Shown here: positions 1 to 64,000 of the stretch, in pieces
Layout of the letters: the number at the start of each line of letters is the position of its first letter
How positions within the stretch are numbered: the first letter of the stretch is position 1
DNA from: Cyanobacteria bacterium M_surface_10_m2_119
Lineage (GTDB): Bacteria > Cyanobacteriota > Cyanobacteriia > PCC-6307 > Cyanobiaceae
NCBI GenBank assembly: GCA_016882525.1
Contig: VGPU01000006.1
Span: forward strand, 1 to 64,000
Direction of reading: 5' to 3'
Length of the DNA: 64,000 nt
Program-made: the position numbers and the translations under genes
The notes under the pieces: model-generated
Seen by the model: only the letters and a program-made list of their open reading frames with translations
The model's database searches: none
What the model was told of the DNA's origin: nothing

Positions 1-448
1 GCCAGAAGGCGGGCTCCAGGGGGTTGTCGCCCAGGCGCCACACTTCGGGCTGCAGGCCCAGCCCGATCAGGCCGACCCAGCAGAGGAGGGCGAAGCAGGC
101 CCGATAGGCCGCGGCCCGCACCCGCCGCAGGCAGGCCAGGCTCACCGCCGTTCCCAGGGCCACCAGGGCCAGCAGCCCCAGGCGGCCCGCCTCGCCGGTG
201 AGGGACGCCGGAGCCACCTTGGTGCCGATCACCACGACCAGTGCGATCAGCACAGAACCCACCACGGTGGAGGTGAGCCAACGGCCGAGATCGGCGTGGT
301 CCTGGCCGGTCTGGGGGGGGAGCTTGGCCTGGCCGAGGCGCCGGGCCCGGGCCTGGAGCCCGAGGCGTGCGGCCATCCCCAGCAGGGGATAGACGAGCAC
401 CACGGCGGCCACCGGGTGGATCAGCCAGAGCCAGTCGATCGTCTGCAT
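1..448 (-). CDS. DUF4079-type membrane protein, partial (C-terminus beyond left edge)
   Basis: A minus-strand frame begins with the ATG read at 448-446 and stays open to base 1, so about 149 N-terminal residues are visible and the rest lies outside the window. The protein starts with a WLIHPVAAVVLVYPLLG helix (residues about 7-25), followed by a basic/Gln-rich loop ending DHADLGRWL and three more hydrophobic helices near 60-78, 86-104 and 113-132. The IHP motif at the start of helix 1 and this layout fit the cyanobacterial DUF4079 family, integral membrane proteins of unknown function. It is divergent from the HicB-like gene. The family name is from recognition only; a biochemical role is not known to me. 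Confidence 0.7.
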   Translation of the reverse strand, partial: MQTIDWLWLIHPVAAVVLVYPLLGMAARLGLQARARRLGQAKLPPQTGQDHADLGRWLTSTVVGSVLIALVVVIGTKVAPASLTGEAGRLGLLALVALGTAVSLACLRRVRAAAYRACFALLCWVGLIGLGLQPEVWRLGDNPLEPAFW

Positions 449-597
449 GGAGGCCAGCAGCCCATGTTCAGGGATTCTGTCCAAGCTCGGTGGCCGCTGC
501 AGGGTGGGGTGCCACCCGGTCGGTTCTCCGTATCCAGCGCCACCCCCACCGGGGCCGGGATCGGCCAAGGATGCCCCCGGAAAGAGAGCGACACCCC

Positions 598-918
598 ATG
601 CGCGAGGTCGTGTTTCACGTGCTGGTCGATCGGCCCGGGCACCTGGAGGCCAGGGCTCCATGGCCTCCCCTCGCCATCGCAGCCCCCAGCTTTGAGGAGC
701 TGCAGCATGAGGCGCGCGAAGCCCTGATCGAGCACTTCGGTGCTGCCCATGGCGCCTATCGGGTCCGGCTGCAACGTCAGCCCTCCGCCCCGATCAGCCC
801 CCTGCGGTCGGGATCTGTCCCGCCGGAGGGCGGGAGGCGATCGGTGCCCATCGACACGTCGCCAATGCTGCAAGGGCATGTAGCTTTTGTCACATCGCTC
901 GTCGGTGATCCCCCATGA
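598..918 (+). CDS. Small HicB-like domain protein
   Basis: A 106-residue protein; I chose the ATG at 598 because a GA-rich stretch (gaaagagag) lies just upstream and the conserved region starts there. The opening MREVVFHVLVD, a middle section SFEELQHEAREALIEHF and the predicted beta-beta-beta-alpha order resemble HicB-like antitoxin domains, but the family's glycine/alanine strand is changed (LEARAPWPPLAI) and the last 40 residues look disordered. No HicA toxin sits beside it, so I do not call it a toxin-antitoxin pair. Its TGA overlaps the ATG of the ferritin gene (ATGA at 915-918), which suggests translational coupling. Function unknown. Confidence 0.55.
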   Translation: MREVVFHVLVDRPGHLEARAPWPPLAIAAPSFEELQHEAREALIEHFGAAHGAYRVRLQRQPSAPISPLRSGSVPPEGGRRSVPIDTSPMLQGHVAFVTSLVGDPP

Positions 919-1493
919 CCGCCTTCTCGCAGGCTGCCCATTCCCCGGTGGCGACCGGGCCGGCGGGTCGGGCGATGGCCCAGCCGATGGACTCGGCGCT
1001 CCTGGAGGGCCTTCAAGACCACATCACCATGGAGCGCCAGGCCAGTGCCGCCTACTTCGCCATGGCCCTCTGGTTCGCCGAGCGCGAGTTGCGCGGCTTT
1101 GCTCACTTCTTCAAGCATGAGGCCGCCGGTGAGCAGGCCCATGCCGCCACTGTTGCCGACTACCTGATCGCCCGGGGCCAGACCGTGGTGCTCCAGGATG
1201 TGACCGCCCCGCGCCAGGACTGGGGATCCGCCGAGGAGATCCTGGCGGCCTCGTTCCAGATGGAGGCCGATGTGACCACCTCCCTTCAGCAGCTCTATGC
1301 CCAGGCGGAGCGGGCCTCGGACACGCGAACCACGGTGTTTCTCGATCCGATGATCGATGGCCAGGTGGCTGCCGAACATCAGTTCGCCCACCTGCTGGGA
1401 CGGGTGCGTTTCTGCCAGGGGCAACCGGCCGCCCTGTTGATCGTGGATGGGGAGCTCAGCGACGGCCAGCACGATCCCGCCAAGCTCGCCTGA
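915..1493 (+). CDS. Non-haem ferritin (iron storage)
   Basis: A 192-residue ferritin-like four-helix protein. It stores iron by oxidising Fe(II) at a di-iron centre and depositing it in a 24-subunit shell in the cytoplasm. Visible ligand motifs are the helix-A glutamate and following tyrosine (TMERQASAAYFAM), the helix-B E-x-x-H pair (HEAAGEQAHA), the acidic helix-C segment (SFQMEADVTT) and a late EHQFAHLLGRV helix. The first 20 residues, including GPAGRAMAQ, match the pattern I remember for cyanobacterial ferritins, so I keep the ATG at 915 rather than the ATG at 975. It overlaps the HicB-like gene by four bases and ends 18 bases from the end of the convergent GGDEF gene. Confidence 0.88.
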   Translation: MTAFSQAAHSPVATGPAGRAMAQPMDSALLEGLQDHITMERQASAAYFAMALWFAERELRGFAHFFKHEAAGEQAHAATVADYLIARGQTVVLQDVTAPRQDWGSAEEILAASFQMEADVTTSLQQLYAQAERASDTRTTVFLDPMIDGQVAAEHQFAHLLGRVRFCQGQPAALLIVDGELSDGQHDPAKLA

Positions 1494-1524
1494 GCGGCCC
1501 AGCCGGACCCTCAGCTGAAGGCGA

Positions 1525-4503
1525 TCACGCGGTTGCGCCCGTGTTGTTTGGCCTCATACATCGCCTGATCGGCCCGGTCCACCACCGCATCCATCGATTC
1601 GTCCGCTTCCAGCAGGGTGACACCGATCGAGAGCGTGGGCTGCACCGTGCCGGTGGGCAGGGTGTGCGGGGTCTGCACGCTGCGGTGGATTTTTGGGCCA
1701 GCGCTTCGGCAGCCGCGAGGCTGTCCATGCCCTGCAGCACCACCAGCAGTTCATCGCCCCCCAGCCGGCCCACCAGGTCTCCGCTGCGGGTGCAGTGGCG
1801 TAACCGTTCCGCCAGGGCCTGGAGCACCGCATCCCCGCCGCTGTGGCCGTGGGCGTCGTTGATCACCTTGAAGTGGTCGACGTCGCAGAAGAGCACCGCT
1901 AGGGGGCTGTCGCCCTGCCGCCGCCGCTGGTTCAGCCAGGCCAGCCGCTCCAGCACCTCCTGGCGGTTGAGCAGACCGGTGAGGGAATCGATGCGGGCCC
2001 GGCGGTTGAGATCGGCCTCCACCGCCACCTCGCGGTCAACCACCTGCAGGGCCCCCACCACGCCCCGTTGCCGGCCGTCCGGGTGGCGATAGGGGCCCAG
2101 ATGCAGTTCCAGCCAGTGCCAGCAGCCCTGCCGGTCCTGCATCCGCACCCGCAGGCGCCCCTGGTCGCCTTGCCCCACCAGCTGGAGCTGCTCCAGCAGC
2201 TGGCCCTGGTCGTCCGGGTGGCAGAGCTGCTGGAGGGTTCGCCCCAGCCAGTGCTCGGGTCGCCAGCCCAGGGCCAGCTGCAGGCCCGGGGCGATCCAGT
2301 CGATCCGTCCCCCCTCGCACAGAAACACCACATCGGTGACGTTCTCGGCCAGCAGCCGGAAGCGTTCTTCCGAGGCCGCCAGGTGCTGGTTGGTGCGGCG
2401 GCGATCGGTGACATCGCGGAAGCTCACCGCCACCCCATCGCGCACGCCCACCGCCCGCAGATCGACATAGCGGGGCTCCAGGGCGGCGGCCAGCTGCAGC
2501 GGATGTTCATCGACGATCAGGGGGGCTCCACCCCGGGCCACCGCGGCGAGGGCCATCAGCAGCTGCTGATTGCTGGCGGCCGGCAGCAGGGCCGCCAGAG
2601 GCTGGCCGATCAGCTGGTTGCGGCTGCGGCCCAGGCAGTCAGCCGCAGCCGGGTTGGCTTCGGAGATGCGCAGCTCCCCGGCGATGGTGAGGAACAGCTG
2701 GGGATCCACCAGGGCCTCCAGCGTCGCCGCCAGCAGCCCCCGCTGCTGGTCGATCTCCAGCTCGCGCTGCACCTGGTCGGTGTTGTCGTAGTTCACGCCG
2801 ATCATGCGCAGGGCCTTGCCGTTGGCGTCGTAGGTGGTGCGGCTGCGGGCCTGCAGGTGGCGCACCGAGCCATCCGGCCACACCACCCGGAATCGGGGCT
2901 GATAGGGCCGCCAGCCCTGCACTGCCGCCTGAATCTCCGCCTCCGCGTAGGCGCGGTCGTCGGGGTGCACCGCACTGGCCCAGGCCTCGTAGGCCCCGGC
3001 GAACTGGTCGCGGCGGCGGCCGTAGAGCGCGTACATCACCGGATCCCAGGTGAGCACGTTGCGCTCGATGTCCCAGTCCCACAACCCCACGATCCCCGCT
3101 TCGGCGGCGGCCTCCAGGTAGGCCGCCTGGGCCACCAGTTCCGAGACATCGACGATCTGCAGGATCAGGGCGACGGTGCCGTTCGACTCGCCGGCCCCAG
3201 GGAGGCCGGCGAGGGTCACATCCCCCCACACCCTGCTGCCATCCGGGCGCTGCAGGCGTAGGCGCAGGTGCTGGGCTCCGGCCGTGCTGTGGCGCACGGC
3301 CTCCAGCATCTGGCGCGCCGCTGGCTGGTCGCCCGGGTGGCAGAAGCTCGGCCAGCTCTGGTCCTCCAGCTGGTCCGCGCTGCGCCCCAGTAGGAGGCAG
3401 AGCGCCTGGTTCACGCCCCTGAACCGGCCGCTGTCCGGTTCGCACAACCCCATGCCCACCCCGGCGCTGCGCAGCACCGACTGCAGGCGATCAGCCGCCT
3501 GACGTTCCTGGCGGCGGGAGGTCTCCAGCCGCTCCTGGGCCCGGGCGATGGCCAGGCTGAGAGCCGCCGCCAGCAGGTAGAGGCCGCTCACCAGGGCGAC
3601 CCCCAGCGGATGGTGGAACACGGAGCGCTCGGCGGCCGTGCCAGGGGGCATCTGGATCAGCACGGTCAGTCCCTGCTGCCCGGGGATGCGCTCGTAGAGG
3701 AAAAGGCCCTGGCGGTCGCGCCGCATCCCCCTGGGCTGGCGTTGCATCTGGCTCCACAGGTCGGGGTAGCGCTGGGGGATGGTGGCGGTCTGGCCCTGGC
3801 CGATCGGGTTGAGCACCTCCCCCTGGCCGTTCAGCAGGAACCCCCTCTGCTCCTGCGGGGCACGGTTGGTGGCGCGATCGAAGTCGCCCAGCAGGGCGTC
3901 CAGGTTGGTCACGTAGAGCAGCACGCCGCGCCGGCTCTTGCCGGCGAACAGGGGCCGCACCGCCAGCAGGCAGGGCGTGCGGTCCTCCAGACCCAGGATC
4001 TGGGGCCGCTGGGGCCTCTGGGGCCACTGCGCCGAGGAGAGCCAGAAGCCACCGGGCGGCAGGCCCATGCCCTCCTTCAGGGCTGCCGGCAGGCAGGGGG
4101 ATGGCTGTGGGTCGCTGCGGGCCGGGATCTCCAGCAGGGGATCGCCGGCCTGGTTGACCATGAGCATGGCGCTATAGCGCGGCTCGCGGCGCACCTGCTC
4201 CCGGAACAGCAGCGCCAGCGTCGGCTCGTCCCCCCCTTTGCCAGGGCGATCGGCCAGCGCTGCCGTCACGGCCGTGTCGCGCTCCACCTGGCGGAGCATC
4301 TGCTGCACCTGGAGGCTGCTCCCGTCCACCAGCGCCTTCAGGCGGGTGTGGAGGGTCTCCCGCCGCGATTGGCCGTAGAGCAGGACCAGCGGCAGGAGCA
4401 CCAGCGTGATCGCCCCGCTGATCGGCAGAAACAGCCCCAAGGCGAGCCGCAGGCTTGCCTTGGCTCTCTCCTGCTTCCCGGTGCGTTCACCAGCTGTGGG
4501 CAT
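1525..4503 (-). CDS. Membrane PAS-GGDEF sensor, probable diguanylate cyclase, C-terminus frameshifted
   Basis: As written this encodes 992 residues. There is an N-terminal helix (about 22-43), a roughly 250-residue extracytoplasmic sensor region, a second helix (about 300-320) and then a chain of PAS/PAC units (near 340-455, 465-580, 595-700 and 715-830). The GGDEF domain has FCDVDHFKVIND, an inhibitory RSGD site five residues ahead of the signature, and GGDEL as the active-site motif. It would make cyclic di-GMP from two GTP. After AEALAQK (residue 938) the frame is lost at a run of five bases at 1690-1694. One extra base would restore the family ending (IHRSVQ to AMYEAKQHGRNRVIAF) with a stop at 1511-1513. 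Real mutation or sequencing error cannot be told apart here. Confidence 0.85.
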   Translation of the reverse strand: MPTAGERTGKQERAKASLRLALGLFLPISGAITLVLLPLVLLYGQSRRETLHTRLKALVDGSSLQVQQMLRQVERDTAVTAALADRPGKGGDEPTLALLFREQVRREPRYSAMLMVNQAGDPLLEIPARSDPQPSPCLPAALKEGMGLPPGGFWLSSAQWPQRPQRPQILGLEDRTPCLLAVRPLFAGKSRRGVLLYVTNLDALLGDFDRATNRAPQEQRGFLLNGQGEVLNPIGQGQTATIPQRYPDLWSQMQRQPRGMRRDRQGLFLYERIPGQQGLTVLIQMPPGTAAERSVFHHPLGVALVSGLYLLAAALSLAIARAQERLETSRRQERQAADRLQSVLRSAGVGMGLCEPDSGRFRGVNQALCLLLGRSADQLEDQSWPSFCHPGDQPAARQMLEAVRHSTAGAQHLRLRLQRPDGSRVWGDVTLAGLPGAGESNGTVALILQIVDVSELVAQAAYLEAAAEAGIVGLWDWDIERNVLTWDPVMYALYGRRRDQFAGAYEAWASAVHPDDRAYAEAEIQAAVQGWRPYQPRFRVVWPDGSVRHLQARSRTTYDANGKALRMIGVNYDNTDQVQRELEIDQQRGLLAATLEALVDPQLFLTIAGELRISEANPAAADCLGRSRNQLIGQPLAALLPAASNQQLLMALAAVARGGAPLIVDEHPLQLAAALEPRYVDLRAVGVRDGVAVSFRDVTDRRRTNQHLAASEERFRLLAENVTDVVFLCEGGRIDWIAPGLQLALGWRPEHWLGRTLQQLCHPDDQGQLLEQLQLVGQGDQGRLRVRMQDRQGCWHWLELHLGPYRHPDGRQRGVVGALQVVDREVAVEADLNRRARIDSLTGLLNRQEVLERLAWLNQRRRQGDSPLAVLFCDVDHFKVINDAHGHSGGDAVLQALAERLRHCTRSGDLVGRLGGDELLVVLQGMDSLAAAEALAQKSTAACRPRTPCPPARCSPRSRSVSPCWKRTNRWMRWWTGPIRRCMRPNNTGATA

Positions 4504-4602
4504 GGGCCTGGAGCCCTCTCCAGACCCTCACTCTGGTCGGGTGCGGTTCAAAAGCGCTGGGTTGTTACGGGGAGCATCCAGCCCCTCGCGCCGAAGTGCA
4601 TG

Positions 4603-4620
4603 GACGATCCCTTGATCGTC
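4603..4620. repeat. Perfect inverted repeat in the rbp leader
   Basis: Seven-base arms gacgatc (4603-4609) and gatcgtc (4614-4620) separated by cctt. It lies in the 278-base gap between the GGDEF gene and rbp, about 160 bases before the rbp start. This gap is noticeably AT-richer than its surroundings. It could be an operator or a hairpin in a long rbp 5' leader; no T-run follows, so it is not a good terminator. Confidence 0.4.
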
Positions 4621-4781
4621 TACAGCGATGTTGTAGAGTTTACTTTGATTCAACGACCTCTCTTCGGCAGGTTTCTTCTCCAGGCGGCGAGCATCACGGT
4701 TTTCAAGCCGGCATTTCTCCTCTCGGCCAGCAACTTTCTTCAGGGCTTTCAGCGAATCGCGTTCATAAGTCTGTTCATTTC

Positions 4782-5057
4782 ATGACCATTTACGTGGGCA
4801 ACCTCTCCTTCGATGCCGAAGTGGAGGACCTTCAGCACCTGTTCTCCGAGTACGGCTCGGTGCGCAAGTGCACCCTTCCCCTCGACCGGGAAACCGGCCG
4901 CAAGCGTGGCTTCGCCTTTGTGGAAATGGCGGATGCCAGCGCCGAGGACAAGGCGATCGCCGATCTGCGCGATGTCGAGTGGATGGGCCGGATGATCCGC
5001 GTCAACAAGGCGGAGCCCCGTCCTGCCGCCTCCGCCGGTGGCGGCGGCCGTCGGTGA
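4782..5057 (+). CDS. rbp: RRM-domain RNA-binding protein (cyanobacterial Rbp family)
   Basis: A 91-residue protein made of one RNA recognition motif and a short glycine/arginine tail (AGGGGRR). RNP2 is IYVGNL (residues 3-8) and RNP1 is KRGFAFVEM (about 41-49); the aromatic residues of both are present, so RNA binding is expected. Such proteins in cyanobacteria are often induced by cold and some help localise mRNAs. The ATG at 4782 places RNP2 at the normal distance from the N-terminus; upstream in-frame codons would add sequence unlike the family. No obvious Shine-Dalgarno sequence precedes it. It is a single-gene unit with its own terminator at 5111-5133 and a long AT-rich leader. Confidence 0.92.
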   Translation: MTIYVGNLSFDAEVEDLQHLFSEYGSVRKCTLPLDRETGRKRGFAFVEMADASAEDKAIADLRDVEWMGRMIRVNKAEPRPAASAGGGGRR

Positions 5058-5110
5058 GCGACCGCGCAGCCCTGACGGGCTGAGGTTGATGACCGCTTGC
5101 GGTCAACCAG

Positions 5111-5133
5111 GCCGCCCACCCGGGCGGCTTTTT
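5111..5133 (+). terminator. Rho-independent terminator after rbp
   Basis: Stem gccgccc (5111-5117) pairs with gggcggc (5122-5128) around an accc loop and is followed directly by ttttt. It sits 54 bases after the rbp stop. This is the clearest intrinsic terminator in the window. Confidence 0.85.
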
Positions 5134-5179
5134 GCTGGTCCCTCCGCCAGGCTGGAGCGCGTCCTGCCCAGCCGCTTCT

Positions 5180-5851
5180 GTGCCTGTGCCCGGTGCCGAC
5201 ACCAGCCTGCCGGCCCTGGTGCAGTGGATTGAGGAGCAGCTCCTGCCGGAGCTGCAGCTGCACAGCGCCGACCCCCACGATCCCGTGCTGGTGCTGGCGA
5301 TCCCGGATCCCTGGCACGTGCTGGGATGCGGCAACTACGCGGCGGTGCTGCACCATCCCCACCATCCCGAGCTCGTCGTGAAGGTGTATGCGCCCGGACG
5401 CCCCGGACTGGAGGCGGAAGCGGAGGTGTACCGGCGCATTGGCGTGCACCCCGCCTTTTCCCGGTGCTTCCATGCCAGCGACCGGTTTCTCGTGCTCCGG
5501 CGCCTGCAGGGCATCACCCTCTACGACTGCCTGCGCCGCGGCATTCCCATTCCCCTGCAGGCTATCGAGGATGTCGACGCCGCCCTGATCTATGCCCGGA
5601 GCCGGGGCCTCCACGGCCACGATGTGCATGGCCGCAACGTGATGCTGCACGGTGGCCGGGGGTTGGTGGTGGACATCTCCGACTTTCTGAACCCCGAGCC
5701 CTGCCGTGCCTGGCGGGACCTGCGCTGGGCGTATCACGTCATCTATCGGCCCCTGATCGGGCCCCTGGGCCTGCGGGCACCAGGCCCGCTGCTCGATGGT
5801 GTGCGGAAGGGATATCGCCTGGTGCGGCGGCTGCGACGGACTCGGGCCTGA
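5180..5851 (+). CDS. Small protein-kinase-fold protein
   Basis: About 223 residues from the GTG at 5180 (a second GTG lies at 5186). An upstream TTG at 5132 is in frame but overlaps the rbp terminator, so it is unlikely. Features of the kinase fold: a glycine-containing strand (VLGCGNYAAVLHHP), a lysine in the next strand (LVVKVYAP), a glutamate-rich helix (EAEAEVYRRIG), a hinge (LVLRRLQGITLYD), a catalytic-loop-like HGHDVHGRNVML and a metal-site-like VVDISDF in place of DFG. It could be a serine/threonine kinase or a small-molecule kinase of the APH/Bud32 type; the shortness of the C-lobe favours the latter or a pseudokinase. Convergent with the CDF gene. Confidence 0.6.
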   Translation: MPVPGADTSLPALVQWIEEQLLPELQLHSADPHDPVLVLAIPDPWHVLGCGNYAAVLHHPHHPELVVKVYAPGRPGLEAEAEVYRRIGVHPAFSRCFHASDRFLVLRRLQGITLYDCLRRGIPIPLQAIEDVDAALIYARSRGLHGHDVHGRNVMLHGGRGLVVDISDFLNPEPCRAWRDLRWAYHVIYRPLIGPLGLRAPGPLLDGVRKGYRLVRRLRRTRA

Positions 5852-5866
5852 GCCCGCTGCAGGTGT

Positions 5867-6751
5867 TCAGGTGGGGTCGCGCCCCGGCGCTCCGGCTTCC
5901 AGCTGCAGGGTGCACTTGCGGATGCCCTGGGCCGCCACTTGCTCCCGGGCCAGGGTGAGCAGGCCATCCCGGCTCAGCCTGTGCGCGGCCAGGGCGGCTG
6001 GATCGATCCGCAGGTGGGCGGTGAGGGCGGTGCGGGAGGTGCTCAGTCCCCACACATGCAGCTCGTCCACGGCTTCCACCCCTGGCAGTTGCTGCAGCAA
6101 TGCCTCCACGGCCCCCAGATCGATCCCCCGTGGTACCCCATCGAGGTTGAGGGCAATCGCCTCCCGCAGCAGCGCTGCCGCACTCCAGCTCACGGCACCG
6201 CCCACGCCGATGGCGGTCACGGCATCCAGCCAGAGCCAGCCGGTGAGGCCCACCACCAGGGCGCTGATCAGCACGGCGACGGAGACCGCGGCATCGGTGA
6301 GCAGGTGCAACACGGCAGCCCGCTGGTTGAGGTCGCCGTGATGGCCGTGGCCAAAGAGCTGGGCCGAGCCGAAGTTGATCACGATGCCGGCGGCCGCGGC
6401 CCAGGCCACCGGGCCGGCGATCAGGGGCACGGGGTTGAACAGCCGTTCGATCGCTTCCACCACCACCACCGCCCCGGCCGCAAAGATCAGCAGCCCATTG
6501 ATCAGCGAGGCCATCTGGGTGCTGCGCCCGTAGCCGTAGGTGAAGCGGCCGCGGGCCGGCTGGCGGCTGAGGCGATCGGCGCCCCAGCCCAGCACCAGTC
6601 CCACCACATCACCCAGGTTGTGGAGGGCATCGCCGATCAGGGCCAGTGAGCCGAAGGCCAAGCCGATCACCAGCTGCAGGGCGGTGAGGCCGGCATTGAG
6701 GGCGATGCTCCAGCGGAAGGCGCGGCCGGCGTGTCCGTGTTTGCGCCCCAT
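5867..6751 (-). CDS. Cation diffusion facilitator family metal transporter
   Basis: 294 residues, the usual CDF length. The protein has a short His-containing N-terminus, six membrane helices and a cytoplasmic C-terminal domain (from about residue 205). Helix 2 carries H44-x3-D48 (DALHNLGD) and helix 5 carries the second H-x3-D pair (HLLTDAAVS), the four ligands of the transport site; an HxxxD pair with His is typical of zinc-type transporters. A short HGHHGD loop near residue 135 is the family's histidine-rich loop. It would export Zn2+ or a similar divalent ion in exchange for protons. The start is the ATG at 6751. No metal-responsive regulator lies beside it, so the substrate is inferred only. 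Confidence 0.88.
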   Translation of the reverse strand: MGRKHGHAGRAFRWSIALNAGLTALQLVIGLAFGSLALIGDALHNLGDVVGLVLGWGADRLSRQPARGRFTYGYGRSTQMASLINGLLIFAAGAVVVVEAIERLFNPVPLIAGPVAWAAAAGIVINFGSAQLFGHGHHGDLNQRAAVLHLLTDAAVSVAVLISALVVGLTGWLWLDAVTAIGVGGAVSWSAAALLREAIALNLDGVPRGIDLGAVEALLQQLPGVEAVDELHVWGLSTSRTALTAHLRIDPAALAAHRLSRDGLLTLAREQVAAQGIRKCTLQLEAGAPGRDPT

Positions 6752-6991
6752 GGTTCAGTCCTTGCCTGTGGCGCCCATGGCCGACCTCCAGGACGAGAGG
6801 GATCTCCGTTCATTGTGGCCATCTTGGAGGCAGCCCGCCTGTGCTGCCGGAGATCCCCGATTCCAGCTGCACTCGGTGACCGCAGAGATTGCGTGCAGCT
6901 GCAAGGGCCTCACATGGTCGAGCCGCAGGGTCTGCGTGCGATCCGTTGTGGGGTGCGGCGCCATGCTGGCCCCAGCGGTTTGTTCTTCCCC

Positions 6992-8551
6992 ATGGGCGCT
7001 GTGGGTTCAGCCTTCACCCAGCTCCAGCAGCACCTGCACCACACCCGCCTGCTGGGATCGATCAGCAGCGCCCTCTATTACGACCAGAACACGGTGATGC
7101 CGGCGGCCGGTGCGGCTTGGCGTGGCGAACAGCTGGCCCTGCTGGCCGGCCAGCTTCACGAGCGGCAGAGCAGTGCCGAGTACGCCGAGCTGGTGGGGGC
7201 GGCCGAGGCTGAGCTGGGCGCCGATGCCCCGCCCGAGCGGCGCCGCAACCTGGAGCTGCTGCGTCTGGAGCTGGAGCGTCAGCGCTCCCTCGATCCGGAC
7301 CTGGTGCGTGCGCTGGCCATGGCCCAGTCGCGCGGCAACGCGGTGTGGCAGGATGCCCGCGCCCGCAACGATTTTTCGGCCTTTGCGCCGGCTCTCCAGG
7401 AGCTGATCGCCCTGCGCCGCCAGCAGGCGAACCAGCTGGCCGCCGCCGAATCGGTGGCGCGCAGCCCCTGGGAGATCCTGGCCCAGCCGTTTGAGCCCGA
7501 CGTGAGCAAGGCGCGGCTGGAGGAGCTGTTTGCCCCGCTCAAGGTGGAGCTGCCGGCGTTGCTGGAGCAGGTGGCCAGGGCCCGAGGCCAGGCTGCCACC
7601 AAGGGGGCCCCTTCAGCCGCCGACCTGCCCGAGGCCCTGCAGGAGCAGCTCTGCGGCGAGCTGCTCGACAGCTGGGGGTACGACCCGGCGCGCTGCCAGC
7701 GTTCCCGCTCGGCCCATCCCTTCTCCTGCACCCTGGGGCCCCAGGACTTCCGCATCACCACCCGGGTGGTGCCCGGCCAGCCCCTCTCGGCCTTTCTGGC
7801 CACGGCCCATGAATGGGGCCATTCCCTCTACGAGCAGGGCCTGCCCCGCGGCGATGACCACTACTACCCCTGGCCCCTTGGGGAGGCCACCTCGATGGGG
7901 GTGCATGAGAGCCAGAGTTTGTTCTGGGAGTGCCGGGTGGCCCGCAGCCAGGCCTTTGCCGAGCGCTGGCATCCCCGCTTCCGCTCCGGTCTGGGTGGCG
8001 GCCCGGCGAGCGATCCCTGGGGCGGGGTTCCCGGTTTCTGGCGCGCCCTCAATCCCCTCCAGCCCGGTCTGATCCGGGTGGAGGCCGATGAGCTCAGCTA
8101 TGGCCTGCACATCGTGCTGCGCTACGAGCTGGAGCTGGCCCTGCTGGAGCAGGAGATGCCGGTGGAGGAGCTGCCTCAGCAGTGGAACCGCCGAATGGGG
8201 GAGTGGCTGGGCCTCGTTCCGGAGCGCGACAGCGAGGGTTGTCTGCAGGACATCCATTGGGCCGAGGGGTTGTTCGGCTATTTCCCGAGCTATGCCCTGG
8301 GGCATCTGATCAGTGCCCAGCTGGCCGAGGCGATGGAGCGGGATCTGGGGGGCGCGGGGGCCATCGCCGGCGCGATCGCAGCCGGGGAGGAGCGCCGGCT
8401 GCAGCAGTGGCTGGGGGCCCGGGTGTGGCCCCTGGGCCGCTCGGTGAATGGCGAGGAGCTGGTGGCGCGGGTGAGTGGCCAGGCCCTGTCAGCCGAACCC
8501 TTCCTGCGCTACATCAGGGGCAAGGTGGAAGCCCTTCAGGCTCCTTCATAG
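6992..8551 (+). CDS. M32 family carboxypeptidase (thermostable carboxypeptidase 1 type)
   Basis: 519 residues from the ATG at 6992, the normal length for peptidase family M32; the frame continues upstream to 6731 but that stretch does not look like the family. The zinc site is HEWGH (H273, E274, H277) and the third ligand is in MGVHESQS (E306). The family removes C-terminal amino acids other than proline from peptides using a metal ion in the cytoplasm, probably in peptide recycling. The rest, including YDQNTVMP near the N-terminus and WAEGLFGYFPSYALGH near the C-terminus, fits the family well. It is followed after 29 bases by the pyrophosphatase gene on the same strand. Confidence 0.9.
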   Translation: MGAVGSAFTQLQQHLHHTRLLGSISSALYYDQNTVMPAAGAAWRGEQLALLAGQLHERQSSAEYAELVGAAEAELGADAPPERRRNLELLRLELERQRSLDPDLVRALAMAQSRGNAVWQDARARNDFSAFAPALQELIALRRQQANQLAAAESVARSPWEILAQPFEPDVSKARLEELFAPLKVELPALLEQVARARGQAATKGAPSAADLPEALQEQLCGELLDSWGYDPARCQRSRSAHPFSCTLGPQDFRITTRVVPGQPLSAFLATAHEWGHSLYEQGLPRGDDHYYPWPLGEATSMGVHESQSLFWECRVARSQAFAERWHPRFRSGLGGGPASDPWGGVPGFWRALNPLQPGLIRVEADELSYGLHIVLRYELELALLEQEMPVEELPQQWNRRMGEWLGLVPERDSEGCLQDIHWAEGLFGYFPSYALGHLISAQLAEAMERDLGGAGAIAGAIAAGEERRLQQWLGARVWPLGRSVNGEELVARVSGQALSAEPFLRYIRGKVEALQAPS

Positions 8552-8580
8552 GATGCGCCCCGCTCATTCCCCTGCCACGC

Positions 8581-9168
8581 ATGGCGAACATCGACCACGC
8601 CCCCAGCCGCACGATGCTCAATCTCCTGCACGTGCTGCCGGCCTTCGCCGATGAGGCCGAGCTGCGGCTCAACGCCATCGTGGAGCTGAACAGCAACACG
8701 ATCAACAAGTACGAGCTGATCACCGAGACCGGCCATCTCAAGCTCGATCGCGTGGGCTATTCCTCCCTCGCCTATCCCTTCGCCTACGGCTGCATCCCCC
8801 GCACCTGGGATGAGGACGGCGACCCGCTCGACATCGAGATCGTGGGCGTGACCGAGCCCCTCGTGCCCGGCTCCCTGGTGGAGGCCCGCATCATCGGCAT
8901 CATGAAGTTCGACGACGGCGGTGAAGTCGACGACAAGGTGATTGCCGTGCTGGCCGACGACAAGCGCATGGATCACATCACCAGCTACACCCAGCTTGGA
9001 GAGCACTGGGTGAAGGAAACCCAGTACTACTGGGAGCACTACAAGGATCTGAAGAAGCCCGGCACCTGCCGCGTGAACGGTTTCTTCGATGCCGCCGAGG
9101 CGGTGAAGATCGTCAAGGAGTGCGAAGCGCGCTACACCAGCACCATTGATCCCCAGCTGGTGAACTGA
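8581..9168 (+). CDS. Inorganic pyrophosphatase (family I), divergent copy
   Basis: 195 residues from the ATG at 8581. Family I soluble pyrophosphatase hydrolyses PPi to two phosphates and so pulls biosynthetic reactions forward. The metal-binding core is present: NKYELITETG, YPFAYGCIPRT, DGDPLDIEI and DDGGEVDDKV, which hold the four key aspartates. It is longer than the second copy at 28322-28837 and differs from it at many core positions (Ala instead of Asp in YPFxYG, Trp-Asp-Glu before DGDPLD), so the two are old paralogues or one was acquired. It is just downstream of the carboxypeptidase and may share its transcript. Confidence 0.9.
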   Translation: MANIDHAPSRTMLNLLHVLPAFADEAELRLNAIVELNSNTINKYELITETGHLKLDRVGYSSLAYPFAYGCIPRTWDEDGDPLDIEIVGVTEPLVPGSLVEARIIGIMKFDDGGEVDDKVIAVLADDKRMDHITSYTQLGEHWVKETQYYWEHYKDLKKPGTCRVNGFFDAAEAVKIVKECEARYTSTIDPQLVN

Positions 9169-9205
9169 CGCCCACTGGGCCGACCGCCCTCCAGCCGGTC
9201 GCCGC

Positions 9206-9817
9206 TTGCCCCGCACGCCCCTCGCCATCCACGCCGTGATCCCCTCCAAGGCCGCCCGTCTGCTTGCCGCCCCTGCCCCCAGACTTCTGGCCGGAGGGCT
9301 TGGGGCCTCGCTGGCGCTGCTGTCGATGCTCGGTTGTGGGCCAGCCCTGCGGGCTCAGGCGGGGGACGCTCCGGCGGCAACCTCCGCCGCACCGACCACG
9401 GCTGCCGTCACCAGCACCCGGGAGATCGTGCTCGAGCTGGGCAAGCGGCAGATTTCCCTGGTGGAGGGGACACGTGTCATCGGCCGCTGGCCGGTCGCCA
9501 TCGGCGATCCACGCACGCCGACCCCCACCGGCCGCTTCAGCGTGCAGAACAAGGTGGTGAATCCGATCTACCAGAGCACCTCCAGCGGCAAGGTCAATGG
9601 CAAGGTGGGGCCGCAGGCTCCACTTGGCGACCGCTGGATCGGCTTCAAACAGAGCGGCCTCAACCAGTACGGCATCCATGGCACGCCGGATGCCTGGGCC
9701 TGGACCGTCACCTCGCGTGCAGCTGTCTCCAACGGCTGCGTGCGGATGCTCACCCCCCACGTCCGCCAGCTGTTCGATCAGGTGGATGTGGGCACACCCG
9801 TGATCGTGAAGCCCTGA
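9206..9817 (+). CDS. L,D-transpeptidase (YkuD domain), exported
   Basis: 203 residues if the TTG at 9206 is used; the in-frame GTG at 9236 (193 residues) is an equally good start. The N-terminus has a long hydrophobic stretch ending LSMLGC, a possible lipobox, then an Ala/Thr-rich linker. The YkuD domain runs from about residue 72. It carries the catalytic signature IHGTPDAW (H158) and SNGCVRM (C178). These enzymes form 3-3 cross-links in peptidoglycan or attach proteins to it in the periplasm. The gene follows the pyrophosphatase by 37 bases. Confidence 0.88.
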   Translation: MPRTPLAIHAVIPSKAARLLAAPAPRLLAGGLGASLALLSMLGCGPALRAQAGDAPAATSAAPTTAAVTSTREIVLELGKRQISLVEGTRVIGRWPVAIGDPRTPTPTGRFSVQNKVVNPIYQSTSSGKVNGKVGPQAPLGDRWIGFKQSGLNQYGIHGTPDAWAWTVTSRAAVSNGCVRMLTPHVRQLFDQVDVGTPVIVKP

Positions 9818-9962
9818 GGGATCAGCCCCGTTCGGGAGGGAGCCTGCCGGCTGGCCCATTCAGGCTTTCTTCCCAACCCGGAAAACTTCCTGCAGATCGG
9901 TCGGGCTTCCCGCGGTCTTGGGGGGCCTCGCCCCTAGCTTGTTGCCTCGCACTTACCTTTGC

Positions 9963-10157
9963 ATGGCTCTCGCCCCGCTCCACCACAGTCCAGGAGGTGC
10001 CACGGCCAGCACGGTCCTCAAGTGGTGTGGCAACGGTGAGTTGTCCGCCCTCGACCTGCAGCGTGTGGTGCATCGTCTCCAGCAGGTGGATCCGGTGGCC
10101 CAGAAGGCCCTGCATCCCAGCCATTTCTCCACGCTCCAGGCCGCCCAGCTCGGCTGA
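9963..10157 (+). CDS. Small hypothetical protein
   Basis: 64 residues from the ATG at 9963. I do not recognise a family. The composition is ordinary for a soluble protein: a Ser/Thr-rich start, then WCGNGELSALDLQRVVHRLQQ, which should form a helix, and a short HPSHFSTLQ end. It stands alone between the transpeptidase gene and the convergent CLC gene, 12 bases from the latter's stop. The codon use looks like its neighbours, which argues for a real gene, but length alone gives weak support. Confidence 0.4.
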   Translation: MALAPLHHSPGGATASTVLKWCGNGELSALDLQRVVHRLQQVDPVAQKALHPSHFSTLQAAQLG

Positions 10158-10169
10158 GGCCCCCCGGCG

Positions 10170-12200
10170 TCAGATGCTGACCCCTGAGTGGGTCCCCGGT
10201 AGATAGCGCGTTGCCAGGGCCCGGGCCAGGCCATCCCTGCTGGCGAGTCCCCGCAGAGCCTCCACCGGCAATCCCTCCCGCGGCACCCCGTGGGGAAGCT
10301 GGGCCACGGTCTGCTCGCCGATCTCGAACACCGGCAGCTGGCGCAGGCCGCTGGGCCGCAGCTGATCCTCAAGCTGCGCCAGGTTGGCCCTGAGAGGAAG
10401 CCAGATCAACTCGGAGCGACGGCAGTCCCCAAGGGGGAGATCTTCGCCAGGGCGGCCGCTCTGTCCGCCGCGGGCCAGGGCACGTTGCAGGTCGGGCAGG
10501 GTCACCAGGCCAACGACCTCGCCCCCCTTGCTGAGGATCAGGCAGTGGCTGCGGCTCGCCAGCAGCTGGGCGAGCGCCGTGGCTGCCGGGGTGTCGGTGG
10601 GCAACACCAGCGGCGCCTCGGGTTCGAAGGCTTCGGAGATCGGTACTGCCGCCAGGTCCCGCCGCCGCAGTTCCTCGGCCCGATCCGGGCCCAGCAGGCC
10701 CGGATCGCTGATCCCTTGCCAGCGCTCCACAAGGGCCGCACTGAGTCCGGCGGCCGCCATCAGGGGCAGCACGATGCGGATGTCATGGGTGAGTTCGAAG
10801 AGCAGCAACAGAGCTGTGAGGGGAGCCCGGGCACTGCCCGCCAGCACGGCTGCCATGCCCACCATGGCGTAGGCGGGGGGCTCCGCGATCGGTAGCCCCA
10901 GCCCCCCTTCCCCGAGGATCTGGCCGTAGCAATTGCCCAGCACCGCCCCCAGCACCAGTGACGGAGCGAAGCCACCGCCCACGAAGCCTGTGGCGTTGCT
11001 GACAGTGGTGGCGAGCAGCTTCACCCCCAGCAGCAGCAGCAGGGCCAGCAGGGGGATGCCGCCGTCCCTCCCCAGCAGCGCCTCAATCGTGTCGTAGCCC
11101 ACCCCCAGCACCTGGGGAAAGCCCAGGGCCAGCAGGCCCACCGTCAACCCGCCGAGGGCGGTGGGCAGACCGGGGGGGAGCTGCGCCAGGAGCCGCTGCA
11201 GGCGTTCGCTCCGCCCCAGGGCCAGCAGGCTCACCAGCAGCCAGGACATGCCGCTGGCCAGCAGCCCCAGCCCCAGGTACAGCGGCAATTCCCAGGGGGA
11301 GCGCACCTCGTAGGCCGGCAACCGCAGGATGGGGGCATCGCCGAGCACGAGCTCGGTGACCAGGCTCGAGGCCACGGCCGCCACCAGCACGGCCCGCAGG
11401 CTGGGTCGCCCCTGAATGGCGCTGAAGCTGCCCTCAAAGGCAAAGAACACGCCGGCGATCGGTGCCTTGAATCCGGCTGCCAGGCCGGCGGCGACCCCGG
11501 CCGCCACCAGCGCCTTCTGGCTCTGGGGGGGCAGTCCACCCCTGAGGGCCAGCCACAGGCCGATGTTGCCGCCGCTTTCGACGCTGGGGCCTTCGGGGCC
11601 GAGGGAGGCGCCGCTGCCCAGACTGAGCGATGCTCCCAGCAGGCGTTGCAGGGGCAGCCGCGGTCGGGCCTCCGCACTGCCATCGGCCATCGCCATCAGA
11701 CTGGGCAGCCCAGGTCCCAGCTCGCCGCCGTAGCGGCGCAGCAGGCCCACGGCCAGGCCACCCAGGGTGGGGACCACCAGCACGGGCCAGAGCCCCAGCC
11801 ATTCCGGCAGGCTTGAGCCCGGCAGGGGAGGGGGTTCAGGGGCTGCAGGGGGAGCGGGTAGGAAGCCCAGGCCCCCCAGTCCGATCTGCAGAAGCGACTG
11901 CAGTGGGGTGCCCGTGCCACTGGCCAGATTCACCAGGGGTGGCGGCGCGGGAGGCAGCGGGGGCGGTTCGGGCGAGCCCGCCCGGCCCACCTGGAACAGC
12001 AGTTCCACCAGGGGGCCGAAGGAGGCGTTGTTGATCAGCCCGAGCACCTCATGAAAAGCCACCACCGCCAGGCCGGTGAGGGCTCCCACCAGGGCTGCCC
12101 AGGCCAGCAACCCCCACTGGAAGGGCAGGCCGCCTGGATCGGCCGGGGTCTGGGCCGTTTCCGGCCGCTGCTTGTCAGGCCTCCGGCCGAACCGTTGCAA
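10170..12200 (-). CDS. CLC-type chloride channel/transporter with C-terminal CBS region
   Basis: 676 residues from a TTG at 12200 that overlaps the hemC end by 26 bases; a later start is possible. The CLC signature motifs are [14 protein letters not shown] (selectivity and pore helices), [14 protein letters not shown] containing the gating-type glutamate region, and [12 protein letters not shown]. About ten to twelve membrane helices are present. Residues about 70-130 are a proline-rich loop that is unusually long. From about residue 520 on there are two CBS-like repeats ([17 protein letters not shown] and [11 protein letters not shown]), which often bind adenine nucleotides and regulate transport. 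It would move chloride, possibly in exchange for protons, across the cell membrane. Confidence 0.9.
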
Positions 12201-13137
12201 AGATCTCCTCCAGGATCTCCCCGGCTCCCTGCCCCTTCAGCCTGTGGGCCAGGGCGATGCCGATGGCCTCAGGGTTGTTCTGGGGACCGCGGGCCTCGTC
12301 GCGGATCAGGCGTACGCCATCGAGGCTGGCCACCATGCCGGTGAGCACCAGTTCGGCGCTCTCACCCTCCCCCTCAAAGCGTGTGTTCACGCCGATCGGC
12401 ACCTGGCAGCCGCCCTCGAGCTCCCGCAGGAAGGCCCGCTCCGCCAGGCAGCGCCGCGCGGTGGGGGTGTGCTCGAGCACCTTGATCTGCTCCAGCACCG
12501 TGGCATCGCCCTCGCGGCACTCGATCCCCAGGGCCCCCTGGCCCACGGCATGCAGGGAGATTGAAGGGTCGATCAGCTCATGGATGCGGTCCCCCAGGCC
12601 CAGGCGCCCCAGGCCCGCGGCCGCCAGGATCAGACAGTCGAATTCGCCGGAATCCAGTTTCTCGAGGCGGGTGATCACGTTGCCGCGCACGTCCTTGAAG
12701 GTGAGGTGCGGGAAGTGATGGCGTAGCTGGGCCAGGCGGCGCAGGGAGCTGGTGCCCACCACTGCCCCCTCCGGCAGGCTCGCCAGGGTCTGGTCTTGGT
12801 GCTTGGCGTGCACCACCAGCGCATCGGCTGGATCCTCCCGTTCGGTGATGCAGCCCAGCATCAGGCCCTCGGGCAGGTTGGTGGGCAGATCCTTGAGGCT
12901 GTGCACGGCGATGTCCGCCCGGTCCACCAGCATCTGGGCCTCCAGCTCCTTGGTGAACAGGCCCTTGTCACCGATCTTGGCCAGGGCCACGTCCAGGATC
13001 TTGTCGCCCTGGGTGGCCATTGCCTCGATGCTGATCTCCAGGCCGGGGTGAGCCTTGGCCAGCTCATCGCGCACCCAGTGGGTCTGCACCATGGCCAGCT
13101 GGCTGCGGCGGGAGGCGATGCGCAGGGAGTGGGCCAT
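12175..13137 (-). CDS. hemC: Hydroxymethylbilane synthase (porphobilinogen deaminase)
   Basis: 320 residues from the ATG at 13137, the family length. It joins four porphobilinogens into hydroxymethylbilane, the common tetrapyrrole precursor for chlorophyll, haem, bilins and cobalamin. The start [14 protein letters not shown], the cofactor-region [16 protein letters not shown] and the dipyrromethane attachment site GGCQVPIG (C244) are all present. It lies between the CLC gene (overlapping) and DUF1824-rpoD on the same strand, so read-through from the sigma gene is possible. Other tetrapyrrole genes in the window are hemH, cobK and cobO. Confidence 0.97.
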
Positions 13138-13162
13138 CAGGGGCAGATCACAGCCCCCCAGA

Positions 13163-13561
13163 TTACGGGCCGAAGAAATCCAGGGGCAATGGTCCCCAGG
13201 TGTCCTCGACGTCCGGATCGGCAGGGCTGTGCCCGGTGATCAGCAGACCCTCCCCAAGGCCGGTTTCCCGGCGCACCAGAAAGCGGCGGCTGGTCTGGTT
13301 GCCCTTGAGGAACACCGGGCCTTCGATGGCCTCCAGGGCTTCGCAGGCCGGGTCCAGTTCGAGGGGGGGCCAGCCCAGGGTCGTCTCCAGCGCCCGCAGG
13401 CAGCCCACCGCCGCCTGGGCGGAGGGGGCCATCACCCCCACTGTGAACCAGTCACAGCGGCCCAGCAGCGGCTCGAGTTCGGCCCGCAGGGCCCCGCGGG
13501 CGCCGGCATCGAGCGCCGGAGCGCTGCGCAGCCCCCGCAGGGACGCCAGGCCGCCGCTCAT
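13163..13561 (-). CDS. DUF1824 family protein
   Basis: 132 residues from the ATG at 13561. The pattern [25 protein letters not shown] followed by [19 protein letters not shown] and a C-terminal [20 protein letters not shown] fits the cyanobacterial DUF1824 family, for which I know no function. The protein looks soluble and has no signal peptide. It starts 13 bases after the rpoD stop and ends 25 bases before hemC, so it is probably in the same transcript. Confidence 0.78.
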
Positions 13562-13574
13562 GGCAGGACCTCCA

Positions 13575-14945
<1,371 letters not shown>

Positions 14946-15423
14946 CGAGACTGGTGCAGGGAGAACGGGAGGGTGGTCAGCTCAGGGTGGGCCGGGAGGG
15001 GGCCTGCGGGATTGAGCTGGGAACTAGGGATGGGGAGACGAGGGGCTGCCGGATGAGGGAGCCCGGCCGTGGTCGAATCAGGTCTCGCTTCGCATGATCA
15101 ACGCGCCGCGCGATCACCGCTGGTGGCCGCTGGGCGCGCCAGTGGGCAGGACTGCTCAACACTCAACCGGAGAATCGGTCATCGCCAACAGGTGATGACC
15201 GAAGCGAACAAACTGGACTCAAGGGGTAACCGGGGGCCGAAGCCGAAGCAGGGTTGACAGGGGTGGTCGCAGACCGGAGGGCGACGGCGTGAAATCCCTT
15301 GGGAATTCACAGGCTCTCTCTTCAGGTCTTCCCACTGGACGGAACTCTGCCAGGTTCTGACGGCAGCTAGAGCACTGCCCAACTGACACAGTCTATGTAC
15401 CTCGTGAGACCTTTGCAAGGGTG
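14946..15423. other. Gene-free region between rpoD and priA with inverted repeats
   Basis: 478 bases without a convincing gene, between divergent rpoD and priA, so it should hold both promoters. Two hairpin-capable repeats are visible: ggtcatc (15177-15183) with gatgacc (15194-15200), and a 10-base arm pair with one mismatch at 15289-15310 (gtgaaatccc / gggaattcac). A ttgaca stands at 15254-15259 but has no good -10 partner. I see no tRNA-like fold and no small ORF with support. A long 5' leader on the rpoD transcript is a reasonable guess. Confidence 0.45.
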
Positions 15424-17655
15424 ATGGCTCCCGCCTGGGCGCAGATCTGGCTGGAGGCCGGCCGGGACGGCCAGGTGTTCACCTATGCCAATCCCGGAGG
15501 AATCCCCCTGGCCATCGGCGATCTCGTGCAGGTGCGTCTGCAGGGGCGCCTCCACAGCGGGTTGGTGGTGGACCTCCCTGACCACCTCCCGGCCGACTTG
15601 GAAAACCGCCGCCTGCAGCCGGTGGAGCGATGTCTGCAGCCGGCAGCGGTGGACCCCCGCTGGCAGCAGCTGATCACCGAGGTGGCCGCTGCCTGCCACA
15701 CCAGTGTCTTTCGCACGCTCAAGAGCGCTCTGCCACCGGGCTGGCTCGGCCAGCGCCGCCAGGCCGTCAACGGCAAGCCGCGACCGCTCTGGCTGGTGCG
15801 GGCCACGGCTGCCCTGCGGCCTGAGGGCCTGACGGCCCGGCAGCAGGCCCTGCTCGATCACCTTCAGCAGGCCCCGGCTCCTCTGCCCCTCGCCCAGCTC
15901 TGCGGGCCAGGGGGGTTCAGCCGTTCGGTGCTCCAGGCCCTGGAGCGACGGGGGCTGGTGTGCCGGGAACAGGGGCTTGCGGCCGATCCGTGCCTTCCCC
16001 CGCCTGCCCTCCCCGCCGCTGGGGCGCATGCCCCAGAGCGTGCGCTCACTCCCGCCCAGGTCGAGGCGCTGGCCACCCTGGATGCTGCCCCTGCCGGGGC
16101 CATCCTGCTGCTCTGGGGGGTGACCGGGGCCGGCAAGACGGAGGTGTATCTCCAGGCCGCGGCCCGCAGCCTGCGAGAAGGCCGCAGCGCCCTGGTGCTC
16201 GCGCCTGAGATCGGTCTGATTCCCCAGCTCCTCGACCGCTGCCGCCAGCGCTTTGGAGCCGCGGTGCTGGAGTACCACAGCGGCATGGGCGATTCCGCCC
16301 GGGTGGCCTGCTGGCGTCGTTGCCTCACGGGGGAGCCGCTGCTGGTGGTGGGCACCCGTTCGGCCGTCTTCCTGCCCCTGCCGGCCCTCGGGTTGATCGT
16401 GCTCGACGAGGAACACGACGGCTCCTACAAGCAGGACAGTCCCATGCCCTGTTATCACGCCCGCGACGTGGCGCGCCTGCGGGCCTCCCTCAGTGGTGCC
16501 CGGCTGCTGCTCGGCAGTGCCACCCCCTCCCTGGAGAGCTGGCTGGCCTGCCGGGGACCGGAGGCGACCACGCGCCTGCTGCGGCTGCCGGAGCGCATCG
16601 GCCAGCGGCCCTTGCCGCCGGTGCGCCTGGTCGACATGCGCCAGGAGCTGGCGGAGGGGCATCGCCGGCTGCTCAGCCGTCCGCTGATGGAGCGCCTCGC
16701 CGGTTTGCCGCAGCGCCAGGAGCAGGCCGTGGTGCTGGTGCCGCGCCGGGGCTATCACGCCTTTCTGGGCTGCCGCAGCTGCGGGGAGGCGGTGCTCTGT
16801 CCCCACTGTGACGTGGCCCTCACCGTGCATCGCTCCCAGGGGCGGGAGTGGCTGCGCTGCCACTGGTGTGACCACCGCGCCGAGCTGGGGGAGCGCTGCG
16901 GCCATTGCGGCTCCACGGCCTTCAAGCCCTTCGGCGCCGGCACCCAGCGGGTGATGGAGCAGCTGGCCGCGGAGCTGGAGGGGTTGCGGGTGCTGCGCTT
17001 CGACCGGGACACCACCCGCGGCCGCGACGGCCACCGCCGCCTGCTGGAGCGCTTTGCCGCCGGAGAGGCCGACGTGCTGGTGGGCACCCAGATGCTGGCC
17101 AAGGGGATGGATCTGCCCCGGGTCACCCTGGCGGCGGTGCTGGCGGCCGATGGTCTGCTTCACCGGCCAGATCTCCGCGCCGGTGAACACAGTCTCCAGC
17201 TGTTGTTGCAGTTGGCGGGGCGTGCCGGCCGCGGAGAGCGGCCCGGGGAGGTGCTGGTGCAGACCTACTGCCCGGAGCACCCGGTGATCCGCCATCTGGT
17301 GGATGGCCGTTACGACCGTTTTCTCGAGGAGGAGGCCGGGCTCCGCCGCCATGGGGCCCTGGTGCCCTTCAGCCGTGCCTGCCTGCTGCGCTTCAGTGGG
17401 GTTTCGGCCAGCGCCACCGCCACCACCGCCGCCGCCCTTGCCGAGCAGATCCGGCCGGCGGTGGAGAGCGCGGGCTGGTGGTTGATCGGGCCGGCACCGG
17501 CGCCGGTGGCCCGGGTGGCCGGCCGCAGCCGCTGGCAACTGCTCCTCCACGGTCCGGCTGGAAGCCCCCTGCCGCTGCCCCCGGAGACCGAGCTGCGCCA
17601 GGCCCTGCCCTCCCAGGTGGGCCTGGCCATCGATCCGGATCCGCTGATGCTCTAG
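15424..17655 (+). CDS. priA: Primosomal protein N' (replication restart helicase PriA)
   Basis: 743 residues from the ATG at 15424 (a GTG lies directly before it). PriA reloads the replicative helicase at broken forks. The N-terminal DNA-binding part is followed by a helicase core with Walker A GVTGAGKTEVY, a DEEHD box and GSATPSLESW. The zinc-binding insertion is complete: CRSCGEAVLCPHC, then CHWCDHRAELGERCGHC. The C-terminal helicase motifs VGTQMLAKGMD and QLAGRAGRGERPG are also present. The stop shares the four bases CTAG (17652-17655) with the stop of the convergent DUF3153 gene. Confidence 0.96.
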   Translation: MAPAWAQIWLEAGRDGQVFTYANPGGIPLAIGDLVQVRLQGRLHSGLVVDLPDHLPADLENRRLQPVERCLQPAAVDPRWQQLITEVAAACHTSVFRTLKSALPPGWLGQRRQAVNGKPRPLWLVRATAALRPEGLTARQQALLDHLQQAPAPLPLAQLCGPGGFSRSVLQALERRGLVCREQGLAADPCLPPPALPAAGAHAPERALTPAQVEALATLDAAPAGAILLLWGVTGAGKTEVYLQAAARSLREGRSALVLAPEIGLIPQLLDRCRQRFGAAVLEYHSGMGDSARVACWRRCLTGEPLLVVGTRSAVFLPLPALGLIVLDEEHDGSYKQDSPMPCYHARDVARLRASLSGARLLLGSATPSLESWLACRGPEATTRLLRLPERIGQRPLPPVRLVDMRQELAEGHRRLLSRPLMERLAGLPQRQEQAVVLVPRRGYHAFLGCRSCGEAVLCPHCDVALTVHRSQGREWLRCHWCDHRAELGERCGHCGSTAFKPFGAGTQRVMEQLAAELEGLRVLRFDRDTTRGRDGHRRLLERFAAGEADVLVGTQMLAKGMDLPRVTLAAVLAADGLLHRPDLRAGEHSLQLLLQLAGRAGRGERPGEVLVQTYCPEHPVIRHLVDGRYDRFLEEEAGLRRHGALVPFSRACLLRFSGVSASATATTAAALAEQIRPAVESAGWWLIGPAPAPVARVAGRSRWQLLLHGPAGSPLPLPPETELRQALPSQVGLAIDPDPLML

Positions 17656-18767
17656 GCCGGCAGCTGGGGCCAGCCGAATCCCAGGCGCTGGCGCAGGCTG
17701 GCCAGGCAGAGCACCAGGCTGAAGGCCAGTGCGATGGCGACGGCCCCGAGCCCCAGGGGGCTCCAACGCCAGCAGCTCAGCTCCAGCCGGTTCAGGGCAC
17801 CCAGCTGCAGGGGCCAGCGCAGGGTGGGGACGTCGGTGCCCTCCAGTGCCCCAACTGCCTGGGGGACGGCCAGGCGGACGGCGCGCCGCCGCAGGGGTTG
17901 CAGCTGCAGGTTGGTCTCCAGGCCCGGAACGGGATCCGCCGCCCGCAGATCGAGTTCAATGGCGAGCCGTTGGCGCACCCCCAGCAGCCAGTTGCGTTCC
18001 CGCCACTGCACCGTGGGTGCGGGCAGCTCCAGGCCGGCGAGCCGGCCGGCTTCCTCCAGGCTGGCCTGCAGCAGGCCCAGGGTGGCGGCGGCCGGTTGCA
18101 TGGCACTGCTCAGCCGTTCGGAGCTGGCGCCTGCCCGCGTCGGGCCGCGCAGGCCGAGCTGCCTGAGGGCGGCGGTGTAGTGCCGTTGCCAGGCCAGCGG
18201 CGGCTGCCCCGTCGGGGTGGCCAGCTCCTCCACCAGCTGCAGCCTGCCTGGTCCTCCGAAGCGGAGTTCCGCGGTCATCTGCACGCAGCCGCCGAGCAGC
18301 AACCCCACCAGCAGCAGGCTGAGCACCAGGGCGGCAAAGCCAATCGGGGCCCTGGTCGGCCCCACCGGCGGCGGCGGCGGTGGTGGAGGCTCCTGGCGGC
18401 GCCGACGGCGCGAGGCCTGCATCAGCCGGCCGGCCAGCGGTTCGGCGTCCCCCAGCTCCGGCAGGGTGATCGACCATTCCCGAGGTCGCTCCAGGGCTGG
18501 TGCCTCCAGCACCGCCAGCATCTCCCGGGCTTGGCCGCGCAGCTGGGGATCGCTGCAGCGTTTCACCTGGCGGCAGCAGGCCATCGCCCGCACGTTTTCC
18601 CCCTGGCCCATCCAGGCGGTGGCCAGCAGCAACTGCAGCTCGGCGCCGGCCTTGGTGGCCGGTGGATGGGTGGCCACCAGCGGTTCGAGCAGGGCCCGCA
18701 CCCGTCCGTAGTCGCCACGCTCCAGAGCCTGGCGCGCAGGGGCGAAGGGGTCCACGGAATCGGCCAT
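17652..18767 (-). CDS. DUF3153-like membrane protein with N-terminal TPR-like part
   Basis: 371 residues from the ATG at 18767. Residues 1-75 form TPR-like helices (ARQALERGDYGRVRALLEPL, LLLATAWMGQGENVRAM). Then comes a charged/proline-rich stretch (RRRRRQEPPPPPPPP), a membrane helix near 140-160 ending LLLGGCVQM, an extracytoplasmic mixed domain (about 165-335) that resembles cyanobacterial DUF3153, and a second membrane helix near 340-358. Function unknown. GGC after the first helix could be a lipobox-like cysteine but it follows an internal helix, so I do not call a lipoprotein. The gene is three bases from the argB stop and probably cotranscribed after it. Confidence 0.6.
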   Translation of the reverse strand: MADSVDPFAPARQALERGDYGRVRALLEPLVATHPPATKAGAELQLLLATAWMGQGENVRAMACCRQVKRCSDPQLRGQAREMLAVLEAPALERPREWSITLPELGDAEPLAGRLMQASRRRRRQEPPPPPPPPVGPTRAPIGFAALVLSLLLVGLLLGGCVQMTAELRFGGPGRLQLVEELATPTGQPPLAWQRHYTAALRQLGLRGPTRAGASSERLSSAMQPAAATLGLLQASLEEAGRLAGLELPAPTVQWRERNWLLGVRQRLAIELDLRAADPVPGLETNLQLQPLRRRAVRLAVPQAVGALEGTDVPTLRWPLQLGALNRLELSCWRWSPLGLGAVAIALAFSLVLCLASLRQRLGFGWPQLPA

Positions 18768-18770
18768 CAC

Positions 18771-19667
18771 TCAGGGCTGCAGCAGCCTGTCGCTGCCCAC
18801 CACCATCGTGCCGATGCCGGCATCGGTGAACACCTCCAGCAGCAGGGCGTGGGGAACCCGGCCATCGATGATGTGCGCCGCGCCCACTCCCTGGGCGATT
18901 GCGCGGATGCAGCACTCGGTCTTCGGTGTCATGCCCCCATTCACCACCCCCTCGGCGATCAGCTGACGGGCCCCGCCGAGGCTCACCTGGCGGATCAGGG
19001 AGCCGGGATCCTCCCGGTCGCGCAGGATCCCGGCCGTGTCGGTGAGCAGGATCAGCTTTTCCGCCTGCAACGCCGCCGCCAGCTCCCCGGCGACGGTGTC
19101 CGCATTGATGTTGTGGGCCTGACCATCGCGATCGGCGGCCACGCTCGAGATCACCGGGATGTAGCCGGCATCGAGCAGGGGAAAGAGCACCTCCGGATTC
19201 ACGGCCTGCACCTCCCCCACCAGGCCGTGGGCGCCTTCTCCGTAGGGCCGGGCCCGCACCAGGCTGCCATCGCTGCCGCAGAGCCCCACCGCACGGCCGC
19301 CCACGGTGTTGATGCCATTGACGATGTGCTTGTTGACCCGCCCCACCAGCACCATTTCCACCACATCCATCGTTTCCGGGGTGGTGACCCGCAGGCCGTC
19401 CCGGAATTCCGGGGCGATGTTCAGGCGGCCCAGCCAGTCGTTGATCTCGGGGCCTCCTCCATGCACCACCACCGGTTGCACGCCCACCGAGGCCAGCAGC
19501 ACCAGATCGCGGTACACGGCGTCGCGCAGCTCCGCCTTCACCATCGCGGCCCCGCCGTACTTCACCACCACCCTTCGGCCGGAGAAGCGCTGGATGTAGG
19601 GGAGGGCTTCGCTGAGCACCGAGACCCGCAGGGCGTCGGTGTGCTGAAAGGAGGGATCAGAGCGCAA
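18771..19667 (-). CDS. argB: Acetylglutamate kinase
   Basis: 298 residues from a TTG at 19667; the start is uncertain but the family sequence begins by [15 protein letters not shown]. It phosphorylates N-acetylglutamate, the controlled step of arginine synthesis. Motifs: VVKYGGAAM (ATP site), VHGGGPEIN (substrate), [22 protein letters not shown], and GGMTPKTE near the C-terminus. In cyanobacteria this enzyme is relieved of arginine inhibition by PII binding; whether the PII-contact residues are kept I cannot verify by eye. The DUF3153-like gene follows directly. Confidence 0.96.
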
Positions 19668-19708
19668 GGCAGGGGACGGGTGATGGGAAAAGTCTGCTCG
19701 GACGGCCG

Positions 19709-20263
19709 TCAGGGGGTGGCCTGGGGGCGCAGGGTGAGCGCGAGCCGATCGCCGCCCAGGGGTTCCACGCTGGCGGTGAGGCCAGTGCCGAAGAAGCGGC
19801 CCAGGCGATCCTGCCGTTCCTGCCAGCGCTCGATGGGGACGGCGCCGCAGGTGAAGGTGAGCTTCAAGCCATAGCGGCCCTGGCAGTCGAGTTCCTCCAC
19901 GCTCAGCAGCTGGGGGGGAGTGTCCTCGTCCCAGAGCTTGAGCACCTCCAGCGAGCTTTCCAGGTGGGCCTTCTGGCCATAGCGCCAGCGCACCACATCA
20001 GCCACCAGCTTGCGCAGGGGCTCGCTGTCGGGCTGGTCACGCAGCTGGCGCAGCTGGCCCGGAGGGGTGAGCCGCTGGGCGGGGGGCAGTTCGGACGACT
20101 TGAGCGCCAGGCCCCCCAGGAGAATGGGGATGCCGTAGAAGATCGTCGGCAGGCTGAGGTTGGGGTTGCCGGTGGCGTAGCCGATCCAGCCGATCACCGA
20201 GAGTGCTGCGCCGGCCACCGTGACCAGACTGCCGGGGGAGAGAAGTGCTTGCATACAGGCCAT
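19709..20263 (-). CDS. DUF2854 family membrane protein
   Basis: 184 residues from the ATG at 20263; the ATG at 20254 would give 181 and is just as likely. Two hydrophobic helices lie at about residues 12-30 and 40-55 ([23 protein letters not shown] between them), then a soluble domain of about 125 residues ending in beta-rich LTLRP. The [14 protein letters not shown] segment fits the cyanobacterial and plastid DUF2854 family, whose role I do not know. It is divergent from the small gene at 20272 with almost no space between the starts, so the promoters must overlap the coding ends. Confidence 0.7.
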
Positions 20264-20271
20264 CTTCCTGT

Positions 20272-20550
20272 ATGCCGATGGCCGACCCCCAGTCCGAGCC
20301 CGCCCTCTCAGGGCAGGAGCCGGTTCCAGGGCCGGATCCCTCGAATGGCCCCGGCTCCGCTGGGGTTTCGGCAGGCTCGTGTGGCGAGCAGATCACCAAC
20401 CAAGAGCTGATCCGGGCTCTGCAGGCCGATCGGCTCTGGCTGCTGCGTCAGCTCGACAGTGGAGCCTGGCCGGAGTGGCGCCTTGATCTGGCCGCCCTGG
20501 AGCGAGAGCTCGGGGAGTTGCTCGACCGGGTGGCGGAGGCGGTTGACTGA
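20272..20550 (+). CDS. Small hypothetical cyanobacterial protein
   Basis: 92 residues from the ATG at 20272 (a second ATG at 20278). The first half is a Pro/Ser/Gly-rich, probably disordered stretch. The second half, from ITNQELIRALQADRLWLLRQ through LDLAALERELGELLDRV, should form helices and looks like a conserved small-protein core. I do not recognise its family. It is divergent from the DUF2854 gene and convergent with ssb. Confidence 0.55.
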   Translation: MPMADPQSEPALSGQEPVPGPDPSNGPGSAGVSAGSCGEQITNQELIRALQADRLWLLRQLDSGAWPEWRLDLAALERELGELLDRVAEAVD

Positions 20551-20591
20551 GGGCCCCGCAGACCCCACCCCCTGCCCCCGTCGGGCGGCCT

Positions 20592-21059
20592 TCAGAAGGG
20601 AATGTCGTCGTCGCCTTCCGGCAGGTCGGGCACCAGCGGAGAGGTGTTCCAGGTGGGTTGGGGGGGCTGGGGGGCAGCCACGGGCGCTGGGCTCGGCGCC
20701 GCCGCGCTCCTGGCGGCCGGCACCGGGGCCGGGCTTGCTGCCGCTCGGGCAGTGGCCGGCCCGATGGGATGGAGCCGCGCCAGGGTGAATTCGGCGCGTT
20801 TCTCCTTCACGCCGTCATTGCGGGTCACCGTGTTCATCCGCAACCGGCCCTCCAGCACCAGGCGCTGGCCAGGCTGCACCCGGTTCTGCAGATCCTGGGC
20901 CAGGTTGCCCCAGCCCACCACCTTCAGCTGGCCCGGCGGATCGTCGGGCCGCAGGCCCTCCACCTGCACCAGCATCTCGGCGACTGGCGTCTGGTTGTCC
21001 TGGGTGTAGCGAACCTGGGGAGCTTCCAGGACGTCGACCTCCAGCAGACAGTGATTCAC
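20592..21059 (-). CDS. ssb: Single-stranded DNA-binding protein
   Basis: 155 residues from the GTG at 21059. An OB fold covers residues 1-100 (LKVVGWGNLAQDLQ, GQRLVLEGRLRMNTV), followed by a Pro/Ala-rich linker and the acidic tip DDDIPF that binds partner proteins in replication and repair. The tip confirms the frame and the end. Picocyanobacteria usually have a second Ssb elsewhere, so this may be an accessory copy; the unusual start (NHCLLEVDVLEAPQVRYT) is of the cyanobacterial type. It is divergent from cobK with 17 bases between starts. Confidence 0.88.
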   Translation of the reverse strand: MNHCLLEVDVLEAPQVRYTQDNQTPVAEMLVQVEGLRPDDPPGQLKVVGWGNLAQDLQNRVQPGQRLVLEGRLRMNTVTRNDGVKEKRAEFTLARLHPIGPATARAAASPAPVPAARSAAAPSPAPVAAPQPPQPTWNTSPLVPDLPEGDDDIPF

Positions 21060-21076
21060 CCGCGAACACCGCTCAT

Positions 21077-21919
21077 GTGGCTGCCATCCTGATGCACGGG
21101 GCCCCGTTCGACCATCCGCCGGGCCGCCGGCTGTGGCTGTTCAGTGGCACCGGCGACGGTCCTCCCCTGGCCCAGGCCCTGCTGGCCCAGGGCTGGGAGC
21201 TGCGGGTGAGCGTGGTGACCCCGTCGGCTGCCCGTGTCTACCCGGCTGCTCCGCAACTGGAGCTGCGGGTTGGGCCCCTCGGCGGCGCTGACCGGCTCCA
21301 GGCTGCCCTGGCAGCGGCCCAGGGGGCAGGGCAGCCCTTCCGGGCCGTGATCGACGCCACCCATCCCTTCGCCATGCGGGTGCATGGGGAGCTGCAGGCG
21401 GGCTGTGCCCAGGCCGGGGTGCCCCTGCTGGTGCTCCAGCGGGGGGAGACGGCCATCCCGCCGCCGGCTCCCGGGCTGCAGCCGACCTGGCTCGACACCC
21501 TGGAGGCCCTGGCTCAGCTGGAGCTGGGGGGGGAGCGCCTGCTGCTGGCGATCGGCGCCCGTCATCTGGCCCGGGCCGTCTCCCTCTGCCCAGGGGCTGT
21601 GCCCCATGCCCGGGTTCTCCCCCGTCCCGGCGCCCTCCAACAGGCGCTGGCGGCCGGTGTGCCGCCAGAGCACGTGGCCTGCCTGCTGCCCGGTGCCGGC
21701 CCGGGGGTGGGGGCAGTGGAGGCCGCGCTGGTGCGCCAGTGGGGCATCACCGTGATCCTGGCCCGCCAGTCGGGGCCCCCCAGCGAAACCCTCTGGCGCC
21801 GGGTGGCCGCTGCCGAGGGCTGCCGGCTGCTGCTGCTGCGCCAGCCCAATTCACGCCAGCAGGTTCAGGGCCATTCCCGCGCCCAGCTGCTGGCTCTGCT
21901 GGCAGCCTGGGGACGTTGA
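21077..21919 (+). CDS. cobK: Precorrin-6A reductase
   Basis: 280 residues from the GTG at 21077; the ATG at 21092 is an alternative. CobK/CbiJ reduces precorrin-6A (or the cobalt form) with NADPH in corrin ring synthesis. The N-terminal LWLFSGTGDGPPLAQALL nucleotide loop, VIDATHPFAMRVH and the C-terminal VILARQSGPPSETLWRRV are typical of the family. Together with cobO at 43627-44331 this implies that the cell makes a corrinoid, pseudocobalamin being the usual form in Synechococcus. cutA follows 26 bases downstream. Confidence 0.9.
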   Translation: MAAILMHGAPFDHPPGRRLWLFSGTGDGPPLAQALLAQGWELRVSVVTPSAARVYPAAPQLELRVGPLGGADRLQAALAAAQGAGQPFRAVIDATHPFAMRVHGELQAGCAQAGVPLLVLQRGETAIPPPAPGLQPTWLDTLEALAQLELGGERLLLAIGARHLARAVSLCPGAVPHARVLPRPGALQQALAAGVPPEHVACLLPGAGPGVGAVEAALVRQWGITVILARQSGPPSETLWRRVAAAEGCRLLLLRQPNSRQQVQGHSRAQLLALLAAWGR

Positions 21920-21945
21920 GCACGCGGCCCTCCTGGGCCTGGCCG

Positions 21946-22341
21946 ATGGCGGATGCCCCCATTCCCCTGGTGCTGGCCCTCACCACCGAGGCCAGTGCGG
22001 CGCGGGCCGAGGCCCTGGCGCGCCAGCTGCTGGAGCGTGGCCTGGCGGCCTGCGTGGCCCTGCGGCCGGTGCGCTCCCTCTACCGCTGGCAGGGGCAGCA
22101 GGAGGACAGCGAGGAGGTGCAGCTGCTTATCAAGAGCCATCCCGCACGGCTGGCGGCCCTGGCCGAGGCCGTGCAGGCCCTGCACAGCTACAGCACCCCC
22201 GAGTGGATCACCTGGGCTGCCGACGCCAGTGCCGCCTACGGCGCCTGGGTAGCGGAGAGCTGTACTCCCGCCTCCATCAACTCAGGTGGCGCTGCACCAG
22301 CTCCGTCAGGTTCGCCTGGGGGCGAGGCCCCAGCTGGGTGA
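21946..22341 (+). CDS. cutA: CutA family divalent-cation tolerance protein
   Basis: 131 residues from the ATG at 21946. The core of about 105 residues is CutA-like: LVLALTTEASAARAEALARQLLERGLAACVALRPVRSLYRW-type opening, EEVQLLIKSH and YSTPEWITW near the end. CutA forms stable trimers and is linked to copper tolerance, though its true role is unclear. The last 25 residues (Ser/Gly/Pro-rich) are not part of the fold. They lie in a 65-base antisense overlap with the end of the adenosine-kinase gene, so the tail may be read-through sequence added by drift of the stop. Confidence 0.87.
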   Translation: MADAPIPLVLALTTEASAARAEALARQLLERGLAACVALRPVRSLYRWQGQQEDSEEVQLLIKSHPARLAALAEAVQALHSYSTPEWITWAADASAAYGAWVAESCTPASINSGGAAPAPSGSPGGEAPAG

Positions 22342-23269
22342 CCACCTGGCCGGCGCAGAGGGAACCCAGTTGCCCGCAACGGGCGGCAGTCTCCCCGCGG
22401 GTCCAGCCGTAGAGGAAGCCGGCGGCGTACAGATCGCCCGCCCCGGTGGTGTCCACCAGGGGGCCGAGCTGGATCGGCTCGATCCGGTGGCTCTGGCCAT
22501 CGGCTAGCACCAGGGAACCCAGCTCGCTGCGGGTGAGGGCCGCCACCCGGCAGCGGCCGCTCACCTGCTCCACCGCCTCCTCGAAGCTGTTGGCCTTGTA
22601 GAGGGAGGTGATCTCCATCTCGTTGGCGAACAGGATGTCGACGTGGCCATCCACCAGCTCCTGGAAGCTCTCGCGGTGACGCTCCACGCAGAAGGCGTCG
22701 GAGAGGCTGAGGGCCACCTCTCCCCCATGGGCCCGGGCCACCTCGGCGGCGGCGATGAAGGCCCGCTTGGCGGCGTCGCTGTCCCAGAGATAGCCCTCCA
22801 GGTAGAGCACCTGGGCCTGGGCCACCATCTCCAGGTCGAGGTCTGCCGGCTCCAGGGCGACCGAGGCCCCCAGATAGGTGCACATCGTGCGCTGGGCATC
22901 GGGGGTGACCAGGATCAGGCAGCGGGCGGTGGAGGGGCCGCTGGTGGCTGCCGGGGTCTCGAAGCGGGTGCCGACGGCCCGGATGTCGTGGCTGAAGATC
23001 GCCCCCAGTTGGTCGTCGCGCACCCGGCCGATGAAGCCTGCACGCCCCCCCAGCTGGGCAATGCCCGCCAGGGTGTTGGCCGCGGAGCCGCCGGAGGTCT
23101 CCAGGCCTGCCCCCACGCTGGCGTAGAGCCGCTCGGCCTGGGCCTCATCCACCAGGGCCATCGTGCCCTTGGTGAGGGAGTGGTCGCCCAGGAAGCGCTC
23201 ATCGGCCTGCACCAGCACGTCGACGATGGCATTGCCGATGCCGACGACATCGAGGCTCTTGGCGGTCAT
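22277..23269 (-). CDS. PfkB-family sugar kinase, probable adenosine kinase
   Basis: 330 residues from the ATG at 23269; the frame is open further upstream, but the family starts at LDVVGIGNAIVDVLVQAD. Key motifs are GGSAANTLAGIAQLGG (substrate and fold glycines), ANEMEITSLY and the C-terminal DTTGAGDLYAAGFLYG with the catalytic aspartate. The sequence most resembles cyanobacterial adenosine/sugar kinases of the PfkB family; adenosine as substrate is inferred, and the nearby purA (AMP synthesis) fits purine salvage. Its 3' end overlaps cutA by 65 bases on the other strand. Confidence 0.85.
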   Translation of the reverse strand: MTAKSLDVVGIGNAIVDVLVQADERFLGDHSLTKGTMALVDEAQAERLYASVGAGLETSGGSAANTLAGIAQLGGRAGFIGRVRDDQLGAIFSHDIRAVGTRFETPAATSGPSTARCLILVTPDAQRTMCTYLGASVALEPADLDLEMVAQAQVLYLEGYLWDSDAAKRAFIAAAEVARAHGGEVALSLSDAFCVERHRESFQELVDGHVDILFANEMEITSLYKANSFEEAVEQVSGRCRVAALTRSELGSLVLADGQSHRIEPIQLGPLVDTTGAGDLYAAGFLYGWTRGETAARCGQLGSLCAGQVVTQLGPRPQANLTELVQRHLS

Positions 23270-23346
23270 GGCGGGGGTAGGTGAAGGTGCCGGAAGCTGG
23301 TGGAGACGGGGAACAGGTGCCGGGGGGCTGGTGGCGGGCCCGGGGC

Positions 23347-24660
23347 TCAGGCGCTCAGCAGCGCCCGCTTCGGCCCGTGGATCGGGTCTTCGACCACGAT
23401 CGTCTGGTCGCGGTCGGCACCCAGCGACACGATCGCGATCGGCACCTCCATCAGCTCCGCCAGGAAGCGCAGGTAGCTCATGGCGGTGGGGGGCAGATCC
23501 TCGAGGTTGCGGCAATCGGCCGTGGAGGTCTGCCAGCCGGGGAGTGTCTCGAAGATCGGCTGGCAGCGGGCGAAGTCTTCCGCTGAGCTGGGGAAGTGCT
23601 CGATGCGCTGGCCGTCCAGTTCGTAGGCCACGCACACCTGGATCTCATCGAGCTCATCGAGCACGTCGAGCTTGGTGATCGCCAGGCAATCGAGTCCGTT
23701 CACCTCCACGGCGTAGCGGCCGATCACGCCGTCAAACCAGCCGCAGCGCCGGCGCCGGCCGGTGGTGGTGCCGTATTCACCGCCGCGGTCGCAGAGGTGG
23801 TCATTGAGGCTGCCCTCCAGCTCGGTGGGGAAGGGGCCCTCGCCCACGCGAGTGGTGTAGGCCTTGGCCACGCCGATCACCCGGTCGATCAGGGTGGGGC
23901 CCACGCCCGCGCCGATGCAGGCACCGCCACTCACCGGGTTGGAGGAGGTGACGTAGGGGTAGGTGCCGTGGTCGAGGTCGAGCAGGGTGCCCTGGGCGCC
24001 CTCGAACAGGATGTTCATGCGGGCCCGGGCGGCCTGGTGGATGGCGCGGGTGCAATCCACCACGTGGGGGGCAAGGCGCTGGCCGTAGGCCACGTACTCG
24101 GCCACCACCGCCTCGAAATCCAGGGGTTCGAGGCCGTAGAGCTTTTGCAGGGTTTCGTTCTTTTCGGCCAGCGGCCCGGCGAGCCGGTCGCGCAGGCGCT
24201 CCTCATCGAGGATGTCGATGATGCGGATGCCGTTGCGCTGCGACTTGTCGGCGTAGGTGGGGCCGATGCCCCGGCCGGTGGTGCCGATGCGGCGGTCGCC
24301 CCGCTGCTGCTCCATCGCCTGATCCAGCAGGCGGTGGTAGGGCATGGTCACGTGCGCGGTGGAGGCCAGCTGCAGGCCGCTCACGTCGATGCCGAGCTCG
24401 ATCAGCATGTCGAGCTCCCCGAGCATCACGCGGGGATCGACGACCGTGCCCGAGCCAATCAGGCAGACGGTGTCGGGGTAGAGGATTCCGGACGGGATCA
24501 GGTGCAGCTTGAGCACCTTGTCGTCGACCACGATGGTGTGGCCGGCATTCACACCGCCCTGATACCGCACCACCACATCGGCGGAGCGGCTCAGGAGATC
24601 GGTGATCTTGCCCTTGCCCTCGTCACCCCACTGTGCACCGATGACGACGACGTTGGCCAA
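23347..24660 (-). CDS. purA: Adenylosuccinate synthetase
   Basis: 437 residues from a TTG at 24660, chosen because it gives the family start [17 protein letters not shown]; an upstream TTG at 24687 would add nine residues not seen in the family. It joins IMP and aspartate using GTP, the first committed step to AMP. Motifs: GDEGKGK phosphate loop, [21 protein letters not shown] and [14 protein letters not shown]. Adenosine kinase follows on the same strand 77 bases later, so the two may be coregulated. Confidence 0.96.
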
Positions 24661-24800
24661 GGAGACGGCGGCCCGAAGCCGCTTCAAAGCACAATCCAGG
24701 AGCCTCTCAGATGGGAGGCCCGTTCGTAAAGGGTTGGGGCTGATCGCAGCAGTGGCGAGGCCGGGCGCGAGGTGGGGCTTTCCCCCATGCCCCCCTCACC

Positions 24801-25286
24801 TCAGGCGCCGCGCACCACCCCGCGCTCCGCTTTCTGGAGTTCCTTGCTGAGCCGATCGCGCAGGGCTTCCGGCAGGGGGCGGTTGGGGTAATTGGCGTAG
24901 TGACCGGCCAGGGAGTTGAGGGCGGTCTGCATGGTCGTGAAGGAACTCAGGCCATTCACGTCGTTGCGGGGCCGGTAGCGCGACACGTAGTCGTTGATCA
25001 GGCTCCGGGCCTGGGTCTCGGCTTGGCTCCGGTCCGGATCGTCTGCGTTCAGGCCGATGGTCGCCAGCAGGGAATCGGCCACGGCCACGGTGTCGTCGAC
25101 GTAGTTGCCCGTCAGGCCCGTGGCGGAGCTGCTGCAGGCCCCCAGCAGCAGGCATCCGAGCAGGGCCGCCACCGTCATGGTGCGCCCGAGCCGACGGCTC
25201 CATTGTCCGAGGGACGCCAGGGCACCGCTGATCAGCCCCTGCAGAGGCGCCAACCGCTGGACGAGGGAGACGACGGCAGCGGTCAT
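24801..25286 (-). CDS. psb27: Photosystem II assembly lipoprotein Psb27
   Basis: 161 residues from the ATG at 25286. An N-terminal helix (about 35-50) ends in LLLGAC, a lipobox with C51, so the mature lipoprotein is anchored on the lumenal face of the thylakoid. The mature part is about 110 residues, the Psb27 four-helix size, with NYVDDTVAVADSLLATIGL and TALNSLAGHYANYPNRPLPEAL-type segments. Psb27 binds CP43 in immature photosystem II and keeps the lumenal side open for manganese-cluster assembly. The pre-lipobox part is rather long (50 residues); a later start is possible. Confidence 0.92.
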   Translation of the reverse strand: MTAAVVSLVQRLAPLQGLISGALASLGQWSRRLGRTMTVAALLGCLLLGACSSSATGLTGNYVDDTVAVADSLLATIGLNADDPDRSQAETQARSLINDYVSRYRPRNDVNGLSSFTTMQTALNSLAGHYANYPNRPLPEALRDRLSKELQKAERGVVRGA

Positions 25287-25339
25287 GCTGGGCTGGGGCA
25301 GGTTTCTCCGATCCTAGGGATCCCCCCCCGTGGCGCTGC

Positions 25340-27169
25340 TCAGCCTTCGCTCAGGCCGCAGCGCTGGGCCTGGATCCGAGGCACCAGCTGCTCCAGCAGG
25401 GACCCTGCTGCCAGCTCCTCGCTGCCGCCACCCTGGCGCTCTACCAGCTCCACTCTGCCGTCGGCTGCCCCACGGCCGACCACGACACGCCAGGGGATGC
25501 CGATCAGTTCGCTGTCCTTGAACTTCACCCCGGCCCGTTCGGGCCGGTCATCGAGCAGCACATCCACGCCGGCATTTCCCAGTTCGTCGTACAGGCGTTC
25601 AGCAAGATTCCTCTGCTGGTCGTCGGCCACATTCGCGGGCACCACGATCACTTCGTACGGGGCGATGGCCAGGGGCCAGCAGATGCCGTTGCCATCGTGG
25701 TGCTGCTCCACCGCGGCCTGGGCCAGGCGTGAGACGCCGATCCCGTAGCAGCCCATCCAGAACGGTTCCTCGCCCCCGGCCTCGGTGGCAAAGCGGGCTT
25801 CCATAGCTGTGGAGTACTTACGGCCGAGCTGGAAGATGTGGCCCACCTCGATCCCGCGCCGGGCCTCCAGGGTCTGGGCAGGGTCGTGGTGGCAGCGATC
25901 CCCCGGCTGGGCAGAGCGCAGGTCGAGGGTCTCGGGGTTCTGGCCAAGCCCTGCCCAGGTGGCGCCCACCAGATGTTCGTCGGGGCTGTTGGCGCCGCAG
26001 ACGAAGGTCTCCAGGCTGGCGGCGGTGTGGTCCCGGAACCGCAGGAACGTGGGTTGCCATTGCCGGGCGCCGGCCAGCACCCGATCGTCGAGCTGGGGCC
26101 CGAGAAAGCCGAAGGGGAGGCACTGGAGTCCCTCGCGGATGAGACCCTCCTCGGAGAGCGGTGCCAGGGCCAGCAAGGCTCCGTGGGTCTGCCCGAACCG
26201 CGCAGCCAGGGCATTGGCCAGCTTCACCTCATTGAGCTGCTGGTCGCCGCGCAGGCTCACCAGCACGGGTTGTTCCAGGCCCTGCTCGAAACGGGCAACC
26301 AGCAGCAGCACCTTCACCACCTGACAGGGGAGGAACCCGTGGGCGGCGCTGAGGGCCTCGATGCTGGTCTGCCGGGGAGTGGAGAGCGGTTCCCCCTGGC
26401 CGTCCGCCAGGGCTCCGCCGGCCAGGGGGGTGGCTGCAGGGGCCAGGGAGACCGCCCGTTCCTGATTGGCGGCGTACTGCCCGTCGGGGCTGGTGAGGAT
26501 CAGGTCCTCGCCGGCCTCGGCGGTGACCATGAATTCCTGGCTGGCGGAGCCGCCAATGGCACCGCTGTCCGCCTCCACGGCCACAGCCCGCAGGCCGCAG
26601 CGGGCGAAGATGCGGCGGTAGGCCCCATCCATGGCTGCGTAGGTCTCCCGCAGGGAGTCCTCATCAGCGTGGAAGGAATAGGCATCCTTCATGATGAACT
26701 CGCGTCCACGCATCAGGCCGAAGCGCGGCCTGATTTCGTCGCGGAATTTGGTCTGGATCTGATACAGATTCACCGGCAACTGCCGATAGGAGCGCAGCAG
26801 ATCCCCGGCCAGGGCTGTGATCACCTCCTCATGGGTGGGACCCAGTCCCAGCTGTCGGCCCTGTCGGTCCTCGAGGTGGAACATGATGCCCTCCCCATCG
26901 GTGTAACCGGCCCAGCGCCCGCTGCGCTGCCAGAGCTCGGCGGGCTGCAGCTGGGGCAGGAGGGTCTCCAGGGCACCGGTGCGTTCCATCTCCTCGCGCA
27001 CCACCTGGGAGACCTTGCGAAGCACGCGCCACATCAGCGGCAGGTAGGCGTAGATGCCGGGTGCGAGCCTGCGGATGTAGCCCGCCCGCAGCAGGAGTTT
27101 GTGGGAGGGGATCTCGGCTTCGGCTGGATCATCCCTGAGCGTCACCAGCATCAGGCGGGAGACGCGCAT
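25340..27169 (-). CDS. proS: Prolyl-tRNA synthetase
   Basis: 609 residues from the ATG at 27169, the bacterial-type length. Class II motifs are visible: GIYAYLPLMWRVLRKV, FRDEIRPRFGLMRGREFIMKDAYSF (motif 2 region) and GCYGIGVSRLAQAAVEQ (motif 3). The editing INS domain lies between motifs 2 and 3 (about 225-385), and the anticodon-binding domain is at the C-terminus (PYEVIVVPANV). It charges tRNA-Pro and should clear mischarged Ala-tRNA-Pro. psb27 follows on the same strand. Confidence 0.97.
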   Translation of the reverse strand: MRVSRLMLVTLRDDPAEAEIPSHKLLLRAGYIRRLAPGIYAYLPLMWRVLRKVSQVVREEMERTGALETLLPQLQPAELWQRSGRWAGYTDGEGIMFHLEDRQGRQLGLGPTHEEVITALAGDLLRSYRQLPVNLYQIQTKFRDEIRPRFGLMRGREFIMKDAYSFHADEDSLRETYAAMDGAYRRIFARCGLRAVAVEADSGAIGGSASQEFMVTAEAGEDLILTSPDGQYAANQERAVSLAPAATPLAGGALADGQGEPLSTPRQTSIEALSAAHGFLPCQVVKVLLLVARFEQGLEQPVLVSLRGDQQLNEVKLANALAARFGQTHGALLALAPLSEEGLIREGLQCLPFGFLGPQLDDRVLAGARQWQPTFLRFRDHTAASLETFVCGANSPDEHLVGATWAGLGQNPETLDLRSAQPGDRCHHDPAQTLEARRGIEVGHIFQLGRKYSTAMEARFATEAGGEEPFWMGCYGIGVSRLAQAAVEQHHDGNGICWPLAIAPYEVIVVPANVADDQQRNLAERLYDELGNAGVDVLLDDRPERAGVKFKDSELIGIPWRVVVGRGAADGRVELVERQGGGSEELAAGSLLEQLVPRIQAQRCGLSEG

Positions 27170-27331
27170 GGCAGGGCAGGCAGATGAGGGCGGAAGCTAC
27201 CACTGCTGCCTGACGGGGACAGCGACCAGCCGCTCCTTGGCATGGGCAGCCAGGGCTGTTCTCAAAAGCACCGCAGCTCCGGATCGCCTCTGCTACCTTC
27301 GCAACGTTCCCAGTCGTCCTAAGGCCGTCGC

Positions 27332-27946
27332 ATGTTTCCCAGTCCAGGAGATTTCGAGACCCTGGGGAGCAGTGCAACATTCACCGGCCCAGCATCCATC
27401 TCCCATTCAGGGATGGCAGACGGGGGAATCGGTGTTTCACCTGCCGAGGCGCTGGCTGCTTCCTCTGCAGGGCTCGAGCGAGTGATGGATCAGGGCCTGG
27501 CAGAGCTCTTCGACGACTCCCCGTCGCTGCCTTCAGCCGCAGATCCCTCCTCGGAAGCCCTGATCGGCATCGATGAGGTGCAGAAGGCCCTGAACCGCTC
27601 CAGGGCCTCGGTTTACCGCTACACCAACACCGATCCCCGCAATCTCAACCCACCCTTCAACCCCCGCAAGCTCAACCCGGAATACCGCAGCGACCAGAAG
27701 GATCCGCTGATGTTCCACCCCAACGAGGTGGCGCGCTTCGCCAGGGATGTGCTGCGGATCAAGGAAGTGACGGTGGAGGTGCTCAACTCCCCCTCCACCG
27801 CCACCCAGCAGTTGCTCGGGGCGATCCTTGAGGAGCTGCGCGGCATCCGCCAGCGTCTCGACCGCCTGGATGCACCTCCCACCCAGCCCGCCCTGCGAAG
27901 CGAAGGTGTCGGGCGGTTTGATCAGCAGGCCAGGCCCGCCGCCTAG
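27332..27946 (+). CDS. Helix-turn-helix protein conserved in picocyanobacteria
   Basis: 204 residues from the ATG at 27332. The first 75 residues are Ser/Ala-rich and look disordered. The middle, IGIDEVQKALNRSRASVYRYTNTD followed by NPRKLNPEYRSDQ and FHPNEVARFARDVLRI, looks like a MerR/excisionase-type winged helix with an inserted loop. A C-terminal helix (TQQLLGAILEELRGIRQRLDRL) should be a coiled coil for dimerisation. Such proteins are sometimes annotated as resolvase-like, but no recombinase catalytic domain is present. Probable DNA-binding regulator; target unknown. It stands alone, divergent from proS. Confidence 0.6.
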   Translation: MFPSPGDFETLGSSATFTGPASISHSGMADGGIGVSPAEALAASSAGLERVMDQGLAELFDDSPSLPSAADPSSEALIGIDEVQKALNRSRASVYRYTNTDPRNLNPPFNPRKLNPEYRSDQKDPLMFHPNEVARFARDVLRIKEVTVEVLNSPSTATQQLLGAILEELRGIRQRLDRLDAPPTQPALRSEGVGRFDQQARPAA

Positions 27947-28080
27947 GGGCGCCCGCCCCGCTTCCGTGAACGGGTGTCAGAATCAGACAATCTCTCTGAC
28001 TCCCGGTACTCCCGGCCGACTGGCACCAACTTCCGTCGTCCTCCCCCCTTGGAGGTCGCGACAGGATCCGTGCCCCGTCT

Positions 28081-28404
28081 ATGACCCACGATTCCACCGC
28101 CTCCGGCCTCCGATCCCTCGGCAGCGGCCAGTCCTCCGATCTGGTTGGCCTCGGGGCCAGCACCGGCCAGGACGGTCCTGACAGTGGCGAGGATCCATAC
28201 AGTCCGGGCCTCGAACCGCTCTCCTTTCTGCTGGGTGCCCTGATCGGTCTGCTCAGCATCAGCGTGCCGCTGGCCACCGTTCTCTCCAGCCGCTCACCCC
28301 ACCCCGGCCTCCTCAATCCCGATGGACCTGAGCCACCTGCCGGCATCCCCAGCGCCCGGGCTGGTGAATCTGATCGTGGAGATCCCGGCCGGGTGCCGCA
28401 ATAA
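28081..28404 (+). CDS. Small single-helix membrane protein overlapping ppa
   Basis: 107 residues from the ATG at 28081. A Ser/Gly/Asp-rich N-terminus of about 45 residues precedes one membrane helix (LSFLLGALIGLLSISVPLATV, about 48-68) and a Pro/Gly-rich tail. The last 83 bases overlap the start of ppa in another frame, so part of the tail is constrained by the pyrophosphatase. The helix and the normal upstream spacing suggest a real gene, but I do not recognise a family. Translation of ppa may be coupled to it. Confidence 0.45.
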   Translation: MTHDSTASGLRSLGSGQSSDLVGLGASTGQDGPDSGEDPYSPGLEPLSFLLGALIGLLSISVPLATVLSSRSPHPGLLNPDGPEPPAGIPSARAGESDRGDPGRVPQ

Positions 28405-28837
28405 GTACGAGTACAACGCCGAAGCGGGGGTGATGGCCCTTGATCGGATCCTGCACTCCTCGGTGCGTTACCCCTTCGACTACGGCTTTGTGCCCAACAC
28501 CCTTGCGGAGGACGGCGCCCCTCTCGATGCGATGGTGATCATGGAGGAGCCCACCTTCGCAGGCTGCCTGATCCGGGCCAGGCCGATCGGCATTCTCGAC
28601 ATGGTGGACTGCGGCGCCCACGACGGCAAGCTTCTCTGCGTGCCGGTGGCAGGGATGCGCCAGCAGGCCATCAGCTCGATCCGCCAGATCGCCACCAACC
28701 AGCTGGAGGATGTCGCCGAATTCTTCCGGACCTACAAGAGCATGGAGGGGCGGGTCACCGACATCCGCGGCTGGTTGGATGTGGATGCCGTGCCGGAGCT
28801 GCTGGAACGCTGCATCGCTGCGGCTGCCCGGTCCTGA
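28322..28837 (+). CDS. ppa: Inorganic pyrophosphatase (family I), canonical copy
   Basis: 171 residues from the ATG at 28322, the typical bacterial length. It hydrolyses PPi in the cytoplasm. The family I metal site is complete: IPAGCRNKYEYN, YPFDYGFVPNT, EDGAPLDAMV and DCGAHDGK with the metal-binding aspartates. This copy is closer to the general bacterial enzyme than the 195-residue copy at 8581-9168. It ends 14 bases from the convergent methyltransferase gene. Confidence 0.95.
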   Translation: MDLSHLPASPAPGLVNLIVEIPAGCRNKYEYNAEAGVMALDRILHSSVRYPFDYGFVPNTLAEDGAPLDAMVIMEEPTFAGCLIRARPIGILDMVDCGAHDGKLLCVPVAGMRQQAISSIRQIATNQLEDVAEFFRTYKSMEGRVTDIRGWLDVDAVPELLERCIAAAARS

Positions 28838-28851
28838 GGCAGCCTGCCGCC

Positions 28852-29550
28852 TCATTCATTCCGCTGCAACAGGAATCCCTCAACGTTGAGGGCCTGGAAG
28901 ATGGGCGCCGGATCGCTGAACCCGGCGGCATTCACCAGGGCATTCAGCCGGGCCGTTCCGATCGGATGCAGGCCCTGGGTGAGATCGCTGAGCTGGGCGT
29001 CGCGGTCGGTCAGCCCACTGGCCCTCTGGAAGCCGAACCAGGCTTCCTGGACCTGGGCCTGCAGGGCGGAGCGCTCCGGCGCCATCAGGTCCACCAGCAC
29101 CAGTTGCCCTCCTGGCTCCAGGCTGCGGGCCAGGGCGGTGAGAAAGCGCAGCTTCGTGCCGTCGTCGGGGAGGGACTGGAGCACCAGCACGGAGAGGGCT
29201 CCGGCAAAGCATCCCTCGCTCTCCAGCTCCTCCACCCTGGCCTGCTGCCACTGGATGGCAGCCTCTCCCCCGGCCCCCAGCCGCTGGCGCGCGGCGGCCA
29301 GCATCGCGGCCGAAGGGTCGAGGGCGGTGATCTGCCAATCAGGTCGCTGGGCACGGGCCTCCACCAGCTCAGCCCCGGTGCCGCAACCTGCCACCAGCAC
29401 CGTGGCCCCGCTGCGGCAGGCCCGGGGGGATGCGGCGAGCAGGGCGACCCCGAGGCGGGCGAGGCTGGCGTAGCCCGGGATCAGTTGCTGCACCACGAGG
29501 TCGTAGGGCTGCTCACGGACCTGGTCGTCTGGCTCAGCGTTCCCCACCAC
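28852..29550 (-). CDS. Class I SAM-dependent methyltransferase
   Basis: About 232 residues from the GTG at 29550. The frame is open to 29739, but that extension overlaps the ferredoxin gene on the other strand and is Cys/Arg-rich without family likeness, so I take the shorter form. Motif I is VLVAGCGTGAELVEA, followed by the acidic ITALDPSAAMLAAA and LEPGGQLVLVDLM, the standard SAM-binding order. After the Rossmann part there is a C-terminal helical segment (SALQAQVQEAWFGFQRA). Methyl acceptor unknown; the shape fits a small-molecule methyltransferase. Confidence 0.8.
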   Translation of the reverse strand: MVGNAEPDDQVREQPYDLVVQQLIPGYASLARLGVALLAASPRACRSGATVLVAGCGTGAELVEARAQRPDWQITALDPSAAMLAAARQRLGAGGEAAIQWQQARVEELESEGCFAGALSVLVLQSLPDDGTKLRFLTALARSLEPGGQLVLVDLMAPERSALQAQVQEAWFGFQRASGLTDRDAQLSDLTQGLHPIGTARLNALVNAAGFSDPAPIFQALNVEGFLLQRNE

Positions 29551-29597
29551 GGTGCCCAAGGCCCTGCTGCAATCAACTCGACGCGATGCTAGGCAGC

Positions 29598-29614
29598 AGG
29601 CCCCTGTGGGGCCT
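29598..29614. promoter_or_regulatory. Perfect GC hairpin upstream of ferredoxin gene
   Basis: Arms aggcccc (29598-29604) and ggggcct (29608-29614) with a tgt loop. It lies 34 bases before the ferredoxin start and between divergent genes. It could be an operator or a hairpin in the ferredoxin leader. No T-run follows it on either strand that would make it a good terminator. Confidence 0.4.
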
Positions 29615-29647
29615 AAGTTTGGCGGCGCGTTCACTCCCCGATCGACC

Positions 29648-30010
29648 GTGCCCACCATCCGTTTTGAACAGGAAGGCCAGCAGGTCGGATGCATCGAAGG
29701 GGCCAATCTGCGCAAGGCGGCCCTCGACGCCGGGATCAACCCCTACAAGGGCCTCAACAACCTCAACAACTGCGGCGGCCTCGGCCAGTGCGGCACCTGC
29801 GTGATGGAAGTGGTGGAGGGCATGCAGAACCTCTCCCCCCGCTCCGACGTGGAGAAGGTGTATCTGGCCGACCGCCCCGCCAACTACCGCCTCAGCTGCC
29901 GCACCAGCGTCAATGGGGACGTGACGGTGCGCACCCGTCCATCCGATGCGGTGGGCAAGGGCTCCAACAGCCTGGTCGGAGCTCTCAAGTCGCTCGTGGG
30001 CCGCAAGTGA
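29648..30010 (+). CDS. 2Fe-2S ferredoxin-like protein
   Basis: 120 residues from the GTG at 29648. The plant-type 2Fe-2S cluster motif is NNCGGLGQCGTCV (C-x5-C-x2-C) with the fourth cysteine in RLSCRTSV. The C-terminal tail of about 25 residues (DAVGKGSNSLVGALKSLVG) is basic and beyond the normal ferredoxin fold. The spacing C-x5-C is that of adrenodoxin-like or specialised cyanobacterial ferredoxins rather than the main photosynthetic PetF (C-x4-C). It probably carries electrons to a dedicated partner; none is encoded nearby. The ArsC-like gene follows after 10 bases. Confidence 0.88.
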   Translation: MPTIRFEQEGQQVGCIEGANLRKAALDAGINPYKGLNNLNNCGGLGQCGTCVMEVVEGMQNLSPRSDVEKVYLADRPANYRLSCRTSVNGDVTVRTRPSDAVGKGSNSLVGALKSLVGRK

Positions 30011-30020
30011 TCCGGCGGCG

Positions 30021-30365
30021 GTGAAGCTCTACAGCTACTCCCGTTGCTCCACCTGCCGCCGGGCCATCGCCTGGCTGCAGGGCCATGAGCTCCCCGCTGA
30101 GCAGATCGACATCACGCTCCAGCCGCCCACTCCGCTGGAGCTTGAGCAGGCCCTGGCCCAGTTGGGCCGCAAACGGCTGCTCAACACCAGTGGTCAGAGT
30201 TATCGGGCCCTCGGGGCCGCCGCCGTTCAGGCCATGGATGACGCTGCCCTGCTCGCTGCCCTTGCAGCCGACGGCAAGCTGATCAAGCGCCCCTTCCTGA
30301 TCACCGCCGACGGCCGGGTGATCACCGGCTTCAAGCCGGAGGAGTGGCAGTCGTTCCTGGGCTGA
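30021..30365 (+). CDS. ArsC/Spx-family thioredoxin-fold protein
   Basis: 114 residues from the GTG at 30021. The start KLYSYSRCSTCRRAIAWLQ shows the ArsC fold with a CSTC pair (C9, C12), like Spx/MgsR proteins, and unlike true arsenate reductases, which have a single N-terminal cysteine followed by Lys-Ser. The end KRPFLITADGRVITGFKPEEW is the family's cis-proline strand and C-terminal helix. It could be a redox-regulated RNA-polymerase partner or a glutaredoxin-like reductase. It is probably cotranscribed with the ferredoxin, which supports a redox role. The last 35 bases overlap the gene on the other strand. Confidence 0.82.
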   Translation: MKLYSYSRCSTCRRAIAWLQGHELPAEQIDITLQPPTPLELEQALAQLGRKRLLNTSGQSYRALGAAAVQAMDDAALLAALAADGKLIKRPFLITADGRVITGFKPEEWQSFLG

Positions 30366-31866
30366 TTCCGCCCTCTCCATCTTCCGCTGGTCCCTGGGCG
30401 GTCATCAGCACGTCCAGTTCCTGGATCAGCGACTGGATGCTGGAGCGGTTGATCTGGCTCAGGTAGGTGCCCTTCACCCCTTCAATCAGCGCACAGATCA
30501 GCTCCTGGGAGCGCGGCAGCTCCGATCCGCGCTCCAGGGCCAGGGCCAGCTCGTCCCAGAACCGGTCGATGCAGCGCTGCATCAGGTCGAGTTGACGGTC
30601 ATCCCGCTGGCCCAGGCGCTCGCCAGTGGACCGTGAGAGCTCCAGCAGGCTCTCCACCATCCCGCCGGCCAGCTGGCGGCTGAGGCCGGATTCCACCTGC
30701 AGCAGAGGCCGCAGCTGGCGGAGCGGAGCAGGCACCACCGTGCTATCGAGGCTCTGCCGCAGGCTGTAGCCCAGCAGGTTCTGCAGTTCCGGTGCCAGCC
30801 GTGGCGCCACCTGCGTGAGCAACAGGGGCGCCCAGATGCGCACCAGCTCCACCAGTTCCCGCTCATCCTCGTCACGGATGACGCTCTGATGGCTGCGCAG
30901 GGCGCGCAACCGCTGGGGCCAACGCGGCGAGCGCACCACGCCCTGGAGGCCGTCGAGCAGTTGCAGGGCCAGCACCTCGAAGAGCTCCAGGGCCAGCAGG
31001 GCCACCACTCCCCGGCTCACCACGGCTCGCAGCGGCTCCAGGTTCACCAGTCCGGCCCCCTGCAGGCGCTCCAGCACCGGCACCAGTCGCAACCAGCGCC
31101 AGAAGGGCAGCAGCAGGGGCAGGTCGGTCCAGCGGCGCAACAGGGCGTCGCGCCAGCTCAGGCCGGGCAGGCGTCGCCGCAGTCGCACCACCCGCAGGAG
31201 GATGTCGAGGACGAAGACACCCTGGAACAGCAGCAGATCGATCCGCCAGGCATGGTCGGTGGGGCGGGCGTTCTCGTCGATCGAGCGCCAGTAGTTGGTC
31301 TCCACCAGCGGCAGCACCTGCTGGCGCCAGAACTGCCGTTCCTCCCTCCATGGGTGCCGTTGGAGCCAGCTCTCGCTGAGGAGCAGGGCCGCGGCCTGCT
31401 TGGCGGAGTCCTGATCGGCCCGATCCCGCAGGCGGTTCTTGATCTTCTCCAGGGTGGCGCTCTGGCCGGAGGCCAGGAACGGGTTGGTGTCGATCAGCTG
31501 GGCGGTGAGGGCCACCTGGCGCTGCAGCAGGGCCTGCCGGTTGGCCGCGGTGCCGGTCTGCAGGGCGCGGTCCAGCTGGTCGAACTGCTCCAGATAGGCC
31601 TGGGTCTCCCGCTGGGGCTCGATTCCCTTGATCGGATCCACCCAGGGGGTGATGTCCGGCAGGAAGGGCAGGGGCACCACCAGGGGCACCGAGGGAATCG
31701 GGTGCAGGTTCCGCTGCAGCCAGAAGGTGCGCAGGGGAACGTAGCTGAGATCGAACGCCACCCAGAGCAGGTTCACGGCCCCCCACACCGCCACGAACCG
31801 GTCCCACAGCAGCTGGCGACGGCCTGGGGTGGCAGGGGCGCTCTGCAGCCAGCGGGGCCGGGCCAT
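30331..31866 (-). CDS. Conserved cyanobacterial membrane protein, voltage-sensor-like segment
   Basis: 511 residues from the ATG at 31866 (a GTG at 31914 is possible). An N-terminal helix (about 20-40) is followed by a soluble region of about 150 residues. A second membrane part follows with FVLDILLRVVRLRRR, WTDLPLLLPFWRWLRLVPVLERL and a further hydrophobic stretch (GVVALLALELFEVLAL). The C-terminal about 200 residues are helical, charged and soluble. The acidic-Arg helix, Trp-Asp-Leu-Pro segment and regularly spaced arginines look like S2-S4 of a voltage-sensor domain, but no pore or selectivity loop is seen. Function unknown. Confidence 0.6.
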   Translation of the reverse strand: MARPRWLQSAPATPGRRQLLWDRFVAVWGAVNLLWVAFDLSYVPLRTFWLQRNLHPIPSVPLVVPLPFLPDITPWVDPIKGIEPQRETQAYLEQFDQLDRALQTGTAANRQALLQRQVALTAQLIDTNPFLASGQSATLEKIKNRLRDRADQDSAKQAAALLLSESWLQRHPWREERQFWRQQVLPLVETNYWRSIDENARPTDHAWRIDLLLFQGVFVLDILLRVVRLRRRLPGLSWRDALLRRWTDLPLLLPFWRWLRLVPVLERLQGAGLVNLEPLRAVVSRGVVALLALELFEVLALQLLDGLQGVVRSPRWPQRLRALRSHQSVIRDEDERELVELVRIWAPLLLTQVAPRLAPELQNLLGYSLRQSLDSTVVPAPLRQLRPLLQVESGLSRQLAGGMVESLLELSRSTGERLGQRDDRQLDLMQRCIDRFWDELALALERGSELPRSQELICALIEGVKGTYLSQINRSSIQSLIQELDVLMTAQGPAEDGEGGISPGTTATPPA

Positions 31867-31925
31867 CGGGCGTGGGATCGCAGGGGGCCTGCCTAATCTG
31901 CCCTGGGCCGACACCTTCCCAGCCG

Positions 31926-32624
31926 TTGAGCGAACAGCACCCTGGCGCCTCCAGCCAGTCTGAGAGTCCGTGGGCCTTCTGGCGCAGTGTGGCCATCACC
32001 CTGGTGGTGGCCCTGGGCATTCGCCAGTTCCTGGTGGAGGCCCGCTACATCCCCTCGGGCTCGATGCTGCCGGGGCTGCAGATTCAGGACCGGTTGCTGG
32101 TGGAGAAGCTCACCTATCGCAGCCGGCAGCCCCAGCGCGGCGAGATCGTGGTCTTCCACTCGCCGCACCACTTCGATCCGGTGCTGGCCAGCAGCACCGA
32201 TCGCAACCCACTGCGCTGTCTGCTCGTGAACCTGCCCCTGATCGGCACGGTGCCCGGGCTGGCCAGTCCCGCCTGTGACGCTTACATCAAGCGCGTCGTG
32301 GCCCTGCCGGGGGAGCGGGTCGTGGTGGATCCCCGCGGTCAGGTGAGCATCAACGGCCAGCGTCTGCAGGAACCCTGGGTGCGCAACCTCTGCCCGGTCG
32401 ACTCCCAGGGCATGGGGCCCTGCCGCACGGTGAACGCGGTCGTGCCCCCGGGGCATGTGCTTGTTCTCGGTGACAACCGGGCCAACAGCTGGGATGGACG
32501 CTTCTGGCCCGGCGGCCCCTTCCTCCCCCAGCGGGAGATCATCGGCCGTGCCTTCTGGCGTTTCTTCCCGTTCAATCAGGCGGGGACCCTGGTGCCGGCA
32601 GCGACCAGTTCGCCGGCACCGTGA
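31926..32624 (+). CDS. lepB: Signal peptidase I
   Basis: 232 residues from the TTG at 31926; a GTG at 31872 would add 18 residues. It cleaves signal peptides from exported proteins at the membrane surface. One N-terminal membrane helix (SVAITLVVALGIRQFLVEA) is followed by the catalytic serine in PSGSMLPGL (S46), the catalytic lysine in YIKRVVALPGE (K122) and the box GDNRANSWDGRFW. The length and motif order are normal. The 3' end overlaps the convergent dihydroorotase-like gene by 53 bases. Confidence 0.94.
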   Translation: MSEQHPGASSQSESPWAFWRSVAITLVVALGIRQFLVEARYIPSGSMLPGLQIQDRLLVEKLTYRSRQPQRGEIVVFHSPHHFDPVLASSTDRNPLRCLLVNLPLIGTVPGLASPACDAYIKRVVALPGERVVVDPRGQVSINGQRLQEPWVRNLCPVDSQGMGPCRTVNAVVPPGHVLVLGDNRANSWDGRFWPGGPFLPQREIIGRAFWRFFPFNQAGTLVPAATSSPAP

Positions 32625-33891
32625 GCCCGGTGGCCCGCACCTGGCCCCGCATGCTGCGCCCTAGCAAGGGTTGATTGGCCGCCCTGGAGAGGCTGTCCGA
32701 GCGCTCCCACGTCCAGCTGGCCAGCGGGTCGAACAACAGCCAGCGCTGGCTGCCGCGCTCCAGCTGCGGGGCCTCTTCCCCCAGCAGGGTCGCCGGTCCC
32801 CAGCAGAGCACCTGCCACAGCTCGGCTGGGCTCCACCGGCGCTTCACCACCAGCTCCTGCCAGAGGGCCGGCAGCACCAGGCCATGGGGGGCACCGTGGC
32901 CGGCGACCCCCGCCCGCCGTTGATCGAGGGGCAGCAGCTGTTCCTCGGCATCCAGCGGTAGATGGTGCACCGCCACCGCTGTGATCAGTCCCTCGCGCAG
33001 GCCGTGCAGCAGGGCCTCACGGTCGTCGGGGCCCCCCAGGGCGGGCTCCACCCGCCAGCCCTCCTCGGTGGGCGAGAGGCTGGCGGTATCGGCCAGCAGG
33101 TGCCACCAGCTCACGGTGGCGGCCGGGCAGGCCTGGCCCTGACCCCGGCGGCTCTGCAGTTGGTGCACGGCCGCCGCCGTGGACAGGTTCATCAGCACCA
33201 GGTGACGGTCGGGGCGGGCCAGGGCCAGCTCCAGCAGTGATTGCAGGGGGAGTGTTTCGCTCAGCACCGGATCGGGGGGCCAGCCCGCCCGCAGGGTGTG
33301 CACGCTCTCCCGCACGAAGCCGCCACCGGTGAGGGAGCGGCTTCGGGGACTGAGCAGCACAGGCCGATCCTCCATGGCTCCGAGCAGCAGGCCGCGCTCG
33401 AGCAGCGGCAGTGGGGGCAGCGCAGTGCCGCCGGCCAGTCCGATGGCGCCGGCTGCGAGCTGCTCCCGGTGCAGGGCCAGGTCCTCATCGGCTCCGTCGA
33501 GGCTGAAACTGCCCCAGAGCCGCAGTTGCAGCGGACCGGGGCGCTGCAGGGACTGCAGGCGCTCGGGCCGATCACGCCAGGGCCTCGCCCAGGGCAGCAG
33601 GGCCAGGCTGCCGTATCCACCCGCGGCGGCGGCCAGGCCGAGGCTGGTCAGGGTCTCGGCCTGGAGTGCCCAGGGCTCCTCCAGCACACTGTGGGGGTCG
33701 ACCAGGCAGGGGGCCAGCAGCCAACCTGTCGCCGGCTGGGGCTTCAGGCCCAGAGCCCGGGCCCGTTCCTCCACACCAGGGCCCCACTGCTCCAGGCGTC
33801 CCTGCCCATCGATGAGCGCATCGGTGCACTGAACGGGTTCTCCGTCGGCAGCCAGGAGGTCGACCTGATGCAGCCACAGGGGGACAGCCAT
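32572..33891 (-). CDS. Dihydroorotase-like protein lacking the usual metal-binding motif
   Basis: 439 residues from the ATG at 33891. The overall pattern is that of the dihydroorotase branch of amidohydrolases: LIDGQGRLEQWGPG, then LLAPCLVDPHSVLEEP (D65, H67), AETLTSLGLAAAAGGYGSL, and a C-terminal LCWGPATLLG with a final beta part. In active enzymes the first motif is D-x-H-x-H-x-R; here the second His is Val69, and the carboxylated lysine and later histidine motifs are not apparent. It is probably catalytically dead for dihydroorotate and may be a structural partner of aspartate transcarbamoylase or have another role. The 3' end overlaps lepB. Confidence 0.75.
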   Translation of the reverse strand: MAVPLWLHQVDLLAADGEPVQCTDALIDGQGRLEQWGPGVEERARALGLKPQPATGWLLAPCLVDPHSVLEEPWALQAETLTSLGLAAAAGGYGSLALLPWARPWRDRPERLQSLQRPGPLQLRLWGSFSLDGADEDLALHREQLAAGAIGLAGGTALPPLPLLERGLLLGAMEDRPVLLSPRSRSLTGGGFVRESVHTLRAGWPPDPVLSETLPLQSLLELALARPDRHLVLMNLSTAAAVHQLQSRRGQGQACPAATVSWWHLLADTASLSPTEEGWRVEPALGGPDDREALLHGLREGLITAVAVHHLPLDAEEQLLPLDQRRAGVAGHGAPHGLVLPALWQELVVKRRWSPAELWQVLCWGPATLLGEEAPQLERGSQRWLLFDPLASWTWERSDSLSRAANQPLLGRSMRGQVRATGLTVPANWSLPAPGSPPD

Positions 33892-33913
33892 GGGCGTCAG
33901 CGAAGAGCGCTCA

Positions 33914-35278
33914 TCAGAGGGCTCCCGCCGCCGTGCGGTCGAGCACGCCGCCGAGGTGGCTGGTGAGGTTCATCGCCGCCACCACTGCCGTGCCGTCGGG
34001 CCCATCGGGATAGTCGACCACCGTGACGCCGCCATTGCCTTGCTTGATCGCCCAGATGTCGCCAGGGCTGAGCCCCAGAAGGGCACAGAGGATGGTCTTG
34101 TTGACGGCGTCATGGGCCACCACAAGCGCGGTTTCCTCGGCGGAGAGGCTGGCGGCGATGGTCTGCCATGTCGCCAGGGAGCGCCCCCAGACGTCGTGGA
34201 TCGTCTCGCCCTCCGGCATCTGCACCGTTTCCGGGGCCCGTTTCCAGTCGCTCAGTAGCTCGGCCCAGCCTTCGGCGATCTCGCACTCCAGCCTGCCCTC
34301 CCAGAGACCATGGCCGATTTCCACCAGACCGCGGGTGCTGGTGAGCGGGACCCCGGGGTGGCTGGCCAGGATCGCCTCGGCCGTCTGGCGGGGGCGTGCC
34401 ATGGCACTGGTGTAGGCCCGGTCGATGTGCACCGGGGCGAGGAAGCTGCCGGCGGCCTCGGCCTGGGCACGGCCGTTGGCATTGAGCGGAATGTCGATCT
34501 GGCCCTGGAAGCGTCCCTGCCGATTCCAATCGGTTTCGCCGTGGCGCACCAGCAGCAGCCGGGCCCCACGCCCCTGCACCGGCAGGGGTTGGTCCAGGTG
34601 GGCTGTGCCATTGAGCGATTCCACCTGCACGGCCAGATCGCCGGAGGGCTGGCGGCTGAGGTTGATCACCGAAATCGATCCGTTGTCGATGCGAAGACGG
34701 CGGAAGCCCTCGCCATCGAGACCGAGCAGGGAGAGCACCACGCAGCGCAGGATCGCGTTGTGGGCCACCACCACCACGGAGGCGTCGTCGCCGTCCAGGG
34801 CATCGCCGTGACGATCGAGCAGCATCTGGCGGAAGCCCCCGGCCTGTGCCATCAGCTCGGCGATCGGGCGGTAGGACTCACCGGTGCTGCGCTGCAGTTC
34901 CAGGGTGTGGGGAGCGCGGCGCCAGAGGGCCTCCTGCTCAGGGAAGCGCTCGCGCAGATCCTGGCGGAGCAGGCCGCTCCAGGGCTCCAGGTCGATTTCC
35001 AGGAGGTCGTCACGCAGCTCCGGGATCAGCCCCTGGCCCTGGGCCTCCAGGAGATGGTCGGCGGTGTGGGCGGCCCGGCGCAGGGGGGAGCAGTAGGCCG
35101 CGCTCAGGCGCAGTTCCGCCAGGGCACGGCCGGCCGCCCGGGCCTGCTCCTCGCCGGTGGGCGTGAGGGAAGAGAGGTCGTCGCGTCCCTGGATCCGGTG
35201 CTCGATGTTGAAGCTGCTGAGCCCGTGGCGGACCAGCACAATCCGGAGAGACACGGACCCAGGGCTGCGCGGCGTCAC
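33914..35278 (-). CDS. Tandem histidine phosphatase (two phosphoglycerate-mutase-like domains)
   Basis: 454 residues from a GTG at 35278; a GTG at 35254 is also possible. Domain 1 (about 10-220) begins IVLVRHGLSSFN (R17, H18) and domain 2 (about 235-440) begins LLLVRHGETDWN. Both have the second catalytic His in a VVAHN/VVAHD context, so both could be active. Such double-domain proteins occur in cyanobacteria and are annotated as phosphoglycerate mutase or phosphatase; I cannot give the substrate. It lies 22 bases after the dihydroorotase-like gene start on the same strand, so the phosphatase is transcribed first. Confidence 0.85.
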   Translation of the reverse strand: MTPRSPGSVSLRIVLVRHGLSSFNIEHRIQGRDDLSSLTPTGEEQARAAGRALAELRLSAAYCSPLRRAAHTADHLLEAQGQGLIPELRDDLLEIDLEPWSGLLRQDLRERFPEQEALWRRAPHTLELQRSTGESYRPIAELMAQAGGFRQMLLDRHGDALDGDDASVVVVAHNAILRCVVLSLLGLDGEGFRRLRIDNGSISVINLSRQPSGDLAVQVESLNGTAHLDQPLPVQGRGARLLLVRHGETDWNRQGRFQGQIDIPLNANGRAQAEAAGSFLAPVHIDRAYTSAMARPRQTAEAILASHPGVPLTSTRGLVEIGHGLWEGRLECEIAEGWAELLSDWKRAPETVQMPEGETIHDVWGRSLATWQTIAASLSAEETALVVAHDAVNKTILCALLGLSPGDIWAIKQGNGGVTVVDYPDGPDGTAVVAAMNLTSHLGGVLDRTAAGAL

Positions 35279-35343
35279 TGTATGGGAGCGTCTGGATTCC
35301 CCTGGTCAGGGGAGAATTCAGGCCATCTCCGGCCAGGCCCCCC

Positions 35344-36756
35344 TTGAGCCCCTCCGCCCCACGGTCCGAGCCGAGGCCCCCCGGGGCTGCCGCCGGTTGG
35401 CAGGTGCTCCTGGCGCTCCTCAGCCTGGCCCTCAGTGCGCTGCTCTGGGTGAATGGGCTGGTGGACAGCCTGGAGCGTCCATCGGTGGGCAATGCCCTCA
35501 ACGTGCGCCAGCTGCAGCTCGAGCTGCTGGCGGCCCCGGCCTTGCCGGACGCCGTAAGGCCCTGGCTCACCAGCGGGGATCCTGCCGCCGCCCTCGCCGA
35601 GGCCCTGCAGGCCCAGGTGAATGCCGAGGCCGGCCCCGGCGATCCGGACACCTTGCTTCAGCTGGCTCTGCTGGAAAAGGACCGCGGCGAGAACGCCACT
35701 GCCGCTGGGCTTCTGCAACGCCTCGAGCAGCAGGTCCCGCCCGAGCAGCGGCCCCTGCTGCGCCGGCTCGAGGCTGCTGGAGCCGCCCGCCCAGATGCCG
35801 ATCTCTCCGACCCTTCGGCACCCTGGCAGCCCTCGCTCTCCCCCCTCACCCGCCAGCTGCTCTGCGCGGACCTGCGAGGGGGCAGTTGCGGTGATCCCGT
35901 GGTGCAGCGCCAGGCAGCCCTGCGCCTGTTCGGGGTGAGCTGGCTTCCAGCCCTGCTGCTGCTGCTGGGGGTGGCCCTGCTACTGCGGGAGGCCTGGCTG
36001 CTGTGGCGGGGTCGCCTGCCCCTTCTGCCCCTTCTGGGCCCCCAGCTCAACCTCGTGGAGGTGACCCTATTGATCGCCGGCGGGTTTGTGGTGCTCGGGG
36101 AACTCACCGTGCCCCTGGTGCTGGCCCCGCTCAGCCAGTGGCTGCTCTCGCCCCTGGCCGCCGAGCCGGTGCGGCAGCAGAGCCTTCAGGTGGTGCTCCT
36201 CTATGGCGGACTCATGCTGCCCCCGCTGCTCATCCTCAGGGCCCAGCTGCGCGCCAGCCCGGGCCCTGGGCCTGAGGGCGGCTGGCTGCAATGGCACTGG
36301 CGGCCCTTGCCGACTGCCCTGCGTCGGGCCCTGGGCCAATGGCTGATGGTGCTGCCTCTGGTCGCCCTCAGTGGCTGGCTGGTGGAGCGGCTGCTGGGGG
36401 ATCCGGGAGGCAGCAACCCGCTGCTCGAGCTGGTGCTCACCGCCCGTGACCCCCTGGCCCTCGCGGGCTTTGCCCTCACGGCCACCGTGCTGGCCCCCCT
36501 GTTTGAGGAAACGCTGTTTCGGGGCGTGTTGTTGCCGGTGCTGGGGCGCCACTGGGGGGCCCGGTCGGCCCTGTTGGCCAGCGCCCTCGTCTTTGCCCTG
36601 GCCCATCTGAGCCTGGGGGAGCTGGTGCCCCTGCTGGTGCTGGGCCTGGGCCTGGGCTGGCTGCGCCTGCGCAGCGGCCGCCTGGCCCCCTGCGTGCTGA
36701 TGCATGCCCTGTGGAACGGCCTCACCTTCGCCAATCTGGTGTTGCTCGCCGGCTGA
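35344..36756 (+). CDS. CPBP-family intramembrane metalloprotease
   Basis: 470 residues from a TTG at 35344. One membrane helix (about 20-38) is followed by a soluble helical segment of about 150 residues. Six to seven helices come after that. The CPBP (CAAX protease/bacteriocin-processing) motifs are all in the last 100 residues: EETLFRG (motif 1), FALAHLSLGE (motif 2) and LMHALWNG (motif 3). These glutamate- and histidine-based sites cleave substrates within the membrane. The N-terminal soluble insertion is not part of the core and may recruit substrate. Substrate unknown. Divergent from the phosphatase gene. Confidence 0.87.
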   Translation: MSPSAPRSEPRPPGAAAGWQVLLALLSLALSALLWVNGLVDSLERPSVGNALNVRQLQLELLAAPALPDAVRPWLTSGDPAAALAEALQAQVNAEAGPGDPDTLLQLALLEKDRGENATAAGLLQRLEQQVPPEQRPLLRRLEAAGAARPDADLSDPSAPWQPSLSPLTRQLLCADLRGGSCGDPVVQRQAALRLFGVSWLPALLLLLGVALLLREAWLLWRGRLPLLPLLGPQLNLVEVTLLIAGGFVVLGELTVPLVLAPLSQWLLSPLAAEPVRQQSLQVVLLYGGLMLPPLLILRAQLRASPGPGPEGGWLQWHWRPLPTALRRALGQWLMVLPLVALSGWLVERLLGDPGGSNPLLELVLTARDPLALAGFALTATVLAPLFEETLFRGVLLPVLGRHWGARSALLASALVFALAHLSLGELVPLLVLGLGLGWLRLRSGRLAPCVLMHALWNGLTFANLVLLAG

Positions 36757-36850
36757 GGCTGCTCTGGTCACCTGGTGAACCGGTACGGGGCCAGACCCCT
36801 TGCTGTCCAGCGGTCCGGGTGGTTCACTTGCGAAGCATTCGGCTGAATCG

Positions 36851-37324
36851 TTGGTCGCCTCGAACCTGCTACGGAAGACGTCCCCGCAGGAGTCGGTGGC
36901 CCGGTCCGGAGGCCTGCGCCGCCCGCAGCGTCGCCCCCTGCAGGTGATTCAGGGCTCCCTCTCCAGCCGTCAGGCCGCTCGCCGCTCCCCCCTGCTGGCC
37001 AGCCTGCACCGTGCCGCCGACGGCACCCTCGCCGGTCTCGGCCTCTGCATGCTTGCCCTCAGTGGCCTCACCCTGCACTGGCAGAACCACTGGGGGAAGA
37101 GTTACCAGCAGCTCGAGGCCGCCCAGGTGCTGGAGCACCGCCTGCAGGAGTCGGCGGCCCAGCTTGAGCAGCACTACCTCGGCGCGGTGCGCAAGCCCGG
37201 CTGGCTCGTGCCCACCAGCAGCGAGAAGCTGATTTACCTGCCCCAGCCCCCGGCCCAGGCCGCCCCTGCGCGCTCGCCCCTTGCTGTGAATCTGCAGCTG
37301 GGCCGCATGCCAGCGGGGTACTGA
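36851..37324 (+). CDS. FtsL-shaped bitopic membrane protein directly upstream of ftsI
   Basis: About 157 residues from a TTG at 36851; GTG at 36896 or TTG at 36800 are alternatives. A basic cytoplasmic N-terminus (RRPQRRP, RQAARRSP) precedes one membrane helix (GTLAGLGLCMLALSGLTLHW). Next is a helical segment with coiled-coil character (YQQLEAAQVLEHRLQESAAQ) and a short extracytoplasmic tail with PTSSEKLIYLPQPP. I recognise no named family. Topology, size and position (five bases before ftsI) are those of FtsL, the division protein encoded before ftsI in many bacteria. FtsL sequences diverge strongly, so this is inference from shape and context. Confidence 0.65.
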   Translation: MVASNLLRKTSPQESVARSGGLRRPQRRPLQVIQGSLSSRQAARRSPLLASLHRAADGTLAGLGLCMLALSGLTLHWQNHWGKSYQQLEAAQVLEHRLQESAAQLEQHYLGAVRKPGWLVPTSSEKLIYLPQPPAQAAPARSPLAVNLQLGRMPAGY

Positions 37325-37329
37325 GCGCC

Positions 37330-39144
37330 ATGGCCCAGGCCTTCCCCACCCGGCCGGCAGGAGCGCAGCAGCCAGTCCGTCGATCACGGGTGGTACCGAT
37401 CCAGCCGGTTCCTCCCCACCGCCTCCTGGCCGTCTACCTGCTGCTTGCCCTGGGATTGGGCGGGCTTGCCCTGCGCCTGGCCTGGCTCCAGGTGGTGGAC
37501 ACCGGCAATCTCCAGGCCAAGGCCCGGGCGATCCAGACCCAGTCACAACGGCCCCTGGGCAAGCGGCGCACCATCGTCGATCGTAACGGCCGCCTGGTGG
37601 CCCTTGATGAGGAGCGCTTCACCCTCTGGGCTCACCCCCGCTACTTCAACTTCCCGGGCGACGATCCCCAGAAGCTGCGCCGGCCCGATGAGGTGGCTTC
37701 GCGTCTGGCCTCCGTGCTGGCCGTGCCCAGCGAGAGCCTGCTCCAGACCATGGGTGCCCGGCCCAGTGGTGTGAAGCTGCGCACCAACATCGATCCGGAG
37801 ACGGCCGCCCGCATCCGCCAGCTCGGGATCAGTGGTCTCGACCTCGAGGCCTACCCCCAGCGGATCTATCCCCAGGGGTCCCTCTTCGCCAACGTGGTGG
37901 GCTTCCTCAACCTCGAGCGGGTGCCCCAGGCAGGACTGGAGCAGAGCCGCGATCGGGACCTGCAGCGCCAGGAGACCACCTTGACGATGCGCCGGGGTGC
38001 CGATGGCACGCCGCTGCCCGAGGGTCTGCGTGCTGGCTCGCTCTACGGCGATGACCTGCGGCTGCAGCTCACCCTCGATGCCCGCCTGCAGCAGGTGGCC
38101 CAGCAGGCCCTGGCCAACCAGGTGAAGAAGTGGAACGCCAAGCGGGCGGCCGCCCTTGTGATGGATGTGCGCAACGGCGAGATGCTTGCCCTGGCCTCCT
38201 TCCCCAGCTACGACCCCAACCGCTTCTGGAGCTTCAATCCCGGGCTGTTTCGTGAATGGTCGGTGCAGGACCTCTATGAGCCAGGCTCCACCTTCAAGCC
38301 CATCAATCTGGCGATCGCCCTGCAGGAGAAGGCGATCGATCCCAAGGGCAAGATTCACGATGGTGGCCAGCTCACCATCGGTGGCTGGCCGATCTTCAAC
38401 CACAACCGCCAGGGCAATGGCGTCATCGATTTCCCCACCGTGCTGGAGGTGTCCAGCAACGTGGCGATGGTGCAGGCGATGGCCAAGGTGAAGCGTGAGC
38501 GCTTCTGGCATTGGCTCCATGCCATGGGCATCGATACCCGCCCCGATACCGACCTCCCTGGGGCGGTGGCGGGCGAGCTCAAGCCCCGCCCGCTGTTCAC
38601 CAGCCATCCGATTGAGCCGGCGGTGGCCGCCTTTGGCCAGGGCTTCTCGCTGACCCCCCTGAAGCTTGTGCAGCTGCACGCGATGCTGGCCAATGGTGGC
38701 CGGCTGGTGAGCCCCCACATCACCCGCGGGTTGCGCTCCGGCGATGCCCTGGCCCCGACGCCGGGCTCCTCCGGGCTGCAGGTGCTGGATCCCTCCGTCA
38801 CCCGCACGGTGATGGGCTGGATGGAGACGGTGGTGGATCGCAGCGACAGCCTGGGGATCCGCGTGCCCGGTTATCGCATCGGCGGCAAGACCGGCACGGC
38901 CCAGAAGGCGGAGCGTGGGGTCTACATCCCCGGTTCCCTGATCACCAGCTTCGTGGGCCATCTGCCGATCGACGATCCGCGCTACGTGGTGCTCGTGGTG
39001 GTGGATGAACCCAAGGGCGGCAACACCTACGGCTCCACGGTGGCCGCGCCGGTTGCCCGCCAGATCATCGATGCCCTGCTGGTGCTTGAACAGCTCCCCC
39101 CCTCCCGCCCCCAGGAGCTGGCTGGGGCCAAGGTGCGCCGCTGA
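37330..39144 (+). CDS. ftsI: Penicillin-binding protein 2/FtsI, septal transpeptidase
   Basis: 604 residues from the ATG at 37330. One N-terminal membrane helix (LLAVYLLLALGLGGLALRLAW) is followed by the pedestal domain with GKRRTIVDRNGRLVAL. The transpeptidase domain has the serine in GSTFKP (S320), SSN in EVSSNVAM and KTGTAQ (K520). It cross-links septal peptidoglycan outside the cell membrane. The length is that of a class B PBP of the FtsI type. The FtsL-like gene lies five bases upstream, probably translationally coupled. Confidence 0.95.
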   Translation: MAQAFPTRPAGAQQPVRRSRVVPIQPVPPHRLLAVYLLLALGLGGLALRLAWLQVVDTGNLQAKARAIQTQSQRPLGKRRTIVDRNGRLVALDEERFTLWAHPRYFNFPGDDPQKLRRPDEVASRLASVLAVPSESLLQTMGARPSGVKLRTNIDPETAARIRQLGISGLDLEAYPQRIYPQGSLFANVVGFLNLERVPQAGLEQSRDRDLQRQETTLTMRRGADGTPLPEGLRAGSLYGDDLRLQLTLDARLQQVAQQALANQVKKWNAKRAAALVMDVRNGEMLALASFPSYDPNRFWSFNPGLFREWSVQDLYEPGSTFKPINLAIALQEKAIDPKGKIHDGGQLTIGGWPIFNHNRQGNGVIDFPTVLEVSSNVAMVQAMAKVKRERFWHWLHAMGIDTRPDTDLPGAVAGELKPRPLFTSHPIEPAVAAFGQGFSLTPLKLVQLHAMLANGGRLVSPHITRGLRSGDALAPTPGSSGLQVLDPSVTRTVMGWMETVVDRSDSLGIRVPGYRIGGKTGTAQKAERGVYIPGSLITSFVGHLPIDDPRYVVLVVVDEPKGGNTYGSTVAAPVARQIIDALLVLEQLPPSRPQELAGAKVRR

Positions 39145-39268
39145 CCCCCGCCGGCTGGCGCCTCTGTTGCCATTCGCGCAAGCTGCCCGCCGATCGTCAG
39201 GTGAAGCTGGCCGGGCTGGCTAGCGTTCGGTGGACCCGGTGTACCGTTCGCCGGCCCAGCAGGCAGCC

Positions 39269-40444
39269 ATGGCCAACCTTCTCGATCAACTCGCCGCCAT
39301 GACCGTGGTGGTGGCCGATACCGGGGACATCGACGCCATCAAGCAGTTCACCCCCCGCGACGCCACCACCAATCCCTCCCTGATCCTCGCGGCTGCTCAG
39401 ATTTCCAGTTACCAGGATCTGATCGATCGTTCTCTGCGGGAGTCGCGGCAGGTGGTGGGTCCTGAGGCCGGCGCGGATGCGGTGGTGCGTGAGGCCCTTG
39501 ACGAAATCTGCGTCACCTTCGGCAAGGAGATTCTCAAGATCGTGCCCGGCCGTGTATCGACCGAGGTGGATGCCCGGCTCAGCTACGACATCGAGGGCAC
39601 GATCGCCAAGGCCCGCAAGTTGATCGGTCTGTATGCCGAAGCCGGGATCGGCCGGGAGCGGGTGCTGATCAAGGTGGCCTCCACCTGGGAGGGCATCTGC
39701 GCGGCGGAGCAGTTGGAGAAGGAAGGCATCCACTGCAACCTCACCCTGCTCTTTTCCTTCGCCCAGGCGGTGGCTGCCGCCGAGGCAGGCGTGACCCTGA
39801 TCTCGCCCTTTGTGGGGCGCATTCTCGACTGGTACAAGAAGAGCACGGGACGGGACAGCTATCCCGGGCCGGAGGATCCCGGTGTGATCTCCGTGACGCA
39901 GATCTTCAATTACTACAAAACCTACGGCTACAAGACCGAGGTGATGGGGGCCAGCTTCCGCAACACCGCTGAGATCATCGAACTGGCAGGGTGCGATCTG
40001 CTTACCATTTCGCCGGCTCTGCTCGATGAGCTCCGCCACACCGACGGGGAGCTGGCGCGCAAGCTCAATCCCTTCGATCCGGCCCCCACCGAGGCCCAGA
40101 TCCACCTCGACGAAGCCCAGTTCCGGGCCATGCTGGCGGCCGACCCGATGGCCACCGAGAAGCTCGATGAGGGCATCCGGGGGTTCTGCAAGGCGATCGA
40201 AACGCTGGAGGCCCAGCTGGCCCACCGCCTGGCGGAGCTCGAGGGCGGCGCCGCCTTCGGCCATGCCGTGCACGAGATCTTCCTGCTCAACGATCTCGAT
40301 GGCGATGGCTGCATCACCCGCGAGGAGTGGCTGGGCAGCGATGCGGTGTTCGATGCCCTCGATACGGACAAGGATGGTCGGCTGGCCCCCGAGGACGTGA
40401 GGGGGGGGCTGGGGGCGGCTCTGGCACTCGGTCGCGCCGCCTGA
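39269..40444 (+). CDS. tal: Transaldolase fused to a C-terminal EF-hand pair
   Basis: 391 residues from the ATG at 39269; upstream in-frame codons reach 39230 but the family starts MANLLDQL. Residues 1-320 are class I transaldolase: TTNPSLIL, the Schiff-base lysine in VLIKVAST (K135), [20 protein letters not shown] and [10 protein letters not shown]. It moves a dihydroxyacetone unit between sugar phosphates of the pentose phosphate pathway. Residues 342-353 ([12 protein letters not shown]) and 365-376 ([12 protein letters not shown]) are two canonical EF-hand loops with Asp at 1, 3 and 5 and an acidic residue at 12. Transaldolase/EF-hand proteins are a known fusion type; calcium control is inferred. 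Confidence 0.95.
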
Positions 40445-40548
40445 GCCCCAACACCCCCCGCGCCTCCGGAGTTGGGCCTGTTCATCCTTAAACCCCCCTT
40501 CAACTCCATGCCCCAGAGTTGGAGTTTCCCTGCCGAGCCCCAGCTGCT

Positions 40549-40926
40549 GTGAACGCCCTTGACACCATGCGTGCTCTCGCCACCAATGGCGAGGTGATCA
40601 CCGTGGAACCCGGTGAACTGATCTTCCGCTCCGGCGAGCCGGGCGACTGCATGTTCGGTCTGCTGGAGGGCCAGGTGGAACTCAGCTGGAATGGCGATGA
40701 GGGGCACGAGCAGATCAATGCCGGGGACGTCTTCGGCGCCGGTGCCCTGGTGACCAGCGAACATCGCCGGTACGGAAATGCCAAGGCCATCACCCCCTGC
40801 AGGGTGCTGGTGATGAACCGGGAGAAATTTCTGTTTGCGGTGCAGGAATCACCGATGTTCGCCATTGAGCTGCTGAGCTCGATCGACCAGCGCCTGCGTC
40901 AGCTCAAGGACTGCACCAAGATCTAG
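40549..40926 (+). CDS. Stand-alone cyclic-nucleotide-binding domain protein
   Basis: 125 residues from the GTG at 40549; the ATG at 40567 is an alternative. The CRP-like beta-barrel is present: EVITVEPGELIFRSGEPGDCMFGLLEGQ and INAGDVFGAGALV, ending in a C-helix (EXSPMFAIELLSSIDQRL-like, residues about 103-118). There is no helix-turn-helix domain, so it is not itself a CRP-type regulator. The phosphate-binding Arg-Ser/Thr pair of true cAMP binders is not obvious. It follows the transaldolase by 104 bases. Its TAG overlaps the convergent flavoprotein stop in CTAG (40923-40926). Confidence 0.8.
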   Translation: MNALDTMRALATNGEVITVEPGELIFRSGEPGDCMFGLLEGQVELSWNGDEGHEQINAGDVFGAGALVTSEHRRYGNAKAITPCRVLVMNREKFLFAVQESPMFAIELLSSIDQRLRQLKDCTKI

Positions 40927-42086
40927 CCCCGCTGGAAGAGGAGCCGGCGAATCGCCCGCTGGGCGATGTCTCCGTAGCCCAGTTCCCCCGAGAGGATCTG
41001 GGCAATTCTCCGGGGGGCCGTCGGTCGCTTGATTCCGAGCTGGTATCCGACCCGCGGCACCCTGTAGAACACCTGGGCGATGCGCCGGCCCCAGGCCATG
41101 GAGTCGCCCCAGCTGTGCCGCATCTCCTGGCTGTAGTCCGCCAGGGCCTCCGGTTGCCCGTCGAGCCAGTGACCGATGGCCCTGGCGGCAGCACAGCCGC
41201 TGAGCAGGGCTGGCCGCAATCCTTCTGCCAGGAAGGGATCGCAGAGCGAGGCGGCGTCGCCCGCCACCACGACCCCCGGGCCATGCAGGGGATGGTGGCC
41301 ATCCCAGACGCGCAGGCGGCCCAGGCTGCGGCTGCCGGCCCCCGCAGGCAGGCCCAGGCTGGGCAGCAGGCGGGCCAGCACCGCCTCCCCCTCCTGCAGG
41401 GCCCGCTGCGGATCGCCGCCACGGCCAAGGAAGCTGCCCAGGCCGATGCTCGTGCCCCCCTGGCGGGGAAAAGCCCAGCAGAAGCCCTGGGGCACCAGGC
41501 CGAAGCCGAAGTGGGCCGTCTCCATGTCGGCCACCGGCCCATCCACCTCCACCGACAGCGTGGTGGCGTAGCGCGGCTGTCTGGGACCCAGGCCCAGGGG
41601 CGCCGCCAGCTGCGATCCCGAGCCATCCGCCAGCACGAGGGCCCTGCAGCGCAACGTCTCGTCCGGCAGTTGAACGCACCACTCTTCCCCATCACGCCAG
41701 ACCCGCTCCACCAGCTGCCCGCCGCGGAAATCAGCCCCCGCTTCCTGGGCTCTCTCCATCAGGAAGGCATCAAGCCGCGAACGGCGCACGATCCAGAAGG
41801 GGGAGGAGCCCGGTAACTCGGCCACCACCGGATCCTCCAGATCCCAGGTGAAGCGCACCCGCTGGATCACCGCCTCCACCACAGGACTGAGCGCGAAGGG
41901 AAACCAATGCTGCACCGAGGCCGCCATGCCCCCGCCGCAGGGTTTGTGGCGTGGAAACGGAGCCTGATCCAGCACCAGCACCGAGCGGCCGGCGCCAGAC
42001 AGGTGCACAGCCGCCGCACCGCCGGCCGCGCCGCCACCCACGACGATCACCTCCCGGTGGATCCCCCGGGCGCCTGCGGTGGTCAC
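40923..42086 (-). CDS. Geranylgeranyl-reductase-family FAD oxidoreductase
   Basis: 387 residues from the GTG at 42086. The N-terminal FAD motif is [17 protein letters not shown], followed by [10 protein letters not shown], typical of the geranylgeranyl reductase family, and the second FAD motif [20 protein letters not shown]. This family reduces isoprenoid double bonds (chlorophyll phytyl chain, tocopherol, archaeal lipids), but this member is not the ChlP sequence as I remember it and its substrate is unknown. The start overlaps the frr stop by four bases (GTGA), so it is translationally coupled to the pyrH-frr genes. Confidence 0.85.
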
Positions 42087-42622
42087 ACCTTGAGAATGTC
42101 CGCTTCCTTGTCCGCCAGGTGCTTGTCGATTTCAGCGATGTAGCGGTCGGTGAGCTTCTGCACCTTGTCCTGCTCGTCGCGGCTCTGGTCTTCGGAGAGC
42201 TCACCCTCCTTCTCCTGCTTCTTGATGCGTTCGATGCCGTCGCGCCGGTTGTTGCGCAGGGCCACCTTGCCCTCCTCGGCGTACTTGGCGGCGATCTTGC
42301 AGAGCTCCTTGCGCCGGTCTTCGGTGAGGGGCGGAATGTTGATCCGGATCACCTTGCCGTCGTTGTTGCAGGTGAGGCCCAGGTCGCTCATGGCGATCGC
42401 CTTCTCGATCAGCCCCATCGCCCCCTGGTCGAAGGGCTGGATCTGGATGGTCTGGGAGTCGGGGGTCGACAGGCTGGCCAGGGACTTGAGCGGCGTTTCA
42501 GCCCCGTAGTACTCCACGCTGATCTTGTCGAGCAGGGAGGGGTTGGCCCGACCGGTGCGGATGGTGTTGAAGTTGCGCAGGGCGGCGTCCACCGACTTGC
42601 GCATCGCGGCTTCCAGATCCAT
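42083..42622 (-). CDS. frr: Ribosome recycling factor
   Basis: 179 residues from the ATG at 42622. It splits post-termination ribosomes together with EF-G. Typical parts: [23 protein letters not shown], the hinge-region [23 protein letters not shown]-type helix, and [14 protein letters not shown] with a [15 protein letters not shown] end. Directly upstream is pyrH (9 bases), the standard pyrH-frr pair. The flavoprotein gene downstream overlaps it. Confidence 0.97.
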
Positions 42623-42631
42623 GGCTGTAGC

Positions 42632-43339
42632 TCAGGGGTGAATGCGGGTGCCGATCGGCTCACCGCGCACGGCCCGGCCGATGTTGCCGGGACCGAACAG
42701 ATCAAACACCACGATCGGGATCGCGTTGTCCTTGCAGAGGGCAATGGCGGCGCCGTCCATCACCTGCAGCTCACTGCTGAGCACCTCGAGGAAGGAGAGG
42801 CTCTCGTAGCGGCGGGCGTCGCTGTGCTTGTTGGGGTCCTTGTCATAGACGCCATCCACCTTGGTGGCCTTGAACACCACGTCGGCGTTGATCTCAGCGG
42901 CGCGCAGGGCGGCGGTGGTGTCGGTGGTGAAGAAGGGATTGCCGGTGCCGGCGGCGAAGATCACCACCCGGCCCTTCTCCATGTGGCGGATGGCCTTGCG
43001 GCGGATGTAGGGCTCGGCCACCTCCTGCATCGAGATGGCGCTCTGCACGCGGGTGGGCACGCCGGCGCGCTCGAGGCCGTCCTGCAGGGTGATGGCATTC
43101 ATCACCGTGGCCAGCATGCCCACGTAGTCGGCGGTGGCCCGGTCCATGCCGGCGGCGCTGCCCTTGAGGCCGCGGAAGATGTTGCCGCCGCCCACCACGA
43201 TCGCCAGCTGGGTGCCATCGGCCACGCAGGCGGCTACGTCGGCGGCGATCGACTGCACGATCGCTGGGTCGATGCCGTAGCCCTGCTCACCCATCAGCGC
43301 CTCTCCGCTGAGTTTGAGGAGAACGCGCTTGTACCCCAT
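42632..43339 (-). CDS. pyrH: UMP kinase
   Basis: 235 residues from the ATG at 43339, which gives the family start [16 protein letters not shown]; the frame is open upstream to 43459, but that segment overlaps other sequence and does not match. It phosphorylates UMP to UDP, feeding RNA and DNA precursors and UDP-sugars. Motifs: [45 protein letters not shown] and [10 protein letters not shown]. frr follows at 9 bases. Confidence 0.96.
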
Positions 43340-43422
43340 TGCCACCCCTGATCTGCCGGAGCGTAGCAACGGCCTTGCGTGCTGCCTTCCGTGCCGCTTC
43401 AGTGGCCCAAAGCGGCCCTCCC

Positions 43423-43620
43423 ATGCAGCCAGCCCAGCCTTCTCCAGGGTTTTCGCCACGCCCCTCGGGCGTGCTGCTCCGCCTTACCCTCTCCGCCCTG
43501 GAGCGGGTCAGTCAGGACCCCAGCCTCTGGCGTGAGGCGGAGGTGCACCGCGCGGTGCTCGTGAGCGGCCTCTCGGTGCTGGTGAACGGCCTGGCCCTGC
43601 TCCAGCGGGATCTGGGCTAG
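43423..43620 (+). CDS. Small hypothetical protein
   Basis: 65 residues from the ATG at 43423, diverging from pyrH. After a Pro/Ser-rich start it contains [20 protein letters not shown] and [21 protein letters not shown], two amphipathic helices. I do not recognise the family, but the helix pattern and lack of low-complexity sequence in the second half suggest a real small protein. It converges on cobO; the stop codons lie within a 14-base palindrome. Confidence 0.5.
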
Positions 43621-43630
43621 GGCGCCCTAG
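43617..43630. repeat. 14-base perfect palindrome spanning two convergent stop codons
   Basis: The sequence CTAGGGCGCCCTAG reads the same on both strands. Its left CTAG holds the TAG of the small gene ending at 43620. The right CTAG holds the stop of cobO read on the minus strand. It could form a short hairpin in both mRNAs and act as a bidirectional end signal, although no T-run follows. Confidence 0.6.
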
Positions 43631-44331
43631 AACTCGATTCCCCGCTGGGCCTTCACCCCTTGCTCGCGGAAGGGGTGGCGCACCAGCTTCATCTCGGTCA
43701 CCAGGTCGGCCCTCTCCAGCAGGGCGGGCGGAGCACCGCGGCCGGTGAGGGCCACGTGGGTGAGCTCGGGCCGCAGTGCCAGCCCCTCGAGCACCTGCTC
43801 CACCGCCAGGTAACCCAGCTTGAGGGCCACGTTCACCTCATCGAGCACCACCAACTTGCGGCGCGCGTCGGCCAGGTAGCTGCAGGAGCGCTGCCAGGCC
43901 TGCTGCACCAGCTCACGATCCCGATCACGGTCTTGCGTTTCCCAGGTGAAGCCCTCCCCCAGGGCATGCCAGGCCAGGGCATCGCCGAACAGCTCCAGCG
44001 CCTTCGCCTCACCCGGCTGCCAGCCACCCTTGATGAACTGCACCACGGCCACGCCGTCGCCATGGCCCAGGGTGCGCAGCACCAGCCCCAGGGCCGCGGT
44101 GGTCTTCCCCTTGCCATCGCCGGTGAACACCAGCACCAGTCCCTTCTCCAGGTTCCGCTCGCCCACCCGCTGGCGCTGCACCTCCTGGCGACGGGCCATT
44201 CGCCTGCGGTAGGCCTCCGCTTCGCGCTCGGGCGCCAGCTCGCCGCCGGGGCCCAGCTCGGCCGCCACCTGATCCAGATCCACGGGGTCGAGATCCGCTG
44301 CGCTGCTGGGTGTGGCTGGCCTGTCGATCAC
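43627..44331 (-). CDS. cobO: Cob(I)yrinic acid a,c-diamide adenosyltransferase
   Basis: 234 residues from the GTG at 44331. It transfers the adenosyl group of ATP to reduced cobalt in corrinoid synthesis. The Walker A VFTGDGKGKTTAALG, VVQFIKGGWQPGE and LVVLDEVNVALKLGYL are diagnostic of the CobO/BtuR type. The N-terminal 45 residues are acidic then Arg-rich (EAEAYRRRMARRQEVQRQRV), a normal lid region. Its presence with cobK implies a corrinoid pathway. The recombinase gene lies directly upstream. Confidence 0.94.
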   Translation of the reverse strand: MIDRPATPSSAADLDPVDLDQVAAELGPGGELAPEREAEAYRRRMARRQEVQRQRVGERNLEKGLVLVFTGDGKGKTTAALGLVLRTLGHGDGVAVVQFIKGGWQPGEAKALELFGDALAWHALGEGFTWETQDRDRDRELVQQAWQRSCSYLADARRKLVVLDEVNVALKLGYLAVEQVLEGLALRPELTHVALTGRGAPPALLERADLVTEMKLVRHPFREQGVKAQRGIEF

Positions 44332-44364
44332 GGGTGCCTGACGTCTGGCCGCACTCTGCCCGGC

Positions 44365-45480
44365 TCAGGCCACCTGCTGCCGGGCCAGGGCCGCATCCAC
44401 CGCCTGCTGCTGGTCGCGGCGGGTGATCCAGTGGTGGTAGGTGCGGGTGTGGATGGCCACCGAGTGGCCCATCATCCGGGCCGCCACCGTGTCGGGCAGG
44501 CCGATGTGAATGGTGCGCACCGCCCAGGCGTGGCGCAGGTCGTAGGGGGTGATCGGCAGCCCGTAGCGCTTGAACTGCTCCGCCACCCGCCGGCCGGTCT
44601 GCTGCAGGGTGGTGTGACGCAGGTCGGTGCGCACCGGCGGCAGAAGCTCCGGATCGCAGCCCAGGCGCTCCAGCTCGAAGCGCTCCACCCACTCGGGCCG
44701 GAAGGGCCACACCTGGTGTTCACCGGTCTTGCTGGTGGGCAGCACCCGGATCACCCGGTCGCCTCCCGGGGCCAGGGCCGAGAGATCGGCGAAGAACACC
44801 TCGTGGTTGCGCAGGCCGTAGGTGGCCATCAGCCCGTAGGCCAGCCGCCAGCCCGGGTTTGGGATCAGTTCAAGCAGATCCAGGATCTGGCTGTCGCTGG
44901 GCAGGCGTCGGAACTGGGCCGCATGCAGGCCGTAGCCGCCGGACCGCTCACTCCAGTCGGCGGGCAGCTCCAGCGCCCGGTGGCGGGCCAGGGCGGCCAG
45001 GGCCGTGCCGGCCTGCTGGCGGCTGCGGCTGCCCAGGGCGTAGCTCTCCAGGGTGTGTTCCAGCAGCGGCGCCCCCAGCTCCAGCTCTTGCTCCTCGGCC
45101 AGCCGGGCCAGCCGGCGCAGGTAGGGCCGGTAGGCGGCGCTCCAGGTGGTGCGGCTGCCCGCCGGGTTGCGGCGGCGTCGGGGATCGGCGAAGAAGGCCG
45201 CCTCGAAATGGTCGAGCACCTCCGCCAGGGGCATGGCGCTTGCCGGCCGCTGCGGGCTGGGGGCCACCGCTCTGCGGGACCACTGGCTCCAGTCAAAGCG
45301 CTGGCCCTGCAGCTCCCGCAGCACCTGGCGCAGCTGCTGACCCGCGCTCTCCAGGCCTGCCGGCGTGGCCGGCAGCCCCAGGCTGATCCGCTGCACGGGC
45401 AGCCCGCCGCTGCCTCGCCGGCAGGGGAGGGGGCCCCGAAGCCCCAGCCGTTCGCCCCGCCGCTCGATCCGCAGGCCCAC
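44365..45480 (-). CDS. Tyrosine recombinase (phage integrase family), solitary
   Basis: 371 residues from the GTG at 45480; sequence upstream stays open for about 40 codons and looks coding ([16 protein letters not shown]) but has no ATG, GTG or TTG. The C-terminal catalytic domain shows [16 protein letters not shown] (first Arg), [10 protein letters not shown] (His-x-x-Arg type box), [15 protein letters not shown] (second His and the nucleophile Tyr). No other phage or transposon gene, tRNA or direct repeat is nearby, so it may be a resident housekeeping recombinase in cyanobacteria or an old leftover. Target site unknown. Confidence 0.82.
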
Positions 45481-45662
45481 CCCGGCGGTGGCCAGGCCCG
45501 CGTTCTGGGCGGCGATGGCGGCGTCCAGGGGGTGGGCGTCGGAGGACAGGGAAATGGGGCGCAGAGCCGGGCGCGGCCCGACCCTATCGATGTCCGGTGG
45601 GCATCGCTAGAGCCCGGCGGGCAGCGTTACGCTCTCCCCGGTGCGCCGCGTGGGACGAAGGC

Positions 45663-46838
45663 ATGGCCAAGGTGGGCGTGCTGCTGCTGAATCTGGGGGG
45701 GCCGGAGCGGATCCAGGACGTGGGCCCCTTCCTCTACAACCTGTTCTCCGATCCGGAGATCATCCGCCTGCCCAACCCGGCGCTGCAGAAACCGCTCGCC
45801 TGGTTGATCAGCACCCTGCGTTCCGGCAAGTCGCAGGAGGCCTACCGCTCGATCGGCGGGGGCTCCCCCTTGCGCCGCATCACCGAACAGCAGGCCCGGG
45901 AACTGCAGAGCACCCTGCGCCAGCGGGGCATCGAGGCCACCAGCTACGTGGCGATGCGCTACTGGCACCCCTTCACCGAGTCGGCGGTGGCCGACATCAA
46001 GGCCGATGGCATTGATGAGGTGGTGGTGCTGCCGCTCTACCCCCACTTCTCGATCAGCACCAGCGGGTCCAGCTTCCGCGAACTGCAGCGCCTCCGCCAG
46101 GCCGACCCCGCCTTTGCCCGGTTGCCCATCCGCTGCATCCGCAGCTACTACAACGATCCCGGCTACATCGCGGCCATGGCCGAGCTGATCGCCCGGGAGA
46201 TCCAGGCCTGTCCGGATCCGGCCCATGCCCATGTGTTCTTCAGCGCCCATGGGGTGCCCAAGAGCTATGTGGAGGAGGCGGGCGATCCCTACCAGGAGGA
46301 GATCGAGGCCTGCGCCAGGCTGATCATCGACAAGCTGGAGTCGGATTTCGGCTACCGCAATCCCTTCACCCTGGCCTACCAGAGCCGGGTGGGCCCGGTG
46401 GAGTGGCTCAAGCCTTACACCGACGACGCCCTGCATGAGCTGGGCGACGCCGGCGTGAAGGATCTGGTGGTCGTGCCGATCAGCTTTGTGAGTGAGCACA
46501 TCGAGACCCTGGAAGAAATTGACATCGAGTACCGGGAGATCGCCACGGAGGCGGGGATCACCAACTTCCGTCGCGTGCCCGCCCTCGACATCACCCCGTC
46601 CTTCATCACGGGCCTGGCCCACCTGGTGCAGCAGGCCCTCGAGGGACCGGAGGTGAATCTCGACCAGGCCGCTGCCCTGCCCACCAAGGTGAAGCTCTAT
46701 CCCCAGGACAAGTGGGCCTGGGGGTGGAACAACAGCTCGGAGGTGTGGAACGGCCGCTTGGCGATGGTGGGCTTCTCCGCTTTCCTGCTGGAGCTGCTCA
46801 GTGGACGGGGACCGTTGCATGCGCTCGGCCTTCTCTGA
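45663..46838 (+). CDS. hemH: Ferrochelatase with C-terminal light-harvesting-like (HLIP/CAB) helix
   Basis: 391 residues from the ATG at 45663. It inserts Fe2+ into protoporphyrin IX. The ferrochelatase core (1-320) has [34 protein letters not shown] with the catalytic His, and [12 protein letters not shown]. The last about 45 residues, after a linker, contain [20 protein letters not shown], the chlorophyll-binding helix motif of high-light-inducible proteins. This fusion is well known in cyanobacteria and plastids and ties haem synthesis to the pigment state of the thylakoid membrane. The M23 gene starts within its last 20 bases. Confidence 0.97.
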
Positions 46839-47448
46839 TCAACGACGGCTGAGGCCTCAGGCGCTGCGGAGGCTGGTGCTTGCCGCCCTGCTCACGGCAG
46901 CTCCATTTCTGGCCCTGCCCGCTGCCGAGGGCAGCAGTGGCAGCATCTGGCGCCTCGGGGTGTTTCCGGTGGTGAGCTTCGCGGGTTACACCAGCCACTT
47001 CGGCACCCGCACGGGTCCCTGGGGGCGGGTGGAGCCCCATTACGGTCTCGACATTGCTGCCCCCATGGGTTCTCCCATCCGCAACTGGTGGGGAGGGGTG
47101 GTCACCAGCGTCATCAACGACGGCACCTGCGGCCTGGGTCTGGTGATTCGCTCAGGGGAGTATGAGCACATCTATTGCCATCTAACCGGCTCGCTTCGTG
47201 GTGGGGCCTACCGCAGCGGGCCAGTGGCGCTGCGTGAAGGCCAGGCCGTGCGCACGGGCGAGTTGATCGGTCATGTGGGGGTGACCGGGAGGAGCACGGG
47301 CCCCCATCTGCACTGGGGCATGCGCCACCGCGGTGCCTGGATCGACCCGGCCCTGGTGCTGCGGGCCATGGCCCGGGCCCGCCAGGCCGGAGGCCCGCCC
47401 GTAGCTCCAAAAAGCCCGTCAGCGCCTAGGGTTGCCCTATCCCGTTAA
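46819..47448 (+). CDS. Exported M23-family peptidase (LytM domain)
   Basis: 209 residues from the ATG at 46819, which overlaps hemH by 20 bases. A signal peptide ([20 protein letters not shown], cleaved near residue 30) leads to a LytM domain. The zinc ligands are in [14 protein letters not shown] (His, Asp) and in the HLHWGM motif. [10 protein letters not shown] carries the additional catalytic His. All key residues are present, so an active peptidoglycan endopeptidase outside the cell membrane is expected. There are no LysM or coiled-coil regions. It follows hemH by overlap and precedes ilvB by 27 bases. Confidence 0.87.
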
Positions 47449-47475
47449 GCCGCCAGGTCCCTGGCCACTGCAGCC

Positions 47476-49353
47476 GTGACGCTTTCGCCCCTCATCTCTG
47501 CGGACCCCTCCGCACCTGCTGGGGCGGCCCCGGCAGGGCTCGGCGTCGAACCGCAGCGGGTGAACGGTGGCTATGCCCTGATGGACGCCCTGCGCCGCCA
47601 CGGCGTGGAGCACATCTTTGGCTATCCCGGTGGCGCGATCCTGCCCATCTACGACGAGCTGCACAAGGCAGAGAGCCGCGGCTGGCTGAAGCACATCCTG
47701 GTGCGCCACGAGCAGGGCGGCACCCATGCCGCCGATGCCTACGCCCGTGCCACCGGCAAGGTGGGCGTGTGCTTCGGCACCTCCGGTCCCGGCGCCACCA
47801 ACCTGGTGACCGGCATCGCCACCGCCCATATGGATTCGGTGCCGATGGTGGTGATCACCGGCCAGGTGCCCCGGGCCGCCATCGGCACCGACGCCTTCCA
47901 GGAAACCGACATCTTCGGCATCACCCTGCCGATCGTGAAACATTCCTGGGTGGTGCGCGACCCGCGCGACATCGCCCGCATCGTTGCGGAGGCCTTCCTG
48001 ATCGCCTCCACCGGCCGGCCCGGCCCGGTGTTGATCGATGTGCCCAAGGATGTGGGCGTCGAGGAGTTCGACTATGTGCCCGTGGAGCCCGGCACGGCCG
48101 TGCCCCCGGGTTTCCGCCTTCCCCCGGCACCGCGTGCCGAGGCGATCGAAGCGGCCCTCGGGCTGATCCGCCAAGCCCGCCGGCCCCTGCTCTACGTGGG
48201 TGGCGGCGCCATCAGCAGTGGGGCCCATGCCCAGGTGCGCCAGCTGGCGGAGCGCTTCCGCCTGCCCGTCACCACCACCCTGATGGGCAAGGGTGCCTTC
48301 GACGAGAAGCACCCCCTGGCGGTGGGCATGCTCGGCATGCATGGCACGGCCTATGCCAACTTCTCCGTCACCGAGTGCGACCTGCTGATCGCCGTGGGCG
48401 TCCGCTTCGATGACCGGGTCACCGGCCGGCTGGATGGCTTCGCTCCTCGCGCCCAGGTGATCCACATCGACATCGATGCGGCGGAGGTGGGCAAGACCCG
48501 GGTGCCGGAGGTTCCCGTGGTGGGCGATGTGCGCCTGGCGCTCGATGCCCTGCTGCAGGCCTCAGCCGGCGATGGCGCGGAAGGCCGCACCGAGGCCTGG
48601 CTTCAGCGCATCGACGGCTGGAAGCAGCATTACCCCCTGGTGGTGCCGCCTCCAGAAGGCGAGATCGCTCCCCAGGAAGTGGTGGTGGCCCTGCGGGATC
48701 TAGCTCCCGACGCTTACTACACCACGGATGTGGGCCAGCATCAGATGTGGGCGGCCCAGTTCCTGCACAACGGCCCCCGGCGCTGGATCAGCTCCGCTGG
48801 CCTCGGCACCATGGGCTTCGGCATGCCGGCGGCCATGGGGGTGCAGACCGCCTTCCCCGATGCGCAGGTGATCTGCGTGGCGGGGGATGCCTCGATCCTG
48901 ATGAACATCCAGGAGCTCGGCACCCTGGCCCAGTACAACCTGCCGGTGAAGGTGGTGGTGCTCAACAACGGCTGGCAGGGGATGGTGCGCCAGTGGCAGG
49001 AGAGCTTCTACGAGGAGCGCTATTCGGCTTCGGAGATGACCGGTGGCATGCCCAACTTCGAGGCGCTGGCGGCGGCCTTCGGGGTGCGTGGCGTGTTGAT
49101 CACGGAGCGCTCCCGGATGCGGGAGCAGCTGGCTGAAGCCCTGGCCCATCCGGGGCCTGCCTTCATCGACGTGAAGGTGCGCCGCAACGAGAACTGCTAT
49201 CCGATGGTGCCCCCCGGTGCCAGCAACGCCCAGATGGTGGGCCTGCCCTCCCATCCCGAGCTGGCCATTGCCACCACCCGCCAGTGCGGCAGCTGCGGCG
49301 CCAGCACGGAGAGTGCCTACCACTTCTGCCCCAGTTGCGGCGCCAAGCTCTGA
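47476..49353 (+). CDS. ilvB: Acetolactate synthase large subunit with C-terminal zinc ribbon
   Basis: 625 residues from the GTG at 47476. It condenses pyruvate to acetolactate (or with 2-oxobutyrate) for valine, leucine and isoleucine. Motifs: HIFGYPGGAILPIYDEL, the catalytic Glu in RHEQGGTHAADAYAR, GTSGPGATNLVTGIA and the thiamine-diphosphate motif from AGDASILMN to LNNG. After the normal end (about residue 600) a 24-residue tail has CGSCG and CPSCG, spaced as a zinc ribbon. That tail is not part of the catalytic fold. The regulatory small subunit ilvN is not in the window. Confidence 0.95.
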   Translation: MTLSPLISADPSAPAGAAPAGLGVEPQRVNGGYALMDALRRHGVEHIFGYPGGAILPIYDELHKAESRGWLKHILVRHEQGGTHAADAYARATGKVGVCFGTSGPGATNLVTGIATAHMDSVPMVVITGQVPRAAIGTDAFQETDIFGITLPIVKHSWVVRDPRDIARIVAEAFLIASTGRPGPVLIDVPKDVGVEEFDYVPVEPGTAVPPGFRLPPAPRAEAIEAALGLIRQARRPLLYVGGGAISSGAHAQVRQLAERFRLPVTTTLMGKGAFDEKHPLAVGMLGMHGTAYANFSVTECDLLIAVGVRFDDRVTGRLDGFAPRAQVIHIDIDAAEVGKTRVPEVPVVGDVRLALDALLQASAGDGAEGRTEAWLQRIDGWKQHYPLVVPPPEGEIAPQEVVVALRDLAPDAYYTTDVGQHQMWAAQFLHNGPRRWISSAGLGTMGFGMPAAMGVQTAFPDAQVICVAGDASILMNIQELGTLAQYNLPVKVVVLNNGWQGMVRQWQESFYEERYSASEMTGGMPNFEALAAAFGVRGVLITERSRMREQLAEALAHPGPAFIDVKVRRNENCYPMVPPGASNAQMVGLPSHPELAIATTRQCGSCGASTESAYHFCPSCGAKL

Positions 49354-49424
49354 ACCCGTCTTCTGCCGGAGGTCGTGGGCCCGGTGCCCGGGTTGGCCGG
49401 GCACCATCCGAGTGGCACGCAAGG

Positions 49425-49820
49425 GTGCTGGCGGGGAGCTTCGCGCTCCTGCTGGCGCTGATCGGCCTGCTTGCCGTCCCCCATCCGGTTGCTGCCGCAG
49501 AGGTGCGGCAGGTGCGTCAGGCCACCCTGCTGCAGGTGGGCGACAGCAACCGCAGCTACGCGGTGCGTCTGGCCTGCATCAGCGTGGGTCCCGAGCAGGA
49601 GGCTGAGGCAACGGCCTGGTTGCGGCGGCTTGCCCCCCGAGGCACGCGGGTGAACCTCCGGCCCATGGGGGAACGGGGGGGAACCCTGCTGGCCCGGGTG
49701 ACCACCCTGCCTGGAGGTCGGGGGGCCGGTGAGGATCTGAGCGGCGCCCTGGTGACCCATGGCTTCGCCCAGCCTGCGCTGGATAGCCTCACCGACGCAC
49801 GCTGTTCCGGCCTGAGCTGA
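49425..49820 (+). CDS. Exported protein with degenerate staphylococcal-nuclease-like fold
   Basis: 131 residues from the GTG at 49425, chosen because it starts a signal peptide (SFALLLALIGLLAVPHPVAAA); the frame is open further upstream within ilvB. The mature part has LLQVGDSNRSYAVRLACISVGPE, EATAWLRRLAPRGTRVNL, LLARVT and LSGALVTHGFAQP, matching the order of strands and helices in SNase-like domains. The catalytic DGDT and the following Asp are not kept, so nuclease activity is doubtful. It probably acts in the periplasm or outside. The next gene starts directly after its stop. Confidence 0.6.
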   Translation: MLAGSFALLLALIGLLAVPHPVAAAEVRQVRQATLLQVGDSNRSYAVRLACISVGPEQEAEATAWLRRLAPRGTRVNLRPMGERGGTLLARVTTLPGGRGAGEDLSGALVTHGFAQPALDSLTDARCSGLS

Positions 49821-50048
49821 ATGAGCCTTAATCGCACCGCCAAGGGCATCGTGCTGGTGCCCTCCCTGTTGCTGGGGGGCGCCTTTCTGGCCGCCGCCGC
49901 CTGGAGTGATGGTCCAACGGCCACCAACCGCACCCTGGCCCTGGCCCTGGGGGGCGCACTGATGGCGGCCGGCCTGCTGGCCCAGCTGTTGCCGGAGCCG
50001 GAGCCGGAGCCGGAGCACAACCGCCCCGACCCCGCGCCGCGCAGCTGA
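49821..50048 (+). CDS. Small two-helix membrane protein
   Basis: 75 residues from the ATG at 49821, directly abutting the stop of the SNase-like gene, which suggests translational coupling. Two membrane helices are at about 9-27 (IVLVPSLLLGGAFLAAAAW) and 38-58 (TLALALGGALMAAGLLAQLL), followed by a Glu-Pro repeat tail (PEPEPEPE). I do not recognise a family. Confidence 0.6.
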   Translation: MSLNRTAKGIVLVPSLLLGGAFLAAAAWSDGPTATNRTLALALGGALMAAGLLAQLLPEPEPEPEHNRPDPAPRS

Positions 50049-50128
50049 CCGGCCCCACCTGGCCTCCTAGAACCAAGGCCCAAGAACCAAGGGCCAACCG
50101 GGGTCGGTGGCCCATCAGCCGTGGATGC

Positions 50129-50561
50129 TCAGCGCTTGGGCTGGTTCTTCACGGCCTTCTCATACTCGGCCAGCACGTCGTCGATGAACTTCTTGTCGGC
50201 CCCGGCCAGCTTGGGATAGCAGCCCTGCTTCACCCGGCCCACCACCTGGATGATCGAACCGTTGGCGATCTGGTCGGCGGAGAGCTTGCCCGCCCCGGCC
50301 ACCTGGGAGTCGTAGCGGTTGGTCACCACGTAGGTGATGGCCTTGGCATTGGAAAGCACGGTCTTCTGGACGGGCACCTTCTCCTCCACGGCCAGCTCAC
50401 ACACATTCACGGCGGCGGCCAGGGACATGTCATTCATCAGTTCCATCGACGCAGGCTTGGCCGCTGCGCCCTGGGCCTGGGCATGAGCCGGAGTCGAGGG
50501 CAGTGCTGTGGCGAGCGCCAGGGCAGCGGAGGCGACCCAGGCGGGGGAGGAACGGAACACG
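50129..50561 (-). CDS. Secreted conserved hypothetical protein
   Basis: 143 residues from the GTG at 50561, which starts a good signal peptide (WVASAALALATALPSTPAHA, cleavage near AHA-Q). The frame is open to 50638 but the added part lacks secretory features. The mature part is about 115 residues with two cysteines (NVCELAVEE, KQGCYPKL) that may pair, and a helical end (KKFIDDVLAEYEKAV). The pattern resembles small secreted proteins of marine Synechococcus of unknown function. It is divergent from ppsA. Confidence 0.65.
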
Positions 50562-50694
50562 AAACCCGATAGCGGTGTTGGGTGACGCCCCACTGTGGCA
50601 CCGAATCCCTGTGCTCCGCAGTGCTTCGTCCGGTTCACAGTTGCGGCGGTGCCGGCCGGCCAGGGGCAGAGTTCAGGAGGCTGTCCCCTAATCC

Positions 50695-53208
50695 ATGGTC
50701 CCTGACCCCACGACCTCCGGTTCAGAGCCCAGCGCCGTGCGCCAGCCCAGCCTCGTGCTGCCCTTCGCCGCAGTGGGCATCGAGGCCATCGCCGAGGTGG
50801 GGGGCAAGAACGCCTCCCTGGGCGAGATGATCTGCGAGCTGGGCCAGCACGGGGTGCGGGTGCCTGATGGCTTTGCCACCACCGCCGACGCCTACCGCCA
50901 CTTCATCGCCAGCAATGGCCTGGCCGATCGGCTGCATGCCCTGCTGGACGGACTGGACAGTGCCGATATCGCTGCCCTGCAGGCGGCCGGTGCCGCCGCC
51001 CGCTCACTCCTCCTGCGCGCTCCTCTGCCGGAAGATCTGCAGGCGGCCATCCTCGCGGGCTATGCGCGTCTCACGGCCGCCACCGGTGGGGGCGAGCCGG
51101 CGGTGGCGGTGCGCTCCAGTGCCACCGCCGAGGATCTGCCCGACGCCTCCTTTGCCGGCCAGCAGGAGACCTACCTGAATGTGCAGGGCCAGGCCGCGCT
51201 GCTGGCCGCCTGCCGCCGCTGCTTCGCCTCCCTGTTCACCGACCGGGCGATCTCCTATCGGCAGCTCAACGGCTTTGACCACTTCGAGGTGGCCCTCTCG
51301 ATCGGTGTGCAGCGGATGGTGCGCGCCGATCTGGCCGCCTCCGGGGTGATGTTCTCGATCGACACCGAGACCGGCTTCCGTGAGGCCGTGTTGCTCACGG
51401 CCGCCTACGGCCTGGGGGAAAACGTGGTGCAGGGGGCGGTGAACCCCGATGAGTACCTGATCTTCAAACCCAACCTGCAGCAGGGCTTCGCCCCGATCCT
51501 GCAGCGCCGCCTGGGCAGCAAGGCGATCCGCATGGTCTATGCCGAGGCCGGCCAGGGCTCCGCCACCGATCCCAGCCATCCCGGCGCCAGCGCCACCTGC
51601 AATGTGCCCGTGCCCGCGGCGGAGCAGCGCCGCTTCGCCATCTCCGATGACGAGGCCCTGCAGCTGGCGCGCTGGGCCTGCACGATCGAGCGCCACTACA
51701 GCGCCCGCCGCGGCCAGCCCACGCCGATGGACATCGAGTGGGCCAAGGATGGCTGCACCGGCGAGCTCTTCATCCTCCAGGCGCGGCCGGAGACCGTGCA
51801 ATCGCGCCGCTCCGCCTCCGTGCTGCGCAGCTGGCACCTGGAGGCCGGGCCCGGCGGCGGTGGCGCCGAGCAGCTGTGCACCGGCCGGGCGATCGGCGCC
51901 TCGGTGAGCAGCGGCCGGGCCCGGATCATCCGCGATCCCTCGGAGATTCAGCGCTTCAGTTCCGGCGACCTGCTGGTGACCGAGCGCACGGATCCCGACT
52001 GGGAACCGATTCTCAAGCGGGCCAGTGGGGTGATCACTGACCAGGGCGGGCGCACCTGTCACGCGGCGATCATTGCCCGCGAGATGGGGATCACCGCGAT
52101 CGTCGGTGCCGGCGACGCCATCCGCCGCATCGCCGATGGGGAGCTGATCACAGCCAGCTGCTGCGAGGGCGATGAGGGTCGGGTGTACCGCGGGGCGCTG
52201 CCCTTCCGGGTGGAGGAGCAGGAGCTGGCCGACCTGCCGGCCACCCGCACCCGCATCCTGATGAACGTGGGCAACCCGGAGGAGGCCTTCAAGCTCGCGG
52301 CGATTCCCTGCGACGGCGTGGGCCTGGCGCGGCTGGAATTCATCATCGCCAACCACATCCGCGTGCACCCCCTGGCCCTGCTGGAGCCCGAACGGGTCGT
52401 GGATCCGGCGGAGCGCCAGGCGATCGCCGCCCTGGTGGCCGGCTACCGCGAGCCGGCCGATTACTACGTCGACCTGCTGGCCCAGGGCATGGCGAGCATC
52501 GCCGCCGCCTTCTACCCCCGGCCGGTGATCCTGCGCTTCTCCGATTTCAAGAGCAACGAGTACGCCCGCCTGCTGGGGGGAGCGGCCTTCGAGCCCGCGG
52601 AGGAGAACCCGATGATCGGCTGGCGAGGGGCCTCCCGCTATTACGCCCCTGCCTTCCGGGCCGCCTTCGCCCTGGAGTGTCAGGCCCTTGCGCGGGTGCG
52701 CCAGCAGATGGGCCTCACCAACGTGATTCCGATGGTGCCGTTCTGTCGCACCCCTGAGGAGGGGGACCGGGTGCTGGCCGCGATGGCGGAGCAGGGGCTG
52801 GTGCGGGGCGAGGACGGCCTGGAGGTGTACGTGATGTGCGAGCTGCCCAGCAACGTGATCGCCGCCCAGGCCTTCGCCGAGCGCTTTGATGGCTTCTCGA
52901 TCGGCTCCAACGACCTCACCCAGCTCACCCTGGGGCTCGATCGCGACTCCGCCCTGGTGGCCGATCTGTTTGACGAGCGCCATGCCAGCGTCAAGGCCAT
53001 GATCAGCCTGGCGATCGCCACCGCCCGGCGCTGCGGCCGCAAGATCGGCATCTGCGGCCAGGCCCCCAGCGATCACCCTGAATTCGCCCGCTTCCTGGTG
53101 GAGCAGGGGATCGATTCGATCAGCCTCAATCCGGACGCCGTGATCCCCACGCGCCTGGCGGTGGCAGCGATCGAGGCTGATCTGGCCCCTGCCGGGGTGG
53201 TGCCCTAG
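50695..53208 (+). CDS. ppsA: Phosphoenolpyruvate synthase
   Basis: 837 residues from the ATG at 50695. It makes PEP from pyruvate and ATP with release of AMP and phosphate. The N-terminal nucleotide-binding domain has GGKNASLGEMI and VRSSATAEDLPDASFAGQ; the central phospho-histidine domain has GGRTCHAAIIAREMGI; the C-terminal PEP domain has VMCELPSNV, GSNDLTQLTLGLDRDS and GICGQAPSDHPEF. All three steps are supported. An aggagg lies about 20 bases upstream, a little far for a start signal. Its stop shares CTAG (53205-53208) with the broken metallo-beta-lactamase gene. Confidence 0.95.
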   Translation: MVPDPTTSGSEPSAVRQPSLVLPFAAVGIEAIAEVGGKNASLGEMICELGQHGVRVPDGFATTADAYRHFIASNGLADRLHALLDGLDSADIAALQAAGAAARSLLLRAPLPEDLQAAILAGYARLTAATGGGEPAVAVRSSATAEDLPDASFAGQQETYLNVQGQAALLAACRRCFASLFTDRAISYRQLNGFDHFEVALSIGVQRMVRADLAASGVMFSIDTETGFREAVLLTAAYGLGENVVQGAVNPDEYLIFKPNLQQGFAPILQRRLGSKAIRMVYAEAGQGSATDPSHPGASATCNVPVPAAEQRRFAISDDEALQLARWACTIERHYSARRGQPTPMDIEWAKDGCTGELFILQARPETVQSRRSASVLRSWHLEAGPGGGGAEQLCTGRAIGASVSSGRARIIRDPSEIQRFSSGDLLVTERTDPDWEPILKRASGVITDQGGRTCHAAIIAREMGITAIVGAGDAIRRIADGELITASCCEGDEGRVYRGALPFRVEEQELADLPATRTRILMNVGNPEEAFKLAAIPCDGVGLARLEFIIANHIRVHPLALLEPERVVDPAERQAIAALVAGYREPADYYVDLLAQGMASIAAAFYPRPVILRFSDFKSNEYARLLGGAAFEPAEENPMIGWRGASRYYAPAFRAAFALECQALARVRQQMGLTNVIPMVPFCRTPEEGDRVLAAMAEQGLVRGEDGLEVYVMCELPSNVIAAQAFAERFDGFSIGSNDLTQLTLGLDRDSALVADLFDERHASVKAMISLAIATARRCGRKIGICGQAPSDHPEFARFLVEQGIDSISLNPDAVIPTRLAVAAIEADLAPAGVVP

Positions 53209-53990
53209 GCGGCCGAGGCCTGGGGCTGCTGGCGGCGAAGTGCGATCGCGACGCCAGGTTCCGGGGCGATCAGGCGGCAGTCCGGGGCCAGGGCCTCCAC
53301 CTGCCGCCGGGCCTCCGCCAGAGTTCCCTTCTGCCAGAGCAGGCGACTGAGGGCACCGGAGTAGGTCACGGCTCCGCCGGTGGTGCTGGCCAGCACGGTG
53401 TGGGGCCGGAAGCGGCGCAGGAGATCGGGCAGCACGCTCTGGCCCCGCACGAAGGCCCCCGCAAGCGGGAGGCCCAGGTCCACCACCGGGCTGATCACCA
53501 CGTCCACCGCCTGGGGGGGGCAGCAGGGTTTCCGCTGCCAGATAGCCATGCGGTTCGAGGTAGAGGCTGGTGCCGCCGCCGCGCACCAGATAGCCGTTTT
53601 CCACCAGGGGAACCGGTGCCCCCGGCACCGCGCCGATCTCGAGCTCACCTCCGGCCAGCTGGCTGTGCTCCCCCGGCCGCAGGGCCGTCACCTGGCGGAA
53701 TCCCAGCTCCTGGGCCCTGGCTGCGCCGGAAGCCGAGGCGATCACGGGCAGGTCCCGATCCAGCAGGGCCAGGGTCGGCGGGTGGCAATGGTCCGGCAGG
53801 CCCTGCGTCAGCAGCAGCAGGTCGAGGGGGGCCGGCACGCGGGCCATGGGCGGGGCAGTTCCCCGCGGAAGAGCCAGGGGCCCGGGGGAAACACCAGGCT
53901 GTCCATCAGCCAGGGATCCACCAGGATGCGCCGCCCCGCCAGCTCCAGCAGCCAGCCATTGGCACCGAAGTAGGTGGCCCGATCGCTCAT
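53205..53990 (-). pseudogene. Metallo-beta-lactamase-fold hydrolase broken by two compensating indels
   Basis: The protein starts MSDRATYFGANGWLLEL (ATG at 53990) and keeps family-like sequence (RRILVDPWLM) until GELPRP. There the frame changes near 53848-53855, and LLLLTQGLPDHCHPP continues in a second frame. It returns to the first frame at a run of eight G (53513-53520), after which QAVDVVISPVVDLGLP runs to a TAG at 53205. One missing and one extra base would give a whole protein of about 260 residues of the UlaG-like fold. QGLPDHCHPP stands where the HxHxDH metal motif would be. The strand as written stops at 53808. Mutation or sequence error are both possible. Confidence 0.72.
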
Positions 53991-54088
53991 GGCAGCGCCA
54001 CCTGCCAGAGCAGCACCACGTGGCCCATGCCGCGCACGGTGCTCAGCACCGCCAGGGCGATGCAGAGAGGACAGTGGCTCAGCGACAT
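53987..54088 (-). CDS. Possible 33-residue membrane peptide
   Basis: An ATG at 54088 starts 33 codons that end in a TGA overlapping the ATG of the broken metallo-beta-lactamase gene (ATGA). The peptide is almost wholly hydrophobic (HCPLCIALAVLSTVRGMGHVVLLW) with a CPLC pair. The four-base overlap is typical of coupled genes, but such a short ORF can occur by chance. No known family. Confidence 0.3.
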   Translation of the reverse strand: MSLSHCPLCIALAVLSTVRGMGHVVLLWQVALP

Positions 54089-54186
54089 GCGCGTGGGGCC
54101 GGAATGTGCTCACCCTGGCAGATGCCGCAGGCCGCTGACGGCTGCTGAAATGAATCCGGAGCATCTGTGGCTCTGGAGGACGTGCC

Positions 54187-55863
54187 GTGTTGCGGTTGAG
54201 CGAGCTGAAGCTGCCCCTCGACCACAGCGACGCGGATCTGCAGGTCGCGATCTGCCGTCGCCTGCGCCTGCGTCCGGAGCAGCTGCGGGGCCATCACCTG
54301 GTGAAGCGCAGCGTCGATGCCCGGCGCCAGGGGCCGATCCGGCTGGTGTACAGCCTCGATGTCGATCTGGCCCTCAGTGAGGCGGCCCAGGGCCGTCTTC
54401 GGCAGCGCTTCGCCAACGATCCCCATCTGCGCCCCAGCCCCGACGAGCGTTACCGGCCGGTGCGGGAGGCCGCTGCGCCGGACTGGGCCGGGCCCCGGCC
54501 GGTGGTGGTGGGTGCCGGCCCCTGTGGCTATTTCGCGGCCCTGCTGCTCGCCCAGCTGGGGTTGCGGCCCCTGCTGCTGGAGCGTGGGCAGCCGGTGAAG
54601 CAGCGCACCGCCGACACCTTCGGCTTCTGGAAGGGACAGCGGCCCTTCGATCCCGAGTCGAATGCCCAGTTCGGGGAGGGGGGAGCAGGCACCTTCTCGG
54701 ATGGCAAGCTTTACAGCCAGGTGAGCGAGCCCCGCGCCTACGTGCGCAAGGTGCTCGAGGAGCTGGTCGCCGCCGGGGCCAACCCCGAGATCCTCACCCT
54801 GCACCGCCCCCATATCGGCACCTTCAAGCTGGCCACGGTGGTGCGCGGCCTGCGGGGGCGGATCGAAGCCCTGGGAGGGGAGGTCTGGTTCGGCAGCCGG
54901 GTGAGTGGGCTGGATCTGGATCCCGCCAACCGCACGGTGCGCGGCGTGCTGCTGGCCGACGGACGCCCTCTGGCTGCCACCGCCGTGGTGCTGGCTGTTG
55001 GCCACAGCGCCCGCGACACCTTCGCCTGGCTTCAGGCCAGCGGTGTGGCGCTCGAGGCCAAGCCCTTCGCCATAGGGGTGCGCATCGAGCACCCCCAGCC
55101 CCAGATCGACCGGGCCCGCTGGGGGGAGCAGGCCGGCCATCCCCGGCTGGGTGCAGCGGAATACAAGCTGGTGCATCACTGCCTGGAGCCCCAGAACCAG
55201 GGGCGTGACGTCTACAGCTTCTGCATGTGTCCCGGTGGCCTGGTGGTGGGGGCCACCTCAGAGCCGGAGGCGGTGGTGACGAATGGCATGAGTCAGCACT
55301 CCCGCAATGAGCGCAATGCCAACAGCGGGCTGGTGGTGAATGTCACCCTCGCGGACGTGGCTTCCTACGGAGACGGCCCTGCCGATCCTCTGGCGGGGGT
55401 GGCCTTCCAGCGTCACTGGGAACGGCAGGCTTATCAGGCCGGAGGCTGCACCCTGCAGGCCCCGGCCCAGCGGCTCGAGGATTTTCTCGGCGGCCGGGCC
55501 AGCACCAGTCTCGATGGACCTGGGGATGGGGGTGCCATCGTGCCGTCGTACCAGCCGGGAGTGGTGCCGGCCGATCTCAGCACCTGTCTCCCCCCCTTTG
55601 TGGCGGCAGCCCTGCGGGAGGCCCTGCCCCAGTTCGACCGGCGCATCCCGGGATTCTGCCGTCCGGATGCCCTGCTCACCGGGGTGGAGACGCGCACCTC
55701 GTCGCCTGTGCGCCTTCCGCGGGCAGGTACCAGCCTGGAATCGACCAACACCCCCGGGCTGTATCCCGCTGGCGAGGGGGCCGGCTACGCGGGAGGCATC
55801 CTCTCGGCCGCGATCGACGGCATCAAGGTGGCGGAACAGGTGGCTCTACGGGTGTTGGGGTGA
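54187..55863 (+). CDS. FAD-dependent oxidoreductase of the COG2509 type
   Basis: 558 residues from the GTG at 54187. The first 80 residues are an RNA-binding-like or ferredoxin-like N-terminal domain (LRLSELKLPLDHSDADLQVAI, RPEQLRGHHLVKRSVDAR). The FAD domain begins VVVGAGPCGYFAALLLAQLG and ends with the second motif GLYPAGEGAGYAGGI. A marker of this family is FGEGGAGTFSDGKL. The biochemical role of the family is not established; a redox activity on an unknown substrate is expected. It is divergent from the minus-strand genes at 53205-54088. Confidence 0.82.
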   Translation: MLRLSELKLPLDHSDADLQVAICRRLRLRPEQLRGHHLVKRSVDARRQGPIRLVYSLDVDLALSEAAQGRLRQRFANDPHLRPSPDERYRPVREAAAPDWAGPRPVVVGAGPCGYFAALLLAQLGLRPLLLERGQPVKQRTADTFGFWKGQRPFDPESNAQFGEGGAGTFSDGKLYSQVSEPRAYVRKVLEELVAAGANPEILTLHRPHIGTFKLATVVRGLRGRIEALGGEVWFGSRVSGLDLDPANRTVRGVLLADGRPLAATAVVLAVGHSARDTFAWLQASGVALEAKPFAIGVRIEHPQPQIDRARWGEQAGHPRLGAAEYKLVHHCLEPQNQGRDVYSFCMCPGGLVVGATSEPEAVVTNGMSQHSRNERNANSGLVVNVTLADVASYGDGPADPLAGVAFQRHWERQAYQAGGCTLQAPAQRLEDFLGGRASTSLDGPGDGGAIVPSYQPGVVPADLSTCLPPFVAAALREALPQFDRRIPGFCRPDALLTGVETRTSSPVRLPRAGTSLESTNTPGLYPAGEGAGYAGGILSAAIDGIKVAEQVALRVLG

Positions 55864-55896
55864 TCGGGAGAGCGCATATCGCCCTCCCGGCCACGA

Positions 55897-56262
55897 TCAC
55901 TCCTCGTCGTCGTCGCTGGAGCCCAGGGGCATCAGCTGGATCTGTTTGCGTCCGAGCTTGATCTCAAACTCGTCACCAGGCTGCAGTCCCAGCTGGGCGG
56001 TGTAGGCCTTGCCCACCATCAGGTTGCCGTTGAACTGCACGCGGGTGGAGAAGCTGAGCTTGCGTCCACCTTTGCCGCCGCGCACGGGCGCTCCGAATTC
56101 AACGCCCTTGGCATTGAGCAGGGCCTCGTAAAAAGCAGTGAAGTTGAGACGCTCGGTGCCGTCTTTCTTCTGGGAGACGTAGCCACAGGCCCGAACAAGG
56201 TCGGATTTGGAGGCATCGCCGAGTTCCTTGACCTTGGCCAGGAGGTCTGCGCCCGTGAGCAT
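55897..56262 (-). CDS. cyAbrB-type transcriptional regulator
   Basis: 121 residues from the ATG at 56262. The N-terminal part (LTGADLLAKVKELGDASKSDLVRACGY) and the C-terminal AbrB-like strand-rich part (GNLMVGKAYTAQLGLQPGDEFEIKLGRKQI) are the two halves of the cyanobacterial cyAbrB family. These proteins bind DNA and set expression of carbon and nitrogen genes in cyanobacteria. An acidic tail (SSDDDEE) ends it. An AT-rich stretch directly upstream (56263-56295, attgagaaagttatgcg) is a good promoter candidate. It stands alone between convergent and same-strand genes. Confidence 0.9.
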   Translation of the reverse strand: MLTGADLLAKVKELGDASKSDLVRACGYVSQKKDGTERLNFTAFYEALLNAKGVEFGAPVRGGKGGRKLSFSTRVQFNGNLMVGKAYTAQLGLQPGDEFEIKLGRKQIQLMPLGSSDDDEE

Positions 56263-56329
56263 TGAGAAAGTTATGCGTCATTTGCATTATTGCTTTTCGC
56301 GGGCATGGCCTGCAAGGGGGCCTTGCGCT

Positions 56330-57124
56330 TCAGGCCTGGGAAACGATGCCGCTCCACTGCACTGTCTTCACCTGATCGCGGCGCCAGGAGTGGAAGAGTG
56401 CCGGCTCCGCCAGGGTGCAGAGGGGGCAGGTGCTGATCTGGCTGGCGGGCAGTCCCAGCGCCTGCAGCTGCAGGCGGGCCGCGGCGCGGATGTCGAGGCG
56501 ATCCCGGCCCGGCTCAGGATCGGGCTGGAGAGCCCCGCACTCCAGGAGTCGCTCCAGGCCGGCCTTTGCATCGATGGCGTCTGCGACCTCGGAGCTCACC
56601 TGGCGTTCCACCTGATAGTGGACGCCACTGATGGCCGGACCCAGGGCCGCCAGCAGCTCCCCGGGCGCGCTGCCGGCGGCCGTGAGCTGAGCCACGGCCT
56701 GCGCCAGCACCCCGGCCGCCACCCCGCGCCAGCCGGCATGGCAGGCGGCCACGGCGCCCCGGCGCGGGTCGGCCAGGAGCACGGGGGTGCAGTCGGCACC
56801 GCACACCCACAGGCTCTGGCCGCCGCCATCACTCACCAGCCCATCGGCATCCGGCCAGGGGGCGGCGCTGGCTTGGCTGGCTGGCAGCACGGCAGCGCCG
56901 TGCACCTGCTGGGGGCGATGAATGCTCACCCCGGCGCTCAGGTAGCCGGCGAGCACCTCGGGTCCGCGCCCCTGCCACTGGCGGGTGAAAAAGCCGTGTT
57001 CAAACTCCCCGAGCAGGTCAGCCTGGAGGTAGTAGCCGCCGTAGCAGCCCACCCAGGTCCATCCCGGCATGGCGTTGAAGCCCACATCCGGATGCTGGAA
57101 GGGGTCGTGCCCTGGGTCGCCCAT
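56330..57124 (-). CDS. pgeF: Laccase-domain protein (PgeF/YfiH type purine nucleoside phosphorylase)
   Basis: 264 residues from the ATG at 57124. The family has a zinc site: His in QQVHGAAVL, Cys in CGADCTPVLLAD and His in CHAGWRGVAAG. First described as a multicopper polyphenol oxidase, some members phosphorolyse adenosine or edit peptidoglycan precursors. All metal-site residues are present, so it should be active, but I cannot choose among these reactions. It is the last gene of a block S1-type protein-Tab2-PgeF; Tab2 ends three bases upstream. Confidence 0.88.
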   Translation of the reverse strand: MGDPGHDPFQHPDVGFNAMPGWTWVGCYGGYYLQADLLGEFEHGFFTRQWQGRGPEVLAGYLSAGVSIHRPQQVHGAAVLPASQASAAPWPDADGLVSDGGGQSLWVCGADCTPVLLADPRRGAVAACHAGWRGVAAGVLAQAVAQLTAAGSAPGELLAALGPAISGVHYQVERQVSSEVADAIDAKAGLERLLECGALQPDPEPGRDRLDIRAAARLQLQALGLPASQISTCPLCTLAEPALFHSWRRDQVKTVQWSGIVSQA

Positions 57125-57127
57125 GGT

Positions 57128-58033
57128 TCAGGCGTCGGGGAGGTCGCGCAGCAGCCAGAACCCCTCGAAGTGCTGGTCGCCGTCGCGCCCTTGCACCGCC
57201 AGGAACTGCAGTCCACCGGCCTGCTGGCGGGCCGCTGCAAAAGCCTCGCGGGCGGCGGTCGCCTCCTCCTCCTCGAGCGCACCGAGCCGCCAGCGATCCT
57301 CCAGGCCGGCCTCCAGCACCAGCTGTCCCCCATCGATCTCCAGGCGCACCGGCTCCAGCCCGGCCAGCCAGCCGGCGATGGCCAGGGCGCGACCACCGCC
57401 GAACAGGCGAATGCCGGGAACCATGGCCTCCCCCTCGACCTCGGCGGGCAGGGGGATCAGGGAGCGGAAGCTGCTCTCCCACTGGGCGGCACCTGCCAGG
57501 GCCTCAACCGGCAGGCTCGCCCAGCACCAGCGCTCCCCGCGGGCGGCTTCCGGCAGGGGAAGCGGCAGGGGCCGGATCGGTGCCGGCGGTGGGGCCAGGG
57601 GGCCCGCCATGTAGCCGGGTTCCTGGGGATACACCGACCGCTCACGCTCCTGCAGCCAGCTCACCAGGGCATAGGTGCGGCGGCTGGGCACCAGCTCCAT
57701 CCCCAGGCCCTCGGCGGCGCGCTGCACCATCGTGCGCATGGAGGCCCGCCAGCAGCGCAGGCGCCGCGGAGGCGCCAGACCGGCCTCGGCGGCGGCGGCC
57801 AGGGCCTGTTCCAGGGCTTCCCGCAGCCACACGGAGTTCACGCTGGCGGCCGGGCAGGGAAGCACCCAGCGGAAGCCGTTCGCCAGCTGGCGGCCATCGC
57901 CGCCCACCTCCGGGGTGGAGCAGATCAGCAGCTCCCAGCGCTTCTTGCCATCGGCCTCCAGGATCGGCCGTGAGTAGTAATCGAGTTCCCAGTCGGGCCC
58001 GACGGTGGAACCGGCGGTCATCGGCACGTTCAT
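57128..58033 (-). CDS. Tab2/Atab2-family RNA-binding protein (photosystem I translation factor)
   Basis: 301 residues from the ATG at 58033. The opening WELDYYSRPILEADGKKRWELLIC is diagnostic of the Tab2 family, which in algae and plants binds the psaB 5' leader and is required for photosystem I synthesis. The rest contains RRLRCWRASMRTMVQRAAE, SRRTYALVSWLQERERSVYP and FGGGRALAIAGWLAGLEP. In cyanobacteria the role is less well studied. The start overlaps the stop of the S1-type gene (ATGA, 58030-58033), so the two are translated together; both are RNA-binding. Confidence 0.88.
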   Translation of the reverse strand: MNVPMTAGSTVGPDWELDYYSRPILEADGKKRWELLICSTPEVGGDGRQLANGFRWVLPCPAASVNSVWLREALEQALAAAAEAGLAPPRRLRCWRASMRTMVQRAAEGLGMELVPSRRTYALVSWLQERERSVYPQEPGYMAGPLAPPPAPIRPLPLPLPEAARGERWCWASLPVEALAGAAQWESSFRSLIPLPAEVEGEAMVPGIRLFGGGRALAIAGWLAGLEPVRLEIDGGQLVLEAGLEDRWRLGALEEEEATAAREAFAAARQQAGGLQFLAVQGRDGDQHFEGFWLLRDLPDA

Positions 58034-59325
58034 CCGGCCTGCTGTTCCTGCTGACGCAGCAGGGAGCGGGCGCGGTTGGCCCGGTCTTCCGCTTCGGCCA
58101 TCACCTTCTCCTTCTCGATCAGCAACTCGCCGGGCTGGCCCTCCAGCAGGGCGGTGTTCAGGGCAATGCGGCCGCGACCGGGATCCAGATCCGTGATCAG
58201 CGCCCGCACCCGGTCGCCCTGATCGAAGACCTCCCGCAGATCCCGCAGCTGGCCGCCGCTGATGGATCTCTGGTGGAGCAGACCACTGATGCCCCCCAGG
58301 TCGACGAAGAAGCCATAGGGCTTCACCGAGACCACCTGACCTTCCACCAGCTGACCCACCTCCAGCTCAGCAAACCGGGCTGCTGTGGCGGCCTTCTTCT
58401 CGGAGAGCACCAGCTTGCGGGTGTCTGGATTCACCTCCAGGAAGGTGACGCCGATGGTCTTGCCCACCAGGGCCTCATGGTTCTCTCCCTCCTGGAGCTG
58501 GGAGCGCGGGATGAAGCCCCGCAGCCCCTCGAGATCGCAGGTCACGCCGCCGCGGTTGAAGCCGTTCACCTTCACCTGCACCACCTTGCCGTCCTTCTCC
58601 AGGCCGCGCACCTTCTCCCAGCTGTGGCGCAGGGCCAGGGCCCGGGCGCTGATCGTCACCATGCCGTCGGCGTTCTGCTCGCGGGTGACGAGCACCTCCA
58701 CACTGGTCCCGTTGGGGAAGCGCTCCTTGAGGTTGGTGATCACCCCGAGACCCGCCTCCTTCTTGGGCATGAAGCCCGGGGCCTTGCCACCGATGTCCAC
58801 GTAGACGCCGTCACTCTCGACGCCGATCACCGTGCCGGTGACCACTTCGCCGGTGGTGCCGACGAAGTCGAGCTCGTCGAGGGCGGCCAGGAAGGTCTCC
58901 TCGTCGAAGTCGAAGTCGTCGACGCTGCGGCTCACGGGGGAGGGGGCAGCAGTGGTTGGGGCGGGTCCCGCCGCCTTGGCCCGGCCGCCGCGGTTGCCGC
59001 CGCGACCGGGATCCGGGCCGAGCAGGTCGGCCATGGTCATGCCGGCCATCTCGCCCAGGTCGAACAGCTCGTCGTCGCTGCGGCGTGGAGCTGGGGCAGC
59101 GGCCGCTGCCGGTGCCACGGGCACCTGGGGCTGGGCCGGCGGCGCCGCGGGGGGGGTGGCCAAGGCCTCGCCGCCGGCCTCCGCCTCCGCGGAGCGGGGC
59201 TCATCCTTTTTGATCATCAGCACCTGGGGCGGGCGCCGCACCGGCGGGGTGGGCTGGCTGCGCCCCGATCCCGGGGGGATGGGCCGGGATGAGGACGCAG
59301 GCGTTGGCTTGCCGGATCCGGCCAT
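58030..59325 (-). CDS. S1-domain RNA-binding protein (second ribosomal protein S1 homologue)
   Basis: 431 residues from the ATG at 59325; GTG at 59352 or a later ATG at about 59217 (IKKDEPRS) are alternatives. An Ala/Pro-rich disordered N-terminal third is followed by three S1 repeats: VTGTVIGVESDGVYVDIGG, VVQVKVNGFNRGGVTCDLEG and VEGQVVSVKPYGFFVDLGG. A charged helical tail (EKEKVMAEAEDRANRARSLL) ends it. Cyanobacteria have two S1 proteins; this looks like the divergent one sometimes called Rps1b/Nbp1, with three repeats. It is the head of the block with Tab2 and PgeF. Confidence 0.85.
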   Translation of the reverse strand: MAGSGKPTPASSSRPIPPGSGRSQPTPPVRRPPQVLMIKKDEPRSAEAEAGGEALATPPAAPPAQPQVPVAPAAAAAPAPRRSDDELFDLGEMAGMTMADLLGPDPGRGGNRGGRAKAAGPAPTTAAPSPVSRSVDDFDFDEETFLAALDELDFVGTTGEVVTGTVIGVESDGVYVDIGGKAPGFMPKKEAGLGVITNLKERFPNGTSVEVLVTREQNADGMVTISARALALRHSWEKVRGLEKDGKVVQVKVNGFNRGGVTCDLEGLRGFIPRSQLQEGENHEALVGKTIGVTFLEVNPDTRKLVLSEKKAATAARFAELEVGQLVEGQVVSVKPYGFFVDLGGISGLLHQRSISGGQLRDLREVFDQGDRVRALITDLDPGRGRIALNTALLEGQPGELLIEKEKVMAEAEDRANRARSLLRQQEQQAG

Positions 59326-59375
59326 CTCCACATCGGGCTGATAGCAGCACACTGTAGGGATCCGATTCGTTTGCC

Positions 59376-60239
59376 ATGTCGCCTGCCGGGATCCCCGCCG
59401 AGCGCCAGCTGGCGCGACTGGCCTGGCCCCAGGTGGAGCAGGCGGCGCGTCAGCCCGGCAGCACCGTGGTGTGGCCCTGGGGGGCCGTGGAGCAGCACGG
59501 CCCCCACCTGCCCCTGGGCACGGACGCCCTGTTCGCGGACCGGGTCCTCGATGCGGTGCTGGCGGCTCTGCCGGAGACCGCTCCGATCTGGCGTCTTCCC
59601 CTGCAGGCGATGGGTTTCTCTCCGGAACACCAGGGTTTTGCCGGCACCCTCACCCTGCCGGCGGATCTGCTGATCCAACTCGTGGGTGAGGTGGGGGTCC
59701 AGCTCACGCAGATGGGCTTCCGCCGCCTGGTGCTGCTGAATGGGCACGGTGGCCAGATCGCCCTGCTCCAGACCGCGGCCCGGGCCCTGCGCTCCCGTGC
59801 CCCTGCCCTGGGTGTGCTGCCCTGCTTCCTCTGGAGCGGACCAGAGGGGGTGGCCGAGCTGATTCCCCCGCCTGAGCGGGACCGGGGGCTCCATGCCGGC
59901 CTGGCCGAGACCAGCCTGATGCTTCACCTGGCTCCGGAGCAGGTGGGCCCCGACCGGCCCCGCGATGGCCTGGGGGCCGAGCCGCCGCCGGGGTGGGATC
60001 TGGAGGGCGCCGTGCCGTCGGCCTGGTTGACGGCCGATCTCAGTGGGAGTGGCGTGATCGGCGATGCCGGCGGCGCCACGGCCGAGCTCGGCGATGCCCT
60101 GTTCCAGCGGCTGGTGGAGGGCTGGACCCGGCGGTTGGCAAGCCTGTTGGTGAGCGACTGGCCACCGGTCCCCGTCCACTGGCCCCCGGGGGGCCTGAAA
60201 CCAGGTGACGCTGGTTACAGTCACCCCATCAGTTCCTGA
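59376..60239 (+). CDS. Creatininase-family amidohydrolase
   Basis: 287 residues from the ATG at 59376, divergent from the S1-type gene. The metal site has WPWGAVEQHGPHLPLGTD (Glu, His, Asp), LLNGHGGQ (His/Asn) and HAGLAETS (Glu). The family contains creatininase, FAPy deformylase and peptide-modifying enzymes, all opening cyclic or amide C-N bonds; the true substrate here is unknown. It ends 12 bases before ado on the same strand, so it may be the first gene of the alkane operon by position alone. Confidence 0.85.
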   Translation: MSPAGIPAERQLARLAWPQVEQAARQPGSTVVWPWGAVEQHGPHLPLGTDALFADRVLDAVLAALPETAPIWRLPLQAMGFSPEHQGFAGTLTLPADLLIQLVGEVGVQLTQMGFRRLVLLNGHGGQIALLQTAARALRSRAPALGVLPCFLWSGPEGVAELIPPPERDRGLHAGLAETSLMLHLAPEQVGPDRPRDGLGAEPPPGWDLEGAVPSAWLTADLSGSGVIGDAGGATAELGDALFQRLVEGWTRRLASLLVSDWPPVPVHWPPGGLKPGDAGYSHPISS

Positions 60240-60251
60240 CCCGCGGCCGAC

Positions 60252-60980
60252 ATGGCGACGCTGACTTCCACACCTGAAGCCCTGGAGGCTGGGACCCCCT
60301 CCGGTGCGGAGCTGCCGGATTTCAGCAGCGAGACCTACAAGGACGCCTACAGCCGGATCAACGCCATCGTCATCGAAGGCGAGCAGGAGGCCCACGACAA
60401 CTACGTGGCCATCGGCACCCTGCTGCCTGATCAGGCGGAAGAGCTCGCCAAGCTCGCCCGCATGGAGCTGAAGCACATGAAGGGGTTCACCGCCTGTGCC
60501 AACAACCTCGGCGTCACCGCCGACATGCCCTTCGCCAAGGAGTTCTTCTCTCCCCTGCACGGCAACTTCCAGAAGGCCCTGGCGGAAGGCAAGGTGACCA
60601 CCTGCCTGCTGATCCAGGCCATCCTGATCGAGGCCTTCGCGATCTCGGCTTACCACATCTACATCCCTGTTGCCGATCCCTTCGCCCGCAAGATCACCGA
60701 GGGCGTGGTGAAGGATGAGTACACCCACCTCAACTACGGCCAGGAATGGCTCAAGGCCAACCTGGACAACGTTCGCGAGGAGCTGGAGCAGGCCAACCGG
60801 GAGAACCTGCCCCTCGTGCGCAAGATGCTCGAGCAGGTGGCCGGTGATGCCGCCGTGCTGCACATGGACCAGGAAGACCTGATGGCCGATTTTCTCAGCT
60901 CCTACCAGGAGGCACTGATGGACATCGGCTTCTCCGGTCGGGAGATCGCCCGCATGGCCGCCGCTGCCCTCGTCGGCTGA
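60252..60980 (+). CDS. ado: Aldehyde-deformylating oxygenase
   Basis: 242 residues from the ATG at 60252. It converts a fatty aldehyde to an alkane or alkene and formate using O2 and reducing equivalents. Ferritin-like di-iron ligands are present: Glu in [10 protein letters not shown]-x-x-H in [10 protein letters not shown], Glu in [11 protein letters not shown] and E-x-x-H in [10 protein letters not shown]. All six ligands are kept. Together with aar, 59 bases downstream, this is the complete cyanobacterial alkane pathway from acyl-ACP; alkanes sit in the thylakoid and cell membranes. Confidence 0.97.
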
Positions 60981-61039
60981 CCGTCCTCCCATGGGTGCGT
61001 GGGAAGATGTAGCGTCCGCCACATCTCCTGCGCGCCTGC

Positions 61040-62089
61040 ATGTTCGGCCTGATCGGTCACTCCACCAGTTTTGAGGAGGCCCGCGTCAAGGCCCGCTCGC
61101 TGGGCTACGGCGAGTTTGCCGACGGTGATCTCGACATGTGGTGTTCGGCCCCGCCCCAGCTCGTGGAGCGGGTGCAGGTCACCAGCCGCACCGGCAAGGT
61201 GATCGAAGGGGCCTACATCGACTCCGTCTTCGTGCCGGAGATGCTCCGCCGCTTCAAGACGGCCAAGCGCAAGGTGCTCAAGGCCATGGAGCTGGCCCAG
61301 AAGAGCGGCATTGACATCACAGCCCTGGGGGGCTTCACATCCATCATCTTTGAGGACATGAACCTCCTCAGGGAGGAGCGGGTGAGTGCCGTTGAACTCG
61401 ACTGGCAGCGGTTCACCACCGGCAACACCCACACCGCCTGGGTGATCTGTCAGCAGGTGGAAACGAATGCTCCGCGCCTGGGCATCGATCTGGCCAGGGC
61501 TAAGGTGGCAGTCGTCGGTGCCAGCGGTGACATCGGCAGTGCGGTCTGTCGTTGGTTGCAGCGCCGGGGGGTCGGGGAGTTGCTGCTGGTGGCCCGCCGG
61601 CCCCAGCCGCTGATCGACCTCCAGGAGAGCCTGGGTGAGGGCCGGATTCTCGACCTGGCGGATGCCCTGCCTGAGGCCGATGTGGTCGTCTGGGTCGCCA
61701 GCCTGCCCCAGAGCCTGCAGATCGACACCGGTTCGCTGCGCAAACCCTGCCTGATGATCGACGGGGGTTACCCCAAGAATCTCGACAGCAAGGCGGCCGC
61801 CCCTGGCGTGCATGTGCTCAAGGGTGGCATCGTCGAGTTCTGGCAGGACATCGGTTGGCAGATGATGGAGGTGGCTGAGATGGCCAAACCCCAGCGCCAG
61901 ATGTTTGCCTGTTTCGCTGAGGCGATGCTCCTGGATTTCGAGGGCATTCACACCAACTTCAGCTGGGGCCGCAACAACATCACCCTCGACGCCATGGATT
62001 TGATCGGCGCTGCCTCGCTGCGTCACGGCTTCCGCTCCCTCGAGCTCGATCCGGCCCTCGCCCCCTCCCCCAGCCTCGCCCCGGCCTGA
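61040..62089 (+). CDS. aar: Long-chain acyl-ACP reductase
   Basis: 349 residues from the ATG at 61040. It reduces acyl-ACP to a fatty aldehyde with NADPH, giving the substrate of ado. The NADPH loop is [12 protein letters not shown]; the active-site cysteine is in [29 protein letters not shown] and [14 protein letters not shown] are family-typical. The gene is followed by accA after 45 bases, so malonyl-CoA supply and acyl-ACP use are encoded together. Confidence 0.97.
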
Positions 62090-62134
62090 CCCGCGCCGCT
62101 CCGCTCCCTTCCCCTTCACCCCGCCTTCCACGCC

Positions 62135-63124
62135 ATGGCCCGTCGCGCCCTGCTGGATTTTGAAAAACCGCTGGTTGAGCTGGAGGAGCAGATCGAGCAG
62201 ATCCGCCAGCTGGCCCGTGATTCGGAAGTGGATGTGAGCCAGCAGCTGCTGCAGCTGGAAACCCTGGCCACCCGCCGCCGCCACGAAATCTTTGCCGCCC
62301 TCACCCCGGCCCAGAAGATTCAGGTGGCCCGCCATCCCCAGCGGCCCAGCACGCTCGACTACATCCAGGTGATCTGTGATGACTTCCTCGAGCTCCACGG
62401 CGACCGTCGCGGTTCGGATGACCAGGCCCTAGTCGGCGGCGTCGGTCGTCTCGGGGATCGGGGGGTGATGCTCATCGGTCACCAGAAGGGCCGTGACACC
62501 CGCGAGAACGTGGCGCGCAACTTCGGCATGGCATCGCCTGGGGGCTACCGCAAGGCTCTGCGCCTGATGGAGCATGCCGATCGCTTCCGCCTGCCGATCA
62601 TCACCTTCATCGACACCCCAGGGGCCTATGCCGGGGTGTTGGCGGAGGAGCAGGGTCAGGGGGAGGCGATTGCCGTCAACCTGCGGGAGATGTTCCGACT
62701 GCGCGTGCCGATCCTGGCCACAGTGATCGGCGAGGGGGGGTCCGGCGGGGCCCTGGGGATCGGTGTTGCCGACCGCCTGCTGATGTTCGAGCACAGCGTC
62801 TACACCGTGGCCAGCCCTGAGGCCTGTGCTTCGATCCTCTGGCGCGATGCGGGCAAGGCTCCGGTCGCGGCGGAGGCCCTCAAGATCACCGGCCCCGACC
62901 TCCTGCAACTCGGGATCGTCGATCAGGTGCTGCCAGAGCCCAGTGGCGGCAATCACTGGGCCCCCCTCCAGGCCGCTGAGACCCTCAAGGCGGCCCTCGG
63001 GGAGCAGCTCGATCTTCTCAGCCAGCTCAGTGAGGCGGAGCTCTGCGAACGTCGTTACGCCAAGTTCCGCCAGATGGGCCGCTTTCTCGAGGGGGTGGCC
63101 CCAGAGTCGGTGCAGAGTTCTTAA
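62135..63124 (+). CDS. accA: Acetyl-CoA carboxylase carboxyltransferase subunit alpha
   Basis: 329 residues from the ATG at 62135. It forms the carboxyltransferase with AccD and transfers CO2 from biotin to acetyl-CoA, giving malonyl-CoA for fatty acids. Typical parts: [56 protein letters not shown] and [19 protein letters not shown]. Residue order and length are normal. The SDR gene follows after 59 bases. Confidence 0.97.
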
Positions 63125-63183
63125 GGTTTGTCTTGGGATCGGTCATCTGTGGATGCTGACCCGGCTCTCCCAACCCCTCGCCC

Positions 63184-63894
63184 GTGCCCTCCGTACTGAT
63201 CACAGGAGCCTCCCGGGGCATCGGCGCTGCGGCGGCCCGTCGTTTCGCTGCCGCGGGATACGACCTTCAGCTGCTGGCCCGACCCTCCGCTGATTTCTCC
63301 GCCCTAGCCGATGAGCTTGCGGGCGGAGGCAGCCGGGTCGATCTGCTGCCCCTGGATCTGGGCGATGCGGCCGCGATCCCCGCCGCCCTGGCCGATTTCA
63401 TCGACCGTTGCGGCTGCCCTGAGGTGCTGATCAACAATGCCGGCATGGCCTACACCGGTGCCCTGGCGGACATGCCGCTGCGGCGCTGGCAGGAGCTGAT
63501 CCAGCTCAATCTCACGGCCGTGTTTCAGGTCTGCCAGCTGCTGCTGCCCGCCCTGCGGGCCCGCGGCGGCGGCCACATCATCAACGTGAGCAGCCACGCC
63601 GCCCACCAGGCCTTCCCCGACTGGGGTGCCTACTGCGTCAGCAAGGCAGCCCTCGTCTCCCTCGGCCGCTGCCTGGCGGTGGAGGAGCGACCCCATGGCA
63701 TTCGCGTCAGCACCCTCACCCTGGGTGCGGTGAATACACCCCTCTGGGATAGCGAAACGGTCGACAGTTCCTTTGATCGGCGTGCCATGCTTGATGCCGG
63801 GCGGGCCGCCGATGCCCTGCTGTACCTGGCCCAACAGCCCGCCACCCAGGTGGTGGAAGACCTCACCCTCATGCCCGCCGCTGGCGCGCTCTGA
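63184..63894 (+). CDS. Short-chain dehydrogenase/reductase
   Basis: 236 residues from the GTG at 63184. Rossmann-fold SDR with the cofactor loop TGASRGIGAAAAR, NNAG, and the catalytic Ser (NVSSHAA) and Tyr-x-x-x-Lys (YCVSK). The Arg after the loop and lack of an acidic residue at the end of strand 2 favour NADPH. The same order ado-aar-accA-SDR-folE is known in other cyanobacteria such as Synechococcus elongatus. The substrate is unknown. Confidence 0.9.
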   Translation: MPSVLITGASRGIGAAAARRFAAAGYDLQLLARPSADFSALADELAGGGSRVDLLPLDLGDAAAIPAALADFIDRCGCPEVLINNAGMAYTGALADMPLRRWQELIQLNLTAVFQVCQLLLPALRARGGGHIINVSSHAAHQAFPDWGAYCVSKAALVSLGRCLAVEERPHGIRVSTLTLGAVNTPLWDSETVDSSFDRRAMLDAGRAADALLYLAQQPATQVVEDLTLMPAAGAL

Positions 63895-63902
63895 GCTTCA
63901 CC

Positions 63903-64000
63903 ATGACCTCCACCCTCCCGTCGAGTTTCAGTTCCGCTGCCGCAGGTGCCCATCGAGGCCAGGATGTCGCTCCCGATGCGGCCCCCCTGCCGGTGAGCCT
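63903..64000 (+). CDS. folE: GTP cyclohydrolase I, N-terminal fragment (inferred)
   Basis: An ATG at 63903, eight bases after the SDR stop, opens a frame that runs to the right edge. The 32 visible residues are Ser/Ala-rich (STLPSSFSSAAAGAHRG) and look like a disordered leader. GTP cyclohydrolase I is inferred from the conserved gene order after ado-aar-accA-SDR in cyanobacteria; no catalytic residue is visible. If right, it begins tetrahydrofolate and pterin synthesis. Confidence 0.5.
   Translation, partial: MTSTLPSSFSSAAAGAHRGQDVAPDAAPLPVS

Follow-up and report, generated by a model that had tools for sequence, protein, structure and literature searches.

The FtsL protein of E. coli carries an activation/control stretch at the end of its coiled coil (AWI/CCD: L86, E88, N89, G92 and D93), and ftsL commonly, though not universally, follows rsmH/mraW in the dcw cluster. 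In P. aeruginosa FtsWIQBL, FtsL and FtsB are paired over their length, FtsL rests on FtsW as well as on FtsI, where it lies against the pedestal and the transpeptidase domain, and its last strand joins FtsB and FtsQ in completing a sheet (PMC7614612). Reviews state that cyanobacteria lack both FtsL and FtsB, and FtsN is reported to be lacking in most of them (PMC7766704). The preliminary description of the DNA studied here rightly noted that published cyanobacterial division gene lists mark ftsL as missing (PMC7766704, PMC4748335). With FtsL and FtsB stated to be absent, the way in which FtsQ might regulate FtsWI in cyanobacteria was an unanswered question. CyDiv (All2320 of Anabaena; PMC4748335), an earlier proposed cyanobacterial FtsB/DivIC-like protein from filamentous species, has a topology opposite to that of the protein considered here, with an N-terminal coil and a C-terminal membrane segment, and does not belong to its family. 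A precedent for a diverged FtsL that was missed by annotation is the chlamydial Ct271, from another phylum and likened here by description only (PMC4643143). The open-licence literature yielded no paper naming the gene described below, slr1601 or a cyanobacterial FtsL.

In this study we examine a 64,000-nucleotide stretch of DNA (the window) from Cyanobacteria bacterium M_surface_10_m2_119, in which a small candidate gene directly precedes ftsI. By comparing its product with relatives across the Cyanobacteriia and with the known FtsL and FtsB families, we conclude that it very probably encodes a diverged cyanobacterial FtsL.

The candidate gene and its protein

The candidate ORF (36851–37324, + strand) starts with TTG, encodes a putative FtsL-like bitopic protein of 157 aa, as judged from the reading frame, its relatives and profile comparison, and ends in a stop codon (37322–37324) that a spacer of exactly five bases separates from the ftsI ATG at 37330. 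An alternative TTG at 36800 would give a longer protein of 174 aa; the start at 36851 is favoured because the M-V-A N-terminus recurs among relatives. The ORF is a real gene, as demonstrated by purifying selection (dN/dS 0.22/0.87 to 0.43/1.39 against relatives), by variation that falls mostly at third codon positions and by wide occurrence in the order and in Prochlorococcus-type genomes. The downstream ftsI (37330–39144, + strand) encodes a class B penicillin-binding protein that carries a PBP dimer and a transpeptidase domain, as assigned from domain and solved-structure matches; its closest solved relatives are SpoVD/PenA/FtsI(PBP3), with MrdA well behind. On the 5′ side of the candidate lies a gene for an Rce1-like CAAX protease (PF02517; 35344–36756, the listed ORF starting with TTG), and rsmH/mraW is not found upstream of the candidate within the window. 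Further out, a long ORF on the minus strand (33914–35278) appears by eye to encode two tandem histidine-phosphatase/phosphoglycerate-mutase domains (two RHG-type motifs), and directly 3′ of ftsI is a transaldolase with a C-terminal EF-hand pair (39230–40444; PF00923 and EF-hand models).

The product is predicted to be a single-pass membrane protein with a short basic tail, oriented N-in according to the positive-inside rule. Its basic cytoplasmic tail (residues 1–53; 36851–37009) holds 10 K/R against 1 D/E and carries the juxtamembrane stretch that is conserved in picocyanobacteria, LxLIQGSLSxRKVxRxxPxLAGLHR. Hydropathy and the AlphaFold2 helix place the transmembrane segment at about residues 54–75 (37010–37075), the most hydrophobic 19-mers beginning at residues 55–60, and alignment together with AlphaFold2 delineates a periplasmic coiled-coil helix at about residues 76–111 (37076–37183) with an invariant Trp near its start (W81 in the 157-aa protein, “W80” where alignments drop the start Met). 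In the single-chain AlphaFold2 model the membrane and periplasmic segments form one unbroken helix, residues 46–111, with pLDDT mostly >90. This helix is followed by the post-coil motif PGWLVPTSSEKLIYLPQ at about residues 115–131 (37193–37243), placed by hhalign; the short motif reads LVPTSSEKLIYL in the candidate and GLVxxxPxxxIFLxPAP in the class-wide consensus. The remainder, delimited from the family alignment, is a variable tail that ends in a conserved Gly-Tyr (37244–37321); all of these segments are read on the + strand. Both the spacing and the topology that had initially been described for the small protein before ftsI are confirmed, the former by the base count and the latter by hydropathy, charge and AlphaFold2.

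Conservation beside ftsI and the C-terminal Gly-Tyr

A single-sequence search found the candidate gene in 109 of 150 genomes of the order. The frame directly 5′ of ftsI belongs to the candidate family in all 50 picocyanobacterial loci examined, where the distance from its stop to the nearest ftsI start ranges from −1 to 125 bp and many of the pairs overlap by one base. A profile built from 35 sequences (A1), searched against 242 Cyanobacteriia genomes, detected relatives in 162, one copy each, among them Prochlorococcus-type genomes that the single-sequence search had missed; it found no match in the other 80. We examined 41 of the distant cyanobacterial loci. Two class matches (L107 and L114) proved to be TPR proteins and were dropped, leaving 39 real loci, of which 38 are informative, one being ended by a contig edge. 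In 27 of these 38, ftsI lies directly downstream on the same strand, so that the conservation next to ftsI on which the preliminary description had proposed to check its reading is present both in picocyanobacteria and, for the most part, beyond them. In the remaining 11 the gene lies away from ftsI; at these loci (L088, L099, L127, L120, L093, L111, L097, L112, L089, L094 and L115) it sits among unrelated genes, several times facing a convergent gene.

Across the class-wide alignment two residues never vary: the Trp close to where the periplasmic coil starts, and the final Tyr. Tyr is the last residue in 89/89 family members (80 GY, 7 AY, 1 NY and 1 SY). In the window the Gly-Tyr codons occupy 37316–37321 and close a tail that is variable and often rich in Pro; 88 related ORFs end alike. 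The possibility that the Gly-Tyr arises incidentally from the ribosome-binding site of ftsI, or from stop and start codons that overlap, was considered and rejected: the motif persists at loci with ftsI 255 or 409 bp distant or missing, and so is a feature of the protein rather than a translation signal. Since the terminal residues of the distant members often lie outside the profile match that found them, the shared Tyr independently supports these members as real.

Comparison with FtsL and other families

Searches of Pfam, NCBIfam and the PDB with the candidate gave no accepted match, which explains why it has been overlooked until now. The candidate does not reach the cut-offs of the curated FtsL models PF04999 and TIGR02209, which are an annotation rule and not a biological definition. 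Just one of the 14 control genomes has a protein that passes the PF04999 cut-off, B. subtilis and Caulobacter being among those missed, and failure to reach these cut-offs is hence not diagnostic, since genomes known to have FtsL miss them too. No genome of 194 has a protein over the ftsL_broad cut-off, and searches of the genome and of the class with PF04999 and ftsL_broad gave weak matches, mostly noise. The models that matched the most of 46 family members, all weakly, were NCBIfam FtsL_Actino (7/46, best E 0.0037), NCBIfam ftsL_broad (3/46, best E 3.7e-4), a GspM model and a prepilin-peptidase-dependent protein model. Foldseek with the single-helix model of the candidate found no match in the PDB, and the PDB sequence search likewise returned nothing useful.

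One Pfam match could point away from cell division. The candidate scores 21.3 bits (E 2.7e-4) against PepSY_TM (PF03929), below the gathering cut-off of 28.8, and might on that basis be taken for a PepSY-type membrane protein; a chance ORF would be another reading without a link to division. That the candidate is unrelated to division is barely credible given that PepSY_TM is matched by just 2 of the 46 members (E up to 10), that the gene is under purifying selection and that it is conserved beside ftsI across the class. A clear match to an unrelated family, which the preliminary description had named as a ground for abandoning its reading, was not found among Pfam families, where this sub-cut-off hit is the only one.

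We turned to HMM–HMM comparison by hhalign, with 50 Pseudomonadota FtsL, 30 FtsB and the slr1601 family as targets and with cyanobacterial ATP synthase b (AtpF) to control for architecture. The cyanobacterial candidate profile matches the 50 FtsL with a probability of 94.2%, a pairwise E of 1.1e-7 and a score of 47.5; because E-values are for single pairs, it is the controls and not the E-values that carry the argument. FtsL and FtsB, whose homology is undisputed, score 51.0 on the same scale. The signal is mainly periplasmic (28.8 for that part alone, 18.3 for the membrane helix alone), and separate runs gave 43.7 against gamma/beta FtsL and 35.1 against alpha FtsL. Picocyanobacterial members alone give a weaker match (score 30.6, probability 50.6%), and the link of the window's protein to FtsL therefore runs through its non-picocyanobacterial relatives.

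An FtsI-dedicated partner that resembles FtsL by convergence, and may do the same job without descending from it, would be in keeping with an identity to FtsL of only ~15%, with curated-model matches that are all sub-threshold, with a coil shorter than that of FtsL and with a cyanobacteria-specific tail. Shared architecture, however, falls well short of the observed 47.5: the candidate profile scores 21.5 against FtsB, 21.3 against slr1601 and 20.1 against AtpF, reversed profiles score at most about 21, and 300 column shuffles within the tail, membrane helix, coil and outer segment have a mean of 15.0 (sd 3.4) and a maximum of 29.1. The match is also collinear beyond the coil into the post-coil motif, which hhalign pairs with LxMxxPxxxxIVVxP (alpha2-beta1) of FtsL. 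We consider convergence unlikely; the comparisons support a remote relationship of the candidate to FtsL specifically, rather than to FtsB or to another coiled-coil membrane protein.

With Pseudomonadota FtsL (PF04999/TIGR02209; E. coli, P. aeruginosa) the candidate shares a bitopic build, a basic tail, a helix continuing into a coiled coil, the post-coil L-x-M-x-x-P...I-V-V motif and a gene position directly before ftsI. It differs in its own invariant Trp near the coil start, in an extra variable tail mostly ending in Gly-Tyr and in a coil that falls about one heptad (6–7 residues net) short of that in each of the 50 FtsLs. Whereas 36–39 residues lie between the coil-start Trp and the post-coil motif in the candidate family, the neighbouring Arg position is 44 residues from the motif in 50/50 FtsLs. 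Against both alpha and gamma/beta FtsL the hhalign gap falls at the coil end, the site of the E. coli activation residues, although the position of a gap within a coiled-coil alignment may shift; as aligned, the shortening appears solid and its exact place does not. We set aside the missing FtsL Arg (E. coli R61) as a candidate-specific difference, since only 32/50 aligned FtsLs have it.

A putative DivIC-like partner and a possible FtsQLB complex

A DivIC scan of cyanobacteria turned up short FtsB-shaped proteins that correspond to NCBIfam NF052344, the “slr1601 family putative cell division protein”. An FtsB-like partner, on which the preliminary description had let its reading depend, thus exists in the form of a family found in 173 of 175 genomes, the source genome included. 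The source genome's own member (135 aa; L157:1363–1770, G000:C6:69743–69982), encoded ~5.6 kb past the end of the window, matches NF052344 below cut-off (E 7e-8) and covers most of the model; a PF04977 search of the same genome gave weak partial matches, mostly in long frames. Members of NF052344 match DivIC (PF04977) at E 3e-5 to 0.03. Like the candidate, the slr1601 family consists of small bitopic proteins with a coiled coil, is of the FtsL/FtsB type and is spread across the cyanobacteria, but it is a different, DivIC-like family at a different locus, and we propose it as the candidate's partner. Judged by sequence, two small membrane proteins with coiled coils are present in cyanobacteria: an FtsL-like one, usually encoded beside ftsI, and a DivIC-like one.

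FtsL and FtsB are related and alike in shape, and the slr1601 profile scores FtsL (28.1) about as highly as FtsB (26.8), which leaves room for a reading in which the candidate is the FtsB/DivIC member and slr1601 the FtsL member. We regard such an exchange as very improbable. FtsB/DivIC (PF04977) has the candidate's general shape, yet its profile score is at control level, less than half of that for FtsL; the candidate agrees with FtsL in its long cytoplasmic tail and in being encoded next to ftsI; and three of the four slr1601 members tested match DivIC at 3.3e-5 to 2.4e-4. With the candidate assigned to FtsL, the initial inference that the small protein is the missing FtsL is largely borne out, by its adjacency to ftsI, by the partner and by the profile match.

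By analogy with P. aeruginosa, the candidate would zip through its coiled coil with the slr1601-family protein in the FtsB role, the pair would be held by FtsQ, and the candidate's helix and post-coil segment would lie against the pedestal/transpeptidase domain of FtsI and against FtsW. The resulting FtsQLB complex would act on the timing of septal wall synthesis by FtsWI, in line with the FtsWIQBL structure from P. aeruginosa (PMC7614612). More tentatively, the candidate may be a rebuilt FtsL switch, in which the coil has lost about one heptad at its activation-control end, as would suit a divisome that has no general FtsN, and the cyanobacteria-specific tail partly takes over control, its Gly-Tyr docking on a divisome partner; we think this possible, if doubtful. 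To connect the short coil with the absence of FtsN reported for most cyanobacteria is speculation.

The family is a known one and the candidate a diverged member, yet it corrects the standard statement that FtsL is absent. If this assignment is true, a class-wide FtsL together with an FtsB-like protein of the slr1601 family would mean that the core FtsQLB–FtsWI machine is present in cyanobacteria, which is directly testable, and a natural FtsL with a shorter coil would offer a means to ask what FtsN-type activation requires.
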